Assembly (NCBI RefSeq): GCF_014268585.2
Contig: NZ_CP077092.1
Location: forward strand, 1,178,001 to 1,242,000
DNA: 64,000 nt
Direction of reading: 5' to 3'
Source: Pseudomonas iranensis
GTDB taxonomy: Bacteria > Pseudomonadota > Gammaproteobacteria > Pseudomonadales > Pseudomonadaceae
How positions within the stretch are numbered: the first letter of the stretch is position 1; every line of letters begins with the position of its first letter. Both the position numbers and the translations under genes were made by a program. This document shows positions 1 through 64,000 of this stretch, piece after piece. The notes under the pieces were generated by a model. It made no database searches and was not told where the DNA came from. It worked only from the letters and a program-made list of their open reading frames with translations.

Positions 1-1
1 G

Positions 2-1600
2 GTCACTGCGCAGATCTTCGCGGATGGCAGCCCCAACCAGATCAAGACTCGGGTGGCCGCATCCGGACAGGTTGAAGTGAAAAAGCTCACTGACTGGCTG
101 GGCGTGACCCAGCCGTTGCCGGTGTCCGGGACGATTCCTTATCAGTTGCAGCTGAATCTTTCCGGGGCCGATAGCCAGTTGCTGGTCAGCTCCAGCCTCA
201 AAGGCGTGGCAGTGGATTTGCCGGCGCCGTTCGGCATGGCCGCCGATGTCGGACGTGACACGGTATTCCGCATGACCTTGCAAGGGCAGGAGCGGCGTTA
301 CTGGGTCAATTACGATCAACTGGCCAATTTCACCTTTGCCGCGCCGCCGAGTAATTTTGCCGACGGCCGTGGCGAACTGTTTCTCGGCGCTGGCGAAGCG
401 GTGTTGCCGGGCGCCAAGGGTCTGCGCATTCGTGGGGTGCTATCAGAGCTGGACGTTGCGCCGTGGCAGGATCTGGCCAACAAATACGCCGGCGGGGATC
501 CGGGCGGCAGCGCCAAGCAACTGCTCAGCAGCGCTGACGTCAAAGTCGGCAAGTTGACCGCGCTCGGCACCACACTGGATCAGGCCTCGGTGCAGATCAA
601 TCGCAAGCCCGGCGCATGGAATCTCGCTCTCGATAGTCAGCAGGCCAAGGGCACGGCCAGCCTGCCGGACGCCAAGGGCGTGCCGATTGCGGTGAATCTG
701 CAATACGTGAAACTGCCAGCGCCGGACCCGGCGGTGCAGGCTGACGAGAACGCGCCGGATCCACTGGCGTCGGTCGACCCGACGAAAATCCCGGCGCTGG
801 ATATCACCCTCAATCAATTGTTCCTCGGCCCCGATCTGGTCGGTGGCTGGTCGCTGAAAGTGCGGCCGACCGCCAAGGGCATCGCACTGAACAACCTCGA
901 TATGGGCCTCAAGGGAATCCTGCTGCAAGGCAACGGTGGCTGGGAAGGCGCGCCGGGGGCGACCAGCAGTTGGTACAAGGGTCGTATTGGCGGTAAGAAT
1001 CTGGCTGACGTGCTCAAAGGCTGGGGCTTCGCGCCAAGCGTCACCAGTGAAGAATTCCACATGGATGTCGATGGCCGTTGGCCGGGCTCGCCGGCGTGGC
1101 TGGCGACCAAGCGCTTCTCCGGCACCCTCGACGCCTCGCTGAACAAGGGCCAGTTCGTTGAAGTGGAAGGCGGTGCTCAGGCGCTGCGGGTGTTCGGCCT
1201 GCTCAACTTCAACTCGATCGGCCGGCGCCTGCGTCTGGACTTCTCCGACCTGTTCGGCAAAGGCTTGAGCTACGACCGGGTCAAAGGTTTGCTGGTGGCG
1301 AACAACGGTGTCTACGTGACACGTGAGCCGATTCGCCTGACCGGGCCTTCGAGCAACCTGGAATTGGACGGCACGCTGGATCTGGTCGGTGACAAGGTCG
1401 ATGCGAAATTGCTGGTGACCTTGCCGGTGACCAACAACCTGCCGATCGCCGCGCTGCTCGTCGGCGCACCGGCGGTCGGCGGCGCGCTGTTCCTCATCGA
1501 CAAGCTGATCGGCGACCGCGTGGCGCGCTTCGCCAGCGTCAAGTACACCGTCAAAGGCCCATGGAAAGAGCCGAAAATCACCTTCGACAAGCCTTTTTGA
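2..1600 (+). CDS. yhdP: YhdP family AsmA-like envelope protein (C-terminal part)
   Basis: The reading frame is open from the window edge, so the true start lies upstream and only about the last 530 residues are visible. YhdP proteins are very large, inner-membrane-anchored AsmA-like proteins that span the periplasm; with TamB and YdbH they are linked to phospholipid movement to the outer membrane (known for E. coli, inferred here). The visible part has the beta-rich, low-complexity character of the family. Near the end is a hydrophobic stretch (PIAALLVGAPAVGGALFLID) and the closing motif around KYTVKGPWKEPKITF, which is typical of YhdP C-termini. The gene sits directly upstream of a nitrilase-family gene and tldD, the usual Pseudomonas order. 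Confidence 0.9.
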   Translation, partial: VTAQIFADGSPNQIKTRVAASGQVEVKKLTDWLGVTQPLPVSGTIPYQLQLNLSGADSQLLVSSSLKGVAVDLPAPFGMAADVGRDTVFRMTLQGQERRYWVNYDQLANFTFAAPPSNFADGRGELFLGAGEAVLPGAKGLRIRGVLSELDVAPWQDLANKYAGGDPGGSAKQLLSSADVKVGKLTALGTTLDQASVQINRKPGAWNLALDSQQAKGTASLPDAKGVPIAVNLQYVKLPAPDPAVQADENAPDPLASVDPTKIPALDITLNQLFLGPDLVGGWSLKVRPTAKGIALNNLDMGLKGILLQGNGGWEGAPGATSSWYKGRIGGKNLADVLKGWGFAPSVTSEEFHMDVDGRWPGSPAWLATKRFSGTLDASLNKGQFVEVEGGAQALRVFGLLNFNSIGRRLRLDFSDLFGKGLSYDRVKGLLVANNGVYVTREPIRLTGPSSNLELDGTLDLVGDKVDAKLLVTLPVTNNLPIAALLVGAPAVGGALFLIDKLIGDRVARFASVKYTVKGPWKEPKITFDKPF

Positions 1601-1658
1601 ACGGCCCGGCCTTGAAGCGATGGAGTAGCATGGCCAAACACCTCTTTGGGAGTTCGCC

Positions 1659-2519
1659 ATGTCTTTAGCGGTGATTCAAATGGTCAGCCAGAGCGACGTG
1701 CTGGCCAATCTGGCCCAAGCCCGACGCCTGCTTGAACAGGCCGCCGCCGGCGGGGCGAAACTTGCGGTGCTGCCGGAAAACTTCGCCGCCATGGGCCGTC
1801 GTGACGTCGCCGATATCGGCCGCGCCGAGGCCTTGGGCGAAGGGCCGATCCTGCCCTGGTTGAAACAGACCGCCCGCGACCTCACCTTATGGATAGTCGC
1901 CGGCACTTTGCCGTTGCCACCGTTGGGTCAACCCACGGCCAAAGCCAATGCCTGCTCGTTGTTGATCAATGAATACGGCGAGGTCGTCGCGCGCTATGAC
2001 AAGCTGCATCTGTTCGATGTCGATGTCGCCGACAATCGCGGCCAATACCGTGAATCCGATGACTATGCTTATGGCGGTAATGTGGTGGTAGCGGATACGC
2101 CGGTGGGGCGCGTCGGTCTGAGCGTGTGTTACGACTTGCGTTTCCCGGAGCTGTACAGTGAATTGCGTGCCGCCGGTGCCGAGTTGATTACCGCACCGTC
2201 GGCGTTTACGGCCGTAACCGGCGCCGCGCATTGGGATGTACTGATCCGCGCGCGGGCCATCGAAACACAGTGTTATATCCTCGCGGCCGCCCAGGGCGGC
2301 AGTCATCCGGGGCCACGCGAGACCTTCGGGCATGCGGCGATTGTCGATCCGTGGGGGCGTGTGCTGGCCCAGCAGGATCAAGGCGAGGCGGTGTTGCTGG
2401 CCGCCCGCGACAGCGATGAACAAGCGTCCATCCGGGCGCGCATGCCGGTGACGCGTCATCGGCGGTTTTTCTCGCAGGGCGCCCAGCGGCCTGCTTCAGA
2501 ACACGAATTTAAGGCGTAA
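1659..2519 (+). CDS. Carbon-nitrogen hydrolase (nitrilase superfamily, Nit-like amidase)
   Basis: A 286-residue protein of the nitrilase superfamily. The Glu-Lys-Cys catalytic triad is visible as E40 (in LPENFAAMG), K115 (in YDKLHLFD) and C157 (in [12 protein letters not shown]). These residues and the length fit the Nit1/Nit2 branch, which hydrolyses omega-amides such as deaminated glutathione; the exact substrate is inferred. The ATG at 1659 follows a GGAG-type ribosome site. The gene lies 58 bases after yhdP and 4 bases before tldD, so it is probably co-transcribed with both. Confidence 0.9.
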
Positions 2520-2523
2520 ACCT

Positions 2524-3966
2524 ATGAGCGAGTTGTTGTCCTCAGTCAGTGATCACCTGTTGGCACCCGGCGGTGTCACGATCGAGAGCCTGCAAGGCGT
2601 GCTCGGCGATCTGGCCGGGCCGGGCATCGATGCCGCCGACCTGTATTTCCAGGGCCAGATCTCCGAGTCGTGGGCGCTGGAAGACGGCATCGTCAAGGAA
2701 GGCAGCTTCAACCTCGATCAGGGTGTCGGCGTGCGCGCGCAGTCCGGTGAGAAAACCGGTTTTGCCTACAGCAACGCGATCACCCTCGAGGCCCTCGGTG
2801 CAGCGGCGCGTGCGGCGCGTTCGATCTCCCGCGCCGGGCAGAACGGCACCGTGCAGGCGTTCACCAGCCAGGACGTCGCGCAACTGTACGCGCCCGATAA
2901 CCCGCTGGAAGTGCTCAGCCGCGCGGAAAAAGTCGAGTTGCTCAAACGCATCGACGTTGCCACCCGCGCACTCGACCCACGGATTCAACAGGTCAGCGTG
3001 AGCATGGCCGGGGTCTGGGAGCGAATCCTGGTGGCCTCCACCGACGGTGGCCTGGCCGCCGACGTGCGTCCACTGGTGCGTTTCAACGTAAGCGTCATCG
3101 TCGAACAGAATGGCCGTCGCGAACGCGGCGGGCACGGCGGCGGTGGGCGTACCGATTACCGCTACTTCCTCGCCGAAGACCGCGCCATGGGTTATGCCCG
3201 CGAAGCGCTGCGCCAGGCTCTGGTCAATCTGGAAGCGATTCCGGCGCCGGCCGGTACCTTGCCGGTGGTGCTGGGTTCCGGCTGGTCCGGCGTGCTGCTG
3301 CACGAAGCGGTCGGTCACGGTCTGGAAGGCGACTTCAACCGCAAGGGCAGCTCGGCCTACAGCGGGCGCATGGGTGAAATGGTTGCCTCCAAGTTATGCA
3401 CCATCGTCGATGACGGCACCTTGAGCGGCCGTCGCGGTTCGCTGAGCGTCGATGACGAAGGCACGCCGACCGAGTGCACCACGCTGATCGAAAACGGCGT
3501 ACTCAAGGGCTATATGCAAGACAAGCTCAACGCGCGGCTGATGGGCGTGGCGCGCACCGGTAACGGTCGCCGCGAATCCTACGCGCACCTGCCGATGCCA
3601 CGGATGACCAACACCTACATGCTCGGTGGCGAAAGCGATCCGGCAGAAATCATCGCCTCGGTGAAGAAGGGCATCTACTGCGCCAACCTCGGTGGCGGTC
3701 AGGTCGATATCACCAGCGGCAAGTTCGTGTTCTCGACCAGCGAGGCCTACCTGATCGAAGACGGCAAGATCACCGCACCGGTCAAAGGCGCGACGTTGAT
3801 CGGCAACGGCCCCGAGGCGATGAGCCGGGTGTCGATGGTCGGTAACGATCTGGCGCTGGACAGCGGTGTGGGTACGTGTGGCAAGGATGGGCAGTCGGTG
3901 CCGGTGGGTGTCGGCCAGCCAACGCTGAAAATCGATGCGATTACCGTGGGTGGCACGGGCGCATAA
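2524..3966 (+). CDS. tldD: Metalloprotease TldD
   Basis: A 480-residue TldD of the usual family length. The zinc motif HEAVGH is visible at residues 260-265, followed by [14 protein letters not shown] and the glycine-rich C-terminal half common to TldD/PmbA proteins. TldD forms a heterodimeric protease with TldE (PmbA); known substrates include the microcin B17 precursor and CcdA. Its partner pmbA lies 684 bases downstream on the same strand, beyond the oppositely oriented darP. That split arrangement is normal in Pseudomonas. The start follows the nitrilase-family gene by four bases. Confidence 0.95.
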
Positions 3967-4017
3967 GAGAGGCGGGGCTTTCGGGTGGCGCGCAGGACGG
4001 CCACCCGGTGGCGATTT

Positions 4018-4542
4018 TCAACGCAGGCCGCGTTGAGTCTCGTCCAGCTCCCGAATGTATTTGAAGATCTTGCGGCTCGACGCAGGTGGTTTGTTTTGCG
4101 CAACCTCATGCTGGGCCTGACGGATCAGGGAACGCAATTGCTGGCGATCGGCGTCCGGATACTCGATGACGAATTTCTCCAGCACGGCGTCATCGCCCGC
4201 GATCAGGCGGTCACGCCAGCGTTCCAGATTATGGAAACGCTCGTTGTACTGGCGAGTGGAGGCATCGAGTTGATCGAGCAGAGTCAGAATCGCGTCAGTG
4301 TCCTGGTCGCGCATCAGTTTGCCGATGAACTGCAAATGCCGTTTACGCGCGATGTTCGCGGTGTGCTTGGGCGCATCGGCCAATGCCCGGCGCAAAGCGT
4401 CGGTCAACGGCAGTTTGGCGACCAGATCAGGCTTGAGTGTGGTCAGGCGCTCGCCGAGGTCAACCAGCGCATGCAACTCGCGTTTGACCTGAGATTTGCT
4501 TTTTTCTCCCGTATCGAGGGAGTCGTCGTAAGAATCAACCAT
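4018..4542 (-). CDS. darP: Ribosome-associated protein DarP (YjgA)
   Basis: A 174-residue protein of the DarP/YjgA family, a factor bound to late 50S ribosomal precursors. It is highly charged and helical and contains the family-like stretches [16 protein letters not shown] and RRHNPQ-type basic segments around the middle ([17 protein letters not shown]). The frame stays open far upstream, antisense to pmbA, but the family N-terminus ([14 protein letters not shown]) begins at 4542, so that ATG was chosen. The gene is convergent with tldD and divergent from pmbA, with a gap of 108 bases. Confidence 0.92.
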
Positions 4543-4650
4543 GGTGGCAGTCCGCAAAGAAACGCCGCCATGATAACCAGTCGGGGGCCGCTTGTCCGGC
4601 CCGGTCGCTCGATGACCCCAGCCGAAAGCAGAATTTGAGTGGAGATGAGC

Positions 4651-5997
4651 ATGAGTGCAGTTCAAAGCGTCGGCCCGCAGGCATTGCCGGCACTGCAAGA
4701 ACAGGTCGAGCAGATCATCGCCGAAGCCAAGCGCCAGGGCGCCAGCGCCTGTGAAGTCGCGGTGTCGCTGGAGCAAGGCCTGTCGACTTCGGTGCGTCAG
4801 CGCGAGGTCGAAACCGTTGAATTCAACCGTGATCAGGGTTTTGGCATCACTCTGTATGTAGGTCAGCGCAAAGGCTCGGCCAGCACCTCGGCCACCGGGC
4901 CGGAGGCGATTCGTGAAACCGTCGCAGCAGCACTGGCCATCGCCAAACACACCTCCGAGGACGAAGCCTCGGGTCTGGCCGATGCGGCGCTGATGGCCAG
5001 GGATGTGCAGGATTTCGACCTGTTCCACGAATGGGACATCACCCCGGAGCAGGCCATCGAGAAGGCTTTGCTCTGTGAGGCCGCGGCGTTCGATGCTGAT
5101 GCGCGGATCAAGAACGCCGACGGCACCACCCTCAGCACCCATCAGGGCTGCCGGGTTTACGGCAACAGCCACGGTTTCATCGGCGGCTACGCATCGACCC
5201 GGCACAGCCTGAGTTGCGTGATGATCGCTGAAGCCGATGGCCAGATGCAGCGTGATTACTGGTATGACGTCAATCGCCAGGGCAGTTTGCTCGCCGATCC
5301 GGTGAGCATCGGCCAGCGTGCCGCGCAACGGGCAGCGAGCCGTCTGGGCGCGCGGCCGGTGCCGACCTGCGAAGTGCCGGTGCTGTTTTCCGCCGAACTG
5401 GCGGGTGGTCTGTTCGGCAGTTTCCTCTCGGCCGTGTCGGGCGGCAGCCTGTATCGTAAATCGTCGTTTCTGGAAGGCACACTCGGGCAAAAGCTGTTCC
5501 CGGAATGGCTGACCATTGATGAGCGTCCGCATCTGATGCGTGCCATGGGCAGTGCTTCCTACGACGGTGATGGCCTGGCGACTTACGCGAAACCGTTCGT
5601 CGAGAAGGGCGAGTTGGTCTCCTACATCCTCGGTACCTACTCCGGGCGCAAACTGGGCATGCCGAGCACCGCCAATGCGGGCGGCGTGCACAACCTGTTC
5701 GTCACCCATGGCGACGAGGATCAGGCAGCGCTGTTGAAGCGCATGGGCCGAGGACTGTTGGTCACCGAATTGATGGGCCACGGCCTGAACATGGTCACCG
5801 GCGACTATTCGCGCGGTGCGGCGGGCTTCTGGGTGGAAAACGGCGAAATCCAGTTCGCTGTGCAGGAAGTGACCATCGCCGGCAACATGCGCGACATGTT
5901 CAAGCAGATTGTCGCGGTGGGTAATGATCTGGAGCTGCGCAGCAACATCCGCACCGGGTCTGTGTTGATCGAGCGGATGACTGTCGCCGGCAGCTAA
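4651..5997 (+). CDS. pmbA: Metalloprotease subunit PmbA (TldE)
   Basis: A 448-residue TldE/PmbA protein, partner of TldD. It has the family fold but lacks the zinc-binding HExxxH motif, as expected for the non-catalytic subunit. Recognisable stretches are [16 protein letters not shown] near the N-terminus and [27 protein letters not shown] near the C-terminus. Three in-frame starts are available (GTG 4639, ATG 4645, ATG 4651). The ATG at 4651 was chosen because GGAG at 4641-4644 is well spaced only for it. A strong terminator follows 17 bases after the stop. Confidence 0.93.
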
Positions 5998-6014
5998 GCC
6001 GCAAATCCGCCAAC

Positions 6015-6056
6015 AAAAAAAGGCGCGCCATCCGTTCTGGATGGCGCGCCTTTTTT
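6015..6056 (+). terminator. Rho-independent terminator after pmbA
   Basis: A perfect 12-base GC-rich stem (GGCGCGCCATCC with its complement) around a GTTCT loop is flanked by A6 on the left and T6 on the right. It lies directly behind pmbA and could work on both strands. Confidence 0.93.
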
Positions 6057-6076
6057 ATTCGCTTCGTACAAACCCC

Positions 6077-6166
6077 TGTGGGAGCGAGCCTGCTCGCGAA
6101 AGCGGTGGATCAGTTGTAAATGTGCTGACTGACACAGCGCATTTCGCGAGCAGGCTCGCTCCCACA
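6077..6166. repeat. REPIN, copy 1 (GTGGGAGCGAGC family)
   Basis: Two inverted REP units face each other: TGTGGGAGCGAGCCTGCTCG on the left and its reverse complement ending TCGCTCCCACA on the right, about 40 bases apart. This is the common extragenic palindrome pair of the P. fluorescens group. Related copies lie at 30515, 33675 and 39493. Confidence 0.92.
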
Positions 6167-6201
6167 AGTGAGCAGCGCAAACTCGAGTGCTTGTGTTGGT
6201 T

Positions 6202-6220
6202 CTCATTATCATCTAATAAT
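6202..6220. promoter_or_regulatory. Candidate Fur box upstream of fagA
   Basis: The AT-rich sequence CTCATTATCATCTAATAAT resembles the Fur consensus built from ATWATN/NATWAT hexamers. It lies 30 bases before the fagA ATG, where a promoter would be. The same operon is Fur-controlled in P. aeruginosa. The match is imperfect on the right half, so this is a candidate and not a proven site. Confidence 0.6.
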
Positions 6221-6249
6221 AAATCTCATCTCCGAACGAGTCCCGGATC

Positions 6250-6657
6250 ATGAGTTCTGCCTTGCACGAGCAGCCTTACCTCGAAAGCTGGCGCTGGATG
6301 AGCCGCCAGATCCGTTGCGCGCTGGATCCTGACGAACCGCGCCTGATCGAACACTACCTCGCCGAAGGACGCTATCTGTCCTGTTGCACAGCCACTTCGC
6401 CCTGGGCTGTCGCCGAAACGTCTTTCCGCCTGCTGCTCGATACCGCCACCGACATCGCGTTGCCGTGGCACTGGCGCAGCGTCTGTCTCGATCAAGCCTG
6501 GCGTCCCTTGCGTGAAATGGAGCGCCTGTCGCTATGCCAATGCCGCTTGCGGCGCTGGCAACGCTACACCTGGCAGCTCGCCACTTGCGAGTTGCAACCG
6601 TCGATTCCTCTCATTGATTTGCTGCAAGGACATTCGCATGACCAAGACACGTATTGA
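6250..6657 (+). CDS. fagA: Fur-associated gene FagA (unknown function)
   Basis: A 135-residue protein of unknown biochemical role, named in P. aeruginosa as the first gene of the Fur-regulated fagA-fumC1-orfX-sodM operon. It has no signal peptide or membrane segment and is rich in Trp, Arg and Cys (for example RLSLCQCRLRRWQRYTWQL). Identification rests on position and overall resemblance: it directly precedes fumC, orfX and sodA. Its last 20 bases overlap the start of fumC, so translation of the two is probably coupled. A candidate Fur box lies 30 bases upstream, implying expression under iron starvation. Confidence 0.85.
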   Translation: MSSALHEQPYLESWRWMSRQIRCALDPDEPRLIEHYLAEGRYLSCCTATSPWAVAETSFRLLLDTATDIALPWHWRSVCLDQAWRPLREMERLSLCQCRLRRWQRYTWQLATCELQPSIPLIDLLQGHSHDQDTY

Positions 6658-8014
6658 GCGCGACAGCATGGGCGAACTGCAGGTGCCGGTCGATGCGCTC
6701 TATGGCGCGCAGACCCAGCGCGCCGTGGACAACTTCCCGATCAGCGGCAAGCCGATGCCGACGCAGTTCATCCGCGCGCTTATCCTCGCCAAAGCCGCCG
6801 CTGCCCGGGCCAACGTTGAGCTGAGCCAGATCAGCGCGGCCCAGGGCAAAGCCATCAGTGATGCCGCGCAAGGTCTGCTCGAAGGCGATTTCATGCAGCA
6901 TTTCCCGGTGGATATCTTCCAGACCGGGTCCGGCACCAGCTCGAACATGAACGCCAACGAAGTGATCGCGACGCTGGCCAGTCGCATGCTCGGCGAGCCG
7001 GTCAACGCCAACGATCATGTCAACTGCGGGCAAAGCAGCAACGACATCATCCCGACCACCATCCACGTCAGCGCCGCGCTGGCGCTGCATGAACAATTGC
7101 TGCCGGCGCTGTTGCATCTGGTCCAGGTGATCGAGCGCAAGGCCGAGCAAGTGCATCACCATGTGAAGACCGGGCGCACTCACCTGATGGACGCGATGCC
7201 GGTGCGCATGAGCCAGGTGCTCAACGGTTGGGCGCAGCAGCTCAAGGCCAACATCGCGCATCTGCAGGACCTGCTGCCGAGCCTGCAAGCGCTGGCGCAG
7301 GGCGGCACTGCGGTCGGTACCGGGATCAATGCGCATCCGGAGTTCGCCGCGCGATTCAGTCGGCATCTGAGCCAACTGACCGACGTGCAGTTCACCCCGG
7401 GCAAGGACCTGTTCGCGCTGATTGGCTCGCAGGACACTGCGGTCTCTGTCTCCGGCCAGCTCAAAGCTACTGCGGTGTCGCTGATGAAAATCGCCAACGA
7501 CGTGCGCTGGATGAACTCAGGTCCCCTGGCCGGCCTCGGCGAAATTGAACTGCAAGCGCTGCAACCGGGTTCATCGATCATGCCCGGCAAGGTCAACCCG
7601 GTGATCCCGGAAGCCACCGCGATGGTCGCTGCGCAAGTGATCGGCAATGACTCGGTGATCACCGTGGCCGGCCAATCCGGCAATTTCGAACTGAACGTGA
7701 TGTTGCCGATCATCGCGCAGAACCTGCTGAGCAGCATCGAACTGCTGGCCAATGCCAGTCGCCTGCTCGGTGACAAGGCAATCGCTACTTTCAAGGTCAA
7801 CGAATCGCGCTTGCAAGAAGCGTTGTCGCGCAACCCGATTCTGGTCACCGCGCTCAACCCCATCATCGGTTACCAGAAAGCCGCCGAAATCGCCAAGCAG
7901 GCCTACAAGGAAGGCCGCGCGGTGATCGACGTCGCCCTGGAACACACCGACCTGTCGCGCAGCCAGCTGGAAGAGTTGCTCAACCCCGAGAAGCTCACCG
8001 CCGGCGGCGTGTAA
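6638..8014 (+). CDS. fumC: Class II fumarate hydratase FumC (iron-independent)
   Basis: A 458-residue class II fumarase that interconverts fumarate and malate without an iron-sulfur cluster. The fumarase/aspartase signature GSSIMPGKVNP is visible, as are the active-site region TGSGTSSNMNANEV and the GRTHLMDAMPVRMSQ stretch. The frame remains open upstream inside fagA, but the family N-terminus MTKTRIERDSMGEL starts at the ATG at 6638, after AAGGA at 6626-6630. It overlaps fagA by 20 bases. As part of a probable Fur regulon it would replace iron-dependent fumarase when iron is scarce. Confidence 0.95.
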   Translation: MTKTRIERDSMGELQVPVDALYGAQTQRAVDNFPISGKPMPTQFIRALILAKAAAARANVELSQISAAQGKAISDAAQGLLEGDFMQHFPVDIFQTGSGTSSNMNANEVIATLASRMLGEPVNANDHVNCGQSSNDIIPTTIHVSAALALHEQLLPALLHLVQVIERKAEQVHHHVKTGRTHLMDAMPVRMSQVLNGWAQQLKANIAHLQDLLPSLQALAQGGTAVGTGINAHPEFAARFSRHLSQLTDVQFTPGKDLFALIGSQDTAVSVSGQLKATAVSLMKIANDVRWMNSGPLAGLGEIELQALQPGSSIMPGKVNPVIPEATAMVAAQVIGNDSVITVAGQSGNFELNVMLPIIAQNLLSSIELLANASRLLGDKAIATFKVNESRLQEALSRNPILVTALNPIIGYQKAAEIAKQAYKEGRAVIDVALEHTDLSRSQLEELLNPEKLTAGGV

Positions 8015-8041
8015 ACCCCGTAACCGCTTTGGAGGCTCACC

Positions 8042-8482
8042 ATGGAGCACTGGAAACGCACGATCGAACGGGCCAATCGCTGCTTCATGCTGGGCGAACT
8101 GATCGACGCCCGCGAGGCTTACCTGCAAGCCCTGGCCCTGGCGCAAGTGTTGTTCGAACGCTGGGCGGATGCCGACGAAGCGGTGGCGGCCTGCGTCGTC
8201 TCTCATCACAACCTCGCCGACCTGCATTTGCGCCTGAACCAACCGGAGGAGAGCGCCGAATACCTGTGCGCTATCCATCAACGTTTGTTGCAGACCATGC
8301 AGGACGAACGCCTGCGCCCGGCCCTGCGTGAGGCGGCGTTGCGCCAGAGCAGCAAGACCTACGTCGAACTGTTGAATTTCATCAGCGAGCACGGCGAGTA
8401 CCCGCGCACCCAGCGCCTGCTGCATCCGGACACCGGCAATGCCCGCCGCGCCTCAAATCCCCATCAGTATGGAGTCCACTGA
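8042..8482 (+). CDS. OrfX, conserved protein of the fagA-sodA operon
   Basis: A 146-residue cytosolic protein corresponding by position to orfX between fumC1 and sodM in P. aeruginosa. It is mostly helical, with a tetratricopeptide-like appearance: [32 protein letters not shown] is followed by a second helical pair around [17 protein letters not shown]. This suggests a protein-binding scaffold, but no function is established to my knowledge. GGAGG lies just before the ATG at 8042. The stop at 8482 is one base before the sodA start, so co-expression with sodA is expected. Confidence 0.85.
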
Positions 8483-8483
8483 A

Positions 8484-9095
8484 ATGGCTTTTACCTTGCC
8501 TGCCTTGCCCTACGCCTACGATGCCCTCGAGCCGCACATCGATGCGCAGACCATGGAAATCCATTACACCAAGCACCACCAGACCTATATCAACAACCTC
8601 AACGCTGCCGTGGAAGGCACCGAATTCGCCGAGTGGCCGGTGGAAAAACTCGTCGCCAGCGTCCAGCAACTGCCGGAAAAGCTTCGCGCGGCGGTGATCA
8701 ATCAGGGCGGCGGTCACGCCAATCACTCGCTGTTCTGGGAAGTGATGGTGCCCAACGGAGGCGGCAAGCCCGACGGCGCGCTGGCCACGGCTATTGATGA
8801 GCAACTGGGCGGACTCGACAGTTTCAAGGAAGCCTTCACCAAAGCCGCGCTGACCCGTTTTGGCAGCGGCTGGGCCTGGCTGAGCGTCACCCCGGAGAAA
8901 ATACTGATCGTAGAAAGCAGCGGCAATCAGGACAGCCCGTTGATGAACGGCAATACCCCAATCCTCGGTCTCGACGTCTGGGAGCACGCCTACTACCTGC
9001 GCTACCAGAACCGTCGCCCGGAATACATCAACGCGTTCTACAACGTGATCAACTGGCCGGAAGTTGCTGCGCGCTATCAGGCCGCACTGGTTTAA
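8484..9095 (+). CDS. sodA: Manganese superoxide dismutase
   Basis: A 203-residue Mn/Fe-family superoxide dismutase. The metal ligands are seen as His in [15 protein letters not shown], His in [11 protein letters not shown], and Asp and His in [16 protein letters not shown]. Position in the fagA operon and the P. aeruginosa sodM match point to the manganese enzyme that replaces FeSOD under iron starvation. The frame opens earlier inside orfX, but the family start [17 protein letters not shown] is at 8484, with GGAG at 8471-8474. Confidence 0.95.
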
Positions 9096-9124
9096 GCCTT
9101 CCATAAAAACAATCAGGGCTGACT

Positions 9125-10018
9125 ATGGGCACGGAAACACTGGCGATTGGCAGCGGGCGCATGTTTCGTTACGCGGTGGGCTCGCTGTTGCTGCTGGCGG
9201 GGATGACCTTGCTGGTCGCCCACGGTTTGCAGTGGCTGAATCTGGAACCGAGGCTGTTGCGCGCCTTGCAGGGCGGTGCCATCTGCGCGTTGGGGACGGC
9301 GCTTGGCGCAGTGCCGGTGCTGGTGATCCGGCGCATGCCGCAGGCACTCAGCGACACCTTGCTGGGATTTGGTGCCGGGGTGATGCTGGCGGCGACGGCG
9401 TTTTCGCTGATCATACCGGGCATTGCTGCGGCGGAGAGTCTTGGTCTTACGCCGTGGGCCGCCAGTGGCCTGATCTGCTTCGGCATCCTGCTCGGCGCGT
9501 TCGGTCTGTATCTGGTGGATCGGCGCGTTTCCGGTGCCTCGCCGCAGATGCTCGTCGGCACGCTGGAGCATCCGGTGATTCCACCACGAATCTGGCTGTT
9601 CGTGTTCGCCATCATCGCGCACAACATTCCGGAAGGCATGGCGGTCGGCGTGTCTGCCGGCGGCGGGATGGCGGACGCCGACAGTCTGGCGATGGGCATT
9701 GCGTTGCAGGATGTGCCGGAAGGGCTGGTGATTGCGTTGGTGCTGGCCGGGGCGGGAATGTCGCGGGTCAGGGCATTTTTGATTGGCGCGGCGTCTGGGC
9801 TGGTCGAACCGGTATTTGCACTGTTATGCGCATGGCTGGTGAGTCTGGCTCAAGTGCTGTTGCCGCTGGGGCTGGCATTGGCGGCCGGGGCGATGTTGCT
9901 GGTGGTGACCCACGAAGTGATTCCGGAGTCGCGTCGTCATGGGCATGACAAGCTGGCGAGCCTCGGTTTGCTGATCGGGTTTTGTCTGATGATGGTGATG
10001 GATACGGCGTTGGGGTGA
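9125..10018 (+). CDS. ZIP-family divalent metal transporter
   Basis: A 297-residue polytopic membrane protein of the ZIP family, with about eight hydrophobic segments. The metal-binding motifs of helices IV and V are visible as HNIPEGMAVG and QDVPEGLVIAL, and a third HEVIPESRRHG lies near the end. ZIP proteins import zinc, manganese or iron. Placement 29 bases behind sodA suggests co-expression and a role in supplying manganese to SodA; that link is inference. A 31-base inverted repeat follows the stop and probably ends transcription. Confidence 0.88.
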   Translation: MGTETLAIGSGRMFRYAVGSLLLLAGMTLLVAHGLQWLNLEPRLLRALQGGAICALGTALGAVPVLVIRRMPQALSDTLLGFGAGVMLAATAFSLIIPGIAAAESLGLTPWAASGLICFGILLGAFGLYLVDRRVSGASPQMLVGTLEHPVIPPRIWLFVFAIIAHNIPEGMAVGVSAGGGMADADSLAMGIALQDVPEGLVIALVLAGAGMSRVRAFLIGAASGLVEPVFALLCAWLVSLAQVLLPLGLALAAGAMLLVVTHEVIPESRRHGHDKLASLGLLIGFCLMMVMDTALG

Positions 10019-10027
10019 AAGAGGATC

Positions 10028-10103
10028 AAAAGATCGCAGCCTTCGGCAGCTCCTACATGAGAACGCATTCCAATGTAGGAGCTGCCGAAGGCTGCGATCT
10101 TTT
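10028..10103. repeat. Perfect 31-base inverted repeat between convergent genes
   Basis: The left arm (10028-10058, beginning AAAAGATCGCAGCCTTCGGC) and right arm (10073-10103) are exact reverse complements around a 14-base loop. A-run and T-run flanks would make it a terminator in both directions, for the ZIP gene and for ptsO. The AAGATCGCAGCCTTCGGCAG core resembles another dispersed extragenic palindrome family of fluorescent pseudomonads. Confidence 0.88.
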
Positions 10104-10115
10104 TGCTTTTGACTT

Positions 10116-10391
10116 TCAACCACCTTCATCGAAGTAATTGTTGATCAGCTGCACCAAAGCGTCCATGGCTTCCTGAGCCTGTTCGCCTTCGGTACTCAAA
10201 TAAATTTTGGTGCCCTTGCCGGCGGCGAGCATCATCATCGCCATGATGCTCTTGCCGTCGACAGTCGTTTCAGGGCTGCGTCCCACCCGGATCGTGCAGT
10301 CTGGATACTGACCGGCCACGCCGACGAATTTGGCCGATGCCCGAGCATGCAGACCCAGCTTATTGATGATTTCGATTTCACGAGCAGGCAT
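10116..10391 (-). CDS. ptsO: Nitrogen-PTS phosphocarrier NPr (HPr-like)
   Basis: A 91-residue HPr-fold protein. The phosphorylated histidine is H15 in KLGLHARASAKFV, and the regulatory-serine region is DGKSIMAMMML. In Pseudomonas, PtsO passes phosphate from PtsP to PtsN in the nitrogen PTS, which signals metabolic state and does not transport sugar. The gene is last in the leftward rpoN-hpf-ptsN-rapZ-ptsO series, 15 bases after rapZ. Confidence 0.95.
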   Translation of the reverse strand: MPAREIEIINKLGLHARASAKFVGVAGQYPDCTIRVGRSPETTVDGKSIMAMMMLAAGKGTKIYLSTEGEQAQEAMDALVQLINNYFDEGG

Positions 10392-10406
10392 CGCGGTGTG
10401 AATCCT

Positions 10407-11264
10407 TTAGGTGAGGTCGCGGTGGCGAACCTGGACGTTCTTCAGGGTTTTCTGCAGGGCCTGGCCCAGACGTTCGGTCAGGTAGACGGAGCGGTGGTGC
10501 CCGCCGGTGCAGCCGATGGCAATGGTCACGTAGGCGCGGTTGCTGGCGGCGAAACGTGGCAGCCACTTGTTCAGGTAGGCGTAGATGTCCTGATACATTT
10601 CTTCGACATCCGGCTGCTGCGCCAGATACTCGGCCACCGGTGCATCAAGGCCCGATTGCGCGCGCAGCTCCGGTTTCCAGTACGGATTGGGCAGGCAGCG
10701 CACATCGAAGACCAGATCGGCATCGACCGGCATGCCGCGCTTGAAGCCAAATGACTCAACCAGAAACGCCGTGCCGGGCTCAGGCTGATTCAACAGGCGC
10801 AACTTCAGGGTATCGCGCAGTTGATACAGATTCAGGCTGGTGGTGTTGATTTTCAGGTCAGCCAGATCGGCGATCGGGCCGAGCAGGGCGGTTTCATCGT
10901 GAATCGCCTCGGCCAGCGAGCGATTGGCGTTGCTCAGCGGGTGACGACGACGGGTCTCGGAAAAACGCTTGAGCAAGGTTTCTTCGTCGGCGTCCAGGTA
11001 CAACACATCGCACTTGATATGCTTGGCACGCACGTCTTCGAGCAATTCGGGAAAGCGTGACAGATGGCTGGGCAGGTTGCGTGCATCGATCGACACGGCG
11101 ACCAGCGGCTGCGCCAGCTCCGTGTGAATCAGCGCACGCTCGGCCAGTTCCGGCAGCAAACCGGCCGGCAGATTGTCGATGCAGTAGTAGCCGTTGTCCT
11201 CAAGGACATTCAGGGCGGTACTTTTACCCGAGCCCGAACGGCCACTGACAATGATCAAACGCAT
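10407..11264 (-). CDS. rapZ: RNase adapter RapZ
   Basis: A 285-residue P-loop protein with Walker [12 protein letters not shown] at residues 8-18 and the conserved C-terminal motif [18 protein letters not shown]. In enterobacteria RapZ binds the GlmZ/GlmY small RNAs and directs RNase E to control glucosamine-6-phosphate synthase; that RNA partner is not established for this organism. The gene lies between ptsN and ptsO, the usual gammaproteobacterial order, and ends up 2 bases from the ptsN stop. Confidence 0.95.
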
Positions 11265-11266
11265 GA

Positions 11267-11731
11267 TTAGTGCCCGTTCTGCTCGTCCACTACAACCTGG
11301 TACAAGGCTTCGTTGCTCGGAGCGCTGCGCAGTTTTTCGCGCACTTCCTTGCGGTCGAGCATGCTGGCGATCTGGCGCAGTAATTCCAGATGCGCATCGG
11401 TCGCGGCTTCCGGGACCAGCAGCACGAACAGCAGGTCCACCGGGGCGCCGTCGATGGCGTCGAAATCGATCGGGGCTTCGAGGTGCAACAGGGCACTCAC
11501 TGGCCCCGCGCAGCCCTTGAGGCGGCAGTGGGGAATGGCGATGCCGTTGCCAAAACCGGTGGAACCGAGTTTTTCACGGGCGATCAGCGCCTCGAAGACA
11601 TCCTGCATCGCCAGATCCGGTACTTCGCGGTGGATCAGGTTGGCAATCTGTTCGAGGGCTTTTTTCTTGCTGCCGCCCGGCGCGTTCACTTGGGAACGGC
11701 CGGGGGTCAGGATGGTTTCAAGTCGGATCAT
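11267..11731 (-). CDS. ptsN: Nitrogen-PTS EIIA protein PtsN
   Basis: A 154-residue EIIA-Ntr protein. The phosphorylated residue is H68 in [12 protein letters not shown], and the [16 protein letters not shown] start is typical. PtsN receives phosphate from PtsO and regulates potassium transport, polymer accumulation and sigma-54-linked traits in pseudomonads. It lies in the conserved rpoN cluster between hpf and rapZ. Confidence 0.95.
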
Positions 11732-11743
11732 GGGATAGGGGTG

Positions 11744-12052
11744 TTAACGACCGGTCGCGCCCTGGAGGAGGCTCTGGGTCTTTTCCTTATGCTTTTTGAG
11801 TTGGCGATCCAGCTTGTCGGTGAGTGAGTCGATCGCAGCATACATGTCGGTATCTTCTGCGTTGGCGACCACTTCGCTGCCGGGGATATGCAAGGTGGCT
11901 TCGATCTTCTGCTTCAGCTTTTCGACGCACATCGTGACCTGCACGTTGGTGATCTTGTCGAAATGTCGCTCCAGTCGTTGGAGTTTTTCCTCGATGTAGG
12001 AACGCAGAGGTTGGGTCACTTCCAGTTGGTGTCCACTGATGTTGACTTGCAT
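11744..12052 (-). CDS. hpf: Ribosome hibernation promoting factor
   Basis: A 102-residue short-form HPF/YfiA protein that binds the 30S decoding region and drives ribosome hibernation. It begins MQVNISGHQLEVTQPLRSYI, includes QVTMCVEKLKQKIEATLHIPG, and has the DMYAAIDSLTDKLDRQLKKHKEK helix at the end. The frame is open a little further upstream, but AAGGAG is placed for the ATG at 12052, which also matches the family N-terminus. It follows rpoN, as in most gammaproteobacteria. Confidence 0.94.
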   Translation of the reverse strand: MQVNISGHQLEVTQPLRSYIEEKLQRLERHFDKITNVQVTMCVEKLKQKIEATLHIPGSEVVANAEDTDMYAAIDSLTDKLDRQLKKHKEKTQSLLQGATGR

Positions 12053-12125
12053 ACAGCTTCTCCTTCGTTGCCAGTGCATAAAGCGGCAGGCCGAAAAGCC
12101 TGCCACTGGAACGCTGTAACGTGGC

Positions 12126-13616
12126 TTACATCAACCGCTTGCGTTCGCTCGAAGGCGCGATTCCGAGGGATTCGCGGTACTTGGCGACGGTGCGGCGAGC
12201 CACCTGAATGCCTTGTGCCTCCAGTAAACCAGCGATCTTGCTGTCACTCAACGGCTTTTTCTGATTTTCCGCAGCGACCAGTTTTTTGATGATCGCGCGG
12301 ATCGCCGTGGACGAGCATTCGCCGCCTTCGGCGGTGCTGACGTGGCTGGAGAAAAAGTATTTCAGCTCATAAATACCGCGCGGGGTATGCATGAATTTTT
12401 GCGTGGTCACCCGGGAAATCGTCGATTCGTGCATGCCGACCGCTTCGGCGATGTCATGCAATACCAACGGCTTCATCGCTTCGTCGCCGTATTCGAGGAA
12501 ACCGCGCTGATGTTCGACGATCTGCGTGGCCACTTTCATCAGGGTTTCGTTGCGGCTCTGCAGGCTCTTGATGAACCAGCGGGCTTCCTGCAATTGATTA
12601 CGCATGAAGGTGTTGTCGGCGCTGGTGTCGGCACGCTTCACAAAACCGGCGTATTGGGCGTTGACGCGAAGGCGGGGCACCGATTCCTGGTTCAGCTCGA
12701 CCAGCCAGCGCTCGTTGTCCTTGCGCACGATCACATCGGGAATGACGTATTCGGCTTCGGTCGACTCGATCTGCGAGCCCGGACGCGGATTGAGACTCTG
12801 CACCAGTTCGATGACCTGGCGCAGCTCGTCTTCCTTGAGCTTCATCCGGCGCATCAACTGGCTGTAATCGCGGCTGCCGAGCAGGTCGATGTAATCGGCG
12901 ACGAGGCGCTTGGCCTCGGCCAACCACGGTGTTTTGGCTGGCAACTGGCGAAGTTGCAGCAGCAGGCATTCGCTGAGGTTGCGGGCGCCGATACCGGCGG
13001 GCTCGAATTGCTGGATGCGATGCAGGACGGCTTCGATCTCGTCGAGCTCGATGTCCAGTTCAGGATCGAACGCTTCAAGAATTTCTTCGAGTGTTTCGTC
13101 CAGATAGCCCTGATTGTTGATGCAGTCGATCAGGGTGACGGCGATCAGGCGATCGGTGTCGGACATCGGCGCCAGGTTCAGTTGCCAGAGCAGATGGCTC
13201 TGCAGGCTCTCGCCGGCGGACGTGCGGGTGGTGAAATCCCACTCATCGTCATCGCTGCTCGGCAGGCTACTGGCGCTGGTCTGGTAGACGTCTTCCCAGG
13301 CGGTATCTACTGGCAGTTCGTTGGGGATGCGCTCGTTCCATTCGCCATCCTCGAGGTTGTCCACCGTCGGGGCGGTTTCCTGGTAGGAGGGTTCCTGGAT
13401 TTCGGCGGGCTTCTGTTCGGCGTTGTCGGCCAGAGGATCGGCGTTGTCGAAGTCGTCGCCTTCTTCCTGGCGCTCGAGCATCGGATTGGATTCCAGAGCC
13501 TCCTGGATCTCCTGTTGCAGGTCCAGGGTCGACAATTGGAGCAGGCGGATGGCCTGTTGCAGCTGCGGTGTCATCGTCAGCTGCTGGCCCATTCTCAAGA
13601 CTAGCGATGGTTTCAT
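12126..13616 (-). CDS. rpoN: RNA polymerase sigma-54 factor RpoN
   Basis: A 496-residue sigma-54. The N-terminal glutamine- and leucine-rich activator-binding region begins [20 protein letters not shown], an acidic linker covers about residues 50-120, and the diagnostic RpoN box [14 protein letters not shown] lies near the C-terminus. It directs enhancer-dependent transcription of nitrogen, flagellar and other genes. The gene lies between lptB and hpf in the standard order. The 166-base gap to lptB could hold a promoter of its own. Confidence 0.97.
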
Positions 13617-13782
13617 GGCAGGGGCTTAACACCTTATTCGCCGGCGCTTTGCGCCATCCACTACAGGGCGCCGAAGCGCCAAACTTAAGCAAATTATATG
13701 CCTGAAACTGAAGTGTTTGCCTAGAGCGCTGTAACAATTAAAGCGGATAAATGCGCCTTGAATCGATACAGCGCTGTCGCGC

Positions 13783-14508
13783 TTACAGGCGGAACTCGTG
13801 ACCCAGATACACTTCCTTGACCAGATCGTTGGCCAGGATGGTTTCGGCATCACCTTCGGCGATCAGTTGACCGTCGTTGACGATGTAAGCGGTTTCGCAG
13901 ATATCCAGGGTTTCACGGACGTTGTGGTCGGTGATCAGCACACCGATGCCCTTGGCCTTGAGGTGATGGATGATCTGCTTGATGTCGCCGACCGAGATCG
14001 GGTCGACACCGGCGAACGGTTCGTCGAGCAGGATGAATTTCGGCGCAGTGGCCAGGGCACGAGCGATTTCCACCCGGCGGCGCTCACCACCGGACAGGCT
14101 CATGCCGAGGTTGTCGCGGATGTGGCTGATGTGGAATTCCTGCAGCAGGCTTTCCAGCTCCTTGCGACGACCGGCCTTGTCGAGCTCCGGGCGTGTCTCG
14201 AGGATCGCCATGATGTTGTCGGCGACCGACAGTTTGCGGAAGATCGACGCTTCTTGCGGCAGATAGCCGATACCGGCCTTGGCGCGGCCGTGCATAGGCT
14301 GATGGCTGACGTCCAGATCATCGATCAGCACGCGGCCCTGATCCGCCTGCACCAGGCCGACGATCATGTAGAAGCACGTGGTCTTGCCGGCGCCGTTCGG
14401 GCCGAGCAAGCCGACGATCTGCCCGCTGTCGATCGACAGGCTGACGTCACGCACGACCTGGCGGCTTTTATAGGCCTTGGCCAGGTGCTGAGCTTTCAGA
14501 GTTGCCAT
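13783..14508 (-). CDS. lptB: LPS export ABC ATPase LptB
   Basis: A 241-residue ABC ATPase with Walker [10 protein letters not shown], signature [15 protein letters not shown] and Walker [13 protein letters not shown]. LptB2 with LptF/LptG extracts LPS from the inner membrane and pushes it across the LptC-LptA-LptD bridge. The start codon overlaps the lptA stop in a TAATG junction, which indicates translational coupling with lptA and lptC. Confidence 0.97.
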
Positions 14509-15053
14509 TACTGGGATTTCTCTTCGGTTTTCTTCTTCGGCTGGATCACCATGTCGATGCGCGGACGCGATTCGGTGACCTTGCTGCCCGTGGCGCGACC
14601 GGCGCTGGCCAGTTTCTTCACGGTGTCGTAGACGATTTTTTCGCCCTGGGTGACGTTGTTATCCTTGTCGATAACCTTGGCCTTGTCGATCAGCACTACC
14701 CGGTTCTGCTGGGCGTGGTATTGAATCGTCACGCCGTAGCCCTTGACCGGGTTGGCGTCGCCCTGGGTCTGCAGCTGCTCGAAGTAAGCAAGGTTGCCCA
14801 CCGAGGTCACCACGTCGATGTCGCCATTGGGCGCGCGCGTCATGGTCACGGTATTGCCTTTGACGATCATCGAACCCTGGGTAATGATCACGTCACCTTT
14901 ATAGGTGGCGATGCCATTCTTGTCGTCCAGTTGCGCGTCGTCGGCCTGAATGCGGATAGGCTGCTGCTGATCGTTCGGCAGGGACCAGGCGCTCGCGCTT
15001 CCCAGTGCTGCGCCCAGACTGAGCAAAATAGGGAGGGTTTTAACGAGCCTCAT
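14508..15053 (-). CDS. lptA: Periplasmic LPS-transport bridge protein LptA
   Basis: A 181-residue secreted protein with signal peptide [20 protein letters not shown] and an OstA-type beta-jellyroll (residues about 30-150, with [21 protein letters not shown]). LptA oligomers form the periplasmic bridge for LPS. The end is lysine-rich ([11 protein letters not shown]). It overlaps the 3' end of lptC by 14 bases and shares a TAATG junction with lptB. Confidence 0.95.
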
Positions 15054-15612
15054 ACTGTCCTCTTACGTTCGATTGCAGGTGTATCCTGCTGTCCTTCAGG
15101 TACGCTTTCATTCCGACGCCAGTCGATACACCGCCAGCGCCCTCGATTCTAACGGGTTGCGCAGTCTGCGCATATTCCTGCTGCGGGAACACGGTCATGC
15201 GGGTGCTGGTGATCAGGGTGCCGCGCTGTTTCTCGTCGGTGCGCTGTACGCGTACCGAGTCGATCAATTCCACTTCGGTACCGCCGGAATTCACTTCGCC
15301 GCGCTCACTGGTCACGTGCCACGGGAAGTCGGTGCCGCGATACATGTTCAAATCAGGCTTGGTCACCAGGGTGACATCGGTAGCCTTGACGTGCTCGGCC
15401 TTGTCGGAAGTCATCTCGTACTGCACCTTGCCGTCCGGCAGGTACTGAATGGTATGCGTGTTGGTCGCGTACCAGTCGATCGGATTCTCGGCAGCCGAAA
15501 CCGGTGGCTTGTCGAGGAAGCGTTCCGGGCTGATGTTCCAATAGCCGACCGCAGCGAAAATCGCCGCGATGCAGCCGAACAGCAGGAAGTTGCGAAACTT
15601 TTTGCTAAACAT
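15040..15612 (-). CDS. lptC: LPS-transport protein LptC
   Basis: A 190-residue protein with one N-terminal membrane anchor (FLLFGCIAAIFAAVGYW) and a periplasmic OstA-like domain. It connects the LptBFG extractor to LptA. A GTG at 15624 would add four residues and overlap the kdsC stop. The ATG at 15612 was preferred because it gives the length I expect for Pseudomonas LptC, but neither has a strong ribosome site. It lies between kdsC and lptA. Confidence 0.9.
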   Translation of the reverse strand: MFSKKFRNFLLFGCIAAIFAAVGYWNISPERFLDKPPVSAAENPIDWYATNTHTIQYLPDGKVQYEMTSDKAEHVKATDVTLVTKPDLNMYRGTDFPWHVTSERGEVNSGGTEVELIDSVRVQRTDEKQRGTLITSTRMTVFPQQEYAQTAQPVRIEGAGGVSTGVGMKAYLKDSRIHLQSNVRGQYEAR

Positions 15613-15620
15613 GGTCAGGC

Positions 15621-16145
15621 TCACAGGTACGCGGCGTTGGCCGCTTCGAGGCGGCCCTGGGCGCGCAGGATCAATTCGCAGAATTCACGGGCGGCACCTT
15701 CGCCGCCACGGGCGCGGGTAACGCCGTGGGCGTGTTCGCGGACGAAATCGGCAGCGTTGGCCACCGCCATGCCCAGCCCTACACGGCGGATCACCGGCAA
15801 GTCTGGCAGATCGTCACCCAGATAGGCGACTTCTTCATAGCTTAGGCCCAGTTGCGCGAGCAGGCCGTCGAGCACCACCAGTTTGTCTTCGCGCCCCTGA
15901 AACAGATGCGGGATGCCGAGGTTCTTCGCGCGGCGCTCGACCACCGGGGTCTTGCGACCACTGATGATCGCCGTCTGCACGCCGGCATTCATCAGCATCT
16001 TGATGCCTTGGCCGTCGAGGGTGTTGAAGGTCTTGAACTCGCTGCCGTCTTCGAGGAAGTACAGGCGCCCGTCGGTGAGCACACCGTCGACGTCGAATAC
16101 TGCCAGTTTGATCGCTTTGCCGCGTTGCAGCAGATCGTTGCTCAT
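15621..16145 (-). CDS. kdsC: KDO-8-phosphate phosphatase KdsC
   Basis: A 174-residue HAD phosphatase of the short C0 type. The catalytic motif is DVDGVLTDG near the N-terminus, then SGR (motif II) and GDDLPDLPVI (motif IV). It makes KDO from KDO 8-phosphate for LPS inner core. It overlaps kdsD by one base (TAATG), so the two successive KDO genes are coupled. Confidence 0.95.
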   Translation of the reverse strand: MSNDLLQRGKAIKLAVFDVDGVLTDGRLYFLEDGSEFKTFNTLDGQGIKMLMNAGVQTAIISGRKTPVVERRAKNLGIPHLFQGREDKLVVLDGLLAQLGLSYEEVAYLGDDLPDLPVIRRVGLGMAVANAADFVREHAHGVTRARGGEGAAREFCELILRAQGRLEAANAAYL

Positions 16146-17119
16146 TACATGACTCCTGCGCGTAGCAGGTCGGAGAGGTTGAAGGCGCCGATCGGGCGAT
16201 CCTCCTCGTCGACGACTACCAGGGCGTTGATTCGATGGTCTTCCATGATTTTCAGGGCTTCGGCGGCGAGCATGTCGGGCCGGGCGGTCTTGCCGTGTGC
16301 GGTCATCACCTGATCGATGGTGGCGCTGCGGATGTCGATGGCGCGATCCAGGGTGCGGCGCAAATCACCGTCAGTGAAGATCCCGGCGAGCTTGCCGTCG
16401 GCTTCAAGGATAGCGGTCATGCCCAGCCCCTTGCGGGTCATTTCCATCAGCGCGTCTTTGAGCAGGGTGCCGCGTTGTACTTGCGGCAGCTCCTGCCCGG
16501 CGTGCATGACGTTTTCCACTTTCAGCAGCAGGCGACGGCCAAGGGCGCCACCCGGATGCGAGAAGGCAAAGTCTTCAGCGGTGAAACCACGCGCTTCCAG
16601 CAGGGCCACGGCCAGGGCATCGCCCATTACCAGCGCTGCAGTAGTAGAAGAAGTCGGCGCCAGATTCAACGGGCAGGCTTCATGCTCGACATGCACATTG
16701 AGATTGACTTCCGCAGCCTTCGCCAGTGGCGACTGTGGATTGCCGGTGACGCTGATCAGCTGGATGCCCAGGCGTTTGATCAACGGCAGCAGAGTCACGA
16801 TTTCATTGGTCGAGCCAGAGTTCGACAGGGCCAGGATCACGTCGTCGCGGGTGATCATGCCCATGTCGCCGTGGCTGGCTTCGGCCGGATGCACGAAAAA
16901 CGCCGGGGTGCCGGTGCTGGCCAGGGTGGCGGCGATCTTGTTTCCGATGTGCCCGGATTTGCCCATGCCGACCACGACCACGCGGCCCTTGCTGGCCAGA
17001 ATCATCTCGCAGGCGCGTACGAAATCGGCGTCGATATGGGCCATCAAGCCTTGGACGGCTTCCACTTCGAGGCGGATGGTGCGTTGTGCCGATTGAATCA
17101 GGTCGCGGGTTTTGCTCAT
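16145..17119 (-). CDS. kdsD: Arabinose-5-phosphate isomerase KdsD
   Basis: A 324-residue protein with an N-terminal SIS sugar-isomerase domain (VVVVGMGKSGHIGNKIAATLASTG, DVILALSNSGSTNEI) and two C-terminal CBS domains. It converts ribulose 5-phosphate to arabinose 5-phosphate, the first committed KDO step. The frame opens upstream of 17119, but the family start MSKTRDLIQSAQRTI lies there. It is the first gene of the leftward LPS block and is divergent from mlaF across 272 bases. Confidence 0.95.
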   Translation of the reverse strand: MSKTRDLIQSAQRTIRLEVEAVQGLMAHIDADFVRACEMILASKGRVVVVGMGKSGHIGNKIAATLASTGTPAFFVHPAEASHGDMGMITRDDVILALSNSGSTNEIVTLLPLIKRLGIQLISVTGNPQSPLAKAAEVNLNVHVEHEACPLNLAPTSSTTAALVMGDALAVALLEARGFTAEDFAFSHPGGALGRRLLLKVENVMHAGQELPQVQRGTLLKDALMEMTRKGLGMTAILEADGKLAGIFTDGDLRRTLDRAIDIRSATIDQVMTAHGKTARPDMLAAEALKIMEDHRINALVVVDEEDRPIGAFNLSDLLRAGVM

Positions 17120-17391
17120 GTCAGAATCGTATGGGCCGATGAAAAGGCGGCGATTATAGCGGTTATGTGGCAAAGCCTCACGCAAGTTCGACGTGCTTTG
17201 TCATTACTGGTTACCAAAACCCTCTGAAACTCGCTCGGGCCCTCTTCAGTCGGCGATCTTGGCCGGGTTCTCGCTTGGGCGCTCAGCCTTTGCAGTGATA
17301 TAGTTCGCCGCCAGTTCGGCCTGCCCGGGATGCAGGTGTTTCCGAGGAAAGTCTGGCATCCCAGTGAGAGGCTGCATCGCAAGGAGTTTAG

Positions 17392-18201
17392 ATGAGTGCC
17401 GATAACGCCTACGCGGTCGAGCTGAAGGGAGTCTCCTTCAAGCGCGGTGCGCGGAGCATTTTCAATAACGTCGATATCCGCATCCCGCGCGGCAAGGTCA
17501 CCGGCATCATGGGGCCTTCCGGCTGCGGCAAGACCACGCTGCTGCGCCTGATGGGCGCGCAGTTGCGGCCGTCCGGCGGCGAAGTCTGGGTCAACGGGCA
17601 GAACCTGCCGACGCTGTCGCGCAGCGATCTGTTCGATGCGCGCAAGCACATGGGCGTGCTGTTTCAGAGCGGTGCGCTGTTTACCGATCTCGATGTGTTC
17701 GAGAACGTGGCCTTTCCGCTGCGGGTGCACACGCAACTGCCGGAAGACATGATTCGCGACATCGTCCTGCTGAAATTACAGGCCGTGGGGCTGCGTGGCG
17801 CCATCGAGCTGATGCCGGACGAACTGTCCGGCGGCATGAAGCGCCGCGTGGCGCTGGCCCGGGCGATTGCCCTCGATCCGCAGATTCTCATGTACGACGA
17901 GCCCTTCGTGGGCCAGGACCCGATCGCCATGGGCGTTTTGGTGCGTCTGATCCGCCTGCTCAACGATGCTCTGGGCATCACCAGCATCGTGGTTTCGCAC
18001 GATCTGGCGGAAACCGCGAGCATTGCCGACTACATCTATGTAGTGGGCGATGGTCAGGTGCTGGGCCAAGGCACGCCGGATGAGCTGATGAATTCGGATG
18101 AGCCGCGTATCCGCCAGTTCATGACCGGTGATCCTGATGGTCCGGTGCCGTATCACTTTCCAGCGACGGATTACCGCGCAGATCTTCTGGGGAAGCGTTG
18201 A
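17392..18201 (+). CDS. mlaF: Mla phospholipid transporter ATPase MlaF (Ttg2A)
   Basis: A 269-residue ABC ATPase with Walker [10 protein letters not shown], signature [15 protein letters not shown] and Walker [14 protein letters not shown]. MlaF powers the MlaFEDB complex that moves phospholipids between inner and outer membranes and keeps outer-leaflet asymmetry; in P. putida the operon was found as ttg2 (toluene tolerance). The stop overlaps the mlaE start, as is usual for this operon. Confidence 0.95.
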
Positions 18202-18998
18202 TGCGCAGAATTTCATTGATGGAACGCGTGCGTCGGTTCGGCGAATCGGCGATCGACGCGGTCGCGGTGTTTGGTCGAGCAACCCTGTTCCTCTTTCACG
18301 CCCTGCTGGGCCGTGGCGGTATCAGCGGTGGTTTCGGCCTGCTGGTCAAGCAGCTGCATTCGGTCGGCGTCATGTCGCTGGTGATTATCGTGGTCTCCGG
18401 CATTTTCATCGGCATGGTTCTCGCGCTGCAGGGCTTCAGCATTCTTTCCAGCTACGGTTCAGAGCAGGCGGTGGGGCAGATGGTCGCCCTCACGCTGCTG
18501 CGTGAACTGGGGCCGGTGGTCACCGCGTTGCTGTTTGCCGGGCGGGCCGGTTCGGCGCTGACCGCCGAAATCGGCAACATGAAATCCACCGAGCAGTTGT
18601 CCAGCCTGGAAATGATCGGTGTCGATCCGCTCAAGTACATTATTGCCCCGCGCCTCTGGGCCGGCTTCATTTCCCTGCCGGTGCTGGCGATGATCTTCAG
18701 CGTCGTCGGCATCTGGGGCGGTTCGTGGGTTGCGGTCGACTGGCTGGGCGTCTACGAAGGCTCGTACTGGGCGAACATGCAGAACAGCGTGACCTTCACC
18801 AGCGATGTGCTCAATGGCGTTATCAAGAGTGTTGTTTTCGCCTTTGTGGTGACCTGGATCGCCGTATTCCAAGGCTATGACTGTGAGCCCACTTCCGAGG
18901 GGATCAGTCGTGCCACCACCAAGACCGTGGTGTTTGCCTCGCTGGCAGTGCTCGGCCTGGACTTTATTCTGACCGCTTTGATGTTTGGAGATTTCTGA
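18201..18998 (+). CDS. mlaE: Mla transporter permease MlaE
   Basis: A 265-residue permease with about five membrane segments and the MlaE-family stretches [33 protein letters not shown] and [11 protein letters not shown]. The ATG at 18201 overlaps the mlaF TGA (ATGA-type junction), so a TTG one codon earlier is not needed. It ends overlapping the mlaD ATG. Confidence 0.95.
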
Positions 18999-19465
18999 TG
19001 CAAAACCGCACCCTGGAAATCGGTGTCGGCCTGTTCCTGCTGGCAGGGATCCTGGCTTTGCTGCTGCTCGCCTTGCGCGTCAGCGGCCTGTCTCCGACTT
19101 CGTCCACCGACACTTACAAGTTGTATGCGTATTTCGACAATATCGCCGGTCTGACGGTCAGAGCCAAAGTGACCATGGCCGGTGTGACCATCGGCAAGGT
19201 CACCGCTATCGATCTGGATCGCGACAGCTTCACCGGTCGGGTCACGCTGCAAGTGGATAAAAAGGTCGACAACCTGCCGGTCGATTCCACAGCGTCTATC
19301 CTGACCGCGGGTCTGCTGGGCGAGAAATACATCGGTATCAGCGTCGGCGGCGAAGACACCCAGTTGAAAGACGGTGGAACCATCCACGACACGCAGTCGT
19401 CACTGGTACTGGAAGACCTGATCGGTAAATTCCTGCTCAATACCGTTAGCAAAGACGCCAAATGA
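18998..19465 (+). CDS. mlaD: Mla substrate-binding MCE protein MlaD
   Basis: A 155-residue protein with one N-terminal membrane anchor (LEIGVGLFLLAGILALLLLAL) and an MCE domain (residues about 40-120, including VRAKVTMAGVTIGKVTAI). MlaD hexamers form the periplasmic lipid channel on top of MlaE. It starts at the mlaE stop. Confidence 0.95.
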   Translation: MQNRTLEIGVGLFLLAGILALLLLALRVSGLSPTSSTDTYKLYAYFDNIAGLTVRAKVTMAGVTIGKVTAIDLDRDSFTGRVTLQVDKKVDNLPVDSTASILTAGLLGEKYIGISVGGEDTQLKDGGTIHDTQSSLVLEDLIGKFLLNTVSKDAK

Positions 19466-19476
19466 GGAGCTTTTGA

Positions 19477-20130
19477 ATGATCTCTATCTTGCGACGTGGC
19501 CTGTTGGTGTTGCTCGCGGCCCTGCCGTTGATGGCTAACGCTGCACCGGGGCAATCGGCTCATGACCTGATTCAGGACACCACGAACCGGATGCTTGCCG
19601 ATTTGCAGGCGAACAAAGAGAAGTACAAGCAGGATCCGCAGGATTTCTATGCGGCGCTGAACAACATTGTCGGTCCGGTGGTGGATGCCGAGGGCATCTC
19701 CAAAAGCATCATGACCGTGAAGTATTCGCGCAAGGCCACGCCTGAGCAGATGCAGCGCTTTCAGGAAAACTTCAAGCGCGGTCTGTTCCAGTTCTACGGC
19801 AACGCGCTGCTGGAATACAACAACCAGGGCATCACCGTTGACCCGGCCAAAGACGAATCGGGCGAGCGCACCAGTGTCAACATGACCGTCAAGGGCAGCA
19901 ACGGCGCGATCTATCCGGTGCAGTACACGCTTGAGAAGATCAGCGGCGAGTGGAAGCTGCGCAACGTGATCATCAATGGCATCAACATTGGCAAGCTGTT
20001 CCGTGACCAGTTCGCCGACGCCATGCAGCGCAATGGCAACGATCTGGACAAGACCATCGATGGCTGGGCCGGTGAAGTCGCCAAGGCCAAGCAGGAAACC
20101 GACAAAGCCGCCGCGAAGCCAGCGCAATGA
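19477..20130 (+). CDS. mlaC: Periplasmic phospholipid carrier MlaC
   Basis: A 217-residue secreted protein with signal peptide MISILRRGLLVLLAALPLMANA and the MlaC/Ttg2D domain (KYSRKATPEQMQRFQENFKRGL and the GIYPVQYTLEK-like strand). MlaC shuttles lipid between MlaD and the outer-membrane MlaA complex. It lies 11 bases after mlaD with a GAGGAG ribosome site. The tail is rich in Lys and Ala. Confidence 0.94.
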   Translation: MISILRRGLLVLLAALPLMANAAPGQSAHDLIQDTTNRMLADLQANKEKYKQDPQDFYAALNNIVGPVVDAEGISKSIMTVKYSRKATPEQMQRFQENFKRGLFQFYGNALLEYNNQGITVDPAKDESGERTSVNMTVKGSNGAIYPVQYTLEKISGEWKLRNVIINGINIGKLFRDQFADAMQRNGNDLDKTIDGWAGEVAKAKQETDKAAAKPAQ

Positions 20131-20432
20131 GTGAGGCGGCAGTGCGTATGAGTGATGTTGACGAGCTGCTGCTCAGTGGCGTGCTGGATTACCGCACCGG
20201 GCCCGACCTGCGCAAGGAAGGGCAGGCGCTGATCAAGTCGAGCAAGGCGTCGGCGCTGGTCATCGATTGTTCGGCGGTGCAGAAGTCCAGCAGCGTCGGC
20301 CTGTCGTTGCTGCTGTGCTTCATGCGTGATGCGCAGGCGGCCGGCAAGGCCGTCAGCATTCGCGCGATGCCTGACGACATGCGCGAAATCGCTCAGGTCA
20401 GTGAACTGACCGAGTTGTTGGCGCAACCCTGA
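20127..20432 (+). CDS. mlaB: STAS-domain protein MlaB
   Basis: A 101-residue STAS protein. The core is ALVIDCSAVQKSSSVGLSLLLCFMRDAQAAGK, with the conserved serine cluster. MlaB binds MlaF and is needed for complex stability. It overlaps the mlaC end by four bases (ATGA) and closes the operon ahead of a terminator. Confidence 0.9.
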   Translation: MSEAAVRMSDVDELLLSGVLDYRTGPDLRKEGQALIKSSKASALVIDCSAVQKSSSVGLSLLLCFMRDAQAAGKAVSIRAMPDDMREIAQVSELTELLAQP

Positions 20433-20448
20433 ACCATCATCTATAAAG

Positions 20449-20501
20449 AAGCCCCCCGTCAGAGTCCTGCGTTGCGGGGTTCGCAGGCGCGGGGCTTTTT
20501 T
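20449..20501 (+). terminator. Terminator after mlaB
   Basis: AGCCCC at 20450-20455 pairs with GGGGCT at 20491-20496, with an inner GCCTGCGAAC-like pairing inside the arm, and a T6 run follows. It separates the mla operon from ibaG. Confidence 0.75.
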
Positions 20502-20547
20502 GTATGATGTCCGACCCGTGCGCACAGGGCGCCGATTGAGGTTGAGC

Positions 20548-20787
20548 ATGCAGGCCGTAGAAGTGAAGAGCTTCCTTGAAGGAAAGCTGCCAGGAACGCT
20601 GGTAGAAGTTGAAGGCGAAGGCTGCAACTTCCAGCTGAACGTGATCAGCGATGAACTGGCGGCGTTGAGCCCGGTGAAGCGTCAGCAGCAGGTCTATGCC
20701 CATTTGAACCCATGGATCACCGATGGCAGCATCCATGCGGTCACTATGAAATTTTTCAGCCGCGCGGCCTGGGCCGAGCGCACCTGA
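20548..20787 (+). CDS. ibaG: BolA-family protein IbaG
   Basis: A 79-residue BolA-fold protein (MQAVEVKSFLEGKLPGTLVE, then the conserved CNFQLNVISDELAAL and the C-terminal SIHAVTMKFFSRAAW with the family histidine). IbaG binds monothiol glutaredoxins and iron-sulfur clusters and is linked to acid stress. The ATG at 20548 was chosen on family alignment and a GAGG ahead of it. It sits 22 bases before murA, its usual neighbour. Confidence 0.93.
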   Translation: MQAVEVKSFLEGKLPGTLVEVEGEGCNFQLNVISDELAALSPVKRQQQVYAHLNPWITDGSIHAVTMKFFSRAAWAERT

Positions 20788-20794
20788 GCCCTAG

Positions 20795-22075
<1,281 letters not shown>

Positions 22076-22086
22076 TCGCTGCATCG

Positions 22087-22152
22087 GGACACAGGGACGT
22101 GTCCACTGAATTCGTTTCGAGTCGAGGGTGTACGCACCCTCGATGTGTGTCC
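22087..22152 (+). other. Possible structured leader upstream of hisG
   Basis: GGACAC (22087-22092) can pair either with GTGTCC at 22099-22104 or with GTGTCC at 22147-22152. Between them a perfect 8-base stem with a TACG loop (22123-22142) is available. No T-run follows, so it is not a terminator. This may be a regulatory or stabilising mRNA structure; the evidence is pairing only. Confidence 0.35.
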
Positions 22153-22203
22153 GGCGCCGATTGCGACCGGGCATGAGTACCTTGATAAGGACTGACGTTT
22201 CCC

Positions 22204-22839
22204 ATGTTGACCATCGCACTGTCCAAGGGCCGCATCCTTGACGACACTTTGCCGCTTCTCGCTGAAGCGGGCATCGTGCCGACCGAGAATCCGGACAAGA
22301 GCCGCAAGCTGATCATTCCCACGACCCAGGACGACGTGCGTCTGCTGATCGTGCGTGCCACCGACGTGCCGACCTATGTCGAGCATGGCGCGGCCGACCT
22401 CGGCGTCGCCGGTAAGGACGTGCTGATGGAATACAGCGGCCAGGGCCTGTACGAGCCGCTGGACCTGCAGATCGCCCAGTGCAAGCTGATGACCGCCGGC
22501 AAGATCGGCGCGGCCGAGCCCAAGGGCCGTCTGCGCGTGGCGACCAAGTTCGTCAACGTTGCCAAGCGTTATTACGCCGAGCAGGGCCGTCAGGTCGACA
22601 TCATCAAGCTGTACGGCTCGATGGAGCTGGCGCCGCTGATCGGGCTGGCCGACAAGATCATCGACGTGGTCGACACCGGTAACACCCTGCGCGCCAACGG
22701 CCTGGAGCCACAGGAACTGATCGCCACGATCAGCTCGCGTCTGGTCGTCAACAAGGCTTCAATGAAAATGCAGCACGCCCGAATCCAGGCGTTGATCGAT
22801 ACCCTGCGCAACGCAGTGGAATCGCGACACCGCGGCTGA
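22204..22839 (+). CDS. hisG: ATP phosphoribosyltransferase catalytic subunit HisG (short form)
   Basis: A 211-residue short-form HisG, which lacks the C-terminal regulatory domain and works with HisZ, encoded elsewhere. It starts [19 protein letters not shown] and contains the PRPP-binding region [17 protein letters not shown]. It catalyses the first step of histidine synthesis. It is followed by hisD after 125 bases and then hisC. Confidence 0.96.
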
Positions 22840-22964
22840 TCTACCTGCGCGGCCCGAGGCCGCGCCGTCTATCCGCCTCATAGCCAGAATTCTCAGGTGC
22901 CCAAGCGGATCGAATGCTAGTTTCGGGCGCCTGAGTTATTTGCCATTCCTATGAGGCTCTCGCT

Positions 22965-24302
22965 ATGACCGCAACCACTGCAATTCGCCGACTCAACGCT
23001 GCTGACCCGGATTTCGCGCATCATCTGGATCATCTGCTGAGCTGGGAAAGTGTGTCTGACGACTCGGTCAATCAGCGCGTGCTGGACATCATCAAGGCTG
23101 TGCGCGAGCGCGGTGACGCGGCGCTGGTCGAGTTCACCCAGAAATTCGACGGCCTCGAAGTCGCCTCGATGGCCGACCTGATCCTGCCGCGCGAGCGTCT
23201 CGAACTGGCCTTGACCCGCATCACGGTGCCGCAACGCGAGGCTCTGGAAAAAGCCGCCGCCCGCGTGCGCAGCTATCACGAAAAACAGAAGCAGGATTCC
23301 TGGAGCTACACCGAGGCTGACGGCACCGTGCTTGGTCAGAAAGTCACGCCACTGGATCGCGCAGGCCTGTACGTGCCGGGCGGCAAGGCCTCGTATCCAT
23401 CGTCGGTATTGATGAACGCGATTCCGGCGAAGGTGGCCGGCGTGACCGAAGTGGTCATGGTCGTGCCGACCCCGCGCGGTGAAATCAACGAGCTGGTGCT
23501 GGCCGCTGCCTGCATCGCCGGTGTCGACCGCGTGTTCACCATCGGCGGCGCGCAAGCGGTTGCCGCACTGGCCTATGGCACCGAAAGCGTGCCGCGTGTC
23601 GACAAGGTTGTCGGCCCAGGCAACATCTATGTGGCCACGGCCAAGCGCCACGTGTTCGGCCAGGTCGGCATCGACATGATCGCCGGCCCTTCGGAAATTC
23701 TTGTGGTCTGCGACGGCCAGACCGATCCGGACTGGATCGCCATGGACCTGTTCTCTCAGGCTGAGCACGACGAAGACGCGCAAGCGATTCTGGTCAGCCC
23801 CGACGCCGAGTTCCTCGACAAGGTGGCTGCGAGCATCGACAAACTGCTGCCGACCATGGACCGCGCTACCATCATCGAAACTTCGATCAATGGCCGTGGT
23901 GCGCTGATTCAGGTGAGCGACATGGCCCAAGCCATCGAAGTCGCCAACCGCATTGCCCCGGAACACCTGGAATTGTCGGTCGCCGATCCACAAGCCTGGC
24001 TGCCGCAAATTCGCCACGCTGGTGCGATCTTCATGGGCCGCCACACTTCCGAAGCGCTGGGCGATTACTGCGCCGGTCCGAACCACGTGTTGCCGACTTC
24101 CGGCACCGCGCGCTTCTCCTCGCCACTGGGCGTCTATGACTTCCAGAAGCGCTCGTCGATCATTTTCTGCTCCGAGGCCGGAGCTTCCGAGCTGGGCAAA
24201 ACAGCATCGGTACTGGCCCGTGGTGAATCGCTGAGCGCCCACGCACGCAGCGCCGAATACCGCATCAAAGACCAAGACTTTCTGAAAGGGCAGGGGAACT
24301 GA
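22965..24302 (+). CDS. hisD: Histidinol dehydrogenase HisD
   Basis: A 445-residue zinc enzyme that carries out the last two oxidations to histidine. Family stretches include [38 protein letters not shown], the signature around [17 protein letters not shown], and [12 protein letters not shown]. The length and ATG start match the family. It lies between hisG and hisC; only 3 bases separate it from hisC. Confidence 0.97.
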
Positions 24303-24305
24303 GCG

Positions 24306-25358
24306 ATGAGTAAATTCTGGAGCCCGTTCGTCAAGGATCTGGTGCCCTACGTGCCGGGCGAACAGCCGAAGCTGACCAAACTGGTCAAGCTCAATACCAA
24401 TGAAAATCCGTATGGCCCGTCGCCAAAAGCGCTGGCGGCGATGCAAGCCGAGCTCAACGAAAACCTGCGCCTGTATCCGGACCCGAACAGTGATCTGCTG
24501 AAAAACGCCGTGGCCGAATACTACGGCGTGCAAACCAGTCAGGTGTTCCTCGGCAACGGTTCGGACGAGGTGCTTGCGCACATCTTCCACGGTCTGCTGC
24601 AACACGATCAGCCGCTGCTGTTCCCGGACATCAGCTACAGCTTCTATCCGGTCTACTGCGGTCTGTACGGCATTGAATTCGACGCTGTTCCATTGGATGC
24701 GCAGTTCCAGATCAACCCGGCCGACTACGCCAAACCGAATGGCGGGATCATTTTTCCCAACCCGAACGCCCCGACCGGGTGCCTGCTGGCGCTGGACGCG
24801 GTCGAGCAAATCCTCAAGGCCAGTCCTGATTCGGTCGTAGTCGTGGATGAGGCGTACATCGACTTCGGCGGCGAGACGGCGATCAGTCTGGTGGACCGCT
24901 ATCCGAATCTGCTGGTGACGCAGACGCTGTCCAAGTCACGCTCGCTGGCCGGCCTGCGTGTCGGTCTGGCAGTAGGGCATCCGGATCTGATCGAAGCGCT
25001 GGAGCGGATCAAGAACAGCTTCAACTCCTATCCACTGGATCGTCTGGCGATTGTCGGCGCGGCGGCGGCGTTTGCCGATCGCGAGTATTTCGACAAGACC
25101 TGTCGTCAGGTGATCGAAAGTCGCGAGTGGGTGGTGGCGCAGTTGCAGGCTAAAGGCTTTGAAGTGCTGCCGTCGGCGGCCAACTTCATCTTCGCTCGCC
25201 ACCCGCAGCATGACGCGGCGGGCCTGGCGGCCAAGCTGCGCGAGCAGGGCGTGATCGTGCGGCACTTCAAGCAGGAGCGGATTGCGCAGTTCTTGCGGAT
25301 CTCGGTGGGTACGCCGGAGCAGAATCAGGCGTTGATCGACGGCCTTGGCGACCTCTAA
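24306..25358 (+). CDS. hisC: Histidinol-phosphate aminotransferase HisC
   Basis: A 350-residue PLP-dependent class II aminotransferase. The pyridoxal lysine lies in [21 protein letters not shown] forms part of the cofactor site, and [11 protein letters not shown] contains the conserved aspartate. It converts imidazole acetol phosphate to histidinol phosphate. It directly follows hisD and ends just ahead of a long nested inverted repeat. Confidence 0.96.
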
Positions 25359-25367
25359 AAGCAAAAG

Positions 25368-25544
25368 CCCCTCACCCTAGCCCTCTCCCAGAGGGAGAGG
25401 GGACTGAATGGGGAATATTGCAGAATTTCACCGACCTGAATTTGGTTTACCGAATCCATAATCGACTCGGTCTTTCAGGTCGATGTATCCCGCAAGACAA
25501 CTCGGTCGGCTCCCTCTCCCTCTGGGAGAGGGCTGGGGTGAGGG
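25368..25544. repeat. Nested inverted-repeat element (CCCTCACCC family)
   Basis: A left arm (about 25368-25402, CCCTCACCCTAGCCCTCTCC then CAGAGGGAGAGGGG) is mirrored by a right arm (25510-25544) about 110 bases away. A shorter inner pair (CGACCTGA and TCAGGTCG) lies between them. There is no coding potential inside. The form is that of a non-autonomous dispersed palindrome. A similar half-copy lies near 57791. Confidence 0.8.
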
Positions 25545-25551
25545 TGTGCTT

Positions 25552-26271
25552 TTATTCGTGATGCGGCTCGCCAAGGAATGTCAGCGAACTGAACAACCCA
25601 CGACTGTCCACATCCGCGCTGTCCCTCACCGGCACCTCGACCTGCGCCGCAATCACATTCAACCCTTCATTACGCACCAGCACCTGCGCACGCCCATCCT
25701 TGTCGGTCTCGGTGCTCAGGGTGTTTGGCGCGCTGCGATAGTCGCCATACAACTTCACCCCCGCCGCCGGTTTGCCATCGAGCAGCACCCGCACCGGTAA
25801 CGATTTACCCGGCCCGACCGTCAGCGGATCAACCTCCGGCAGGATCAGCAGTTTGATCTGCTCCAGTTTCGGCAACTTCGCCCCCGGCTGATAGATCGCC
25901 AGGCTGTACTTGAACGTCTGCGTGGCCTCGGTGGCGCCGGGCACTTTGCTGCGTCCTTCGTTGACCCACTTCTTGTCTGCCGTCTGCGACCACATGCCGT
26001 TGTTCAGCGCCACGGCCATCACCGCCGGCGGCTTCAATGGTTTCAAACGGGCATGATCGGCCAGGCGCTCGACGCTGACCGGGATCATTTTGCCGCTTGC
26101 GTCATAAGCCCAGGCACCGCTGATTTTCTGCGCCTTGAAGGCGTTGTCTTCGGCGCCGTGGCCGTAGATCACTTCGATGTTGCCGCGTCGTTCCTCTGTC
26201 CACAGGCCGTGCGCCGACACCTGACCGGTGAACAGCGCAGCGATGAGCAGAAGGGATTTGCCGTAGTGCAT
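25552..26271 (-). CDS. DUF4198 periplasmic protein, probably metal-related
   Basis: A 239-residue secreted protein with a clear signal peptide (MHYGKSLLLIAALFTGQVSA). The mature chain would begin HGLWTEERRG, the histidine-initial start typical of DUF4198 proteins. A C-terminal carbohydrate-binding-like beta domain (VDPLTVGPGKSLPVRVLLDG, then KLYGDYRSAPNTLSTETDKDGRA) follows. DUF4198 proteins accompany metal-uptake systems, often for nickel, cobalt or zinc; the metal here is unknown. It lies 12 bases behind a TonB-dependent receptor and is most likely co-transcribed with it. Confidence 0.85.
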   Translation of the reverse strand: MHYGKSLLLIAALFTGQVSAHGLWTEERRGNIEVIYGHGAEDNAFKAQKISGAWAYDASGKMIPVSVERLADHARLKPLKPPAVMAVALNNGMWSQTADKKWVNEGRSKVPGATEATQTFKYSLAIYQPGAKLPKLEQIKLLILPEVDPLTVGPGKSLPVRVLLDGKPAAGVKLYGDYRSAPNTLSTETDKDGRAQVLVRNEGLNVIAAQVEVPVRDSADVDSRGLFSSLTFLGEPHHE

Positions 26272-26283
26272 GGTGACGTCCTT

Positions 26284-28404
26284 TTACAGGTTGAGTGTCA
26301 GGCTGACGGTGAAATTGCGTGGCTCGCCGGGATTGACCCAGTAGTTGCTGTAGGAGCGCTCGTAGTATTTCTCGTCGAAGATGTTGTTCAGGTTCAGGCC
26401 GACCGTGACGTTGTCGCTGGCCTTGTAATGCGCGAGCAAGTCGACGGTCTGGTAGGCCGGCAATTCGAAGTCGCTGCCGGATTCGCCCGAGCGATCGCCG
26501 ACGTAGGTGAACGCTGCACCGACGTCTGAACCGCGCAGTCGGCCATCCTGAAATTCATAAACACCCAGCAGACTGCCGCTGCGTTTGGCCACGCCGAGGA
26601 TGCGGCTGCCGGTGGGAATGGTCGCGTCGCCCTTGGTCACCTCGGCATCGATGTAGGCGAAGGCGCCGATGACCCGCACTGCGTCGGTTACCTGACCGCT
26701 CACTTGCCAATCGAAACCCTGACTGCGCGCCTTGCCCATGGCGCGGCTGGTGTCGGTGCCCGGATCGAGGGCGAGAACGTTTTCCTTGTCGATGTGGAAG
26801 AAGGCGAGGGTGCTGCTCACGCGCTCATCGAACAGTTCGTTTTTGATCCCCACTTCGTAACCGACACCTTCTTCCGGGTCGAAGGATTTGCCGGAGGCAT
26901 CCAGGCCGTTGTTCGGTTTGAACGAGGTCGAGGCGTTGGCGAACAGGCCGGTGTTCGGCGTGAGCTGATAGAGCAGGCCGGCGCGTTGAGTCAGCGCGTC
27001 GTGGCGCTGCTGGCTTTTGGCGTTGCGGCTGTGATCGTCGATGCGTTGATCGAAGTGCTCGAAGCGCGCGCCAACCATGCCGCGCAGCTTGTCGGTGAAG
27101 ATGATCTGGTCCTGCAGGTTCAGTGCATGACTTTCGACGTGTTCGAAGAAATCGGTGCCCGAGCGTACGCCATTGGGTTTTGGCTGGCCGTAGACCGGCT
27201 TATAGATGTCGATGGCGTAGGGGCCGCCAGCAATGGTGGTGACGCGTTCGTCCTTGCGGTAATTCTCGTACTCGGTGCCGATCAGCAATTCATGCTGCCA
27301 CGGCCCGAGGTCGAACAGACCGCGCAGTTCCAGTTGGGTGATGCTGTCGTGCCAACTCGTGTCGCGTTCGCGCAAGCGGCGGTTGACCGTGTGGCCGTCG
27401 GCGTTCAGCGGTCGTGCTTCGGAAGCGTCGCCCCAGAGCTTGCCTTCCTTGTAGTGACTGGCGAGGCGCAGCTTCCAGCTGTCGTTCAGATGGTGCTCAA
27501 GGGTGGCCTGGAGCAGGTTGTTGTGGTTGTCGATGTTGCCGTCGTCGGGCTCGCCGAGGAAGGTCGAGCGCGATACGCCGCTCCACTTGTTGTTCGGCGC
27601 CACTACGCCACGATCGAACGTCGAGTTGTGACGGACGATTTCGCTTTCCACCAGCAGCGAGGTGTCCGGGTTCAACTGCCAACTGATCGAAGGCGCGACG
27701 AATACCCGCTGGCTGTCGACGTGGTCGCGAAAGCTTTTGTTGTCTTCTACGGCGAGGTTGATACGCGAGAGCACATTGCCCTGATCATCAAGAGGCGTGT
27801 TGACGTCCAGCGCGGTGCGGTAGCGATCCCAACTGCCGGCGCTGGTTTGCACAGTGGTGAACGCTTCGGGCTGCGGCTTCTTGGTGACGATGTTCACCGT
27901 ACCGCCGGGATCGCCCCGGCCGTACAGGCTGGCGGCCGGGCCTTTGAGCACTTCGATGCGTTCTATGTTGGCCGCATCCGGCGTGCTCGGGTAACCGCGA
28001 TTGGCGCTGAAACCATCCTTGTAGAACTCCGAGGTGGTGAAGCCGCGCACGCTGTATTCGTACAGGGTCAGGCCGCCGAAGTTGTTCTGCTTCGACACGC
28101 CGCCGGCAAAATCCAGCGCGCGTTCAACGCTGGTGCTGCCCAGATCCGAGAGCACACTGGCCGGAACGACGCTGATGGCTTGTGGGATATCGCGAATCGC
28201 CGTGTCGGTTTTGGTCGCACTGGCCGAGCGAGTCGCGCGATAACCGCTGACCGGGCCGGTGGGGGATTCATAGTCGGAAGTGACGCTGATGGCTTCCAGT
28301 TCAACGGGCTGCGGCTCATCGGCGAAGGCGGGGTCGCAGAGCAAACCCAGAGTCAGGCCCAACAGCGAGGCCTTTTTGCGAGACGACATGTTATGTTGTT
28401 CCAT
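26284..28404 (-). CDS. TonB-dependent outer-membrane receptor (siderophore-receptor type)
   Basis: A 706-residue receptor. A signal peptide ending CDPAFA is followed by a plug domain (residues about 60-175, with IPQAISVVPASVL and RIEVLKGPAASLYGRGDPGGTVNIVTKKP) and a beta barrel ending NPGEPRNFTVSLTLNL with terminal leucine. The barrel resembles FhuA/FoxA-type ferric siderophore receptors, but the ligand cannot be read from sequence. The pairing with a DUF4198 protein and the upstream palindrome also allow a non-iron metal complex. An alternative start at 28389 (MSSRKKASLLG) would fit the signal peptide as well. Confidence 0.9.
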   Translation of the reverse strand: MEQHNMSSRKKASLLGLTLGLLCDPAFADEPQPVELEAISVTSDYESPTGPVSGYRATRSASATKTDTAIRDIPQAISVVPASVLSDLGSTSVERALDFAGGVSKQNNFGGLTLYEYSVRGFTTSEFYKDGFSANRGYPSTPDAANIERIEVLKGPAASLYGRGDPGGTVNIVTKKPQPEAFTTVQTSAGSWDRYRTALDVNTPLDDQGNVLSRINLAVEDNKSFRDHVDSQRVFVAPSISWQLNPDTSLLVESEIVRHNSTFDRGVVAPNNKWSGVSRSTFLGEPDDGNIDNHNNLLQATLEHHLNDSWKLRLASHYKEGKLWGDASEARPLNADGHTVNRRLRERDTSWHDSITQLELRGLFDLGPWQHELLIGTEYENYRKDERVTTIAGGPYAIDIYKPVYGQPKPNGVRSGTDFFEHVESHALNLQDQIIFTDKLRGMVGARFEHFDQRIDDHSRNAKSQQRHDALTQRAGLLYQLTPNTGLFANASTSFKPNNGLDASGKSFDPEEGVGYEVGIKNELFDERVSSTLAFFHIDKENVLALDPGTDTSRAMGKARSQGFDWQVSGQVTDAVRVIGAFAYIDAEVTKGDATIPTGSRILGVAKRSGSLLGVYEFQDGRLRGSDVGAAFTYVGDRSGESGSDFELPAYQTVDLLAHYKASDNVTVGLNLNNIFDEKYYERSYSNYWVNPGEPRNFTVSLTLNL

Positions 28405-28431
28405 TTGCTAGAATTGAAACAATATAACATG
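28387..28431. promoter_or_regulatory. Inverted repeat at the TonB-receptor start, possible Zur or other metal-regulator operator
   Basis: CATGTTATGTTGTT (28387-28400) and AACAATATAACATG (28418-28431) are inverted copies with one mismatch, 17 bases apart, around the receptor's start codon. The right part, TTGAAACAATATAACAT, resembles the Zur palindrome (ATGTTATAATATAACAT type) at 13 of 17 positions by eye. No classical Fur box is evident. Confidence 0.45.
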
Positions 28432-28477
28432 CCTGTTGAGAATGTCTGTTATTCGCGCCGCTGGTGCGAAAAAATTT

Positions 28478-29635
28478 TTACTCTTCTTTTTCTTTCACTG
28501 GTGCCGGCGGTGGACGCAGGCCGATTTCAGCGGTCAGCTTCAGTTCCTTGCCGTTGCGCATGACCTGGATCGTCACCTTATCGGTCGGTTTGATCCGCGC
28601 CACCTGGTTCATCGAGCGGCGACCATCGCCGGCGGGCTCGCCATCGATGCTCAAAATCACATCGCCCAGTTGCAGGCCGGCTTTCTGCGCCGGGCCGTCA
28701 CGGAAGATTCCGGCGACGACAATCCCCGGGCGCCCGGACAAGCCAAACGACTCCGCGAGTTCCTGTGTCAGCGGTTGCACTTCGATGCCCAGCCAGCCAC
28801 GAATCACCTGGCCGTGCTCGATAATCGATTTCATCACTTCCATCGCCAGTTTCACCGGAATGGCAAAGCCGATGCCTTGCGAGCCGCCGGATTTGGAAAA
28901 GATCGCCGTGTTGATGCCGGTGAGGTTGCCGTTGGCGTCGACCAGCGCACCGCCGGAGTTGCCCGGGTTGATCGCCGCATCGGTCTGGATGAAGTCTTCG
29001 TAGTTGTTCAGGCCCAACTGATTACGGCCGGTGGCGCTGATGATGCCCATGGTTACAGTCTGGCCGACGCCGAACGGGTTGCCGATGGCCAGCGCGACGT
29101 CGCCGATGCGAATGCTGTCGGAGCGGCCGACGGTGATTGCCGGGAGGTTTTTCAGGTCGATTTTCAGAACCGCAAGGTCGGTTTCCGGATCGCTGCCAAT
29201 CACCCGTGCGAGTGTTTCGCGACCATCCTTCAATGCCACGACAATCTGGTCGGCGCCGCTGGTGACGTGGTTGTTGGTGAGGATGTAGCCTTCCGGGCTC
29301 ATGATCACCCCGGAACCGAGGCTCGATTCCATGCGCTTCTGTTTCGGCGAATTGTCACCGAAGAAGCGGCGGAACTGCGGATCCTCGAACAAGGGATGCG
29401 CCGGTTTGTTGATGACCTTGGTGGTGTACAGGTTGACCACCGACGGCGCGGCGATGCCCACTGCATCCGCATAGGACACCGGCCCCTGCTGCACGATCGT
29501 GGTCTGAGGGGCCTGTTGCAGATTGACGTCGAGGCTCGGCAGCCCGACCCACTCGGGGTAACGCTGAATAATCAACAGAGCGATAAGCACACCGGCCAAC
29601 AGCGGCCAGCCAAAAAAACGCAGCGCCTTGAGCAT
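28478..29635 (-). CDS. algW: DegS-like periplasmic serine protease AlgW
   Basis: A 385-residue inner-membrane-anchored protease. The N-terminal membrane segment is FFGWPLLAGVLIALLII. The trypsin-like domain has the triad His in TNNHVTSGA, Asp in ETDLAVLKI and Ser in NPGNSGGAL. One PDZ domain follows (GWLGIEVQPLTQ to the end). AlgW starts the cleavage cascade of the anti-sigma factor MucA in response to misfolded outer-membrane proteins. The frame opens upstream, but MLKALRFFGWPLLAG at 29635 matches the family, with AGGA ahead of it. It is divergent from the Nif3-like gene. Confidence 0.93.
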   Translation of the reverse strand: MLKALRFFGWPLLAGVLIALLIIQRYPEWVGLPSLDVNLQQAPQTTIVQQGPVSYADAVGIAAPSVVNLYTTKVINKPAHPLFEDPQFRRFFGDNSPKQKRMESSLGSGVIMSPEGYILTNNHVTSGADQIVVALKDGRETLARVIGSDPETDLAVLKIDLKNLPAITVGRSDSIRIGDVALAIGNPFGVGQTVTMGIISATGRNQLGLNNYEDFIQTDAAINPGNSGGALVDANGNLTGINTAIFSKSGGSQGIGFAIPVKLAMEVMKSIIEHGQVIRGWLGIEVQPLTQELAESFGLSGRPGIVVAGIFRDGPAQKAGLQLGDVILSIDGEPAGDGRRSMNQVARIKPTDKVTIQVMRNGKELKLTAEIGLRPPPAPVKEKEE

Positions 29636-29739
29636 TAAGCACGTTCCTGGAAAGGTTGCAGGCGAGGTCAGACCGCCCATAATGTCGCGCATTATACGAG
29701 GCCGCGCGTGCCTCTGAACGGGATATTTAGGAGTCTTTC

Positions 29740-30498
29740 ATGGCCGTTGCCCTCAGCACCCTCGTCGAAGAAGCCGACCGTTACCTGGGCAGTGCGAAAA
29801 TTGCCGATTATTGCCCCAACGGATTACAGGTCGAAGGCCGCCCGCAAGTGATGCGCATCGTCAGTGGCGTCACCGCCAGCCAGGCGTTGCTCGATGCCGC
29901 CGTCGAAGCCGAGGCCGACCTGATCCTGGTCCACCACGGTTATTTCTGGAAAGGCGAAAACCCTTGCGTCACCGGCATGAAACAGCGCCGCTTGAAAACC
30001 TTGCTCAAGCACGACATCAGTCTGCTCGCCTATCACCTGCCGCTGGATCTGCACCCGGACGTCGGCAACAACGTGCAACTGGCGCGTCAGCTGGACATCA
30101 CTGTCGAAGCGCCGCTCGACCCGAGCAATCCGAAAGTCGTCGGGCTGGTCGGCTCGCTGAATGAGCCAATGACTGCGCGGGATTTCGCGCGCAAGGTGCA
30201 GGAAGTCATGGGGCGCGAGCCGCTGCTGATCGAAGGCAGCGGCATGATCCGCCGCGTCGGTTGGTGCACCGGCGGTGGCCAGGGTTATATCGATCAGGGC
30301 GTGGCGGCGGGTGTCGACCTGTTCATTAGCGGCGAGGCCTCCGAGCAGACTTTCCACAGCGCGCGGGAAAACGACATCAGCTTCATCGCCGCTGGACACC
30401 ACGCCACCGAACGCTACGGCGTGCAGGCGCTGGGTGAGTATCTGGCGAAGCGCTTTGCCCTTGAGCACATCTTCATCGATTGCCCCAATCCGATCTGA
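29740..30498 (+). CDS. Nif3-like dinuclear metal-centre protein (YbgI family)
   Basis: A 252-residue protein of the Nif3/YbgI family, which forms hexameric toroids with a dinuclear metal site. The ligands appear in LILVHHGYFWKGE, LLAYHLPLDLHPDVGNN and FIAAGHHATERYG. The biochemical role is unsettled; GTP cyclohydrolase and hydrolase roles have been proposed in the family. It lies between algW (divergent) and cysD, as in other Pseudomonas. Confidence 0.9.
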   Translation: MAVALSTLVEEADRYLGSAKIADYCPNGLQVEGRPQVMRIVSGVTASQALLDAAVEAEADLILVHHGYFWKGENPCVTGMKQRRLKTLLKHDISLLAYHLPLDLHPDVGNNVQLARQLDITVEAPLDPSNPKVVGLVGSLNEPMTARDFARKVQEVMGREPLLIEGSGMIRRVGWCTGGGQGYIDQGVAAGVDLFISGEASEQTFHSARENDISFIAAGHHATERYGVQALGEYLAKRFALEHIFIDCPNPI

Positions 30499-30514
30499 GC
30501 TCACCGCAAACTCT

Positions 30515-30602
30515 TGTGGGAGCGAGCCTGCTCGCGAAGGCGTCAGACCTTCAATACAAAGGTGCCTGACACTCCGCTTTCGCGAGCAGGCTCGCTCCCA
30601 CA
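30515..30602. repeat. REPIN, copy 2
   Basis: Inverted REP pair with TGTGGGAGCGAGCCTGCTCG on the left and the reverse complement ending GCTCCCACA on the right. It separates the Nif3-like gene from cysD. Confidence 0.92.
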
Positions 30603-30748
30603 TTCGGCCCTGACGGGCCGAACTGGCAGGCATATTCATATACCCTTTCGATCTAGTTGGCGTCCTGATTAGAAGAGGTCGCTGTGCTAGGATTCCTCGC
30701 TCGAACACGGCCCGCTGGCCGTTCATAAGAAAGCTTTCGTGAGTAGCC

Positions 30749-31666
30749 ATGGTCGACAAACTGACGCATCTGAAACAGCTGGAGGCGGAAAGCATCCACA
30801 TCATCCGCGAGGTGGCCGCCGAGTTCGATAACCCGGTGATGCTGTACTCCATCGGTAAAGACTCCGCCGTGATGCTGCACCTGGCACGCAAGGCGTTCTT
30901 CCCGGGCAAACTGCCGTTTCCGGTGATGCACGTCGACACCCGCTGGAAATTCCAGGAAATGTACAAGTTCCGCGACAAGATGGTCGAAGACTTGGGCCTG
31001 GACCTGATCACCCACATCAACCCCGATGGCGTGGCGCAGAACATCAACCCGTTCACCCACGGCAGCGCCAAGCACACCGACATCATGAAAACCGAAGGCC
31101 TGAAACAGGCACTCGACAAGCATGGTTTCGATGCAGCGTTCGGCGGCGCCCGTCGCGATGAAGAGAAATCCCGCGCCAAAGAGCGCGTGTACTCGTTCCG
31201 TGACAGCAAGCACCGCTGGGACCCGAAAAACCAGCGTCCAGAGCTCTGGAATGTCTACAATGGCAAGGTCAACAAGGGCGAATCCATCCGTGTGTTCCCG
31301 TTGTCGAACTGGACCGAGCTGGACATCTGGCAGTACATCTATCTCGAAGGCATTCCGATTGTGCCGCTGTACTTTGCCGCCGAACGCGAAGTGATCGAGA
31401 AGAACGGCACGCTGATCATGATCGACGACGAGCGCATCCTCGAGCACCTGTCCGATGAAGACAAAGCGCGCATCGTGAAAAAGAAAGTGCGGTTCCGCAC
31501 CCTTGGCTGCTACCCGTTGACGGGCGCGGTGGAGTCCGAGGCCGAAAGCCTGACGGACATCATTCAGGAAATGCTCCTGACGCGAACTTCCGAGCGCCAG
31601 GGCCGGGTCATCGACCACGATGGCGCAGGCTCGATGGAAGACAAAAAACGTCAAGGCTATTTCTAA
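30749..31666 (+). CDS. cysD: Sulfate adenylyltransferase subunit 2 CysD
   Basis: A 305-residue PP-loop ATP pyrophosphatase-family protein. The PP-loop variant is [18 protein letters not shown] near residue 35, and the C-terminal part contains [18 protein letters not shown]. It makes adenosine 5'-phosphosulfate with CysN, driven by GTP hydrolysis. It lies 9 bases before cysNC, with a typical start [19 protein letters not shown]. Confidence 0.97.
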
Positions 31667-31675
31667 GGGGCTGTC

Positions 31676-33574
31676 ATGTCGCACGCATCTGATTTGATCA
31701 GCGAGGACATCCTCGCCTACCTGGGCCAGCACGAACGTAAAGAGCTGCTGCGCTTTTTGACCTGCGGTAACGTCGATGACGGCAAGAGCACCCTGATCGG
31801 GCGCCTGCTGCACGACTCGAAAATGATCTATGAAGATCACCTCGAAGCGATCACCCGCGATTCGAAGAAAGTCGGCACCACCGGTGACGACATCGACCTG
31901 GCATTGCTGGTCGACGGTCTGCAGGCCGAGCGTGAGCAGGGCATCACCATTGATGTCGCTTACCGCTATTTCTCCACCGCCAAGCGCAAATTCATCATCG
32001 CCGACACCCCCGGCCATGAGCAGTACACCCGCAACATGGCCACCGGTGCGTCCACCTGTGACCTGGCGATCATTCTGGTCGACGCCCGTTACGGCGTGCA
32101 GACCCAGACCCGTCGCCACAGCTTCATCGCTTCTTTGCTGGGTATCAAACACATCGTCGTCGCCATCAACAAGATGGACTTGAAGGACTTCGACGAAGGC
32201 GTGTTCGAATCGATCAAGGCTGACTACCTGAAGTTCGCCGAAGGCTTGAAGATGAAGCCGACCAGCATGCACTTCGTGCCGATGTCTGCCCTTAAAGGCG
32301 ACAACGTGGTGAACAAGTCCGAGCGCTCGCCGTGGTACACCGGCCAGTCGCTGATGGAAATCCTCGAGACTGTGGAAGTGGCGGGCGATCGCAACTTCAC
32401 CGATCTGCGTTTCCCGGTGCAGTACGTCAACCGTCCGAACCTGAACTTCCGTGGTTTCGCCGGCACCCTGGCCAGCGGCATCGTGCACAAGGGCGACGAA
32501 GTCGTGGTGCTGCCGTCGGGCAAGAGCAGCCGGGTGAAGTCCATCGTCACTTTTGAAGGTGAGCTGGAACACGCCGGTCCCGGTCAGGCGGTAACGCTGA
32601 CCATGGAAGACGAAATCGATATCTCCCGTGGCGACCTGTTGGTGCATGCCGACAACGTGCCGCCGGTCACCGACAGCTTCGAAGCGATGCTGGTGTGGAT
32701 GGCTGAAGAGCCGATGCTGCCGGGCAAGAAATACGACATCAAACGCGCCACCAGTTACGTGCCGGGCTCGATCGCCAGCATCGTCAACAAGGTCGACGTC
32801 AACACGTTGGAAGAAGGCCCGGCGAGCGCGTTGCAGCTCAACGAAATCGGCAAGGTGAAGATCGCGCTCGACGCGCCGATCGCCCTCGACGGTTACGAAA
32901 GCAACCGCACCACCGGCGCATTCATCGTCATCGATCGCCTGACCAACGGCACCGTTGGCGCCGGCATGATCGTCGCTCAGCCAGTGACGCACGGCACCGC
33001 CACGCATCACGGCAAACTGGCGCACGTGGCGACTGAAGAACGCGCCCAGCGCTTCGGCCAGCAACCAGCCACCGTGCTGTTCAGCGGCCTGTCCGGTGCG
33101 GGCAAAAGCACCCTGGCATACGCGGTCGAGCGCAAGCTGTTCGACATGGGGCGCGCGGTGTTTGTACTCGATGGCCAGAACTTGCGTCAGGACCTGAACA
33201 AAGGTCTGCCACAGGATCGCGCCGGGCGTACCGAGAACTGGCGTCGTGCCGCGCATGTTGCGCGTCAATTCAACGAAGCCGGTTTGCTAACCCTGGCGGC
33301 GTTCGTTGCGCCAAGTGCCGAAGGTCGCGAGCAGGCCAAGGAACTGATCGGCAAGGATCGCTTGCTGACGGTCTATGTGCAGGCCTCGCCAACCGTGTGC
33401 GCCGAGCGTGATCCGCAAGGTCTGTACGCCGCTGGCGGCGACAACATCCCGGGCGAATCCTTCCCGTACGATGTGCCGCTCAATGCCGACCTGGTGATCG
33501 ACACGCAGTCGCTGAGCCTGGAAGAAAGCGTCAAGCAAGTGCTGGAGCTGTTGCGTCAGCGTGGCGCAATCTAA
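31676..33574 (+). CDS. cysN: Bifunctional sulfate adenylyltransferase subunit 1 / APS kinase CysNC
   Basis: A 632-residue fusion. The N-terminal two thirds is the CysN GTPase, with [31 protein letters not shown] and NKMD motifs plus EF-Tu-like barrels. The C-terminal third, from about residue 465, is an APS kinase with Walker [21 protein letters not shown] sequence and [13 protein letters not shown]. It activates sulfate to PAPS. The fusion is normal for Pseudomonas. It forms an operon with cysD and is followed by a terminator. Confidence 0.97.
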
Positions 33575-33614
33575 GGTAGAAGCAGCGACAGGCCTCTAGC
33601 TGCAGGCGGCAAGA

Positions 33615-33650
33615 AAAAGCCCGCCGGTGAGTGATCATCGGCGGGCTTTT
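33615..33650 (+). terminator. Terminator after cysNC
   Basis: AAAAGCCCGCCG at 33615-33626 pairs perfectly with CGGCGGGCTTTT at 33639-33650 around a 12-base loop, ending in a T-run. Confidence 0.9.
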
Positions 33651-33674
33651 TATTTCAGAGCGCTGCAATTAAAA

Positions 33675-33766
33675 CTGTGGGAGCGAGCCTGCTCGCGAAA
33701 GCTTTATCTCATTCAACATCTTTGTATGCTGATCCACCGCTTTCGCGAGCAGGCTCGCTCCCACAG
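33675..33766. repeat. REPIN, copy 3
   Basis: CTGTGGGAGCGAGCCTGCTC on the left and its reverse complement ending GCTCCCACAG on the right form an inverted REP pair. It ends 5 bases before the acyltransferase stop, in the convergent gap behind cysNC. Confidence 0.92.
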
Positions 33767-33770
33767 GGGG

Positions 33771-34676
33771 TTATTGGTGACCTGGATATTCGCGGTGCAT
33801 CTGCTCCAGCAACGCATCCTTGTCCAGCCACAGCTGATTGATCCAGCCCTGGAACTGCAAACGGTACTCGCCGTCCTGGTCGTAGTTCTTGCCGATGAAG
33901 GCCGGCGGAATCTTGATTTCTTCAAAGTGCACGACCACATCGCGCACATTGCCGCAGAGCAAATCCCAGAACCCCGGACGCCCGGCCGGATAATGAATCG
34001 TCACGTTGACGATCGACTCCAGCTGTTCGCCCATCGCATCGAGCACAAAGGCGATCCCGCCGGCCTTGGGCTTGAGCAGGTACTTGAACGGTGACTGCTG
34101 CTGCGCATGCTTGCCTTCGGTGAAGCGTGTGCCTTCGACGAAGTTGAAAATTCCCACCGGGTTATGCCGGAATTTCGCGCAGGTCTTGCGCGTGGTTTCC
34201 AGGTCCTTGCCTTTCTTCTCCGGGTGTTTTTCCAGATACGCCTTGGAGTAGCGCTTCATGAACGGAAAGCCCAGCGCCCACCAGGCCAGGCCAATCACCG
34301 GCACCCAGATCAGCTCCTGCTTGAGGAAAAACTTCAGCGGTTGGATCTTGCGGTTGAGCACGTATTGCAGCACCAGAATATCCACCCAGCTCTGGTGGTT
34401 GCTGGTGATCAGGTACGAGTGCTGATAGTCGAGGCCTTGCAGACCGCTGAGGTGCCAGCGGGTGCGCCGTACCAGATTCATCCAGCCTTTGTTATTGCTG
34501 ATCCACGCCTCGTGGGTGTGGCTCATCAGCCAACCGGCGATGCGCTGGGTAAAGGCAAACGGCAAAGCCTTGACCAACGCCACGCAGAACAGGAACGAGC
34601 ACAGCAGAACCGTGTTGAGCGCCAACAGCAGCGAGGCGATCACGCCGCGCACGGGTGCGGGTAGAAAATCCAGCAT
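33771..34676 (-). CDS. PlsC-type membrane acyltransferase (YihG-like)
   Basis: A 301-residue acyltransferase of the PlsC family. An N-terminal hydrophobic region (SLLLALNTVLLCSFLFCVALVKAL) anchors it, the HX4D catalytic motif is SNHQSWVDI, and the second block is NFVEGTRFTEGKH. The substrate-binding block KPKAGGIAFVLDAM is also clear. It is probably an acyl chain donor-acceptor enzyme for phospholipid remodelling, similar to E. coli YihG. The start directly abuts the pta stop, so the two genes are co-transcribed. Confidence 0.88.
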   Translation of the reverse strand: MLDFLPAPVRGVIASLLLALNTVLLCSFLFCVALVKALPFAFTQRIAGWLMSHTHEAWISNNKGWMNLVRRTRWHLSGLQGLDYQHSYLITSNHQSWVDILVLQYVLNRKIQPLKFFLKQELIWVPVIGLAWWALGFPFMKRYSKAYLEKHPEKKGKDLETTRKTCAKFRHNPVGIFNFVEGTRFTEGKHAQQQSPFKYLLKPKAGGIAFVLDAMGEQLESIVNVTIHYPAGRPGFWDLLCGNVRDVVVHFEEIKIPPAFIGKNYDQDGEYRLQFQGWINQLWLDKDALLEQMHREYPGHQ

Positions 34677-36776
34677 TTACACATCCATAGGTCGGTTGGC
34701 GGCTTGAATCGCGGTGAGCGCGATGGTGTAGACGATGTCATCGACTTGCGCGCCGCGCGGCAGGTCGTTCACCGGTTTGCGCAGGCCTTGCAGCATCGGC
34801 CCGAGGCTGACGCAATCGGCGCTGCGTTGTACGGCTTTGTGCGTGGTGTTGCCGGTGTTCAGATCGGGGAACACAAACACCGTGGCGCGCCCGGCGACCT
34901 GACTGTTCGGCGCCAGTTGCCGGGCGACGTCGGCGTTGGCGGCGGCGTCGTATTGCAACGGGCCGTCGATCAACAGCGAGTTTTGTTGCTCATGGGCGAG
35001 CAGAGTTGCCTCGCGGACTTTCTCGACTTCTTCACCGCGCGCCGATTCGCCGCTGGAATAGCTGATCATCGCCACCCGTGGGGTGATGCCGAATGCGGCC
35101 GCCGAGTCAGCGCTTTGCAGGGCGATTTCGGCCAATTCCGTGGCGCTCGGGTGCGGGTTCATCACGCAGTCGCCGTAGACCAGCACTTCTTCCGGGAACA
35201 GCATGAAGAATACCGACGACACCAGCGTGCAGCCCGGTGCGGTTTTAATCAGTTGCAGGGCGGGGCGGATGGTGTTGGCGGTGGTGTTGATCACCCCCGA
35301 AACCAGGCCGTCGACCTCGTCCAGCGCAAGCATCATGGTGCCGATCACCACGGTGTCTTCCAGTTGTTGCTCGGCCATCGGTGCGTTGAGGCTTTTGCTC
35401 TTGCGCAGGGCGACCATCGGCTCGACGTAACGCTCGCGGATGTGGTCCGGGTCAAGGATTTCCAGACCCGGCGGCAGCACGATGCCTTGGGCGCGGGCGA
35501 CCGCTTCGACGTCTTCGGGTTTGGCCAGCAATACGCAGCGGGCGATCCCGCGTTCCTGACAGATCGCCGCTGCTTGCACGGTGAACGGCTCGCTGCCTTC
35601 GGGCAACACGATGCGCTTGTTCGCCGCTTGCGCGCGCTGGATCAATTGGTAGCGGAACACCGCTGGCGACAGGCGCATCTCCCGAGGCGTGCCGCAGCGC
35701 TGGTGCAGCCAGTTGGCGTCGAGGTGGCTGGCGACGAAATCGGTGATGATCTCCGCGCGCTCGCGGTCATCGATCGGGATTTCCTTGTTCAGGCCATTGA
35801 GCAGATTGGCGGTGTCGTACGAGCCGGTGCTCACCGACAACACCGGCAAACCGGCCTGCAACGCGCCCCGGCACAGGTCCATGATGCGCGGGTCGGGCAG
35901 GGTGTCGCTGGTCAGCAGCAGGCCGGCCAGCGGCACACCGTTGATCGCCGCGAGGCTGACGGCGAGGATGATGTCGTCGCGATCGCCCGGGGTCACCACC
36001 AGCACGCCGGGCTTGAGCAGCTCGACGGTGTTGCGCATGGTTCGTGCGCAAATGATGATTTTGCTCATGCGCCGGGTTTCGTAGTCTCCCGCGTTGAGCA
36101 CTTGCGCACCCATCAGGTCGGCGACGTCGCGGGTGCGCGGCGCATTGAGTTCCGGCTGAAACGGGATGCAGCCAAGCAAGCGGAAATCACCGCTGCGCAG
36201 CAACGGCGAATGCTCTTTCAGGCGCGTGGCGAAGGCGTCCATGCTCTCGTCGGTCTTGACCTTGTTGAGGATCACCCCGAGGACCTTCGGGTCTTTCGGG
36301 CCGCCGAACAATTGCGCTTGAAGCTCGACGCGGCCAGAAAGCTCGGCGAGCACTTCGTTTTCCGGCGCCGAGACCAGAATCACCTCGGCATCCAGACTCT
36401 TGGCCAGATGCAGATTGACCCGCGCGGCGTAACTGGCGCTGCGGGTCGGCACCATGCCTTCTACCACCAGCACGTCTTTGCCGACCGCCGCTTGCTGATA
36501 CAGGGCGATGATTTCTTCGAGCAATTCGTCGAGCTGACCGTCGCCGAGCATGCGTTCGACGTGCGCCAGCCCCAACGGTTGTGGCGGTTTCAGGCCATGG
36601 GTGCGCGCCACCAGTTCGGTGGAACGCTCAGGGCCAGTGTCGCCCGGATGTGGCTGGGCGATCGGTTTGAAGAAGCCGACTTTGAGGCCGGCGCGTTCAA
36701 GCGTGCGCACCAGCCCGAGGCTGATGGAGGTCAGACCCACGCCAAAATCGGTGGGGGCGATAAAAAAAGTTTGCAT
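34677..36776 (-). CDS. pta: Phosphate acetyltransferase Pta (long form)
   Basis: A 699-residue long-form Pta. An N-terminal P-loop-like regulatory domain begins MQTFFIAPTDFGVGLTSISLGL, a DRTGG domain lies in the middle, and the C-terminal catalytic PTA domain from about residue 380 contains RIVLPEGSEPFTVQAAA and SYSSGESARGEEVEKVREAT. It interconverts acetyl-CoA and acetyl phosphate. No ackA is adjacent in this window; the neighbour is the acyltransferase. Confidence 0.96.
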   Translation of the reverse strand: MQTFFIAPTDFGVGLTSISLGLVRTLERAGLKVGFFKPIAQPHPGDTGPERSTELVARTHGLKPPQPLGLAHVERMLGDGQLDELLEEIIALYQQAAVGKDVLVVEGMVPTRSASYAARVNLHLAKSLDAEVILVSAPENEVLAELSGRVELQAQLFGGPKDPKVLGVILNKVKTDESMDAFATRLKEHSPLLRSGDFRLLGCIPFQPELNAPRTRDVADLMGAQVLNAGDYETRRMSKIIICARTMRNTVELLKPGVLVVTPGDRDDIILAVSLAAINGVPLAGLLLTSDTLPDPRIMDLCRGALQAGLPVLSVSTGSYDTANLLNGLNKEIPIDDRERAEIITDFVASHLDANWLHQRCGTPREMRLSPAVFRYQLIQRAQAANKRIVLPEGSEPFTVQAAAICQERGIARCVLLAKPEDVEAVARAQGIVLPPGLEILDPDHIRERYVEPMVALRKSKSLNAPMAEQQLEDTVVIGTMMLALDEVDGLVSGVINTTANTIRPALQLIKTAPGCTLVSSVFFMLFPEEVLVYGDCVMNPHPSATELAEIALQSADSAAAFGITPRVAMISYSSGESARGEEVEKVREATLLAHEQQNSLLIDGPLQYDAAANADVARQLAPNSQVAGRATVFVFPDLNTGNTTHKAVQRSADCVSLGPMLQGLRKPVNDLPRGAQVDDIVYTIALTAIQAANRPMDV

Positions 36777-36827
36777 GGGAATTCTCTATGCAAGGGTGTC
36801 AGCCTATGTCTGGCCGACTACCGAAAT

Positions 36828-37124
36828 TCAGTCGCCAAGGTTAGCGCTAACCGAGCCTTGTGCACACCAACCGCAGGCAAAGGGTTGACCTGTTTTTTCA
36901 ATACGTTGCGCCGGATCGAGGACCCAGGCGCGGGTTTGCCACGGCGGCTGGTGGCGCAGGTGCTGGGTGTGGCCACAGGAAAGCTCGACCACCCAATGGC
37001 CATCTTCGTCCTGATGGAAGCCGGTGATGGTCGAAACCCGTTTGTCCGGGTTGTGGTCGCTTTCACGCGATTGCTTCGCTAAACTTGGCCTTTCTATATT
37101 CTTATGCAAAAGGTCTCGCCCCAT
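36828..37124 (-). CDS. DUF3565 small protein with Cys/His cluster
   Basis: A protein of about 98 residues in the DUF3565 family. Its conserved core is WVVELSCGHTQHLRHQPPW followed by CGWC near the C-terminus, which looks like a zinc-binding arrangement. The function is unknown. The start is uncertain: the ATG at 37124 overlaps the opposite-strand start of the FKBP gene at 37123. The alternatives are a TTG at 37109 or a start inside the FKBP gene. Confidence 0.75.
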   Translation of the reverse strand: MGRDLLHKNIERPSLAKQSRESDHNPDKRVSTITGFHQDEDGHWVVELSCGHTQHLRHQPPWQTRAWVLDPAQRIEKTGQPFACGWCAQGSVSANLGD

Positions 37125-37608
37125 GCTGATCGCCGCCAATAAGGCTGTCTCCATCGACTATACCCTGACCAACGACGCTGGTGAGGTCATCGACAGCTCC
37201 GCCGGCGGCGCTCCGCTGGTTTACCTGCAAGGCGCAGGCAACATCATCCCGGGCCTGGAAAAAGCCCTTGAAGGCAAAGCTGTCGGCGACGAGCTGAAAG
37301 TAGCCGTTGAGCCGGAAGATGCTTACGGTGAATACGCCGCTGAACTGGTCAGCACCCTGAGCCGCAGCATGTTCGAAGGCGTTGACGAGCTGGAAGTAGG
37401 CATGCAGTTCCACGCTTCGGCGCCGGACGGCCAGATGCAGATCGTCACCATCCGTGATCTGGACGGCGACGACGTCACCGTTGATGGCAACCACCCTCTG
37501 GCCGGTCAGCGCCTGAACTTCGAAGTGAAGATCGTTGATATCCGTGACGCCAGCCAGGAAGAAATCGCTCATGGTCACGTCCATGGCGAAGGTGGCCATC
37601 ACCACTGA
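37123..37608 (+). CDS. FKBP-type peptidyl-prolyl isomerase, SlyD-like
   Basis: A 161-residue SlyD/FkpB-type isomerase. The FKBP fold (VSIDYTLTNDAGEVIDSS) is interrupted by the IF chaperone domain around residues 65-120, which resumes at VTVDGNHPLAGQRLNFEVKI. A short histidine-rich tail (HGHVHGEGGHHH) suggests metal binding, as in SlyD, although it is shorter than the E. coli tail. The earlier open frame is upstream sequence; the ATG at 37123 has AAGG ahead of it. A terminator follows. Confidence 0.92.
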   Translation: MLIAANKAVSIDYTLTNDAGEVIDSSAGGAPLVYLQGAGNIIPGLEKALEGKAVGDELKVAVEPEDAYGEYAAELVSTLSRSMFEGVDELEVGMQFHASAPDGQMQIVTIRDLDGDDVTVDGNHPLAGQRLNFEVKIVDIRDASQEEIAHGHVHGEGGHHH

Positions 37609-37637
37609 TTTTCTGCGCTAAGCTTCGAGTACTGGAG

Positions 37638-37660
37638 AGGCGCCTGTGGGCGCCTTTTTA
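37638..37660 (+). terminator. Terminator after the FKBP gene
   Basis: AGGCGCC pairs with GGCGCCT around a TGTG loop and is followed by TTTTTA, about 30 bases behind the FKBP stop. Confidence 0.85.
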
Positions 37661-37731
37661 GTCCGCGGCTGTCCTTGGTGGCCTCGCCAAGTGGCTGTTT
37701 CGAGTAGAACACGAGAATCCTGGAGTTCGGC

Positions 37732-38214
37732 ATGAGTGCTTTTCACGACCTTAAGTTGACAGCCCTGGATGGTCAGGAGCTACCGCTGGCGCCGTTCAAG
37801 GGCCAAGTCGTGCTGGTGGTCAACGTGGCCTCCAAATGCGGCTTGACCCCTCAGTACGCGGCACTGGAAAACCTCTACCAGCAATACAAAGATAAAGGCT
37901 TTGCTGTGCTGGGCCTGCCGTGCAACCAGTTTGCCGGTCAGGAGCCAGGCTCGGAGAAAGAAATCCAGGAGTTCTGCAGCCTCAACTATGGCGTGACCTT
38001 TCCGTTGTCGAGCAAGCTCGAAGTCAACGGCCACGAGCGGCATCAGTTGTATCGCCTGCTGGCGGGCGAGGGCGCCGAGTTTCCCGGTGACATCACCTGG
38101 AACTTCGAAAAATTTCTGCTCGGCAAGGACGGCCGGGTGCTGGCGCGGTTCTCGCCGCGCACCGCGCCGGATGATCCGACAGTGATTGCCGCGATCGAAA
38201 AAGCCTTAGCCTGA
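37732..38214 (+). CDS. Glutathione peroxidase family protein
   Basis: A 160-residue thiol peroxidase of the glutathione peroxidase family. The active-site cysteine is in NVASKCGLTPQY, the resolving-Cys region is GLPCNQFAGQEPG, and the WNFEKFLLGKDG motif holds the catalytic Trp-Asn. It reduces peroxides, in bacteria often with thioredoxin as donor. The trxB gene lies 3.7 kb downstream. A terminator follows 6 bases after the stop. Confidence 0.93.
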   Translation: MSAFHDLKLTALDGQELPLAPFKGQVVLVVNVASKCGLTPQYAALENLYQQYKDKGFAVLGLPCNQFAGQEPGSEKEIQEFCSLNYGVTFPLSSKLEVNGHERHQLYRLLAGEGAEFPGDITWNFEKFLLGKDGRVLARFSPRTAPDDPTVIAAIEKALA

Positions 38215-38220
38215 ATCAGA

Positions 38221-38250
38221 AAATCGCAGCATTGAGCTGCGATTTTTTTT
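38221..38250 (+). terminator. Terminator after the glutathione peroxidase gene
   Basis: AAATCGCAGC pairs with GCTGCGATTT around an ATTGA loop and leads into a T8 run. Confidence 0.93.
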
Positions 38251-38369
38251 GCCTGCCTTTTGACCCTTAATCATTCAGATCAATAGTGCTGTCACGCAAA
38301 GGATGTGGCGGATATTATCGCCGTCATATCGATTCATGCCTGTCGCCAACGTTTTCGTGGAGCCTCTCG

Positions 38370-39473
38370 ATGCCCGTTCAAGCCCTGTTCAAACCGTTCC
38401 ATCTCGGTGCCCTCGAACTGCCGACCCGCGTGGTCATGGCGCCAATGACCCGCTCGTTTTCGCCGGGCGGTGTGCCGAATTCCAAAGTCATTGAGTACTA
38501 TCGCCGTCGTGCGGCCGCCGGGGTTGGTCTGATCATCACCGAAGGCACCACCGTCGGCCACATCGCGGCCAACGGCTATCCTAACGTGCCGCAATTTTTC
38601 GGTGACGCGCCGCTCGCCGGCTGGAAAAAAGTTGTCGACGCCGTGCACGCCGAGGGCGGCAAGATCGTTCCGCAACTGTGGCATGTCGGCAGCGTACGCC
38701 GCCTCGGCACCGAGCCGGACGCCAGCGTGCCGGGCTACGGTCCGTCGGAAAAACTCAAGGACGGTCAGGTCGTGGTGCACGGCATGACTAAGCAGGACAT
38801 CCAGGACGTGATCGCTGCGTTTGCCCAGGCTGCCAAAGATGCGCAAAGCATCGGCATGGATGGCGTGGAAATCCACGGCGCCCACGGCTATCTGATCGAC
38901 CAGTTCTTCTGGGAAGGCAGCAATCAGCGCAGCGACGAATACGGTGGCAGCCTGGCCAACCGTTCGCGTTTTGCCATCGAATTGATTCAAGCAGTGCGCG
39001 CGGCTGTCGGTGAGGGTTTCCCGATCATCTTCCGCTTCTCGCAATGGAAGCAGCAGGATTACACCGCGCGTCTGGTGCAAACCCCCGAAGCGCTGGGCGA
39101 GTTTCTCAAGCCGCTGTCTGACGCTGGCGTGGACATTTTCCATTGCTCGACCCGACGCTTCTGGGAGCCGGAGTTCGACGGCTCGGATCTGAACCTCGCT
39201 GGCTGGACCCGCAAGCTGACCGGCAAACCGACCATCACCGTGGGCAGCGTCGGCCTGGACGGCGAGTTCTTGCAGTTCATGGTCAACACCGATAAAGTTG
39301 CGCAACCGGCCAGTCTGGAAAACCTGCTGGAGCGTCTGAACAAAGAAGAGTTTGACCTGGTAGCAGTGGGCCGCGCGCTGCTGGTCGATCCGGACTGGGC
39401 GCAGAAAGTCCGTGAAGGGCGTGAGCAGGACATTCTGCCGTTCAGTCGTGAGGCGTTGATGACCCTGGTCTAA
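38370..39473 (+). CDS. NADH:flavin oxidoreductase, old-yellow-enzyme family
   Basis: A 367-residue FMN-dependent OYE-family barrel. It starts MPVQALFKPFHLGALELPTR and contains the substrate-pocket stretch VEIHGAHGYLIDQFFWEGSNQR and the FMN-phosphate region LVAVGRALLVDPDW. It probably reduces activated alkenes or nitro compounds; the true substrate is unknown. The frame opens 84 bases earlier, but GTGGAG precedes the ATG at 38370 and the family N-terminus starts there. It stands alone, followed by a REPIN. Confidence 0.92.
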   Translation: MPVQALFKPFHLGALELPTRVVMAPMTRSFSPGGVPNSKVIEYYRRRAAAGVGLIITEGTTVGHIAANGYPNVPQFFGDAPLAGWKKVVDAVHAEGGKIVPQLWHVGSVRRLGTEPDASVPGYGPSEKLKDGQVVVHGMTKQDIQDVIAAFAQAAKDAQSIGMDGVEIHGAHGYLIDQFFWEGSNQRSDEYGGSLANRSRFAIELIQAVRAAVGEGFPIIFRFSQWKQQDYTARLVQTPEALGEFLKPLSDAGVDIFHCSTRRFWEPEFDGSDLNLAGWTRKLTGKPTITVGSVGLDGEFLQFMVNTDKVAQPASLENLLERLNKEEFDLVAVGRALLVDPDWAQKVREGREQDILPFSREALMTLV

Positions 39474-39492
39474 GCGTCGCCAGTTCGAACCA

Positions 39493-39579
39493 TTCGCGAG
39501 CAGGCTCGCTCCCACCTTCGACCGCATTCCATCTGAAAGAATGCAGTACCCATGTGGGAGCGAGCCTGCTCGCGAAAGC
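39493..39579. repeat. REPIN-like pair, copy 4, arms in outward order
   Basis: Here the arms are swapped relative to the other copies. TTCGCGAGCAGGCTCGCTCC comes first (39493-39515) and GTGGGAGCGAGCCTGCTCGC second (39554-39576). The arms are still inverted to each other, so the pair can fold, but the unit order is outside-in. Confidence 0.88.
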
Positions 39580-39600
39580 TGTTTCTAAGTCGCCGAAAAT

Positions 39601-40776
39601 CTAAGGTTGTGTCTGCGCCCCAGGCACCACCAGCTCCCCCACACAAGCCCCACGCAAATACCCCTCGAACTGCTCGATAATCGCTGCCCAGCCCTGGCGA
39701 CTGCCATGCTGCCGCGCATTCAGCCGCACACAGCGCAACCGCTCATCCTCCTCCAGTAACCACGCCGCCGCTTCGCAAAACGCCTGCTCATCGCCGGGCA
39801 TGGCTGACACGCCGTTGTAGCCGTGGCGAATATGCTGCGCCGCGGCTGCCTGATCATAGGCAACGACGCCGAGTCCCGAAGCCAGGGCTTCCAGCACCAC
39901 ATTGCCGAAGGTTTCGGTCAGGCTGGGAAATACGAACAGATCCCCTGAGGCGTAGTGCGCCGCCAATGCTTCTCCCCGCTGCGCGCCGCAGAAGATCGCC
40001 TCCGGCAGTTCTTTTTCCAGCGCTGAACGCTGCGGGCCATCTCCGACCACGATCAGCTTCAGATGGCGCTGTGGATAAGTTTCGCGCAGACCTTCAAAGC
40101 AGCGTTTGAGCAGGCCCAGATTTTTCTCCGGGGCGAGTCTTCCTACGTGGATGACCGCGATATCTTTATCAGAGAGTCCCCATTGCTCACGCAACGCGCT
40201 CTGACGTTTGCTCGGATGAAACAACTGGCTGTCCACGCCCCGCGACAACAACGCCAGCCGCTCGAAATGCCGCCGCTCCAGTTCCAGGCGCTGACTGACG
40301 CTCGGCACCAGAGTCATTGCCGAACGATTGTGAAACCAGCGCAGGTAATGAGTGAGCATCCGCGTCAGCAGGCCGAGGCCGTACTGGCTGGTGTATTGCT
40401 GGAAGTTGGTGTGAAAACCGCTCACCACCGCAATCCCCAGGCGCCGTGCGGCGCGCAGTGCCGACAACCCGAGTGGGCCTTCCGTGGCGATGTACAGCAC
40501 ATCCGGCCGCTGACGTTTCCAGCGCCGCAGCAGTTTATGCATCGACGACTGGCCCCATTGCAGCCCCGGATAGCCCGGTAATGGCCATCCGCGACACAGC
40601 AACAGCGCATCGTCTTCGCTGCGTTGCGGATCGGTGGCCTGGCGCGGGCGTACAAGCTCCACCTGATGCCCACGTGCGCGCAAACCCTCGCACAAGCGGC
40701 CAAGGGTATTGGCCACGCCGTTGATTTCCGGTGGGAAGGTTTCGCTGATGAGGGTGATATGTAGAGCTGTCGTCAT
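39601..40776 (-). CDS. GT4-family glycosyltransferase (mannosyltransferase-like)
   Basis: A 391-residue glycosyltransferase with two Rossmann-like halves. The N-terminal motif is ISETFPPEINGVANTLGRLCEGL, and the C-terminal donor site includes VGRLAPEKNLGLLKRCFEGL and PSLTETFGNVVLEALASGLGVVAYD. This pattern is typical of GDP-mannose alpha-mannosyltransferases of the PimB/MgtA type, but the sugar and acceptor are not determined. The ATG at 40776 was preferred over 40800 because GAGG lies in front. There is no linked polysaccharide operon; it is next to cysZ. Confidence 0.88.
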   Translation of the reverse strand: MTTALHITLISETFPPEINGVANTLGRLCEGLRARGHQVELVRPRQATDPQRSEDDALLLCRGWPLPGYPGLQWGQSSMHKLLRRWKRQRPDVLYIATEGPLGLSALRAARRLGIAVVSGFHTNFQQYTSQYGLGLLTRMLTHYLRWFHNRSAMTLVPSVSQRLELERRHFERLALLSRGVDSQLFHPSKRQSALREQWGLSDKDIAVIHVGRLAPEKNLGLLKRCFEGLRETYPQRHLKLIVVGDGPQRSALEKELPEAIFCGAQRGEALAAHYASGDLFVFPSLTETFGNVVLEALASGLGVVAYDQAAAAQHIRHGYNGVSAMPGDEQAFCEAAAWLLEEDERLRCVRLNARQHGSRQGWAAIIEQFEGYLRGACVGELVVPGAQTQP

Positions 40777-40840
40777 GACCTCAGTGTCGGCTGAGGCCAT
40801 GTCGAGCTTGTTACGGTCGGATGATGGATTTGTGACGCGG

Positions 40841-41593
40841 TCAGTGCTGGATCACCAGATTTTCGGCACCACGTTCACGCACCCAGAACAACGTCGCCCC
40901 GGCTACCGCCGCCGGCATCATCAGGATGTTGACCACCGGAATCAGCAACACCAGATAGACGATCCCGCCAAAACTCATGCTCTGCCAGCGCTTCTGCCGC
41001 AGCCAGGCGAGCATCTCGTTCCAGCCGAGTTTGTGGTTGTCCGCCGGGTAGTCGATGTACTGGATGGCCATCATCCACACGCCGAACAGCAGCCATAACG
41101 GCGCGGCGACGATATTCACCACTGGGATGAACGACAGGATGAACAGGCCGATGGCGCGCGGCAGGAAGTAGCCGAGCTTGCGCATTTCCCGGGATAGGGT
41201 GCGCGGGATCATCGCGATCAGTTCGCCCCAACTGAACGCCGGGAAATCATCGGTGCCGCGCACCACCACTTCGACTTTCTCCGCGAGGAAGCCGTTGAAC
41301 GGTGCGGCAATGATGTTGGCGAGCATGGTGAAGGTGAAAAACACCATCAAGGCCACCAGGACCACGAACAGCGGCCAGAGGATATAGCTGAGGAAACTCA
41401 GCCATTCAGGCAACGACGGCATCAGCGTGTCGACCCACAGGCTGAACTGGTGGCCGGCCAGATAGATCAATCCGACGAACAGCACCAGGTTGATCGCCAG
41501 CGGCAACAACACGAACAGGCGCAGGCCAGGGCTCAGGACCAGTTTGAGGCCTTCGCGCAGGTATTGCGGGCCGGACAGAACAGGGGCGGGCAT
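40841..41593 (-). CDS. cysZ: Sulfate transporter-associated membrane protein CysZ
   Basis: A 250-residue inner-membrane protein with four or more hydrophobic segments and the CysZ/EI24 family features [31 protein letters not shown] and [17 protein letters not shown]. CysZ supports sulfate uptake for cysteine synthesis. The frame extends upstream, but [12 protein letters not shown] at 41593 has GGAG ahead and matches the family. It is divergent from trxB across 312 bases, its usual neighbour in Pseudomonas. Confidence 0.93.
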
Positions 41594-42868
<1,275 letters not shown>

Positions 42869-42878
42869 GACCGCAGGG

Positions 42879-42918
42879 CACAAAAAAAACCGGCCAGAGA
42901 TTGGCCGGTTTTTTTGTG
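42879..42918 (+). terminator. Terminator after trxB
   Basis: ACCGGCCA and TGGCCGGT form a stem around GAGAT, extended by A8 on the left and T7 on the right; GCAC and GTGC close the base. Confidence 0.93.
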
Positions 42919-42944
42919 CACGCTCTTCCTGCTCCAACGCAATT

Positions 42945-43052
42945 CGATCGTTCCCACGCTCTGCGTGGGAATGCAGCCCGAGACGCTCTGCGTCCCAAAG
43001 CGGACGCAGAGCGTCCAATGAGGCATTCCCACGCGGAGCGTGGGAACGATCC
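42945..43052. repeat. Composite palindromic repeat (ATCGTTCCCACGC family)
   Basis: ATCGTTCCCACGCTCTGCGT (from 42947) and the reverse-complement unit ending GCGTGGGAACGAT (43050) flank an inner palindrome, GACGCTCTGCGTCC with GGACGCAGAGCGTC. Each arm is itself palindromic, so a branched hairpin can form. It lies in the convergent gap between trxB and the HopJ-like gene. Confidence 0.85.
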
Positions 43053-43063
43053 GAATCCCGTTG

Positions 43064-43402
43064 TTAGCGGCGGGTCAGGGGTTGTGCGGTGAATTTCACC
43101 CCGGCCAGGCCGTGCTTGATCAACGCGCGAATATTACCGTGATCGCTGCCCTCAGGCGTCGCCAGCACCGAACGGTAATGCTCGCCGAACGCCAGCAGCG
43201 CTTCTTCATCGCTCAGACCTTCCAGCAGTGCCAGACCCAGGGTCTTGCAGGAGCCTTCGTTCTGCCCTTCAGCGTTTTCCACGCCGCCGTTGTTGAATGC
43301 TTGCGGCTGGTAGTCGTAACCGGCGGCGATGAACGCCAGGGTGTCGGCGAAAGCATGCTCGCCACTCTTGAGGCTGGCGCGCAGGGTGTTCAGATCAGTC
43401 AT
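43064..43402 (-). CDS. HopJ-family protein
   Basis: A 112-residue protein of the HopJ family, named after a P. syringae type III effector but widely found in bacteria with no type III system. It has the family pattern FADTLAFIAAGYDYQPQAFNNG and SCKTLGLALLEGLSDEEALLAFGEHY. No secretion genes lie nearby, so a housekeeping function is more likely than an effector role. The start at 43402 overlaps the end of the DUF1244 gene by 8 bases, so the pair is co-translated. Confidence 0.85.
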   Translation of the reverse strand: MTDLNTLRASLKSGEHAFADTLAFIAAGYDYQPQAFNNGGVENAEGQNEGSCKTLGLALLEGLSDEEALLAFGEHYRSVLATPEGSDHGNIRALIKHGLAGVKFTAQPLTRR

Positions 43403-43691
43403 TGGGTTTTCCTTTGGCAAACGCCGCTTGCTGTTCGGCGCTGGCTTCTTGCTGGTATTGGGCTTTCCACTCGGCGTAGGGCATGCCGTACACCACTTCG
43501 CGGGCGTCATCGAGGCTGACCTCGATCTGGCGTTGGTCGGCTTCGGCCTTGTACCACTTCGACAGGCAGTTGCGGCAGAACCCGGCAAGGTTCATCAGGT
43601 CGATGTTCTGCACGTCCTTGCGGCTGTCGAGGTGGGCGACCAGTCGGCGAAAGGCGGCGGCTTCGAGTTCCAGGCGTTGTTGATCAGTCAT
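43395..43691 (-). CDS. DUF1244 protein
   Basis: A 98-residue protein of the DUF1244 family. The conserved core is FRRLVAHLDSRKDVQNIDLMNLAGFCRNCLSKWYKAEA, with the two conserved cysteines of FCRNCLSKW. The function is unknown. The start MTDQQRLELEAAAF at 43691 was chosen because the family pattern begins there. It overlaps the HopJ-like gene. Confidence 0.86.
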   Translation of the reverse strand: MTDQQRLELEAAAFRRLVAHLDSRKDVQNIDLMNLAGFCRNCLSKWYKAEADQRQIEVSLDDAREVVYGMPYAEWKAQYQQEASAEQQAAFAKGKPND

Positions 43692-43716
43692 GGGGGGTCT
43701 CTTCGAGACAGCTTTG

Positions 43717-43791
43717 AGCGGCAAGCTTCAAGCTGCAAGATGGGTGTCTGTGAGCAAAGTTTACAGCTTGCGGCTTGAGGCTTGAAGCTAG
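43717..43791. repeat. Imperfect inverted repeat, GCTTCAAGCTGCAAG family
   Basis: AGCGGCAAGCTTCAAGCTGC (43717 on) and CTTGCGGCTTGAGGCTTGAA (43768 on) are imperfect reverse complements. The right arm touches the folX stop. It looks like another dispersed extragenic palindrome of pseudomonads and may stop folX transcription. Confidence 0.7.
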
Positions 43792-44159
43792 CGGCTCGCC
43801 GCGAGCGTAATCGATACCGACTCGGCGAAGCGCAGGGCGTGCGGTTTGTCGACTTCGACTTCGGCGTACAGCACCGATGCATTGGTCATCACCAGGTCGA
43901 GCAATTCCTGGGTCAGGCGTTCGAGCAGCGCGAAGCGGTTACCTTCGACGTGGGCGATGATCGCTTTGGTGATGGTGCGGTAATTCAGCGCGTGGTCGAT
44001 GTCGTTGTCACGCACCGCCTCCTGCGCTGCGTACAGAATGGTCAGGTTGATCAGCACATCCTGCTTGTTGAGGATTTCGTCCTCGTTGATGCCGATAAAG
44101 GTGCGCAGGCGCAGATCCTTGACCCGGATGCGCGCCATTCCCGGTTGAAGTTGTGGCAT
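43788..44159 (-). CDS. folX: Dihydroneopterin triphosphate 2'-epimerase FolX
   Basis: A 123-residue protein of the FolB/FolX fold. The active-site regions are [23 protein letters not shown] and [20 protein letters not shown]. FolX and FolB are close relatives; the N-terminal [20 protein letters not shown] and the adjacent folM point to FolX, which makes the monapterin branch precursor. A start at MARIRV is possible. It lies 72 bases after folM on the same strand. Confidence 0.88.
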
Positions 44160-44231
44160 TGATTTGCTCCGTCCAGTCTATTGCAGGCGTTCTGGTGGAT
44201 CTTACTCGACTCGCGGCCGAAGCGGGACGGC

Positions 44232-44942
44232 CTATTTGACGTGCCGTCCGCCGTTGACGGTGAGGGTCGTGCCGGTGACATAGGGATTGTCGAGCAGATA
44301 GCGCAGGCTCTGGTAGATCACCTCGCTGCCGGGCTCGATACCCAAGGCGGACTTGGCCAGTGCCTTGGCGCGGTACGCCGCGTCATCGTCGGGGTTGAAC
44401 AATAACAGCGCCGGAGCGATGCCGTTGACCTTGATGGCCGGCGCAAAGCGCGCGGCAAACGACAGGGTCAGACTGTCGAGCCCGGCCTTGCTGGCGCAAT
44501 AACCGATGTGTTTGCTGCTGCCTTTGCGGGTGACGTCGTCACTGATGTGGATGATGTCGGCTGGCGTTGAATGCTGCAGCAACTCGGCGCAGTGCAGGTT
44601 GATCAGGTAAGGCGCGAGCATGTGAATGTTGAACATGCGATTGAAGGCTTGTGCTTCGCTGCCCTGGGTTTCTGCCAGCCATTCGGAGGCGTTGTGCACG
44701 ACGGCGCGCAAGCTGTCGGTGTGGGCTTTCAGCGCGTCGATGAAGGCAAGAATCCCGGCCTCGCTGGAAAAGTCCGCGAACAGCGCTGTCGCGCCAAGAT
44801 CGCGAAGTGCCTGCACGCCCGGTCGCTCGGTGCGGTAGGTGAAAATCAGCGGGTGGCCGTCCTCGATCAAGCGCTGCGCGCAGTGCAAACCGACACGCTG
44901 GCCGGCGCCGGTGATGAGGATCGGGGCTGCGGAATCTGGCAT
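44232..44942 (-). CDS. folM: Dihydromonapterin reductase FolM (SDR)
   Basis: A 236-residue short-chain dehydrogenase. The NADPH site is ILITGAGQRVGLHCAQRLIEDG, the catalytic Tyr-Lys lies in HIGYCASKAGLDSL, and HISDDVTRKGS precedes it. FolM reduces dihydromonapterin to tetrahydromonapterin, the cofactor for phenylalanine hydroxylase in Pseudomonas. The pair with folX supports the call. In P. aeruginosa a folE lies between the two genes, but it is absent here. Confidence 0.9.
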   Translation of the reverse strand: MPDSAAPILITGAGQRVGLHCAQRLIEDGHPLIFTYRTERPGVQALRDLGATALFADFSSEAGILAFIDALKAHTDSLRAVVHNASEWLAETQGSEAQAFNRMFNIHMLAPYLINLHCAELLQHSTPADIIHISDDVTRKGSSKHIGYCASKAGLDSLTLSFAARFAPAIKVNGIAPALLLFNPDDDAAYRAKALAKSALGIEPGSEVIYQSLRYLLDNPYVTGTTLTVNGGRHVK

Positions 44943-45000
44943 GGGCGGCTCGCATCGCGGTTGAAGCGAAAACTATAACAGGCTCGCCGTCCGCTGCAGA

Positions 45001-45570
45001 TCAGCGATTCTGCGCCGACGGTGCGCCAGCCAATGGCCGCGTCGGCGTGCTGTTCAACCAGTTCGCCAGCAGGCGCGTCGACAACGGGATGAAGAAATAC
45101 ACCATCAGCGGCGTCAGGCACGCCGTGCCGATCAATATCCGCGGCAACAGGCTCAACTCAGCCAGCAGCGGGCCGAGGATAAAGTTGAAAATCAGCGACA
45201 CCGGGAAAAACGCCAGCCAGATCGCCACGGCCTGTTTCCAGCGCGGTGGACGTTGTCCGGTCGCACCAAACCAGCCTTCAATGCCGCTGACCCGGTGCTC
45301 TTTGGGATGTTCGAACAAATCGCTGCCGCGGTTAAGCCAGGCGGTACGCGACGCCGAGTATTCCCACGCATGCAGGGTCTGCTCATCGACAAATCGGAAG
45401 ATAATCTGGAATTCGTTGTCACCGGGCGGTGGCGCAAGGACGCCGGAGCCCAGGTAGCCGGGGAAGTCGGTGGCCAGTTGCTCGCCTTCGCGCAACCATG
45501 CAATGAGATCGTGATAGCGGCCATCAGCGACGCGACGCGCTACCATCAACGTAACGGGGGAAGTAGACAT
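45001..45570 (-). CDS. ABM-domain protein with C-terminal membrane segments
   Basis: A 189-residue protein. The N-terminal 100 residues form an antibiotic-biosynthesis-monooxygenase-like ferredoxin fold (MVARRVADGRYHDLIAWLREGE, then FRFVDEQTLHAWEYSASR), followed by two predicted membrane helices (AIWLAFFPVSLIFNFILGPLL and LIGTACLTPLMVYFFIPL). Related proteins are annotated only by the ABM domain and their substrate is unknown. The start MSTSPVTLMV at 45570 matches the domain boundary. It is divergent from the MerR-type gene. Confidence 0.83.
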   Translation of the reverse strand: MSTSPVTLMVARRVADGRYHDLIAWLREGEQLATDFPGYLGSGVLAPPPGDNEFQIIFRFVDEQTLHAWEYSASRTAWLNRGSDLFEHPKEHRVSGIEGWFGATGQRPPRWKQAVAIWLAFFPVSLIFNFILGPLLAELSLLPRILIGTACLTPLMVYFFIPLSTRLLANWLNSTPTRPLAGAPSAQNR

Positions 45571-45714
45571 TTTGTATCTCCGTATTTCGAGCGCGTCGTT
45601 CCGGGTAGGAACTTCGCCTGACGCAGGCCGGGGTAGAGGCCTGCGCTTTACAACAAGCAAGGATTATTCCTGATTTTGTCGATTAAACCAGCCATATTCG
45701 TCGCAGATCACTAC

Positions 45715-45743
45715 TTGAAGGTTTCCAGTCCATCATGTTTAAA
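45715..45743 (+). promoter_or_regulatory. Candidate sigma-70 promoter of the MerR-type gene
   Basis: TTGAAG (45715-45720) and TTTAAA (45738-45743) are separated by 17 bases, about 20 bases ahead of the MerR start. This is a weak pattern-based call. Confidence 0.3.
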
Positions 45744-45763
45744 ATGGGATCCAATAAACCGAC

Positions 45764-46741
45764 ATGGAAGTTGACCGCCAGATGCCTGTAATCACGGATA
45801 CTCGCCCGGCCTCAACAGCACCCGGCACGCTCGAACGCGAAGAGCTGTTCCCCATCCGCGAAGTGGCGCGCCTCACCGGCGTCAATCCGGTGACCCTGCG
45901 GGCCTGGGAGCGTCGCTACGGATTGATCCAGCCGACCCGCACCGAAAGCGGGCATCGTTTGTATTCCATGAACGATATCGAGCGTGTTCGCAGCATCGTC
46001 GACTGGATCGATCGCGGCGTGGCCGTGAGCAAAGTCGGCAAGATCCTGGCGAAAACAGAGCCTCTGAAGGTGCTGGCAAACTTTATCCCCGATGATCATG
46101 TGCAGGCCGATTACAAGCAATGGCAGGAGCAGGTTCAGCAGGCGGTCAGTGAGTTCGACGATCAGCAGCTGGATCGCGTCTACGGACAGATTTTCTCGTC
46201 GTACACGCTGCCAGTGGTGTTCGAAGCCATCATCATGCCGTTGTGGCGGCAATTGCTGCAGCGCCAGGACGCTTTCGGGCAAACCAGCGAATGGTTGTTT
46301 CTCGACGGATTTCTCAGGGCGCGCGTGCTGCAGCGCATCATCATGCTGCGGGGGGCTCAACCGCGCCGGGTGGTCGTCAGTGCGCTTGCGGGGCAATGCA
46401 GAGAGCTTGAGTTGCTGGTCGCGGCGCTGTTTCTCAGCGGCAACGATTCTGGCGTGCGGGTGCTGACCACGGGCCAGCCTTTCGATGAATTGACGCTGGT
46501 CTGCGAAAAGGTCAAGCCTGACGCACTTGTGCTGTTTTCCAATCATGCCCCCGGCACAGAGCTGCCCCGACGCCTGAATCGTCTGGCACTGAGCCTCGAC
46601 TGTCAGTTGATGCTGGCCGGCGATGCCTCGGAACTGGCCGAAGACAGCCTGGCCGGTTCTTCGGTGGCCTGCCTCGGTAACGAGGGCGCGACAATGCGCC
46701 AGCGCATGAAACAATTCATGGCAGGCAAACTGGATACCTGA
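45764..46741 (+). CDS. MerR-family transcriptional regulator, LitR/CarH-like without a B12 site
   Basis: A 325-residue regulator. The MerR winged helix occupies residues about 28-97 (REVARLTGVNPVTLRAWERRYGLIQPT). A helical and Rossmann-like region follows that resembles LitR/CarH light regulators (VVVSALAGQCRELELLVAALFL, then GVRVLTTGQPFDELTLVCEKVKPDALVLFS). The B12-binding DxHxxG motif is absent and the equivalent site reads AGQCRELELL, so it probably does not bind adenosylcobalamin. Such class II LitR proteins in Pseudomonas act with short LOV photoreceptors, and one lies 0.7 kb away. The start may instead be the ATG at 45782. Confidence 0.85.
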   Translation: MEVDRQMPVITDTRPASTAPGTLEREELFPIREVARLTGVNPVTLRAWERRYGLIQPTRTESGHRLYSMNDIERVRSIVDWIDRGVAVSKVGKILAKTEPLKVLANFIPDDHVQADYKQWQEQVQQAVSEFDDQQLDRVYGQIFSSYTLPVVFEAIIMPLWRQLLQRQDAFGQTSEWLFLDGFLRARVLQRIIMLRGAQPRRVVVSALAGQCRELELLVAALFLSGNDSGVRVLTTGQPFDELTLVCEKVKPDALVLFSNHAPGTELPRRLNRLALSLDCQLMLAGDASELAEDSLAGSSVACLGNEGATMRQRMKQFMAGKLDT

Positions 46742-46744
46742 AAC

Positions 46745-47350
46745 TCAGGCGTGCAGGGCGGGGTGGGTCAGGCGATGCTGTTGCAGGATGAACTGGCGCA
46801 AGCGCTCGGTTTCGTCTGCATCGGTCTGGCTCAGTTCGTAAGCGAAGAAACCTTGCTCGGTTTCACGCTCGAAATGGCCGCGCAACGAGATGCGCTCATA
46901 ACCGGAAGGGCTGAACCACAGGGCGAAATGTTTCGGTGGTTTGGTCTTGTTGCGCACTTCCAGCAACACGCCTTTGTGCGACACCTCGTGCACCCACAGC
47001 GTGCCGGGCTGGCCTTTGGCGTTTTCAAGCGCCACCGGCTCTTCAAGAACCAGACGCCATGGGCGCACCATCGGGCCGTCTTCGTAGATGCTCGGCACAC
47101 CGAGACGCAGATGCAGCGCGTGGAACTCGTCTTCCACCAGATGCAGCGGGAAAGTCATCTGCTGATTTTCGAAGTTGGCCTGGATCGTCACCTGCTCGTG
47201 AGCAGCCAGACGTGTGAGCAGGTCACGGATCTGCGAACCACCATTAACCAGCAGACTCGACGTTGCATCCCGCACGTTAAGTTGCGGGTTGTGCTGCATG
47301 GTCTGGATGAAATCCAGCTCGTCCTGGGTGAGGAGGGCGTCGCGCTGCAT
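46745..47350 (-). CDS. PilZ-like flagellar-brake-type protein (degenerate c-di-GMP motif)
   Basis: A 201-residue two-domain soluble protein. The C-terminal half, from about residue 110, resembles a PilZ barrel (PWRLVLEEPVALENAKGQ, then TLWVHEVSHKGVLLEVRNK), preceded by a YcgR-N-like domain. The canonical RxxxR motif is not clear and the DxSxxG motif reads EVSHKG, so c-di-GMP binding is doubtful. Assignment rests on layout and weak similarity. The stop is 3 bases from the convergent MerR stop, with no terminator between. A mirror ORF of the same length on the plus strand is a shadow. Confidence 0.6.
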   Translation of the reverse strand: MQRDALLTQDELDFIQTMQHNPQLNVRDATSSLLVNGGSQIRDLLTRLAAHEQVTIQANFENQQMTFPLHLVEDEFHALHLRLGVPSIYEDGPMVRPWRLVLEEPVALENAKGQPGTLWVHEVSHKGVLLEVRNKTKPPKHFALWFSPSGYERISLRGHFERETEQGFFAYELSQTDADETERLRQFILQQHRLTHPALHA

Positions 47351-47404
47351 GGCTAACTCGAAGTGAATAGTTACAAAGTCATTGGTGATTGTAGTTAATG
47401 ACCA

Positions 47405-47881
47405 TCAGTTCGCGGTTTTGTTTGCGCCGTTCGTCGCTTTCAACGTCGCTAGCTCGCTTTGCAGCGCTGCCACTTGTGCTTCCAGCTGCGCAACCCGCTG
47501 CTGCGCCTTGACCTGAAGCGTTACATCTTTTTGCACGCCGATGAAATAAGTCTGCCCGTCATCGGCGTTTTTTATCGTCGACAATGACAATTCGTTCCAG
47601 AACGGCGTGCCATCCTTGCGATAGTTGCGCAGGATTTCCCGGCAGGAACCGCCTTCACGCAATGTCTCGCGAATCAGCTGCAGGCTTGGTTGATCACGGT
47701 CTCCCGCCTGCAAAAAACGACAGTCCTGGTAGAGGATTTCCTCACTGCTGTAACCGGTCATGCGCTCGAAGGCAGGGTTGACGTAAATAAGGATGTTGTC
47801 CTGCTCGCCTTCTTTTTCAGCGACCACGATTCCGTCATTCGACGCGTTGATCACCATTTGCAGCAGGCTGGCGTTGATCAT
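47405..47881 (-). CDS. Short LOV-domain blue-light photoreceptor
   Basis: A 158-residue single-domain LOV protein, similar from memory to the P. putida PpSB-LOV and SBW25-LOV proteins. The FMN site is clear: the photoactive cysteine is C54 in YQDCRFLQAGDRDQP, preceded by YVNPAFERMTGYSSEEIL and followed by LRNYRKDGTPFWNELSLS and YFIGVQKDVT. It starts with the N-cap MINASLLQMVINASNDGIVVAE and ends in a coiled-coil-like J-alpha helix (VAQLEAQVAALQSELATLKA). There is no output domain, so it must act through a partner. GAAGGGATT precedes the ATG. Confidence 0.93.
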   Translation of the reverse strand: MINASLLQMVINASNDGIVVAEKEGEQDNILIYVNPAFERMTGYSSEEILYQDCRFLQAGDRDQPSLQLIRETLREGGSCREILRNYRKDGTPFWNELSLSTIKNADDGQTYFIGVQKDVTLQVKAQQRVAQLEAQVAALQSELATLKATNGANKTAN

Positions 47882-48034
47882 CCGAGAATCCCTTCCATTG
47901 TGTCAGTGGCAGGCATTCTAGAAGAAAGCCGCGGACTGTCTATAGGCCAGCAGCTTGCATTGAGAGCCAATCGCAACTTCGCGGCATGGGCTGTTACTAT
48001 CGCGGCTCTTTTTTTCAGTTCCAGGATCAGATTG

Positions 48035-48490
48035 ATGAAAGTCGCCATCCTCTCAGGTTCAGTCTACGGCACCGCCGAAGAAGTCGCCCGCCACGCCCAG
48101 AACCTGCTGAAAGCCGCCGGCTTTGAAACCTTCTACAACTCGCGCGCCGCGTTGGCCGATATTCAGGCGTTCGGTCCCGAGGCCCTTCTGGCTGTGACTT
48201 CGACCACTGGCATGGGCGAGCTGCCGGACAACCTGCAACCGTTGTATTCGACCCTGCGCGACCAGTTGCCTGCTTCGTTGCGCGGCCTGCCCGGCGCGGT
48301 GATCGCCCTCGGTGATGCCAGCTATGGCGACACCTTCTGCGGCGGTGGCGAGCAGATGCGCGAACTGTTTGCCGAACTGGGGGTAAACGAGGTTCAGGAA
48401 ATGCTGCGCATCGACGCCAGCGAAAGCGTCACGCCGGAAACCGATGCCGAGCCGTGGCTGGCGCAGTTGATTGAAGCGCTCAAGGGCTGA
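48035..48490 (+). CDS. Flavodoxin-like protein (MioC type)
   Basis: A 151-residue flavodoxin. The FMN phosphate loop is LSGSVYGTAEEVARHA, and the second FMN loop is GDASYGDTFCGGGEQM. It resembles MioC and YqcA flavodoxins, which serve as single-electron carriers. The upstream frame is open, but MKVAILSGSVYGTA at 48035 is the family start. It is divergent from the LOV gene across 153 bases. Confidence 0.88.
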   Translation: MKVAILSGSVYGTAEEVARHAQNLLKAAGFETFYNSRAALADIQAFGPEALLAVTSTTGMGELPDNLQPLYSTLRDQLPASLRGLPGAVIALGDASYGDTFCGGGEQMRELFAELGVNEVQEMLRIDASESVTPETDAEPWLAQLIEALKG

Positions 48491-48665
48491 TCGCGGGCAA
48501 TAATCGCTGCACCTTCTAAGCGTTGTTGCGTTGAAACGGGTCAAGGCTGTTTGCCCGGCTGACTCGTTCAGTCATCAAGCTGGCTGCCAATGCAACTACG
48601 CGATGCCCTGCGCCTGACTAGACTGCTGACACGAGCAGAACAAGAAGAACGCAGAGGTGCATACA

Positions 48666-49448
48666 GTGAGCGTAGCCCCCGTCCAATCGTCGCCGAACGT
48701 CAAAGATCAGGTCAGCGCTGCCGAGTGGCAGACCCGTGTCGATCTGGCCGCCTGTTATCGCCTGGTCGCGCTGCACGGCTGGGACGATCTGATCTTCACG
48801 CATATCTCGGCCAAGGTGCCCGGCACCGAAGATTTCCTGATCAATCCGTTTGGCCTGATGTTCCACGAGATCACCGCGTCAAGCCTGGTGAAAGTCGATC
48901 AGGCTGGCAACAAACTCATGGACAGTCCCTACGAAATAAACCCCGCCGGTTACACCATCCACAGTGCCGTTCACGAAGTGCGCCACGATGTAGTTTGCGT
49001 GCTGCATACACACACCGCGTCAGGCGTTGCGGTGTCGGCGCAAAAGCAGGGGGTGTTGCCGATCAGTCAGCAATCACTGTTCGTGTTGTCGAGCCTGGCC
49101 TATCACGCCTACGAGGGCGTGGCCCTGAATCATGAAGAAAAGGCGCGCCTGCAGGCCGACCTCGGCGACAACAGTTTCCTCATGCTGCACAACCACGGTC
49201 TGCTCACCTGCGGCGGCACGATCGCCGACACTTTTCTGATGATGTTCACCTTCCAGCGTGCCTGCGACATTCAGGTCATGGCGCAGACTGGAGGGGCCGA
49301 ACTGATCGCCATCGAACCGCAGATTCTCGCCGGCGCCAAGGCAATGATTGCCGGCGTCACCAAGAGCGCTCAAGGCATGGGCGGCGCGCTGGCGTGGCCG
49401 GCGCTGCTGCGCAAACTCGACCTGCAGGATCCGGGGTATAAATTCTAA
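48666..49448 (+). CDS. Class II aldolase/adducin-family protein
   Basis: A 260-residue zinc-dependent class II aldolase/adducin fold. The metal ligands are visible as VLHTHTASGVAVSA and LMLHNHGLLTCG. The substrate is unknown; family members include fuculose-phosphate aldolase and non-enzymatic adducin-like proteins. A GTG at 48657 is possible, but the GTG at 48666 has AGAGG spaced 8 bases ahead. The stop overlaps the ATG of the next gene in a TAATG junction, so the two are coupled. Confidence 0.87.
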   Translation: MSVAPVQSSPNVKDQVSAAEWQTRVDLAACYRLVALHGWDDLIFTHISAKVPGTEDFLINPFGLMFHEITASSLVKVDQAGNKLMDSPYEINPAGYTIHSAVHEVRHDVVCVLHTHTASGVAVSAQKQGVLPISQQSLFVLSSLAYHAYEGVALNHEEKARLQADLGDNSFLMLHNHGLLTCGGTIADTFLMMFTFQRACDIQVMAQTGGAELIAIEPQILAGAKAMIAGVTKSAQGMGGALAWPALLRKLDLQDPGYKF

Positions 49449-50350
49449 TGCCGCTCGCCGAGATTCCTCTGAGTGTCTGGCGCAAGCGCAGCCGGACATT
49501 CGTTTTTCATGGCCAGTCGATCCGCTACTGGACAGTCGGGCAGGGTGAACCGTTGCTGTTGATTCACGGTTTCCCCACTGCCAGTTGGGATTGGCATTAC
49601 CTGTGGCAGCCGCTGGCGCAGCGTTATCAGGTGATTGCCTGCGACATGCTCGGTTTCGGCGATTCGGCAAAACCGCGCAATCACACCTATAGCCTGCTGG
49701 AACAGGCCGATCTGCAACAGGCGCTGCTCGCCCATCTGCAGGTTGAACAAGCGGTGCATATTCTTGCCCACGACTATGGCGACAGCGTCGCTCAGGAACT
49801 GCTCGCGCGGCATTACGAAAAACGCATCGAAGTTGCCAGTTGCGTGTTCCTCAATGGCGGTCTGTTTCCGGAAACCCATCGTCCGCTGCTGATGCAGAAA
49901 CTGCTGCTCAGTCCGATTGGCTGGCTGCTTGGCCGCGCATTCAGCCGTGAGGCGCTGGTCAAAGGTTTCCGGCAGATCTTCGGCGCGCAGACCCAGCCGA
50001 CCGAAAGCGAACTGGATGATTACTGGAGTCTGGTCGACAGCAACCATGGCCCGCGCATTCTGCATAAATTGATCACTTACATCCCCGAGCGCCGGGTGCA
50101 GCGTGAGCGCTGGGTGACGGCCATGCAGCAGGGTGACATTCCCTTGCGGGTGATCGACGGCGCATTTGACCCGATTTCCGGGGTGCACATGGTCGAGCGA
50201 TATCGCGAATTGATCCCTGATGCAGACACCGTGCTGTTGCCAGGCATCGGCCACTATCCGCAAACCGAGGCGCCGGCGCTGGTGCTCAAGCATTATCTGG
50301 CGTTTCGCGATCGTCTGGTATTGCCTCCACGCAAAGTGGCGTACTCCTGA
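49448..50350 (+). CDS. Alpha/beta hydrolase, epoxide hydrolase / haloalkane dehalogenase type
   Basis: A 300-residue alpha/beta hydrolase. The oxyanion region is LIHGFPTASWDW. The nucleophile elbow is AHDYGDS, with Asp109 as nucleophile, which points to epoxide hydrolases or haloalkane dehalogenases and away from esterases. The general-base histidine lies in GIGHYPQTEAP. The substrate is unknown. It is coupled to the class II aldolase gene by a TAATG overlap, and an SDR follows after 153 bases. Confidence 0.87.
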   Translation: MPLAEIPLSVWRKRSRTFVFHGQSIRYWTVGQGEPLLLIHGFPTASWDWHYLWQPLAQRYQVIACDMLGFGDSAKPRNHTYSLLEQADLQQALLAHLQVEQAVHILAHDYGDSVAQELLARHYEKRIEVASCVFLNGGLFPETHRPLLMQKLLLSPIGWLLGRAFSREALVKGFRQIFGAQTQPTESELDDYWSLVDSNHGPRILHKLITYIPERRVQRERWVTAMQQGDIPLRVIDGAFDPISGVHMVERYRELIPDADTVLLPGIGHYPQTEAPALVLKHYLAFRDRLVLPPRKVAYS

Positions 50351-50503
50351 TTCTCGCCGAGAGCACAGGCTCTCGGCGACCGGACACTCGATCATCCCTC
50401 AGCCTTATCGCGCACCATTCAGCCGCAGCCGTGTTCGTTGTGACCCAAAGCGTCGTGCCTGACACTCAGGTTCATTACCTCTTGGCCTGCTGGAGTTGCC
50501 GCG

Positions 50504-51415
50504 ATGAATGAACCTGTGCGTTTCGAAGATAAAGTCGTGATAGTGACCGGCGCCGGTGGCGGCCTCGGTCGTGCGCATGCGCTGCTGTTCGCCAGACAGG
50601 GCGCCAAAGTGCTGGTCAACGATCTCGGTGGCTCGACGCAGGGCGAGGGCGCCAACGCTTCGGCTGCCGACCGCGTAGTGGCGGAAATCCGCGAGGCTGG
50701 CGGTATTGCCGAAGCCAACCACGACTCGGTGACTGACGGCGACAAACTGGTACAGAACGCCCTCGATGCCTTCGGCCGCGTCGACGTCATAGTCAACAAT
50801 GCCGGGATCCTGCGCGACAAGTCATTTCACAAGATGGACGACGCCGACTGGGATCTGGTCTATCGCGTCCACGTTGAAGGCGCCTACAAAGTTACCCGTG
50901 CTGCCTGGCCGCATCTGCGCGAGCAAAACTACGGTCGTGTGATTTTCACTGCGTCGACTTCTGGCATTTACGGCAATTTCGGTCAGTCCAACTACGGCAT
51001 GGCCAAACTCGGGCTTTACGGGTTGACCCGAACGCTGGCGATCGAAGGGCGCAAGAACAACATTCTGGTCAACGCCATCGCCCCGACCGGCGGCACGCGC
51101 ATGACCGAGGGCCTGATCCCGCCGCAAGTATTCGAGCAACTGAAGCCGGAACTGGTCAGCCCGCTGGTGGTGTATCTGGCCAGCGAGCAATGCCAGGAAA
51201 CGTCCGGCCTGTTCGAAGTCGGCGGCGGCTGGATGGGCAAGGTGCGCTGGGAACGCAGCCTCGGTGCCGGCTTCGATCCGCGCGAGGGGTTCTCGCCAGA
51301 GGATGTGGCGGCGCACTGGCAGCAGATTTGCGATTTCGAAGGCGCGGCGCACCCGAAGGACAATATCGAAGCGTTGAAGGAAATGATGGCGAATTTGCAG
51401 AAGTATTCGATTTGA
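50504..51415 (+). CDS. SDR oxidoreductase, 3-hydroxyacyl-CoA dehydrogenase type
   Basis: A 303-residue short-chain dehydrogenase. The cofactor loop is VTGAGGGLGRAHALLFARQG with NNAGILRDKSF, and the catalytic Ser-Tyr-Lys lies in FTASTSGIYGNFGQSNYGMAKLG. The long C-terminal extension after residue 250 matches the peroxisomal multifunctional enzyme 2/HSD17B4 group, which oxidises 3-hydroxyacyl-CoA. The substrate is inferred. It is followed by a hairpin that may serve both this gene and the immunity gene. Confidence 0.88.
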   Translation: MNEPVRFEDKVVIVTGAGGGLGRAHALLFARQGAKVLVNDLGGSTQGEGANASAADRVVAEIREAGGIAEANHDSVTDGDKLVQNALDAFGRVDVIVNNAGILRDKSFHKMDDADWDLVYRVHVEGAYKVTRAAWPHLREQNYGRVIFTASTSGIYGNFGQSNYGMAKLGLYGLTRTLAIEGRKNNILVNAIAPTGGTRMTEGLIPPQVFEQLKPELVSPLVVYLASEQCQETSGLFEVGGGWMGKVRWERSLGAGFDPREGFSPEDVAAHWQQICDFEGAAHPKDNIEALKEMMANLQKYSI

Positions 51416-51422
51416 AATTAAC

Positions 51423-51453
51423 GGAGCCACCAACCCTCGCGGCGGGTGGCTCC
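51423..51453. terminator. Hairpin between SDR and immunity gene, possible bidirectional terminator
   Basis: GGAGCCACC (51423-51431) pairs with GGTGGCTCC (51445-51453) around a 13-base loop. Only a short TTTT lies nearby, so termination is plausible but not certain. Confidence 0.6.
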
Positions 51454-51458
51454 AGTTT

Positions 51459-51719
51459 TCAAATGTATCTTTTTTCTGTCATGAACTTGGGCGGCTTCCA
51501 GTTAGGTCCTTTGATAGCTAGGCCCTTTTCTCCCTCCAGCAAAATCCCGGCAGCGAAGAGCCGAGCGTACGATGCTTCCAGGGTCCCATACTCGTCGATC
51601 AGGTCTCGATTGTGGCGTCTGATCATCATGTCCAGATGTGGCGTTGCCTGAAGTAACGCGAACACAGTGACTATGTCATCCAGAGGTTCATTTTTAACAA
51701 TCATCTCAACGGTGCTCAT
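51459..51719 (-). CDS. Probable bacteriocin immunity protein
   Basis: An 86-residue soluble, mainly helical protein I do not recognise by sequence (it contains FALLQATPHLDMMIRRHNRDLIDEYGTLEASYARLF). Its position, starting within the last codons of the bacteriocin gene (ATGA overlap), with AAGGAG 8 bases ahead and the same strand, is that of a cognate immunity gene. A GTG at 51725 would add two residues. Function is inferred from context only. Confidence 0.75.
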   Translation of the reverse strand: MSTVEMIVKNEPLDDIVTVFALLQATPHLDMMIRRHNRDLIDEYGTLEASYARLFAAGILLEGEKGLAIKGPNWKPPKFMTEKRYI

Positions 51720-53800
51720 TGCCACATCTCCTTCAGCAATTTCTGGTAATCACGTTCTTCCTGCTCCATTGCTGCAGCCAGTGCTTCGGGCGTGTAGAGA
51801 AGTGCGGGATCGTCTTTCAACTGGAAATCTTCCAACGTTGCCGTATGCACGTTATTCCAGATCGGTGACCCGATCTCTGGCATCTCGGTATCACCAAAGC
51901 CTAAAGCTCTGAATCTTTCGAACTCCCTTATCTCGTGAGTGTAGAAACGTTTGTCAGTGTCGGAAGCTTCGAGTTCTCCACGAGCGATTCGCTCCAGGCG
52001 ATCAAGCATTACGTCATTGGCAGCTGATTGCGGAAACTTTGAAATGTGTAACTTCACGATGTCCGTTCCTTCCGATGAAACAGCGGCTGTTGCCCACTGC
52101 AAATCTGATATTTCATCTCCAATCTCGTCAGGGTTGAAACTACGCCCGCTGTGCTTCCCCTCTTCGGTCGCCCCTTCATAAGGACTGCTGAACACCACAT
52201 AAAGCGGCTCAATCCCCGAATCAACCGGAAACACGATGATGAATCGATCCCAGCCTTCAATCAGGATCGGGTTCAGATCCAGCCGCCCTTCAACCGGAAC
52301 AACGGAAGCGCCGGAATAGGCGGGCGAACCGGTATCCACTATTGGCAAAGCGGTCGATTGGTCGCCCGGCGAGATTGCCGGCGTCCAGGTCAGGAAGTCG
52401 GTAGGCGAGTCCGATAGTGCGACCTCGTATACGTCGTTGAGCAAATCGTATGCGGCATTGAGGACCAGCACACTTGAGCGAATATGGAAGTCATCACTCG
52501 TAGCGACGAACACTTGCGTGCCAGCCCCGAGTCGCCTGACGCCTAGCCCGACCTGCATTTCCAAACTACCCTGCCGGTCCGCGATTTCATGTAGCGTCTC
52601 GGCCGGTTCGGACGACAACTCGGCCAGTGGAACGCTCATGGCGAAGCGTTCGCCGTTGCCCAGAGGTGACGGCATCAACAGTGCTGCGAACCCCATCAAT
52701 ACTGGACTGCCGAACAGCGCCGTGCCCGTCGCTGTCAGGGTCGCTTTTGCGGTACGTAGCGCATTGAGTATTCCCGCCGAGGTAGCCGGGCTGAGCGGGA
52801 CGGCTGTCGAAGCGAAAGAAACGGCCGGGCCGTTGCTGGCCATTGCTCCAGAGGACGGAAAGACATGCTTCCTGTCCTCCTGTAACCGAGGCTGTTCTGC
52901 CGCATGGGCCAGCGCCGTTGGTTCCGCTTTGGCTTGTGCCTCGGCCTGGGCGATTTTCAACGCAGCCAGCCGCTCTTTCTCCCGAGCTTCAACCTCAGCA
53001 TTCAGGCGCGCGGTCTCAGCCGCCGATCGAGCCTGTTCGGCATCCCGACGCTGTTTCTCCGCCAACGCGGCCAGACGCGCCTGTTCGCGTGCGCGGATTT
53101 CTTCCTGCTCCCGGCGCACCGCTTCGGCAATGTCACGCTGGCGCTGTTGCTCAGCGGCAATGTGGGCACGTTCTGCAGCTTGGCGTTGCGCCTCTGCCGC
53201 TGCCGCCTGTGCCTGATCCTGGGCTTGTACGGTGGCCAGCCAATTGAGTACGCCAGCCTGTTGCTGGTTGAGCAGCGCCAATGTCTGGCCCAGCAGCCGC
53301 GCTTCGTGGGCGGCCCGAAACGACTCGCTCCACAACGCTCTGCTGCGGACCGCTGCGCCATGCGCGCGCCGATTGGCCGATGCCTGATTCAGGTAATCCT
53401 TGAAGGTTTTTCCCAGTGGATCGCTGCCATAAAAGCGGTTGGCGATGGCAGTCTGCCGTTGAAACTCGGCGCTCTTGCGTTGAATCAACGTGTTCCTGAC
53501 GCCCACTTCGCGGGCCAGTGCTGCGGCAGGTGGCAGAGGATTGGTCGGTCCTTCCAGCCTGCTCGCCGCCAGTTCGACCTCAATGGTTTGGGGAATAGAG
53601 GCGGTTCTTGCGTTGAATTCCTGTTCCACGGCGACTTGCGTTTCATGCATCGATTCACGCGTCTGCGGATTGGCGCCGGCAGGGCCGAACATGCCGCTGT
53701 AGGAGTAATTCATGTCGCGATCTTTGAATGGTTCGAAGTCATCAGGACCGAACTCCCTGATATGTACTGGATCCAGTTCCAACGGTGGAGGCTTTGGCAT
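51716..53800 (-). CDS. S-type pyocin-like bacteriocin with unrecognised C-terminal toxin domain
   Basis: A 694-residue modular protein. A proline-rich N-terminal region is followed by a long Ala/Gln/Arg/Glu coiled coil (about residues 190-300). A pyocin-S-like translocation domain spans about 380-545 (EMQVGLGVRRLGAGTQVFVATSDDFHI, then IEPLYVVFSSPYEG). A C-terminal domain of about 145 residues begins near GKHSGRSFNPDEIGD. That last domain lacks the HNH DNase pattern of colicin-type pyocins; H622, E623, N649, N650 and H652 are candidate active-site residues. The ATG at 53800 was chosen because AAGGA is best spaced for it. It is followed by an overlapping probable immunity gene. Confidence 0.85.
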   Translation of the reverse strand: MPKPPPLELDPVHIREFGPDDFEPFKDRDMNYSYSGMFGPAGANPQTRESMHETQVAVEQEFNARTASIPQTIEVELAASRLEGPTNPLPPAAALAREVGVRNTLIQRKSAEFQRQTAIANRFYGSDPLGKTFKDYLNQASANRRAHGAAVRSRALWSESFRAAHEARLLGQTLALLNQQQAGVLNWLATVQAQDQAQAAAAEAQRQAAERAHIAAEQQRQRDIAEAVRREQEEIRAREQARLAALAEKQRRDAEQARSAAETARLNAEVEAREKERLAALKIAQAEAQAKAEPTALAHAAEQPRLQEDRKHVFPSSGAMASNGPAVSFASTAVPLSPATSAGILNALRTAKATLTATGTALFGSPVLMGFAALLMPSPLGNGERFAMSVPLAELSSEPAETLHEIADRQGSLEMQVGLGVRRLGAGTQVFVATSDDFHIRSSVLVLNAAYDLLNDVYEVALSDSPTDFLTWTPAISPGDQSTALPIVDTGSPAYSGASVVPVEGRLDLNPILIEGWDRFIIVFPVDSGIEPLYVVFSSPYEGATEEGKHSGRSFNPDEIGDEISDLQWATAAVSSEGTDIVKLHISKFPQSAANDVMLDRLERIARGELEASDTDKRFYTHEIREFERFRALGFGDTEMPEIGSPIWNNVHTATLEDFQLKDDPALLYTPEALAAAMEQEERDYQKLLKEMWQ

Positions 53801-54510
53801 ATTCATGTCCTTTTGAATGTGCGTTTTCACTCGCTCGAAAAGTGCGCACGGGTGGCGATGACATCCGTGTCACCAGCGAATGGTTGAGGTGTTTCAAGTT
53901 ACCTCAGAGTGGCGGTAATCAAATCCGAGAAGCCCGTCAGTAACAGGGCGTTATGTCGAAAGGGTTTTCGCGGGTTTTCATCGATGCAGAGGGAATTCGT
54001 CCGAGCTTCGAAGAAATGTCTGACGCGCTGATGGGAAGCGTTACCGAACCGCATTCCAGCCTTTTTAAACGCCCATAAAAAAGGCCGCTGCAAACGCAGC
54101 GGCCAAGGTAAGACGTTGGATCAAGGAGCTACAAATCAACGTCAGTGAACAGCGGGGCGGTAAACCGAAAACATCGATTTATCCAGAATCTGTAGCCAGT
54201 CGCTCGCGATTCAGCGTAGCGGGCTTCGCGCTTTGCGGCGTGTGCCGGGAAAGCGCGCTCAGAATACGGGCTTGAGTGTGTAGGAAAAATACCGATTCCA
54301 GACATGCACTGTTACGGGGCGCGCAACAGTGGCGTGCCCATGCATGGCGCTGATGATGCGCCATCCAGCCAGCCCATGAACCGCTCAAGGCCCCGCCGTG
54401 CAAGGCCATTCATCCTTTCGAGCGACAACGCAAATACCTCCTTGGTGCGCTTATCGACCGCAGCGCCCGGCAGTAGGGTGGGGCCTTCTGTCACTCACTG
54501 GGGAAGACGC
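53801..54510. other. 710-base gap between the bacteriocin and DUF1302 genes
   Basis: No convincing protein gene was found. The gap holds the bacteriocin promoter region and the upstream region of the DUF1302 gene, plus a minus-strand terminator (54075-54103) with no gene ahead of it. Short ORFs in both orientations lack family resemblance. A short minus-strand peptide ending SMFSVYRPAVH just upstream of that terminator might be the remnant of a lost gene; this is speculative. Confidence 0.5.
54075..54103 (-). terminator. Minus-strand terminator without an obvious gene
   Basis: GGCCGCTGC pairs with GCAGCGGCC around AAAC, and the flanking A6 becomes T6 when read leftward. No leftward gene precedes it within 200 bases. 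Confidence 0.75.
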
Positions 54511-56304
54511 ATGACAAAAACAACAATGCGCGCCATCTTCACACCGCAGGCGCTGGCCGCTGCGGTGGCTCTGGGTTGCGGCGCCCAGGCGCACGCGGTC
54601 GCCTTCAACATCGGCGAAATCGAAGGCACCTTCGACTCGTCTCTTTCGGTCGGCGCGAGCTGGGGCCTGCGCGATGCCGACAGTTCGCTGGTCGGCACGG
54701 TCAATGGCGGCAGCGGACAATCGTCCACCGGTGATGACGGGCGCCTGAATTTCAAGAAGGGCGAAACCTTCTCGAAAATCTTCAAGGGTATCCACGACCT
54801 CGAACTGAAGTACGGCGATACCGGCGTGTTCGTGCGGGGCAAATACTGGTACGACTTCGAACTCAAGGACGAAGACCGCGAGTTCAAACAGATCAGCGAC
54901 AGCGGCCGCAAGGAAGGCGCCAAGTCTTCCGGCGCGCAGATCCTCGATGCCTTCGTTTATCACAACTACGCCATCGCTGATTTGCCCGGCACCGTGCGGG
55001 CCGGCAAGCAGGTGGTGAGCTGGGGCGAAAGTACCTTCATCGGCAACTCGATCAACAGCATCAACCCGGTCGACGTCTCGGCATTCCGCCGTCCCGGTGC
55101 GGAGATCAAGGAAGGCCTGATTCCGGTAAACATGCTGTTTGGTTCGCAGAGCCTGACCGACAAACTTTCGGTCGAAGGCTTCTACCAACTGGAGTGGGAC
55201 CAGACCGTTCTCGACAACTGCGGCACGTTCTTTGGCGTCGACGTGGCGGCGGACGGCTGCAACAACGGCTACACCGTCGGCAGCCCAGCGGTGGCGCCAC
55301 TGGTGCCGCTGACCACCGCGTTCGGCCAAGGCATTCAGGTCACCCGCGAGGGCGTGGTGATCCCCCGTGGCGGCGATCGCGATGCGCGCGATTCGGGGCA
55401 GTGGGGCACGGCGCTGCGCTGGCTCGGCGAAGACACCGAATACGGTCTCTACTTCATGAACTACCACAGCCGTACGCCGACGGTCGGCACCACCACGGCG
55501 GGGCTGTCGACACTGGCGGCGTTGCCAGGCATGGTCGGCATCGCCAACGGTCTCGCGCCTGGCAGCGGTGCGGGGCTGGCGCAGAGCGTGATGCTCGGGC
55601 GCGGTCAGTATTACCTCGAATATCCGGAAGACATTCGCCTGTACGGCGCCAGTTTCTCCACCACGCTGCCCACCGGCACCGCGTGGACCGGCGAGGTCAG
55701 CTACCGGCCGAACGCGCCGGTGCAGGTCAACACCAACGACCTGACGCTGGCGCTGGTCAACCCGATTGCCGGCGGCACCGCATCGCCACTCGCGACTTCG
55801 CCGGGTGCGGACAACAAAGGCTACCGGCGCAAGGAAGTCACGCAGATCCAGAGCACCCTCACACACTTCTTCGATCAGGTGCTCGGCGCCGAACGCTTGA
55901 CCGTGGTCGGCGAAGCAGCGGTGGTGCATGTCGGTGGTCTGGAGTCCCGCAGTGAGCTGCGTTATGGCCGTGATTCGGTCTACGGCCAGTACGGATTCGG
56001 CGGCGATACCGACGGCTTCGTCACCTCGACTTCGTGGGGCTATCGCGCCCGGGCGATTCTCGATTACGCCAACGTCATCGGCGGGATCAACCTCAAGCCC
56101 AACCTGTCGTGGTCCCATGACGTCGCCGGTTACGGCCCCAACGGTCTGTTCAACGAAGGTGCGAAAGCCATCAGCTTCGGCGTCGATGCCGACTACCGCA
56201 ACACCTACACCGCAAGCCTGAGTTACACCGACTTTTTCGGTGGCGACTACAACGTCCTCGAAGACCGTGACTTCGTGGCCCTGAGCTTCGGCGTGAACTT
56301 CTGA
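54511..56304 (+). CDS. DUF1302 outer-membrane protein
   Basis: A 597-residue protein with an Ala-rich signal peptide (MTKTTMRAIFTPQALAAAVALGCGAQAHA) and a beta-rich body ending RDFVALSFGVNF, a typical outer-membrane C-terminal signature. DUF1302 proteins are porin-like and occur next to DUF1329 proteins; they are associated with lipid or hydrophobic compound transport, but the substrate is unknown. The frame opens upstream, but the signal peptide starts at 54511. It is 23 bases ahead of the DUF1329 gene and co-transcribed. Confidence 0.9.
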   Translation: MTKTTMRAIFTPQALAAAVALGCGAQAHAVAFNIGEIEGTFDSSLSVGASWGLRDADSSLVGTVNGGSGQSSTGDDGRLNFKKGETFSKIFKGIHDLELKYGDTGVFVRGKYWYDFELKDEDREFKQISDSGRKEGAKSSGAQILDAFVYHNYAIADLPGTVRAGKQVVSWGESTFIGNSINSINPVDVSAFRRPGAEIKEGLIPVNMLFGSQSLTDKLSVEGFYQLEWDQTVLDNCGTFFGVDVAADGCNNGYTVGSPAVAPLVPLTTAFGQGIQVTREGVVIPRGGDRDARDSGQWGTALRWLGEDTEYGLYFMNYHSRTPTVGTTTAGLSTLAALPGMVGIANGLAPGSGAGLAQSVMLGRGQYYLEYPEDIRLYGASFSTTLPTGTAWTGEVSYRPNAPVQVNTNDLTLALVNPIAGGTASPLATSPGADNKGYRRKEVTQIQSTLTHFFDQVLGAERLTVVGEAAVVHVGGLESRSELRYGRDSVYGQYGFGGDTDGFVTSTSWGYRARAILDYANVIGGINLKPNLSWSHDVAGYGPNGLFNEGAKAISFGVDADYRNTYTASLSYTDFFGGDYNVLEDRDFVALSFGVNF

Positions 56305-56327
56305 TCTGCCCGAGAAGGATGACTGCA

Positions 56328-57695
56328 ATGCGCAAAACGATTCTGCAATGTGGCGTGCTGGCCTTGAGTCTGCTGGCCGCCAACGTGATGGCGGCGGTGT
56401 CGCCGGACGAAGCGAACAAACTCGGTACCAGCCTGACCCCGCTCGGCGCCGAGAAGGCCGGCAATGCGGACGGATCGATTCCGGCCTGGACCGGCGGCAT
56501 CCCGAAAAACGCCGGCGCGGTGGACAGCAAGGGCTTCCTCGCCGACCCGTTTGCCAACGAAAAACCGCTGTTCACCATCACCGCCGCGAACGTCGAGCAG
56601 TACAAAAGCAAGCTCTCCGATGGCCAGGTGGCGATGTTCAAACGCTACCCGGAAACCTACAAGATTCCGGTCTACCCGACCCACCGCACCGTGGGTGCGC
56701 CAGCGGAAATCTATGAGTCGGCCAAGCGCAGCGCGCTGAACGTCAACGCGATCAACGACGGCAACGGCCTGGCCAATTTCACCGGCAACCGCTACTACGC
56801 CTTCCCGATTCCGAAGAATGGCGTCGAGGTGCTGTGGAACCACATCACCCGCTACCACGGTGGCAATCTGCGGCGGATCATCACCCAGGTCACGCCGCAG
56901 ACCAACGGCAGCTACACGCCGATCCGCTTCGAAGAAGAGATCGCCGTGCCGCAACTGATGAAAGACATCGACCCGGAAAAAGCCGCCAACGTGCTGACCT
57001 TCTTCAAGCAATCGGTGACCGCCCCGGCGCGGTTGGCCGGTAACGTGCTGCTGGTGCACGAAACCCTCGATCAGGTGAAGGAACCGCGTCTGGCGTGGAT
57101 CTACAACGCCGGTCAACGCCGCGTACGTCGGGCGCCGCAAGTGGCCTATGACGGTCCGGGTACAGCGGCCGATGGCCTGAGGACTTCCGACAACTTCGAC
57201 ATGTTCTCCGGAGCGCCGGATCGCTATGACTGGAAACTGGTTGGCAAGAAGGAAATGTACATTCCCTACAACAGCTACAAGCTCGACTCGCCGAAGCTCA
57301 AGTACGACGACATCGTCAAGGCCGGGCACATCAATCAGGACCTGACCCGTTACGAACTGCACCGCGTCTGGGAAGTGATCGGCACGGTGAAACCGAACGA
57401 GCGGCACATCTACGCCAAGCGTCACATGTACATCGACGAGGACAGCTGGCAAGTGGCACTGGCCGATCACTACGACGGTCGCGGGCAACTGTGGCGCGTC
57501 GCCGAAGGTCACGCGCAGTACTACTACGATCATCAGGCCCAGGCATACACGCTGGAAGCGCTCTACGACATCATCGCCGGCCGCTACATTGCGTTGGGCA
57601 TGAAGAACGAAGAGAAGCACAGCTTCGAATTCGGCTTCGAAGCCAAGGCCGCCGATTACACCCCGTCGGCTCTGCGCGCCGAGGGCGTACGGTAA
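56328..57695 (+). CDS. DUF1329 periplasmic lipoprotein-carrier-like protein
   Basis: A 455-residue secreted protein with signal peptide MRKTILQCGVLALSLLAANVMA and the DUF1329 domain, which resembles the LolB/outer-membrane carrier fold (YNAGQRRVRRAPQVAYDGPG and MYIPYNSYKLDSPKLKYDDI are characteristic). It is partner to the DUF1302 protein. AGAAGG is correctly placed for the ATG at 56328; an ATG at 56319 is less likely. A terminator follows, then a LuxR-type regulator. Confidence 0.9.
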   Translation: MRKTILQCGVLALSLLAANVMAAVSPDEANKLGTSLTPLGAEKAGNADGSIPAWTGGIPKNAGAVDSKGFLADPFANEKPLFTITAANVEQYKSKLSDGQVAMFKRYPETYKIPVYPTHRTVGAPAEIYESAKRSALNVNAINDGNGLANFTGNRYYAFPIPKNGVEVLWNHITRYHGGNLRRIITQVTPQTNGSYTPIRFEEEIAVPQLMKDIDPEKAANVLTFFKQSVTAPARLAGNVLLVHETLDQVKEPRLAWIYNAGQRRVRRAPQVAYDGPGTAADGLRTSDNFDMFSGAPDRYDWKLVGKKEMYIPYNSYKLDSPKLKYDDIVKAGHINQDLTRYELHRVWEVIGTVKPNERHIYAKRHMYIDEDSWQVALADHYDGRGQLWRVAEGHAQYYYDHQAQAYTLEALYDIIAGRYIALGMKNEEKHSFEFGFEAKAADYTPSALRAEGVR

Positions 57696-57717
57696 CGGGT
57701 CTGCTGTACCGGTGGAC

Positions 57718-57746
57718 AAAAGGCGACCGCACGGTCGCCTTTTTTA
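57718..57746 (+). terminator. Terminator after the DUF1329 gene
   Basis: AAAAGGCGACCG pairs with GGTCGCCTTTT around CAC, followed by T6. It closes the DUF1302-DUF1329 operon. Confidence 0.9.
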
Positions 57747-57787
57747 TGGCCATCAATCAGCGTGCTGAATACTCGTCAACAAGGGCG

Positions 57788-57812
57788 CGGGAGAGGGCTA
57801 GGGTGAGCGCAC
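57788..57812. repeat. Half-copy of the CCCTCACCC repeat
   Basis: GCGGGAGAGGGCTAGGGTGA matches the right arm of the element at 25510-25544 with few changes. The partner arm was not found nearby, so it is probably a decayed solo copy. Confidence 0.6.
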
Positions 57813-57833
57813 AACGATAAGAAGGCTCACCCG

Positions 57834-60389
57834 ATGACCGCCATGACCCCGTGCCTGGATCGACCCGGATTTTTGCCCAGGCTTTCTTCGCATCATCAAC
57901 CTCGCAGCCGTTTGAGCGCACCTTTGCTGGCATCCAGCGCGCGGGTGAAGCTGTTGTGCGCGCCCGCGGGCAGTGGCAAAACCGCACTGCTCACCGAATG
58001 TCTTCTTCAGGCGCGTGCAGAGTGCGAGGCCATCTGGCTGCCGCTGGCGGGAGCGGCGCTCAGCACTGAAGAATTCTGCCTGCGTCTGACGCGGGCGCTC
58101 GGGCTGGTCGAAGGCCTTGACGATACGCAACTGATGGCGGAGCTGGCCCATTGGTCGAGGCCGACTTCGCTGTTTATCGACGATTACAGTCGTCTGCCGG
58201 ATCCGGCTGTGGATGCGCTGCTGGATCGCCTGCTGGCGGTCAGCAGCCCGGCGCTCACCTGGTGGGTCAGCACTCGGCGCCGGCCGCAGTGCAACTGGCC
58301 GCGGCTGTTGCTCGATGACGAACTCTACGAATTCGAAAGCGCCAGCCTGGCGCTGACTCACGATGAAGTGGTATCGGTGTTGCACCATTTGCCGCCAGAC
58401 CAGGCCGAGCGTGTCGCTGCCCGTATCATCCAGCGTACCGGCGGCTGGTGCGCGGGGGCGCGCATGGCGCTCCTGCAAAAGTGCGACTGGTCGCAAAACC
58501 TGCAGCCGCAGCAGCGTGTCGACACTCTGCTCGATTATCTGCAGCACGAACTCTTCAGCAACCTGACCCCGGAGCAGGACGAGGCATGGCGTGTGCTGGC
58601 TCATCTGCCACGGTTCAACGCGCCGTTATGCGAGCATTTGTTCGGCCCTGGCGAAGGCGCTCAGTTGCTGCGTGATCTGCAAGTGCTGGGCTGCTTCATC
58701 GAGCCTTGGCAAGCGTCCGCTGACTGGCTCCAGGTGTTCCGCCCGCTGTCGCGAATCATCCAGGAATCGCATTGGCCGTGTGCGCGTTCCTGGCACCGGC
58801 GCGCCTGTCAGTGGTTCAGCGCGACGCAGGATTGGCGAGCGGCGTTCGAACAAGCGTTGTTGGCCGAGGAATACGAAACTGCCGTCAGCCTGTTGCAGCA
58901 TTTCAGCTTCGAAGACTTGTTCGAAGACCAGACGGTCGTCCTGCTGTTGCGTTTGCACGAGCAGCAAAGCCAGCAGCTGACTCTGATGACACCCCAGCTG
59001 ATCGTGCTGGTCACGGGCGCCTTATTGTTTGCCGGCCGGTTCGAACAGGCCGGGCAATGCCTGGCTCATCTCGGCCGCTTCATGCCACAACCGACAGCGC
59101 AACTGGAGCAGCAGCTGCTGGCCCGCTGGCAGGCGCAACAGGGATGGCTGTTTCACCTGCAAGGGCAGATGGAGCCGGCACGCGCCTGCTTTCAGGAGGC
59201 GTTGTCCGCACTGGCTGACGATGCCTGGCAGGCCCGTGTGATGTGCTTGTCGGGACTGACCCAGCAGGCGTTACTGTGCGGTGAACTCGATCAGGCCCAC
59301 GCCCTCAACCGTGAAGCGCTGTGCCTGGCGCGGGCTCACGGCTCTTTGCTGTTCGAAGGGTTGCTTGAGCTTGATCATGCGCAATGGCTCGAGCAGCGAG
59401 GCGCGCCTTTGCGTGCGGAAAGCCTGCTGGTGGAGATCGAGCACTTGCTGCGTCAGCGCAGCATGGTGCCCACGCCGCTGCTCGGCCGTATCGCCCTGCG
59501 ACGCGGACGACTGGCGCTGTGCATGGGACTTGAAGAGCAGGCTGCGCAGCTGTTCAGCCAAGGTCTCGGAGACTGCTTGCGCAGCCAGGACAAGCGGGTC
59601 CTGTATGGTTATCTGGGGCAGGCGCAGCTGGCCGGCAATCGCGGTGATTATGCCTGCGCTTTCGAACGCCTGCGCGAGGCCGAAAGGGTCATGCAGCAGC
59701 GGCAGATTCCCGATACGGTCTATCGCGGTGTTGTGTTGCAGGTCAGCAGCCAGTTCTGGTTGCAGCAGGGCCGACCGCATCTTGTCCAAGAAGCGTTGAG
59801 CCGACTGTTACGGCATTACCGGGGACCTTCTGCATTGCAGGCGCCACCCGCGACGTTCGAACTGATTATTCGCATCGAATACCTGCTGGCCTGCGCGAAT
59901 GCGCAATCGGTCCCTGACGAAACCGCTCTGCCCACCATTGAACGATTGCTGAAACGCGCTCAGGCCAAGGGCATGTTGGCGGCAGAAACGGAGTTGCTGC
60001 TGGCCATCGCCCAGTTGGCCGAATTGCACGGAGACACGGTGGCGGCGCAGCAAGCTTTCCAGCGAGCCGCAATGCTGGCGGAGCGCTGCCGGTTGCAGCA
60101 AGCCATGCGCGAGTGGGAATTACGCCGAGGCAGCGCCGGCACTGGGTCTGGCAAGAAGGTTTCTGCCTGGCCACGGGATAACGATGATCAGGCGCCAGGC
60201 CTCAGTCGGCGCGAACGCGAAGTGCTGATGTTGATTGCTCAAGGGGCTTCTAATCAGCAAGTTGCCGAGCAACTGTTTATTTCATTACATACAGTAAAAA
60301 CCCATGCGAGGAGGATTAACGGTAAGTTGGGTGTAGAGCGCAGAACTCAGGCTGTGGCGAAAGCCAAGTTGATGGGGATACTGGTTTAG
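57834..60389 (+). CDS. LuxR-family regulator of the LAL/MalT type
   Basis: An 851-residue regulator. An N-terminal P-loop ATPase has Walker A LCAPAGSGKTALL at residues 41-53 and a TPR-like helical middle (for example HLQGQMEPARACFQEALSAL). A C-terminal LuxR helix-turn-helix follows from about residue 785 (SRREREVLMLIAQGASNQQVAEQLFISLHTVKTHARRI). Such proteins switch on with a nucleotide and an inducer. Its position suggests it controls the DUF1302-DUF1329 operon, or the toxin-like gene 153 bases downstream; this is inferred. The ATG at 57843 is an alternative start. Confidence 0.9.
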   Translation: MTAMTPCLDRPGFLPRLSSHHQPRSRLSAPLLASSARVKLLCAPAGSGKTALLTECLLQARAECEAIWLPLAGAALSTEEFCLRLTRALGLVEGLDDTQLMAELAHWSRPTSLFIDDYSRLPDPAVDALLDRLLAVSSPALTWWVSTRRRPQCNWPRLLLDDELYEFESASLALTHDEVVSVLHHLPPDQAERVAARIIQRTGGWCAGARMALLQKCDWSQNLQPQQRVDTLLDYLQHELFSNLTPEQDEAWRVLAHLPRFNAPLCEHLFGPGEGAQLLRDLQVLGCFIEPWQASADWLQVFRPLSRIIQESHWPCARSWHRRACQWFSATQDWRAAFEQALLAEEYETAVSLLQHFSFEDLFEDQTVVLLLRLHEQQSQQLTLMTPQLIVLVTGALLFAGRFEQAGQCLAHLGRFMPQPTAQLEQQLLARWQAQQGWLFHLQGQMEPARACFQEALSALADDAWQARVMCLSGLTQQALLCGELDQAHALNREALCLARAHGSLLFEGLLELDHAQWLEQRGAPLRAESLLVEIEHLLRQRSMVPTPLLGRIALRRGRLALCMGLEEQAAQLFSQGLGDCLRSQDKRVLYGYLGQAQLAGNRGDYACAFERLREAERVMQQRQIPDTVYRGVVLQVSSQFWLQQGRPHLVQEALSRLLRHYRGPSALQAPPATFELIIRIEYLLACANAQSVPDETALPTIERLLKRAQAKGMLAAETELLLAIAQLAELHGDTVAAQQAFQRAAMLAERCRLQQAMREWELRRGSAGTGSGKKVSAWPRDNDDQAPGLSRREREVLMLIAQGASNQQVAEQLFISLHTVKTHARRINGKLGVERRTQAVAKAKLMGILV

Positions 60390-60542
60390 TTTGCTGGGAT
60401 GGAGTGGCTATAAATTATTTTCATTATATGTTGGCATGTTTTGTAATTTGTTCGCGCTTCATGTTGGCTGGAAAAGAAACTACCTTGCAATTATCAGCAG
60501 TGGCTGCACTTGCAGCTCTGGATAATCAAGTAAGGAAGGTTT

Positions 60543-63500
60543 GTGGTCAAGTTATATAAAAGTTTGATGCGTGGTTTTTTCGGTGAGCAGGTTACCTGGC
60601 CCGAAGAGTGGGAAAAGGCAACGCAGGCAAAAACAGATTTGTTCAAGATCATTGATTCCATGCCGAGCGTGCTGGATATTCTGCGCAACATCCTTGAAGG
60701 TGAATTGAAGCGTCTGGGCAAAACAGTTGATATCGACAAGGTCTATATCAATACGAATCCTGCTTTTCCTGCCGATGAAAATCGGCCCTCGGGCACTCTT
60801 TGGGATGTCACGGTCCATTGTCTGAATAACAATGTCAGCCCCGCTTACATCATGGGCGGTGATGGAGTGTTTTTTCTGCCGGATACGTTCAGTGAGCAAT
60901 TCAGAGTCCAGGCGCTCAATACCATTGTTGTCGAAGATCTGATCGCTGCTGTAACTGCCGGACTGGACAAAACACTGCGAGCCGAGATCGCAAAGTTCTG
61001 GGCTGCGCCAGCGAAACCCGTCCATGCCGACAATGCACCGCTGTCGAACAAACAGGCTTTTATAGAAGCCTATGCGGTGGTCACCGGTGCAGAGTTGTCG
61101 CTGTCGGTCATGGCCAACAATTTTGACGCTTGGTTGGGCGAGCGATTCGCTCATCTGCTCGACGCAGATGGCGGTCGCGCAGCGTTTGAAGTCAGGCTGC
61201 AACCTGAACAGGATTACCAGCTGTCCCGTCAGCCTTGTTTCGTTCTGGACAACGCCGAGCGTGCGGATGCAGAAATGCCGCTGGTGAATGAGTCAACCTC
61301 TTATCTCCTGCATACGCCGGAAAACGGCTTTGAATTTTTTGAAAAAAATATCGATCTGCATAGCAAACTTCAGCAGCGACTGTCCCTGGGTGGAGACCAG
61401 ATCCGGTATCTGAAAGCCGCGCAAAGTCCTCACGTCTTTTGTGTCGAGACTCACCTCAAGGGTCAGCTTGAAAGTGTTTCAGTCTTGATCGGTGGCCAGG
61501 AACAACTGGCCAAACCGCTGACTTCCATGCTGCAGGACAATCAAGGCCTGCACGTGCTGCGTTACGGCATCGAAACCCGCTTCTATCTGCTTTGGGCTGC
61601 ATTGAAACGCACCGATTGGCCGCTATGGCTGCATGCCGCAGGTAGCGATATGCAACAACGCTATAGCGAGCTTGAAGAGTCGCGGGATCAATACCAGGCT
61701 GTCTACTCAAACACGTTCGATGAATGTTTTTCATTCAAGGATTATGTAGTGCGCACATTCGCCGAATGGGCGGACAGGGTACTTGGTGAACAACTGGATC
61801 CGGAATCAATCAGTGTCCATAGCTCGTATAGTCTGCAAATTGCCGGACGGACCATCGAACAGGAAGAAACCCGGACGCTGACGGAATTTCTTGTTTTCGG
61901 TCTGCACGACACGGGTTACAAAGCGACTCTGACTATCATCGGCGCTCCCGCCGGAAGTCGGCTGACGGCAGTAGCGCTTGAGCAGTGGCTGGAAAATCGT
62001 AACCTGCGGCTGGAATTTACCGGCAGTCTTGCATACTCGCCCTCGGTGGCTTATCAAGAGGCTTATCGCAACTATCTCTTCAGTCAGATGGAGTTCGCGG
62101 CTTTTGTTGCTCGCCACTCCGGGAAACTGGATTCCACTGATGCGAATATCATCGCGCGGGCCATGGCCAATGATCCTGCGGTGACCGTTCAGGGAATGCG
62201 AATCCGATCCCAGGTGCCGGCGTTGAAAGAGGTTCTGATCATTTCGGCCCGAGAATATGTACCGTCGCTGATGTTGATCAAAACGCCTGCCGGTGAATTC
62301 GAGCTGCATAAATTTGCCGATATCTATGCGGCAAACCGCTGGCTGGAGTCGGCGTTGTCCGCCGATCGTGAGTACGCTGCATTGCTGATCCATCCGGACT
62401 ATCTGCACGAAGCGGGTGAGTTGCTCGGCAGCGCTCGCACACAACTGAGCTATCGCTATACGCTCGATAGCCGACCGGTTGATCTCGGTCTGAATCCCAA
62501 AGCACAGCTGGCTGATTACGCAAATGCCGCTTACCGCGCCGAAGTTGCCTTGCACAAGGCCATTGCACCGGCCGGTTATCGGGCGCTTGGCTTCGAGGGC
62601 CGCAAACGCTATTCGCGTTTGAGCACCGAATTCAAGGCACTGTCCATGGTTGATGCGCGAGACAATGGTTTTCCGACATTCGAGCAATTCACTTATGACT
62701 CGGTGAAAGCTCAGATCGAAGACATTTTGCGTTCGCGTGGCAGTAACGTTTCGGTCAATCCCGACCAGATCATTGTGCAAACCGAAGACTTTCGTAAGAG
62801 CGTTACCGACGTTTTGCTTGAAGGACTCGCTTTTGAAGCGGCGCATCCGTCCTATGAAACGAAATTCAGCCCGAAATACTATTTGGTCAATGGCCATCCC
62901 ATCGTTGAAAAACTGGATATCCGCGACCTGTCCTCGCTGTCGAAAACGTTCCGTCCCGGCGACAGATATACCGCGATGCTCAAAGAGCAATATCAGAACA
63001 AGGCGCATCCTGATTACTCATTCAAACGCGCTGTACACGCCCGGAAAATCCGCTGTGAGATGTACCGCAATGCGTTTGCCGACTTTACCAACGGCAGATT
63101 ATCGACGGAGTCTTTCTCTGCTGTCCAAAGGGTTATCGATAACCTGAAAGAAAGTGGCGGTTATCAGTCGGTAGGGACCAGCACCGGCGAAGGCGACATC
63201 GGGCTGTATAAATTCAACATCGGCACGCTGGGTCTGACAGCTGCCGGGGACCGTACAGTTGGCGGCGTTTATATTTTTCGATTGAGGTTATCGTCAGGTT
63301 TCTTTGACTTGCTCTATACGCCTGACGCGCCGGATCAAGTCAGCTTCCGGCCGATCGCTGAGTTCATTCCTTCGATTCGTTTTCGAGAAGGCCCGTTCAG
63401 GACCTACTACAGCGATCGGATACTGCTGATTGACCAGAAAGTGATCAATGATTACTTCGATAATCTGGTTGCAACGGTTGATGCTCGACCGGTCATTCGC

Positions 63501-64000
63501 ACGCAGCAGCGTTCGTTACTGCCCGATCTGTTCACTTTCCACGACGAGCGAGTGCGCCGTGTATTGAGTGACATCGACGAACGGACCACCAGTCTCAACG
63601 AAATAATCGCCGGTGTGGTTTATGAAAACCTGTTGAAGGCCGCAAACATTGTCAGCCTGCTGGTGCCCCCCGTAGGCACTGTGGTGGTGGCTGTGCAGGT
63701 GATGAAAAGCATTTACGACGCGTCGCAGTCGCACCGACGGGGTGATTATTCCGCCGCGCTGGGGCATGTGCAGGATGTATTGAGCGGACTGCTGACATTG
63801 GGTCAGGCTGCAGCGGCGGGGGCGCCGGCTAAAGAACTTACCCGTGCGCAACGCTCCTTTCTAAGTCTGTTTGAAGACGCCCGCACGGTCGCGGAACTCG
63901 TAACGTATTACACCGGCCATGAAGACCCCGCCGATGAGCTGATCGGGTTCTTCAAGTCACTGATGCAAGAGGGTGACAGCGCATTGAGCAAGACCACGGT
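60543..64000 (+). CDS. Giant toxin-like protein (DUF6543/dermonecrotic-toxin type?), truncated at window edge
   Basis: An open reading frame with no stop to the window end, at least 1152 codons. GTG at 60543 has AAGGAAGG directly upstream, and an in-frame TAA lies 12 bases before it, so the start is well bounded. The protein has no signal peptide. It begins VVKLYKSLMRGFFGEQVTWPEEW and carries a hydrophobic segment at about residues 1035-1055 (IVSLLVPPVGTVVVAVQVM), followed by KSIYDASQSHRRGDYSAALGHV. This layout recalls the large DUF6543/membrane-targeted toxins of Pseudomonas; I cannot place the catalytic part because it is probably beyond the window. Confidence 0.8.
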   Translation, partial: MVKLYKSLMRGFFGEQVTWPEEWEKATQAKTDLFKIIDSMPSVLDILRNILEGELKRLGKTVDIDKVYINTNPAFPADENRPSGTLWDVTVHCLNNNVSPAYIMGGDGVFFLPDTFSEQFRVQALNTIVVEDLIAAVTAGLDKTLRAEIAKFWAAPAKPVHADNAPLSNKQAFIEAYAVVTGAELSLSVMANNFDAWLGERFAHLLDADGGRAAFEVRLQPEQDYQLSRQPCFVLDNAERADAEMPLVNESTSYLLHTPENGFEFFEKNIDLHSKLQQRLSLGGDQIRYLKAAQSPHVFCVETHLKGQLESVSVLIGGQEQLAKPLTSMLQDNQGLHVLRYGIETRFYLLWAALKRTDWPLWLHAAGSDMQQRYSELEESRDQYQAVYSNTFDECFSFKDYVVRTFAEWADRVLGEQLDPESISVHSSYSLQIAGRTIEQEETRTLTEFLVFGLHDTGYKATLTIIGAPAGSRLTAVALEQWLENRNLRLEFTGSLAYSPSVAYQEAYRNYLFSQMEFAAFVARHSGKLDSTDANIIARAMANDPAVTVQGMRIRSQVPALKEVLIISAREYVPSLMLIKTPAGEFELHKFADIYAANRWLESALSADREYAALLIHPDYLHEAGELLGSARTQLSYRYTLDSRPVDLGLNPKAQLADYANAAYRAEVALHKAIAPAGYRALGFEGRKRYSRLSTEFKALSMVDARDNGFPTFEQFTYDSVKAQIEDILRSRGSNVSVNPDQIIVQTEDFRKSVTDVLLEGLAFEAAHPSYETKFSPKYYLVNGHPIVEKLDIRDLSSLSKTFRPGDRYTAMLKEQYQNKAHPDYSFKRAVHARKIRCEMYRNAFADFTNGRLSTESFSAVQRVIDNLKESGGYQSVGTSTGEGDIGLYKFNIGTLGLTAAGDRTVGGVYIFRLRLSSGFFDLLYTPDAPDQVSFRPIAEFIPSIRFREGPFRTYYSDRILLIDQKVINDYFDNLVATVDARPVIRTQQRSLLPDLFTFHDERVRRVLSDIDERTTSLNEIIAGVVYENLLKAANIVSLLVPPVGTVVVAVQVMKSIYDASQSHRRGDYSAALGHVQDVLSGLLTLGQAAAAGAPAKELTRAQRSFLSLFEDARTVAELVTYYTGHEDPADELIGFFKSLMQEGDSALSKTT

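Follow-up and report, generated by a model that had tools for sequence, protein, structure and literature searches.

A short LOV–LitR pair in Pseudomonas iranensis as a probable copy of the PmSB-LOV/PmlR2 light switch, beside an independently inherited PilZ-like gene

Three neighbouring genes of Pseudomonas iranensis, encoding a MerR regulator, a PilZ-like protein and a short LOV protein, raise the question of whether they form one blue-light switch and, if so, which genes that switch would control. A preliminary description of the locus had proposed a B12-independent unit in which the LOV protein inhibits the MerR protein, with the PilZ-like protein linking light to motility or second messengers, and had suggested a search for a MerR operator in the gap upstream of the regulator. 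This interpretation is partly supported by our analysis: the LOV–LitR unit stands, but the PilZ-like member and the control of flanking genes from the gap do not. We refer to the whole stretch of 64,000 nucleotides analysed as the window; it belongs to a genome consisting of a single contig of 6,073,514 bases. The three open reading frames described earlier were all found, at the same coordinates (Table 1).

Table 1. Features of the LOV–LitR locus, with positions numbered from the first letter of the window.
Feature	Position	Strand	Basis
Class II LitR, PmlR2/PplR3-type MerR regulator, 325 aa; proposed repressor half	45764..46741	+	MerR_1, CarH-like profile, co-occurrence
Degenerate PilZ-domain protein, 201 aa	46745..47350	-	PF07238 in relatives only; judged a neighbour
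Short LOV blue-light receptor, 158 aa, Cys54; proposed anti-repressor half	47405..47881	-	PAS_9, structures
Gap separating litR from the divergent ABM-domain gene	45571..45763		Operator scans, alignment
folM, dihydromonapterin reductase	44232..44942	-	NF005066, E 1e-107

The litR and PilZ-like genes are convergent, tail to tail, and the PilZ-like gene lies 54 bp downstream of the LOV gene on the same strand; of the 79 near relatives with both genes, 73 preserve this distance. These near relatives come from a set of 80 named genomes chosen for resemblance to the PilZ-like protein. LOV and litR converge at the folM–mioC site in loci L121 to L123 as well as in the window, and they diverge, head to head, in L125, L192 and L193, where the pair sits away from the PilZ-like gene. 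Elsewhere in the window (51459-53830, minus strand) a 704-aa open reading frame and then an 88-aa one presumably encode an S-type pyocin and its immunity protein, as judged by eye.

The LOV protein matches PAS/LOV profiles only (PAS_9, E 5.7e-23) and has no output domain. Cys54, within YQDCRFLQ, is invariant across the 15 aligned LOV sequences, the window's included, and the pattern for the cysteine motif occurs in 29 of 29 LOV sequences, one of which, L129 with 958 aa, falls outside the short LOV proteins. Solved short-LOV structures match the window's family with E-values down to 7e-74 (7yx0, 7r5n), and 3sw1 does so at 1.8e-52. With one LOV core, the photoactive cysteine and no output domain, the protein is a short LOV protein, as had been described, and it is the one such match in the genome at E 1e-20.

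The regulator was likewise recognized correctly as a LitR/CarH-like protein that lacks the B12-binding DxHxxG motif. Its N-terminal MerR helix-turn-helix domain spans residues 30-96 (MerR_1, PF13411, E 2.3e-16), and a family profile built from 14 sequences matches CarH structures (5c8d, E 8.5e-28, profile positions 14-252). The B12 motif, searched for as [DE]xHxxG, is absent from 26 of 26 LitR sequences, including that of the window; a MerR helix-turn-helix and the lack of the B12-coordinating DxHxxG are two traits of a class II LitR. For the four-helix bundle PF02607 (B12-binding_2) the window LitR gave no match at E ≤ 0.1, although the LitR profile still aligns with CarH in that region; litR1 of the same genome, in which there are two LitR matches, matches PF02607 at E 1.3e-8. 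The window protein shares a MerR head and, by profile match, a CarH-like architecture with class I CarH/LitR of Thermus thermophilus (5c8d); that class works by AdoB12 photolysis, and the window protein lacks DxHxxG. Class II LitR is called AdoB12-dependent in PMC11417400, in conflict both with PMC9758184, where B12 is stated not to be needed in P. putida, and with the motif missing here. In one near relative (G034) litR is split into two overlapping matches (G034:C1:1989944-1990902), from a frameshift or an assembly error.

A short LOV protein and a class II LitR without a B12-binding domain, with one hypothetical gene in the cluster and folM and folX nearby, are also the hallmarks of the PmSB-LOV/PmlR2 region of P. 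mendocina NBRC 14162. As reported for that system, illuminated PmSB-LOV binds PmlR2 and, as measured by surface plasmon resonance, inhibits its binding to DNA; in run-off transcription PmSB-LOV in the light lifts PmlR2 repression; the system worked in vitro with LOV and LitR alone (PMC9758184). The authors themselves state a conflict, in that a gel shift gave a LOV–PmlR2–DNA complex in the light. In illuminated cells phrB rose about 27- to 33-fold, pmSB-LOV changed 0.9- to 1.1-fold and pmlR2 1.4- to 1.5-fold; PmlR2 bound the folM promoter, and folM was up about 2.5-fold in the light (PMC9758184). The B12-independent unit in which LOV inhibits the MerR protein is accordingly supported as a mechanism by that work, and for the same reason it is not new. 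P. putida KT2440 offers a related case, with PpSB1-LOV and PpSB2-LOV acting on PplR1-3 and with phrB, ufaM and folE among the genes concerned (Sumi 2020, as described in citing papers); it has two short LOV proteins and three PplR proteins, compared with the one short LOV match and two LitR matches of the window genome.

We consider it highly probable that the LOV and LitR genes of the window are a copy of the PmSB-LOV/PmlR2 switch, likely with targets in trans, and that the PilZ-like protein takes no part in it. Binding, anti-repression and light induction were observed in P. mendocina only; the evidence here consists of genes, motifs and operators, together with co-occurrence across genomes. 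The switch itself is already published and this is a further copy of it; what is new is the independence of the PilZ-like gene.

That independence emerges from a sample of 119 genomes drawn evenly from the genus, in which LOV matches of at least 179 bits and LitR matches of at least 190 bits were counted, and linkage meant start coordinates within 4 kb, regardless of gene order. Weaker LOV matches (131.5 bits and below), which lie mostly in long frames, were left out, as were the weaker LitR matches among the matches listed (157 bits and below), which were taken as the litR1 group; the split litR of G034 was counted as present. Short LOV and window-type LitR occur together in 105 genomes, LOV alone in one (G091), LitR alone in none and neither in 13 (phi 0.96). 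The PilZ-like gene, present in 115 of the 119, shows no correlation with LOV (phi 0.08; Fisher p 0.37, relatedness ignored). Both partners are found within 4 kb of it in 96 genomes, six of which have a second LOV–LitR pair elsewhere without a PilZ-like gene; it occurs with neither partner anywhere in the genome in 12, with a pair only at another locus in four, beside LOV with LitR elsewhere in two and beside LOV without LitR in one. Conversely, three genomes carry the pair without the PilZ-like gene, with LOV adjoining LitR at the same folM–mioC site, and one genome has none of the three.

The co-occurrence of the three families across Pseudomonas, named earlier as a check, holds for LOV with LitR; the PilZ-like gene is lost and kept independently of the pair. 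The LOV–LitR link is itself not absolute: besides G091, one near relative (L100) has LitR without LOV, and it is the only one of the 80 that lacks any of the three genes. On a tree of 41 rows, made by a quick method with rows chosen to over-represent the exceptions, the local presence of the pair changes at least seven times and that of the PilZ-like gene at least once, where a pair elsewhere or LOV only was coded as absent and LOV with LitR elsewhere as present. Within the genus the lineage-limited PilZ-like gene is nearly universal, and it is near-core at the folM–mioC locus.

In an order-wide sample of 145 genomes, with short LOV taken at E below 1e-60 and a LitR homologue at E ≤ 1e-20 (litR1 type not separated), a short LOV match was found in 18; all 18 have a LitR homologue, and 18 more have a LitR homologue and no short LOV. 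LOV lies within 2 kb of a LitR homologue in 12 of the 18 and does not in the other six. Among the ten of these linked genomes that lie outside the window's genus, none has a PilZ-like match beside LOV or LitR, and four of the 12 (L195-L198, none of the window's genus) have what by eye resembles a rudS gene between the two. The PilZ-like family itself is confined to four of the 145, three of the window's genus and one of another genus of the same family (G136); a third genus of the family contributes two genomes with a LOV–LitR pair and no PilZ-like match. In G136 the PilZ-like gene lies between folM-like and mioC-like genes (L179, by eye) without the pair; the pair occupies another contig, where a second LitR lies some 6 kb away. 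The simplest history would be that the PilZ-like gene occupied the folM–mioC site first and that the pair came to flank it later.

What kind of protein, then, is the neighbour? The window protein, with 100% identity to counterparts in Pseudomonas sp. CFBP13508 and P. siliginis SWRI31, gave no match in Pfam at E ≤ 1 or in NCBIfam at E ≤ 0.01, and so does not reach the cut-off of PF07238 (PilZ). Across its family, 17 of 26 members match PF07238 at E ≤ 1 (best 1.5e-7); of eight taken in detail six match and one exceeds the cut-off (L118, 26.8 bits), the similarity being weak but repeated and lying in the C-terminal part. Six other proteins of the window genome match PF07238, each above its cut-off, and a profile comparison with four of them gave a probability of 63% (P 6.8e-5, columns 93-191). 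The name PilZ-like therefore appears fair, but weak for the window protein alone. A structure model was too poor to compare (mean pLDDT 43.5, from an alignment of close relatives only, at 91-100% identity), and the family profile found no match in the PDB at E ≤ 5. Binding of c-di-GMP by a PilZ domain involves the motifs RxxxR and (D/N)xSxxG. RxxxR occurs within residues 85-110 in five of 38 PilZ-like sequences and is absent near the domain start in the other 33; strict [DN]xSxxG occurs anywhere in nine of the 38, and a relaxed form allowing E in 32. The window protein has neither strict motif, reading RPWRL in the first place and EVSHKG in the second. Its c-di-GMP motifs are degenerate.

The gene is under purifying selection, about equally strong where the LOV–LitR pair is gone. 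Three comparisons among pair-less genomes gave dN/dS of 0.10, 0.04 and 0.10, three among pair-bearing genomes 0.09, 0.07 and 0.10, and four others 0.08 to 0.18. Across these comparisons some dS values are above 1 and so unreliable. The two highest ratios come from relatives whose LOV–LitR layout is of P. putida type, and one of these two compares genomes that both have the pair only elsewhere. As a candidate component of the switch the PilZ-like protein was rejected on co-occurrence, independent loss and unchanged selection, and it would have a light-independent role. From the spacing, the gene is probably co-transcribed with LOV, in which case it would be constitutive too, as pmSB-LOV is at 0.9- to 1.1-fold in the light. 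By position, PME15565 of P. mendocina would be its orthologue; the two differ in description, the middle gene here belonging to a degenerate PilZ family whose inheritance does not follow the switch and PME15565 being hypothetical. The cluster of pmlR2, PME15565 and pmSB-LOV is called conserved in Pseudomonas, the sections consulted give no function for PME15565, and the main text does not contain the word PilZ (PMC9758184). Our literature search found no paper joining PilZ, LOV, MerR and light in Pseudomonas, and among titles on PilZ, blue light, LOV and c-di-GMP in Pseudomonas none concerned this cluster.

If the pair is a switch, its targets should carry the LitR operator, for which we used the consensus T(G/A)TACA-N12-TGTA(C/T)A defined with PplR1 and PmlR2. 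Five exact matches occur in the 6.07 Mb genome. Two, 50 bp apart, lie upstream of rudS in a rudS–litR1–phrB cluster at 5.25 Mb that also holds a ufaM-like CMAS gene; one precedes a DPRP/cryB-like gene by about 40 bp; one starts 4 bp past the folE stop, ahead of an SDR gene (L174); and the last (4246380) is among small open reading frames without an obvious light gene alongside. With up to one mismatch there are 21 sites, compared with 15 for a reversed control pattern, so only the exact sites carry weight, the control applying to this one-mismatch class. The operators thus stand at the same kinds of gene as in P. mendocina (a phrB cluster with a ufaM-like gene, a cryB-like gene and folE), whereas, unlike the PmSB-LOV/PmlR2 region, the window has no folM operator and folE is elsewhere.

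The preliminary description had looked to the gap for a MerR operator and to the flanking genes for control, which the scan does not support: the gap contains no LitR operator at up to three mismatches, the best site having four, and a local operator was rejected at that level. Over the whole window 31 sites with up to three mismatches were found (shuffle mean 17.0, largest 28), those nearest to the gap being inside litR at 46200 and 46713. No operator with up to one mismatch occurs in the loci of the 80 nearest relatives. Because the gap has no operator and four of the five exact operators are at rudS–litR1–phrB, the cryB-like gene and folE, the pair most likely acts in trans. The window LitR would bind these exact operators; counting against them as its targets, LitR1 of the same genome may be their user. 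Within the gap an alignment of 77 sequences shows a block, GCAAGGATTATTCC, that at least 95% of them share. By eye, the gap also contains an inverted repeat, CGCAGGCC ... GGCCTGCG. The folM operator is kept in two pair-less genomes (L115, L120) and missing in the window at 44943-45000.

Three other explanations have to be set against a two-protein switch acting in trans. The PilZ-like protein could be a third component that binds LOV, LitR or a nucleotide messenger and couples light to motility or biofilm. Its linkage to both partners in 96 of 119 genomes and the presence of all three genes in 79 of 80 near relatives are more than a bystander requires, and the 54-bp spacing on one strand and the PilZ membership suggested by PF07238 in relatives and by the profile comparison point the same way. 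Support might also come from P. putida, in which PP_4629 is presumably PpSB1-LOV and in which, by locus numbering, PP_4630 may be the LOV-linked LitR; if so, the switch may touch c-di-GMP-driven behaviour, via LitR and not via the PilZ-like protein. A mini-Tn5 insertion in the MerR gene PP_4630, recovered in a c-di-GMP suppressor screen, abolished crinkling, flocculation and increased biofilm, phenotypes driven by extra copies of the diguanylate cyclase gene rup4959; this was one insertion, and the section describing it reports re-introduction of the plasmid and no gene complementation (PMC4951495). The gene numbered beside it, PP_4629, is called a possible photoreceptor (PMC5743806). Against a third component stand the genomes that keep the PilZ-like gene without the pair (12) or with the pair elsewhere (four), those with the pair alone (three), a dN/dS of 0.04-0.10 in pair-less as against 0.07-0.10 in pair-bearing genomes, the scarcity of RxxxR and of strict [DN]xSxxG, and an in vitro system that needed only LOV and LitR (PMC9758184). 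Kept without the pair, missing beside it, under selection in its absence and degenerate in its motifs, the PilZ-like gene is best regarded as a neighbour, and the idea that it links light to motility or second messengers is very unlikely to be right.

It is about equally improbable that the pair controls the flanking ABM-domain gene, folM and folX from the gap. The behaviour of folM in P. mendocina, and a TGTACA-N12-GGTATA site upstream of folM in 13 of 120 scanned loci, would fit such control; the gap without an operator at up to three mismatches, the 80 nearest loci without a site at up to one mismatch and the position of folE, which is elsewhere here and beside an exact operator, argue against it. 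Hardly any probability attaches to LitR being a direct photosensor, through B12 or another cofactor, with LOV incidental. The alignment of the LitR profile with CarH past the helix-turn-helix would allow this, as would six genomes that keep class II LitR1 and operators without a short LOV, but the [DE]xHxxG motif is lacking, P. putida is stated to manage without B12 (PMC9758184), and in none of the 119 genomes was window-type LitR found without a short LOV.

Those six (G018, G020, G026, G027, G028 and G054; L206-L211) were inspected out of the 13 pair-less genomes in the sample, and they yield a further new observation, namely that litR1–phrB operons persist without a short LOV. In each of them litR1 and phrB remain, accompanied by one or more exact operators, and the aligned part of LitR1 has no B12 motif; rudS is near full length in five and partial in L209. 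No BLUF match was found in the 12 pair-less genomes tested. Nine of these 12 contain at least one exact LOV cysteine motif, in five of them (G013, G027, G028, G054, G094) with a LOV match in a long frame, where a larger LOV protein may exist, and the remaining three (G020, G103, G109) have no exact motif and no LOV match, a miss of the exact motif being no proof of absence. Of these three, G020 is the only one whose litR1 operon was inspected, and it has no LOV match at E 1e-20 and no BLUF; the other five inspected genomes have one or two cysteine-motif matches each, so in these the input could come from a LOV domain within a longer protein. Light or another stress may be sensed by LitR1 directly or by way of a further partner. 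A switch other than short LOV or B12 may operate class II LitR regulons, a possibility that we hold only tentatively and think rather doubtful; these operons are the part worth an experiment.

For the window, the two-protein switch would work as follows. In the dark, LitR would sit on T(G/A)TACA-N12-TGTA(C/T)A operators and block RNA polymerase. Blue light would form a flavin–Cys54 adduct in LOV, and the lit LOV would bind LitR, lower its DNA binding and allow the genes to be expressed. The likely targets, in trans, would be rudS–litR1–phrB at 5.25 Mb, the cryB-like gene and the folE region, with functions in photoreactivation, pterin supply and the removal of s4U from tRNA, the activity of RudS (PMC11417400). 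The PilZ-like gene, near-core in the genus, would simply now be flanked by the pair.

A published light switch is thus present, as two co-inherited genes, in this fluorescens-type Pseudomonas and in most of the genus, and the connection to PilZ and c-di-GMP signalling, tempting as it was, falls away as unsupported. A conserved neighbourhood alone can mislead: the PilZ-like gene stands beside both partners in 96 of the 119 genomes, yet it is inherited independently of them.
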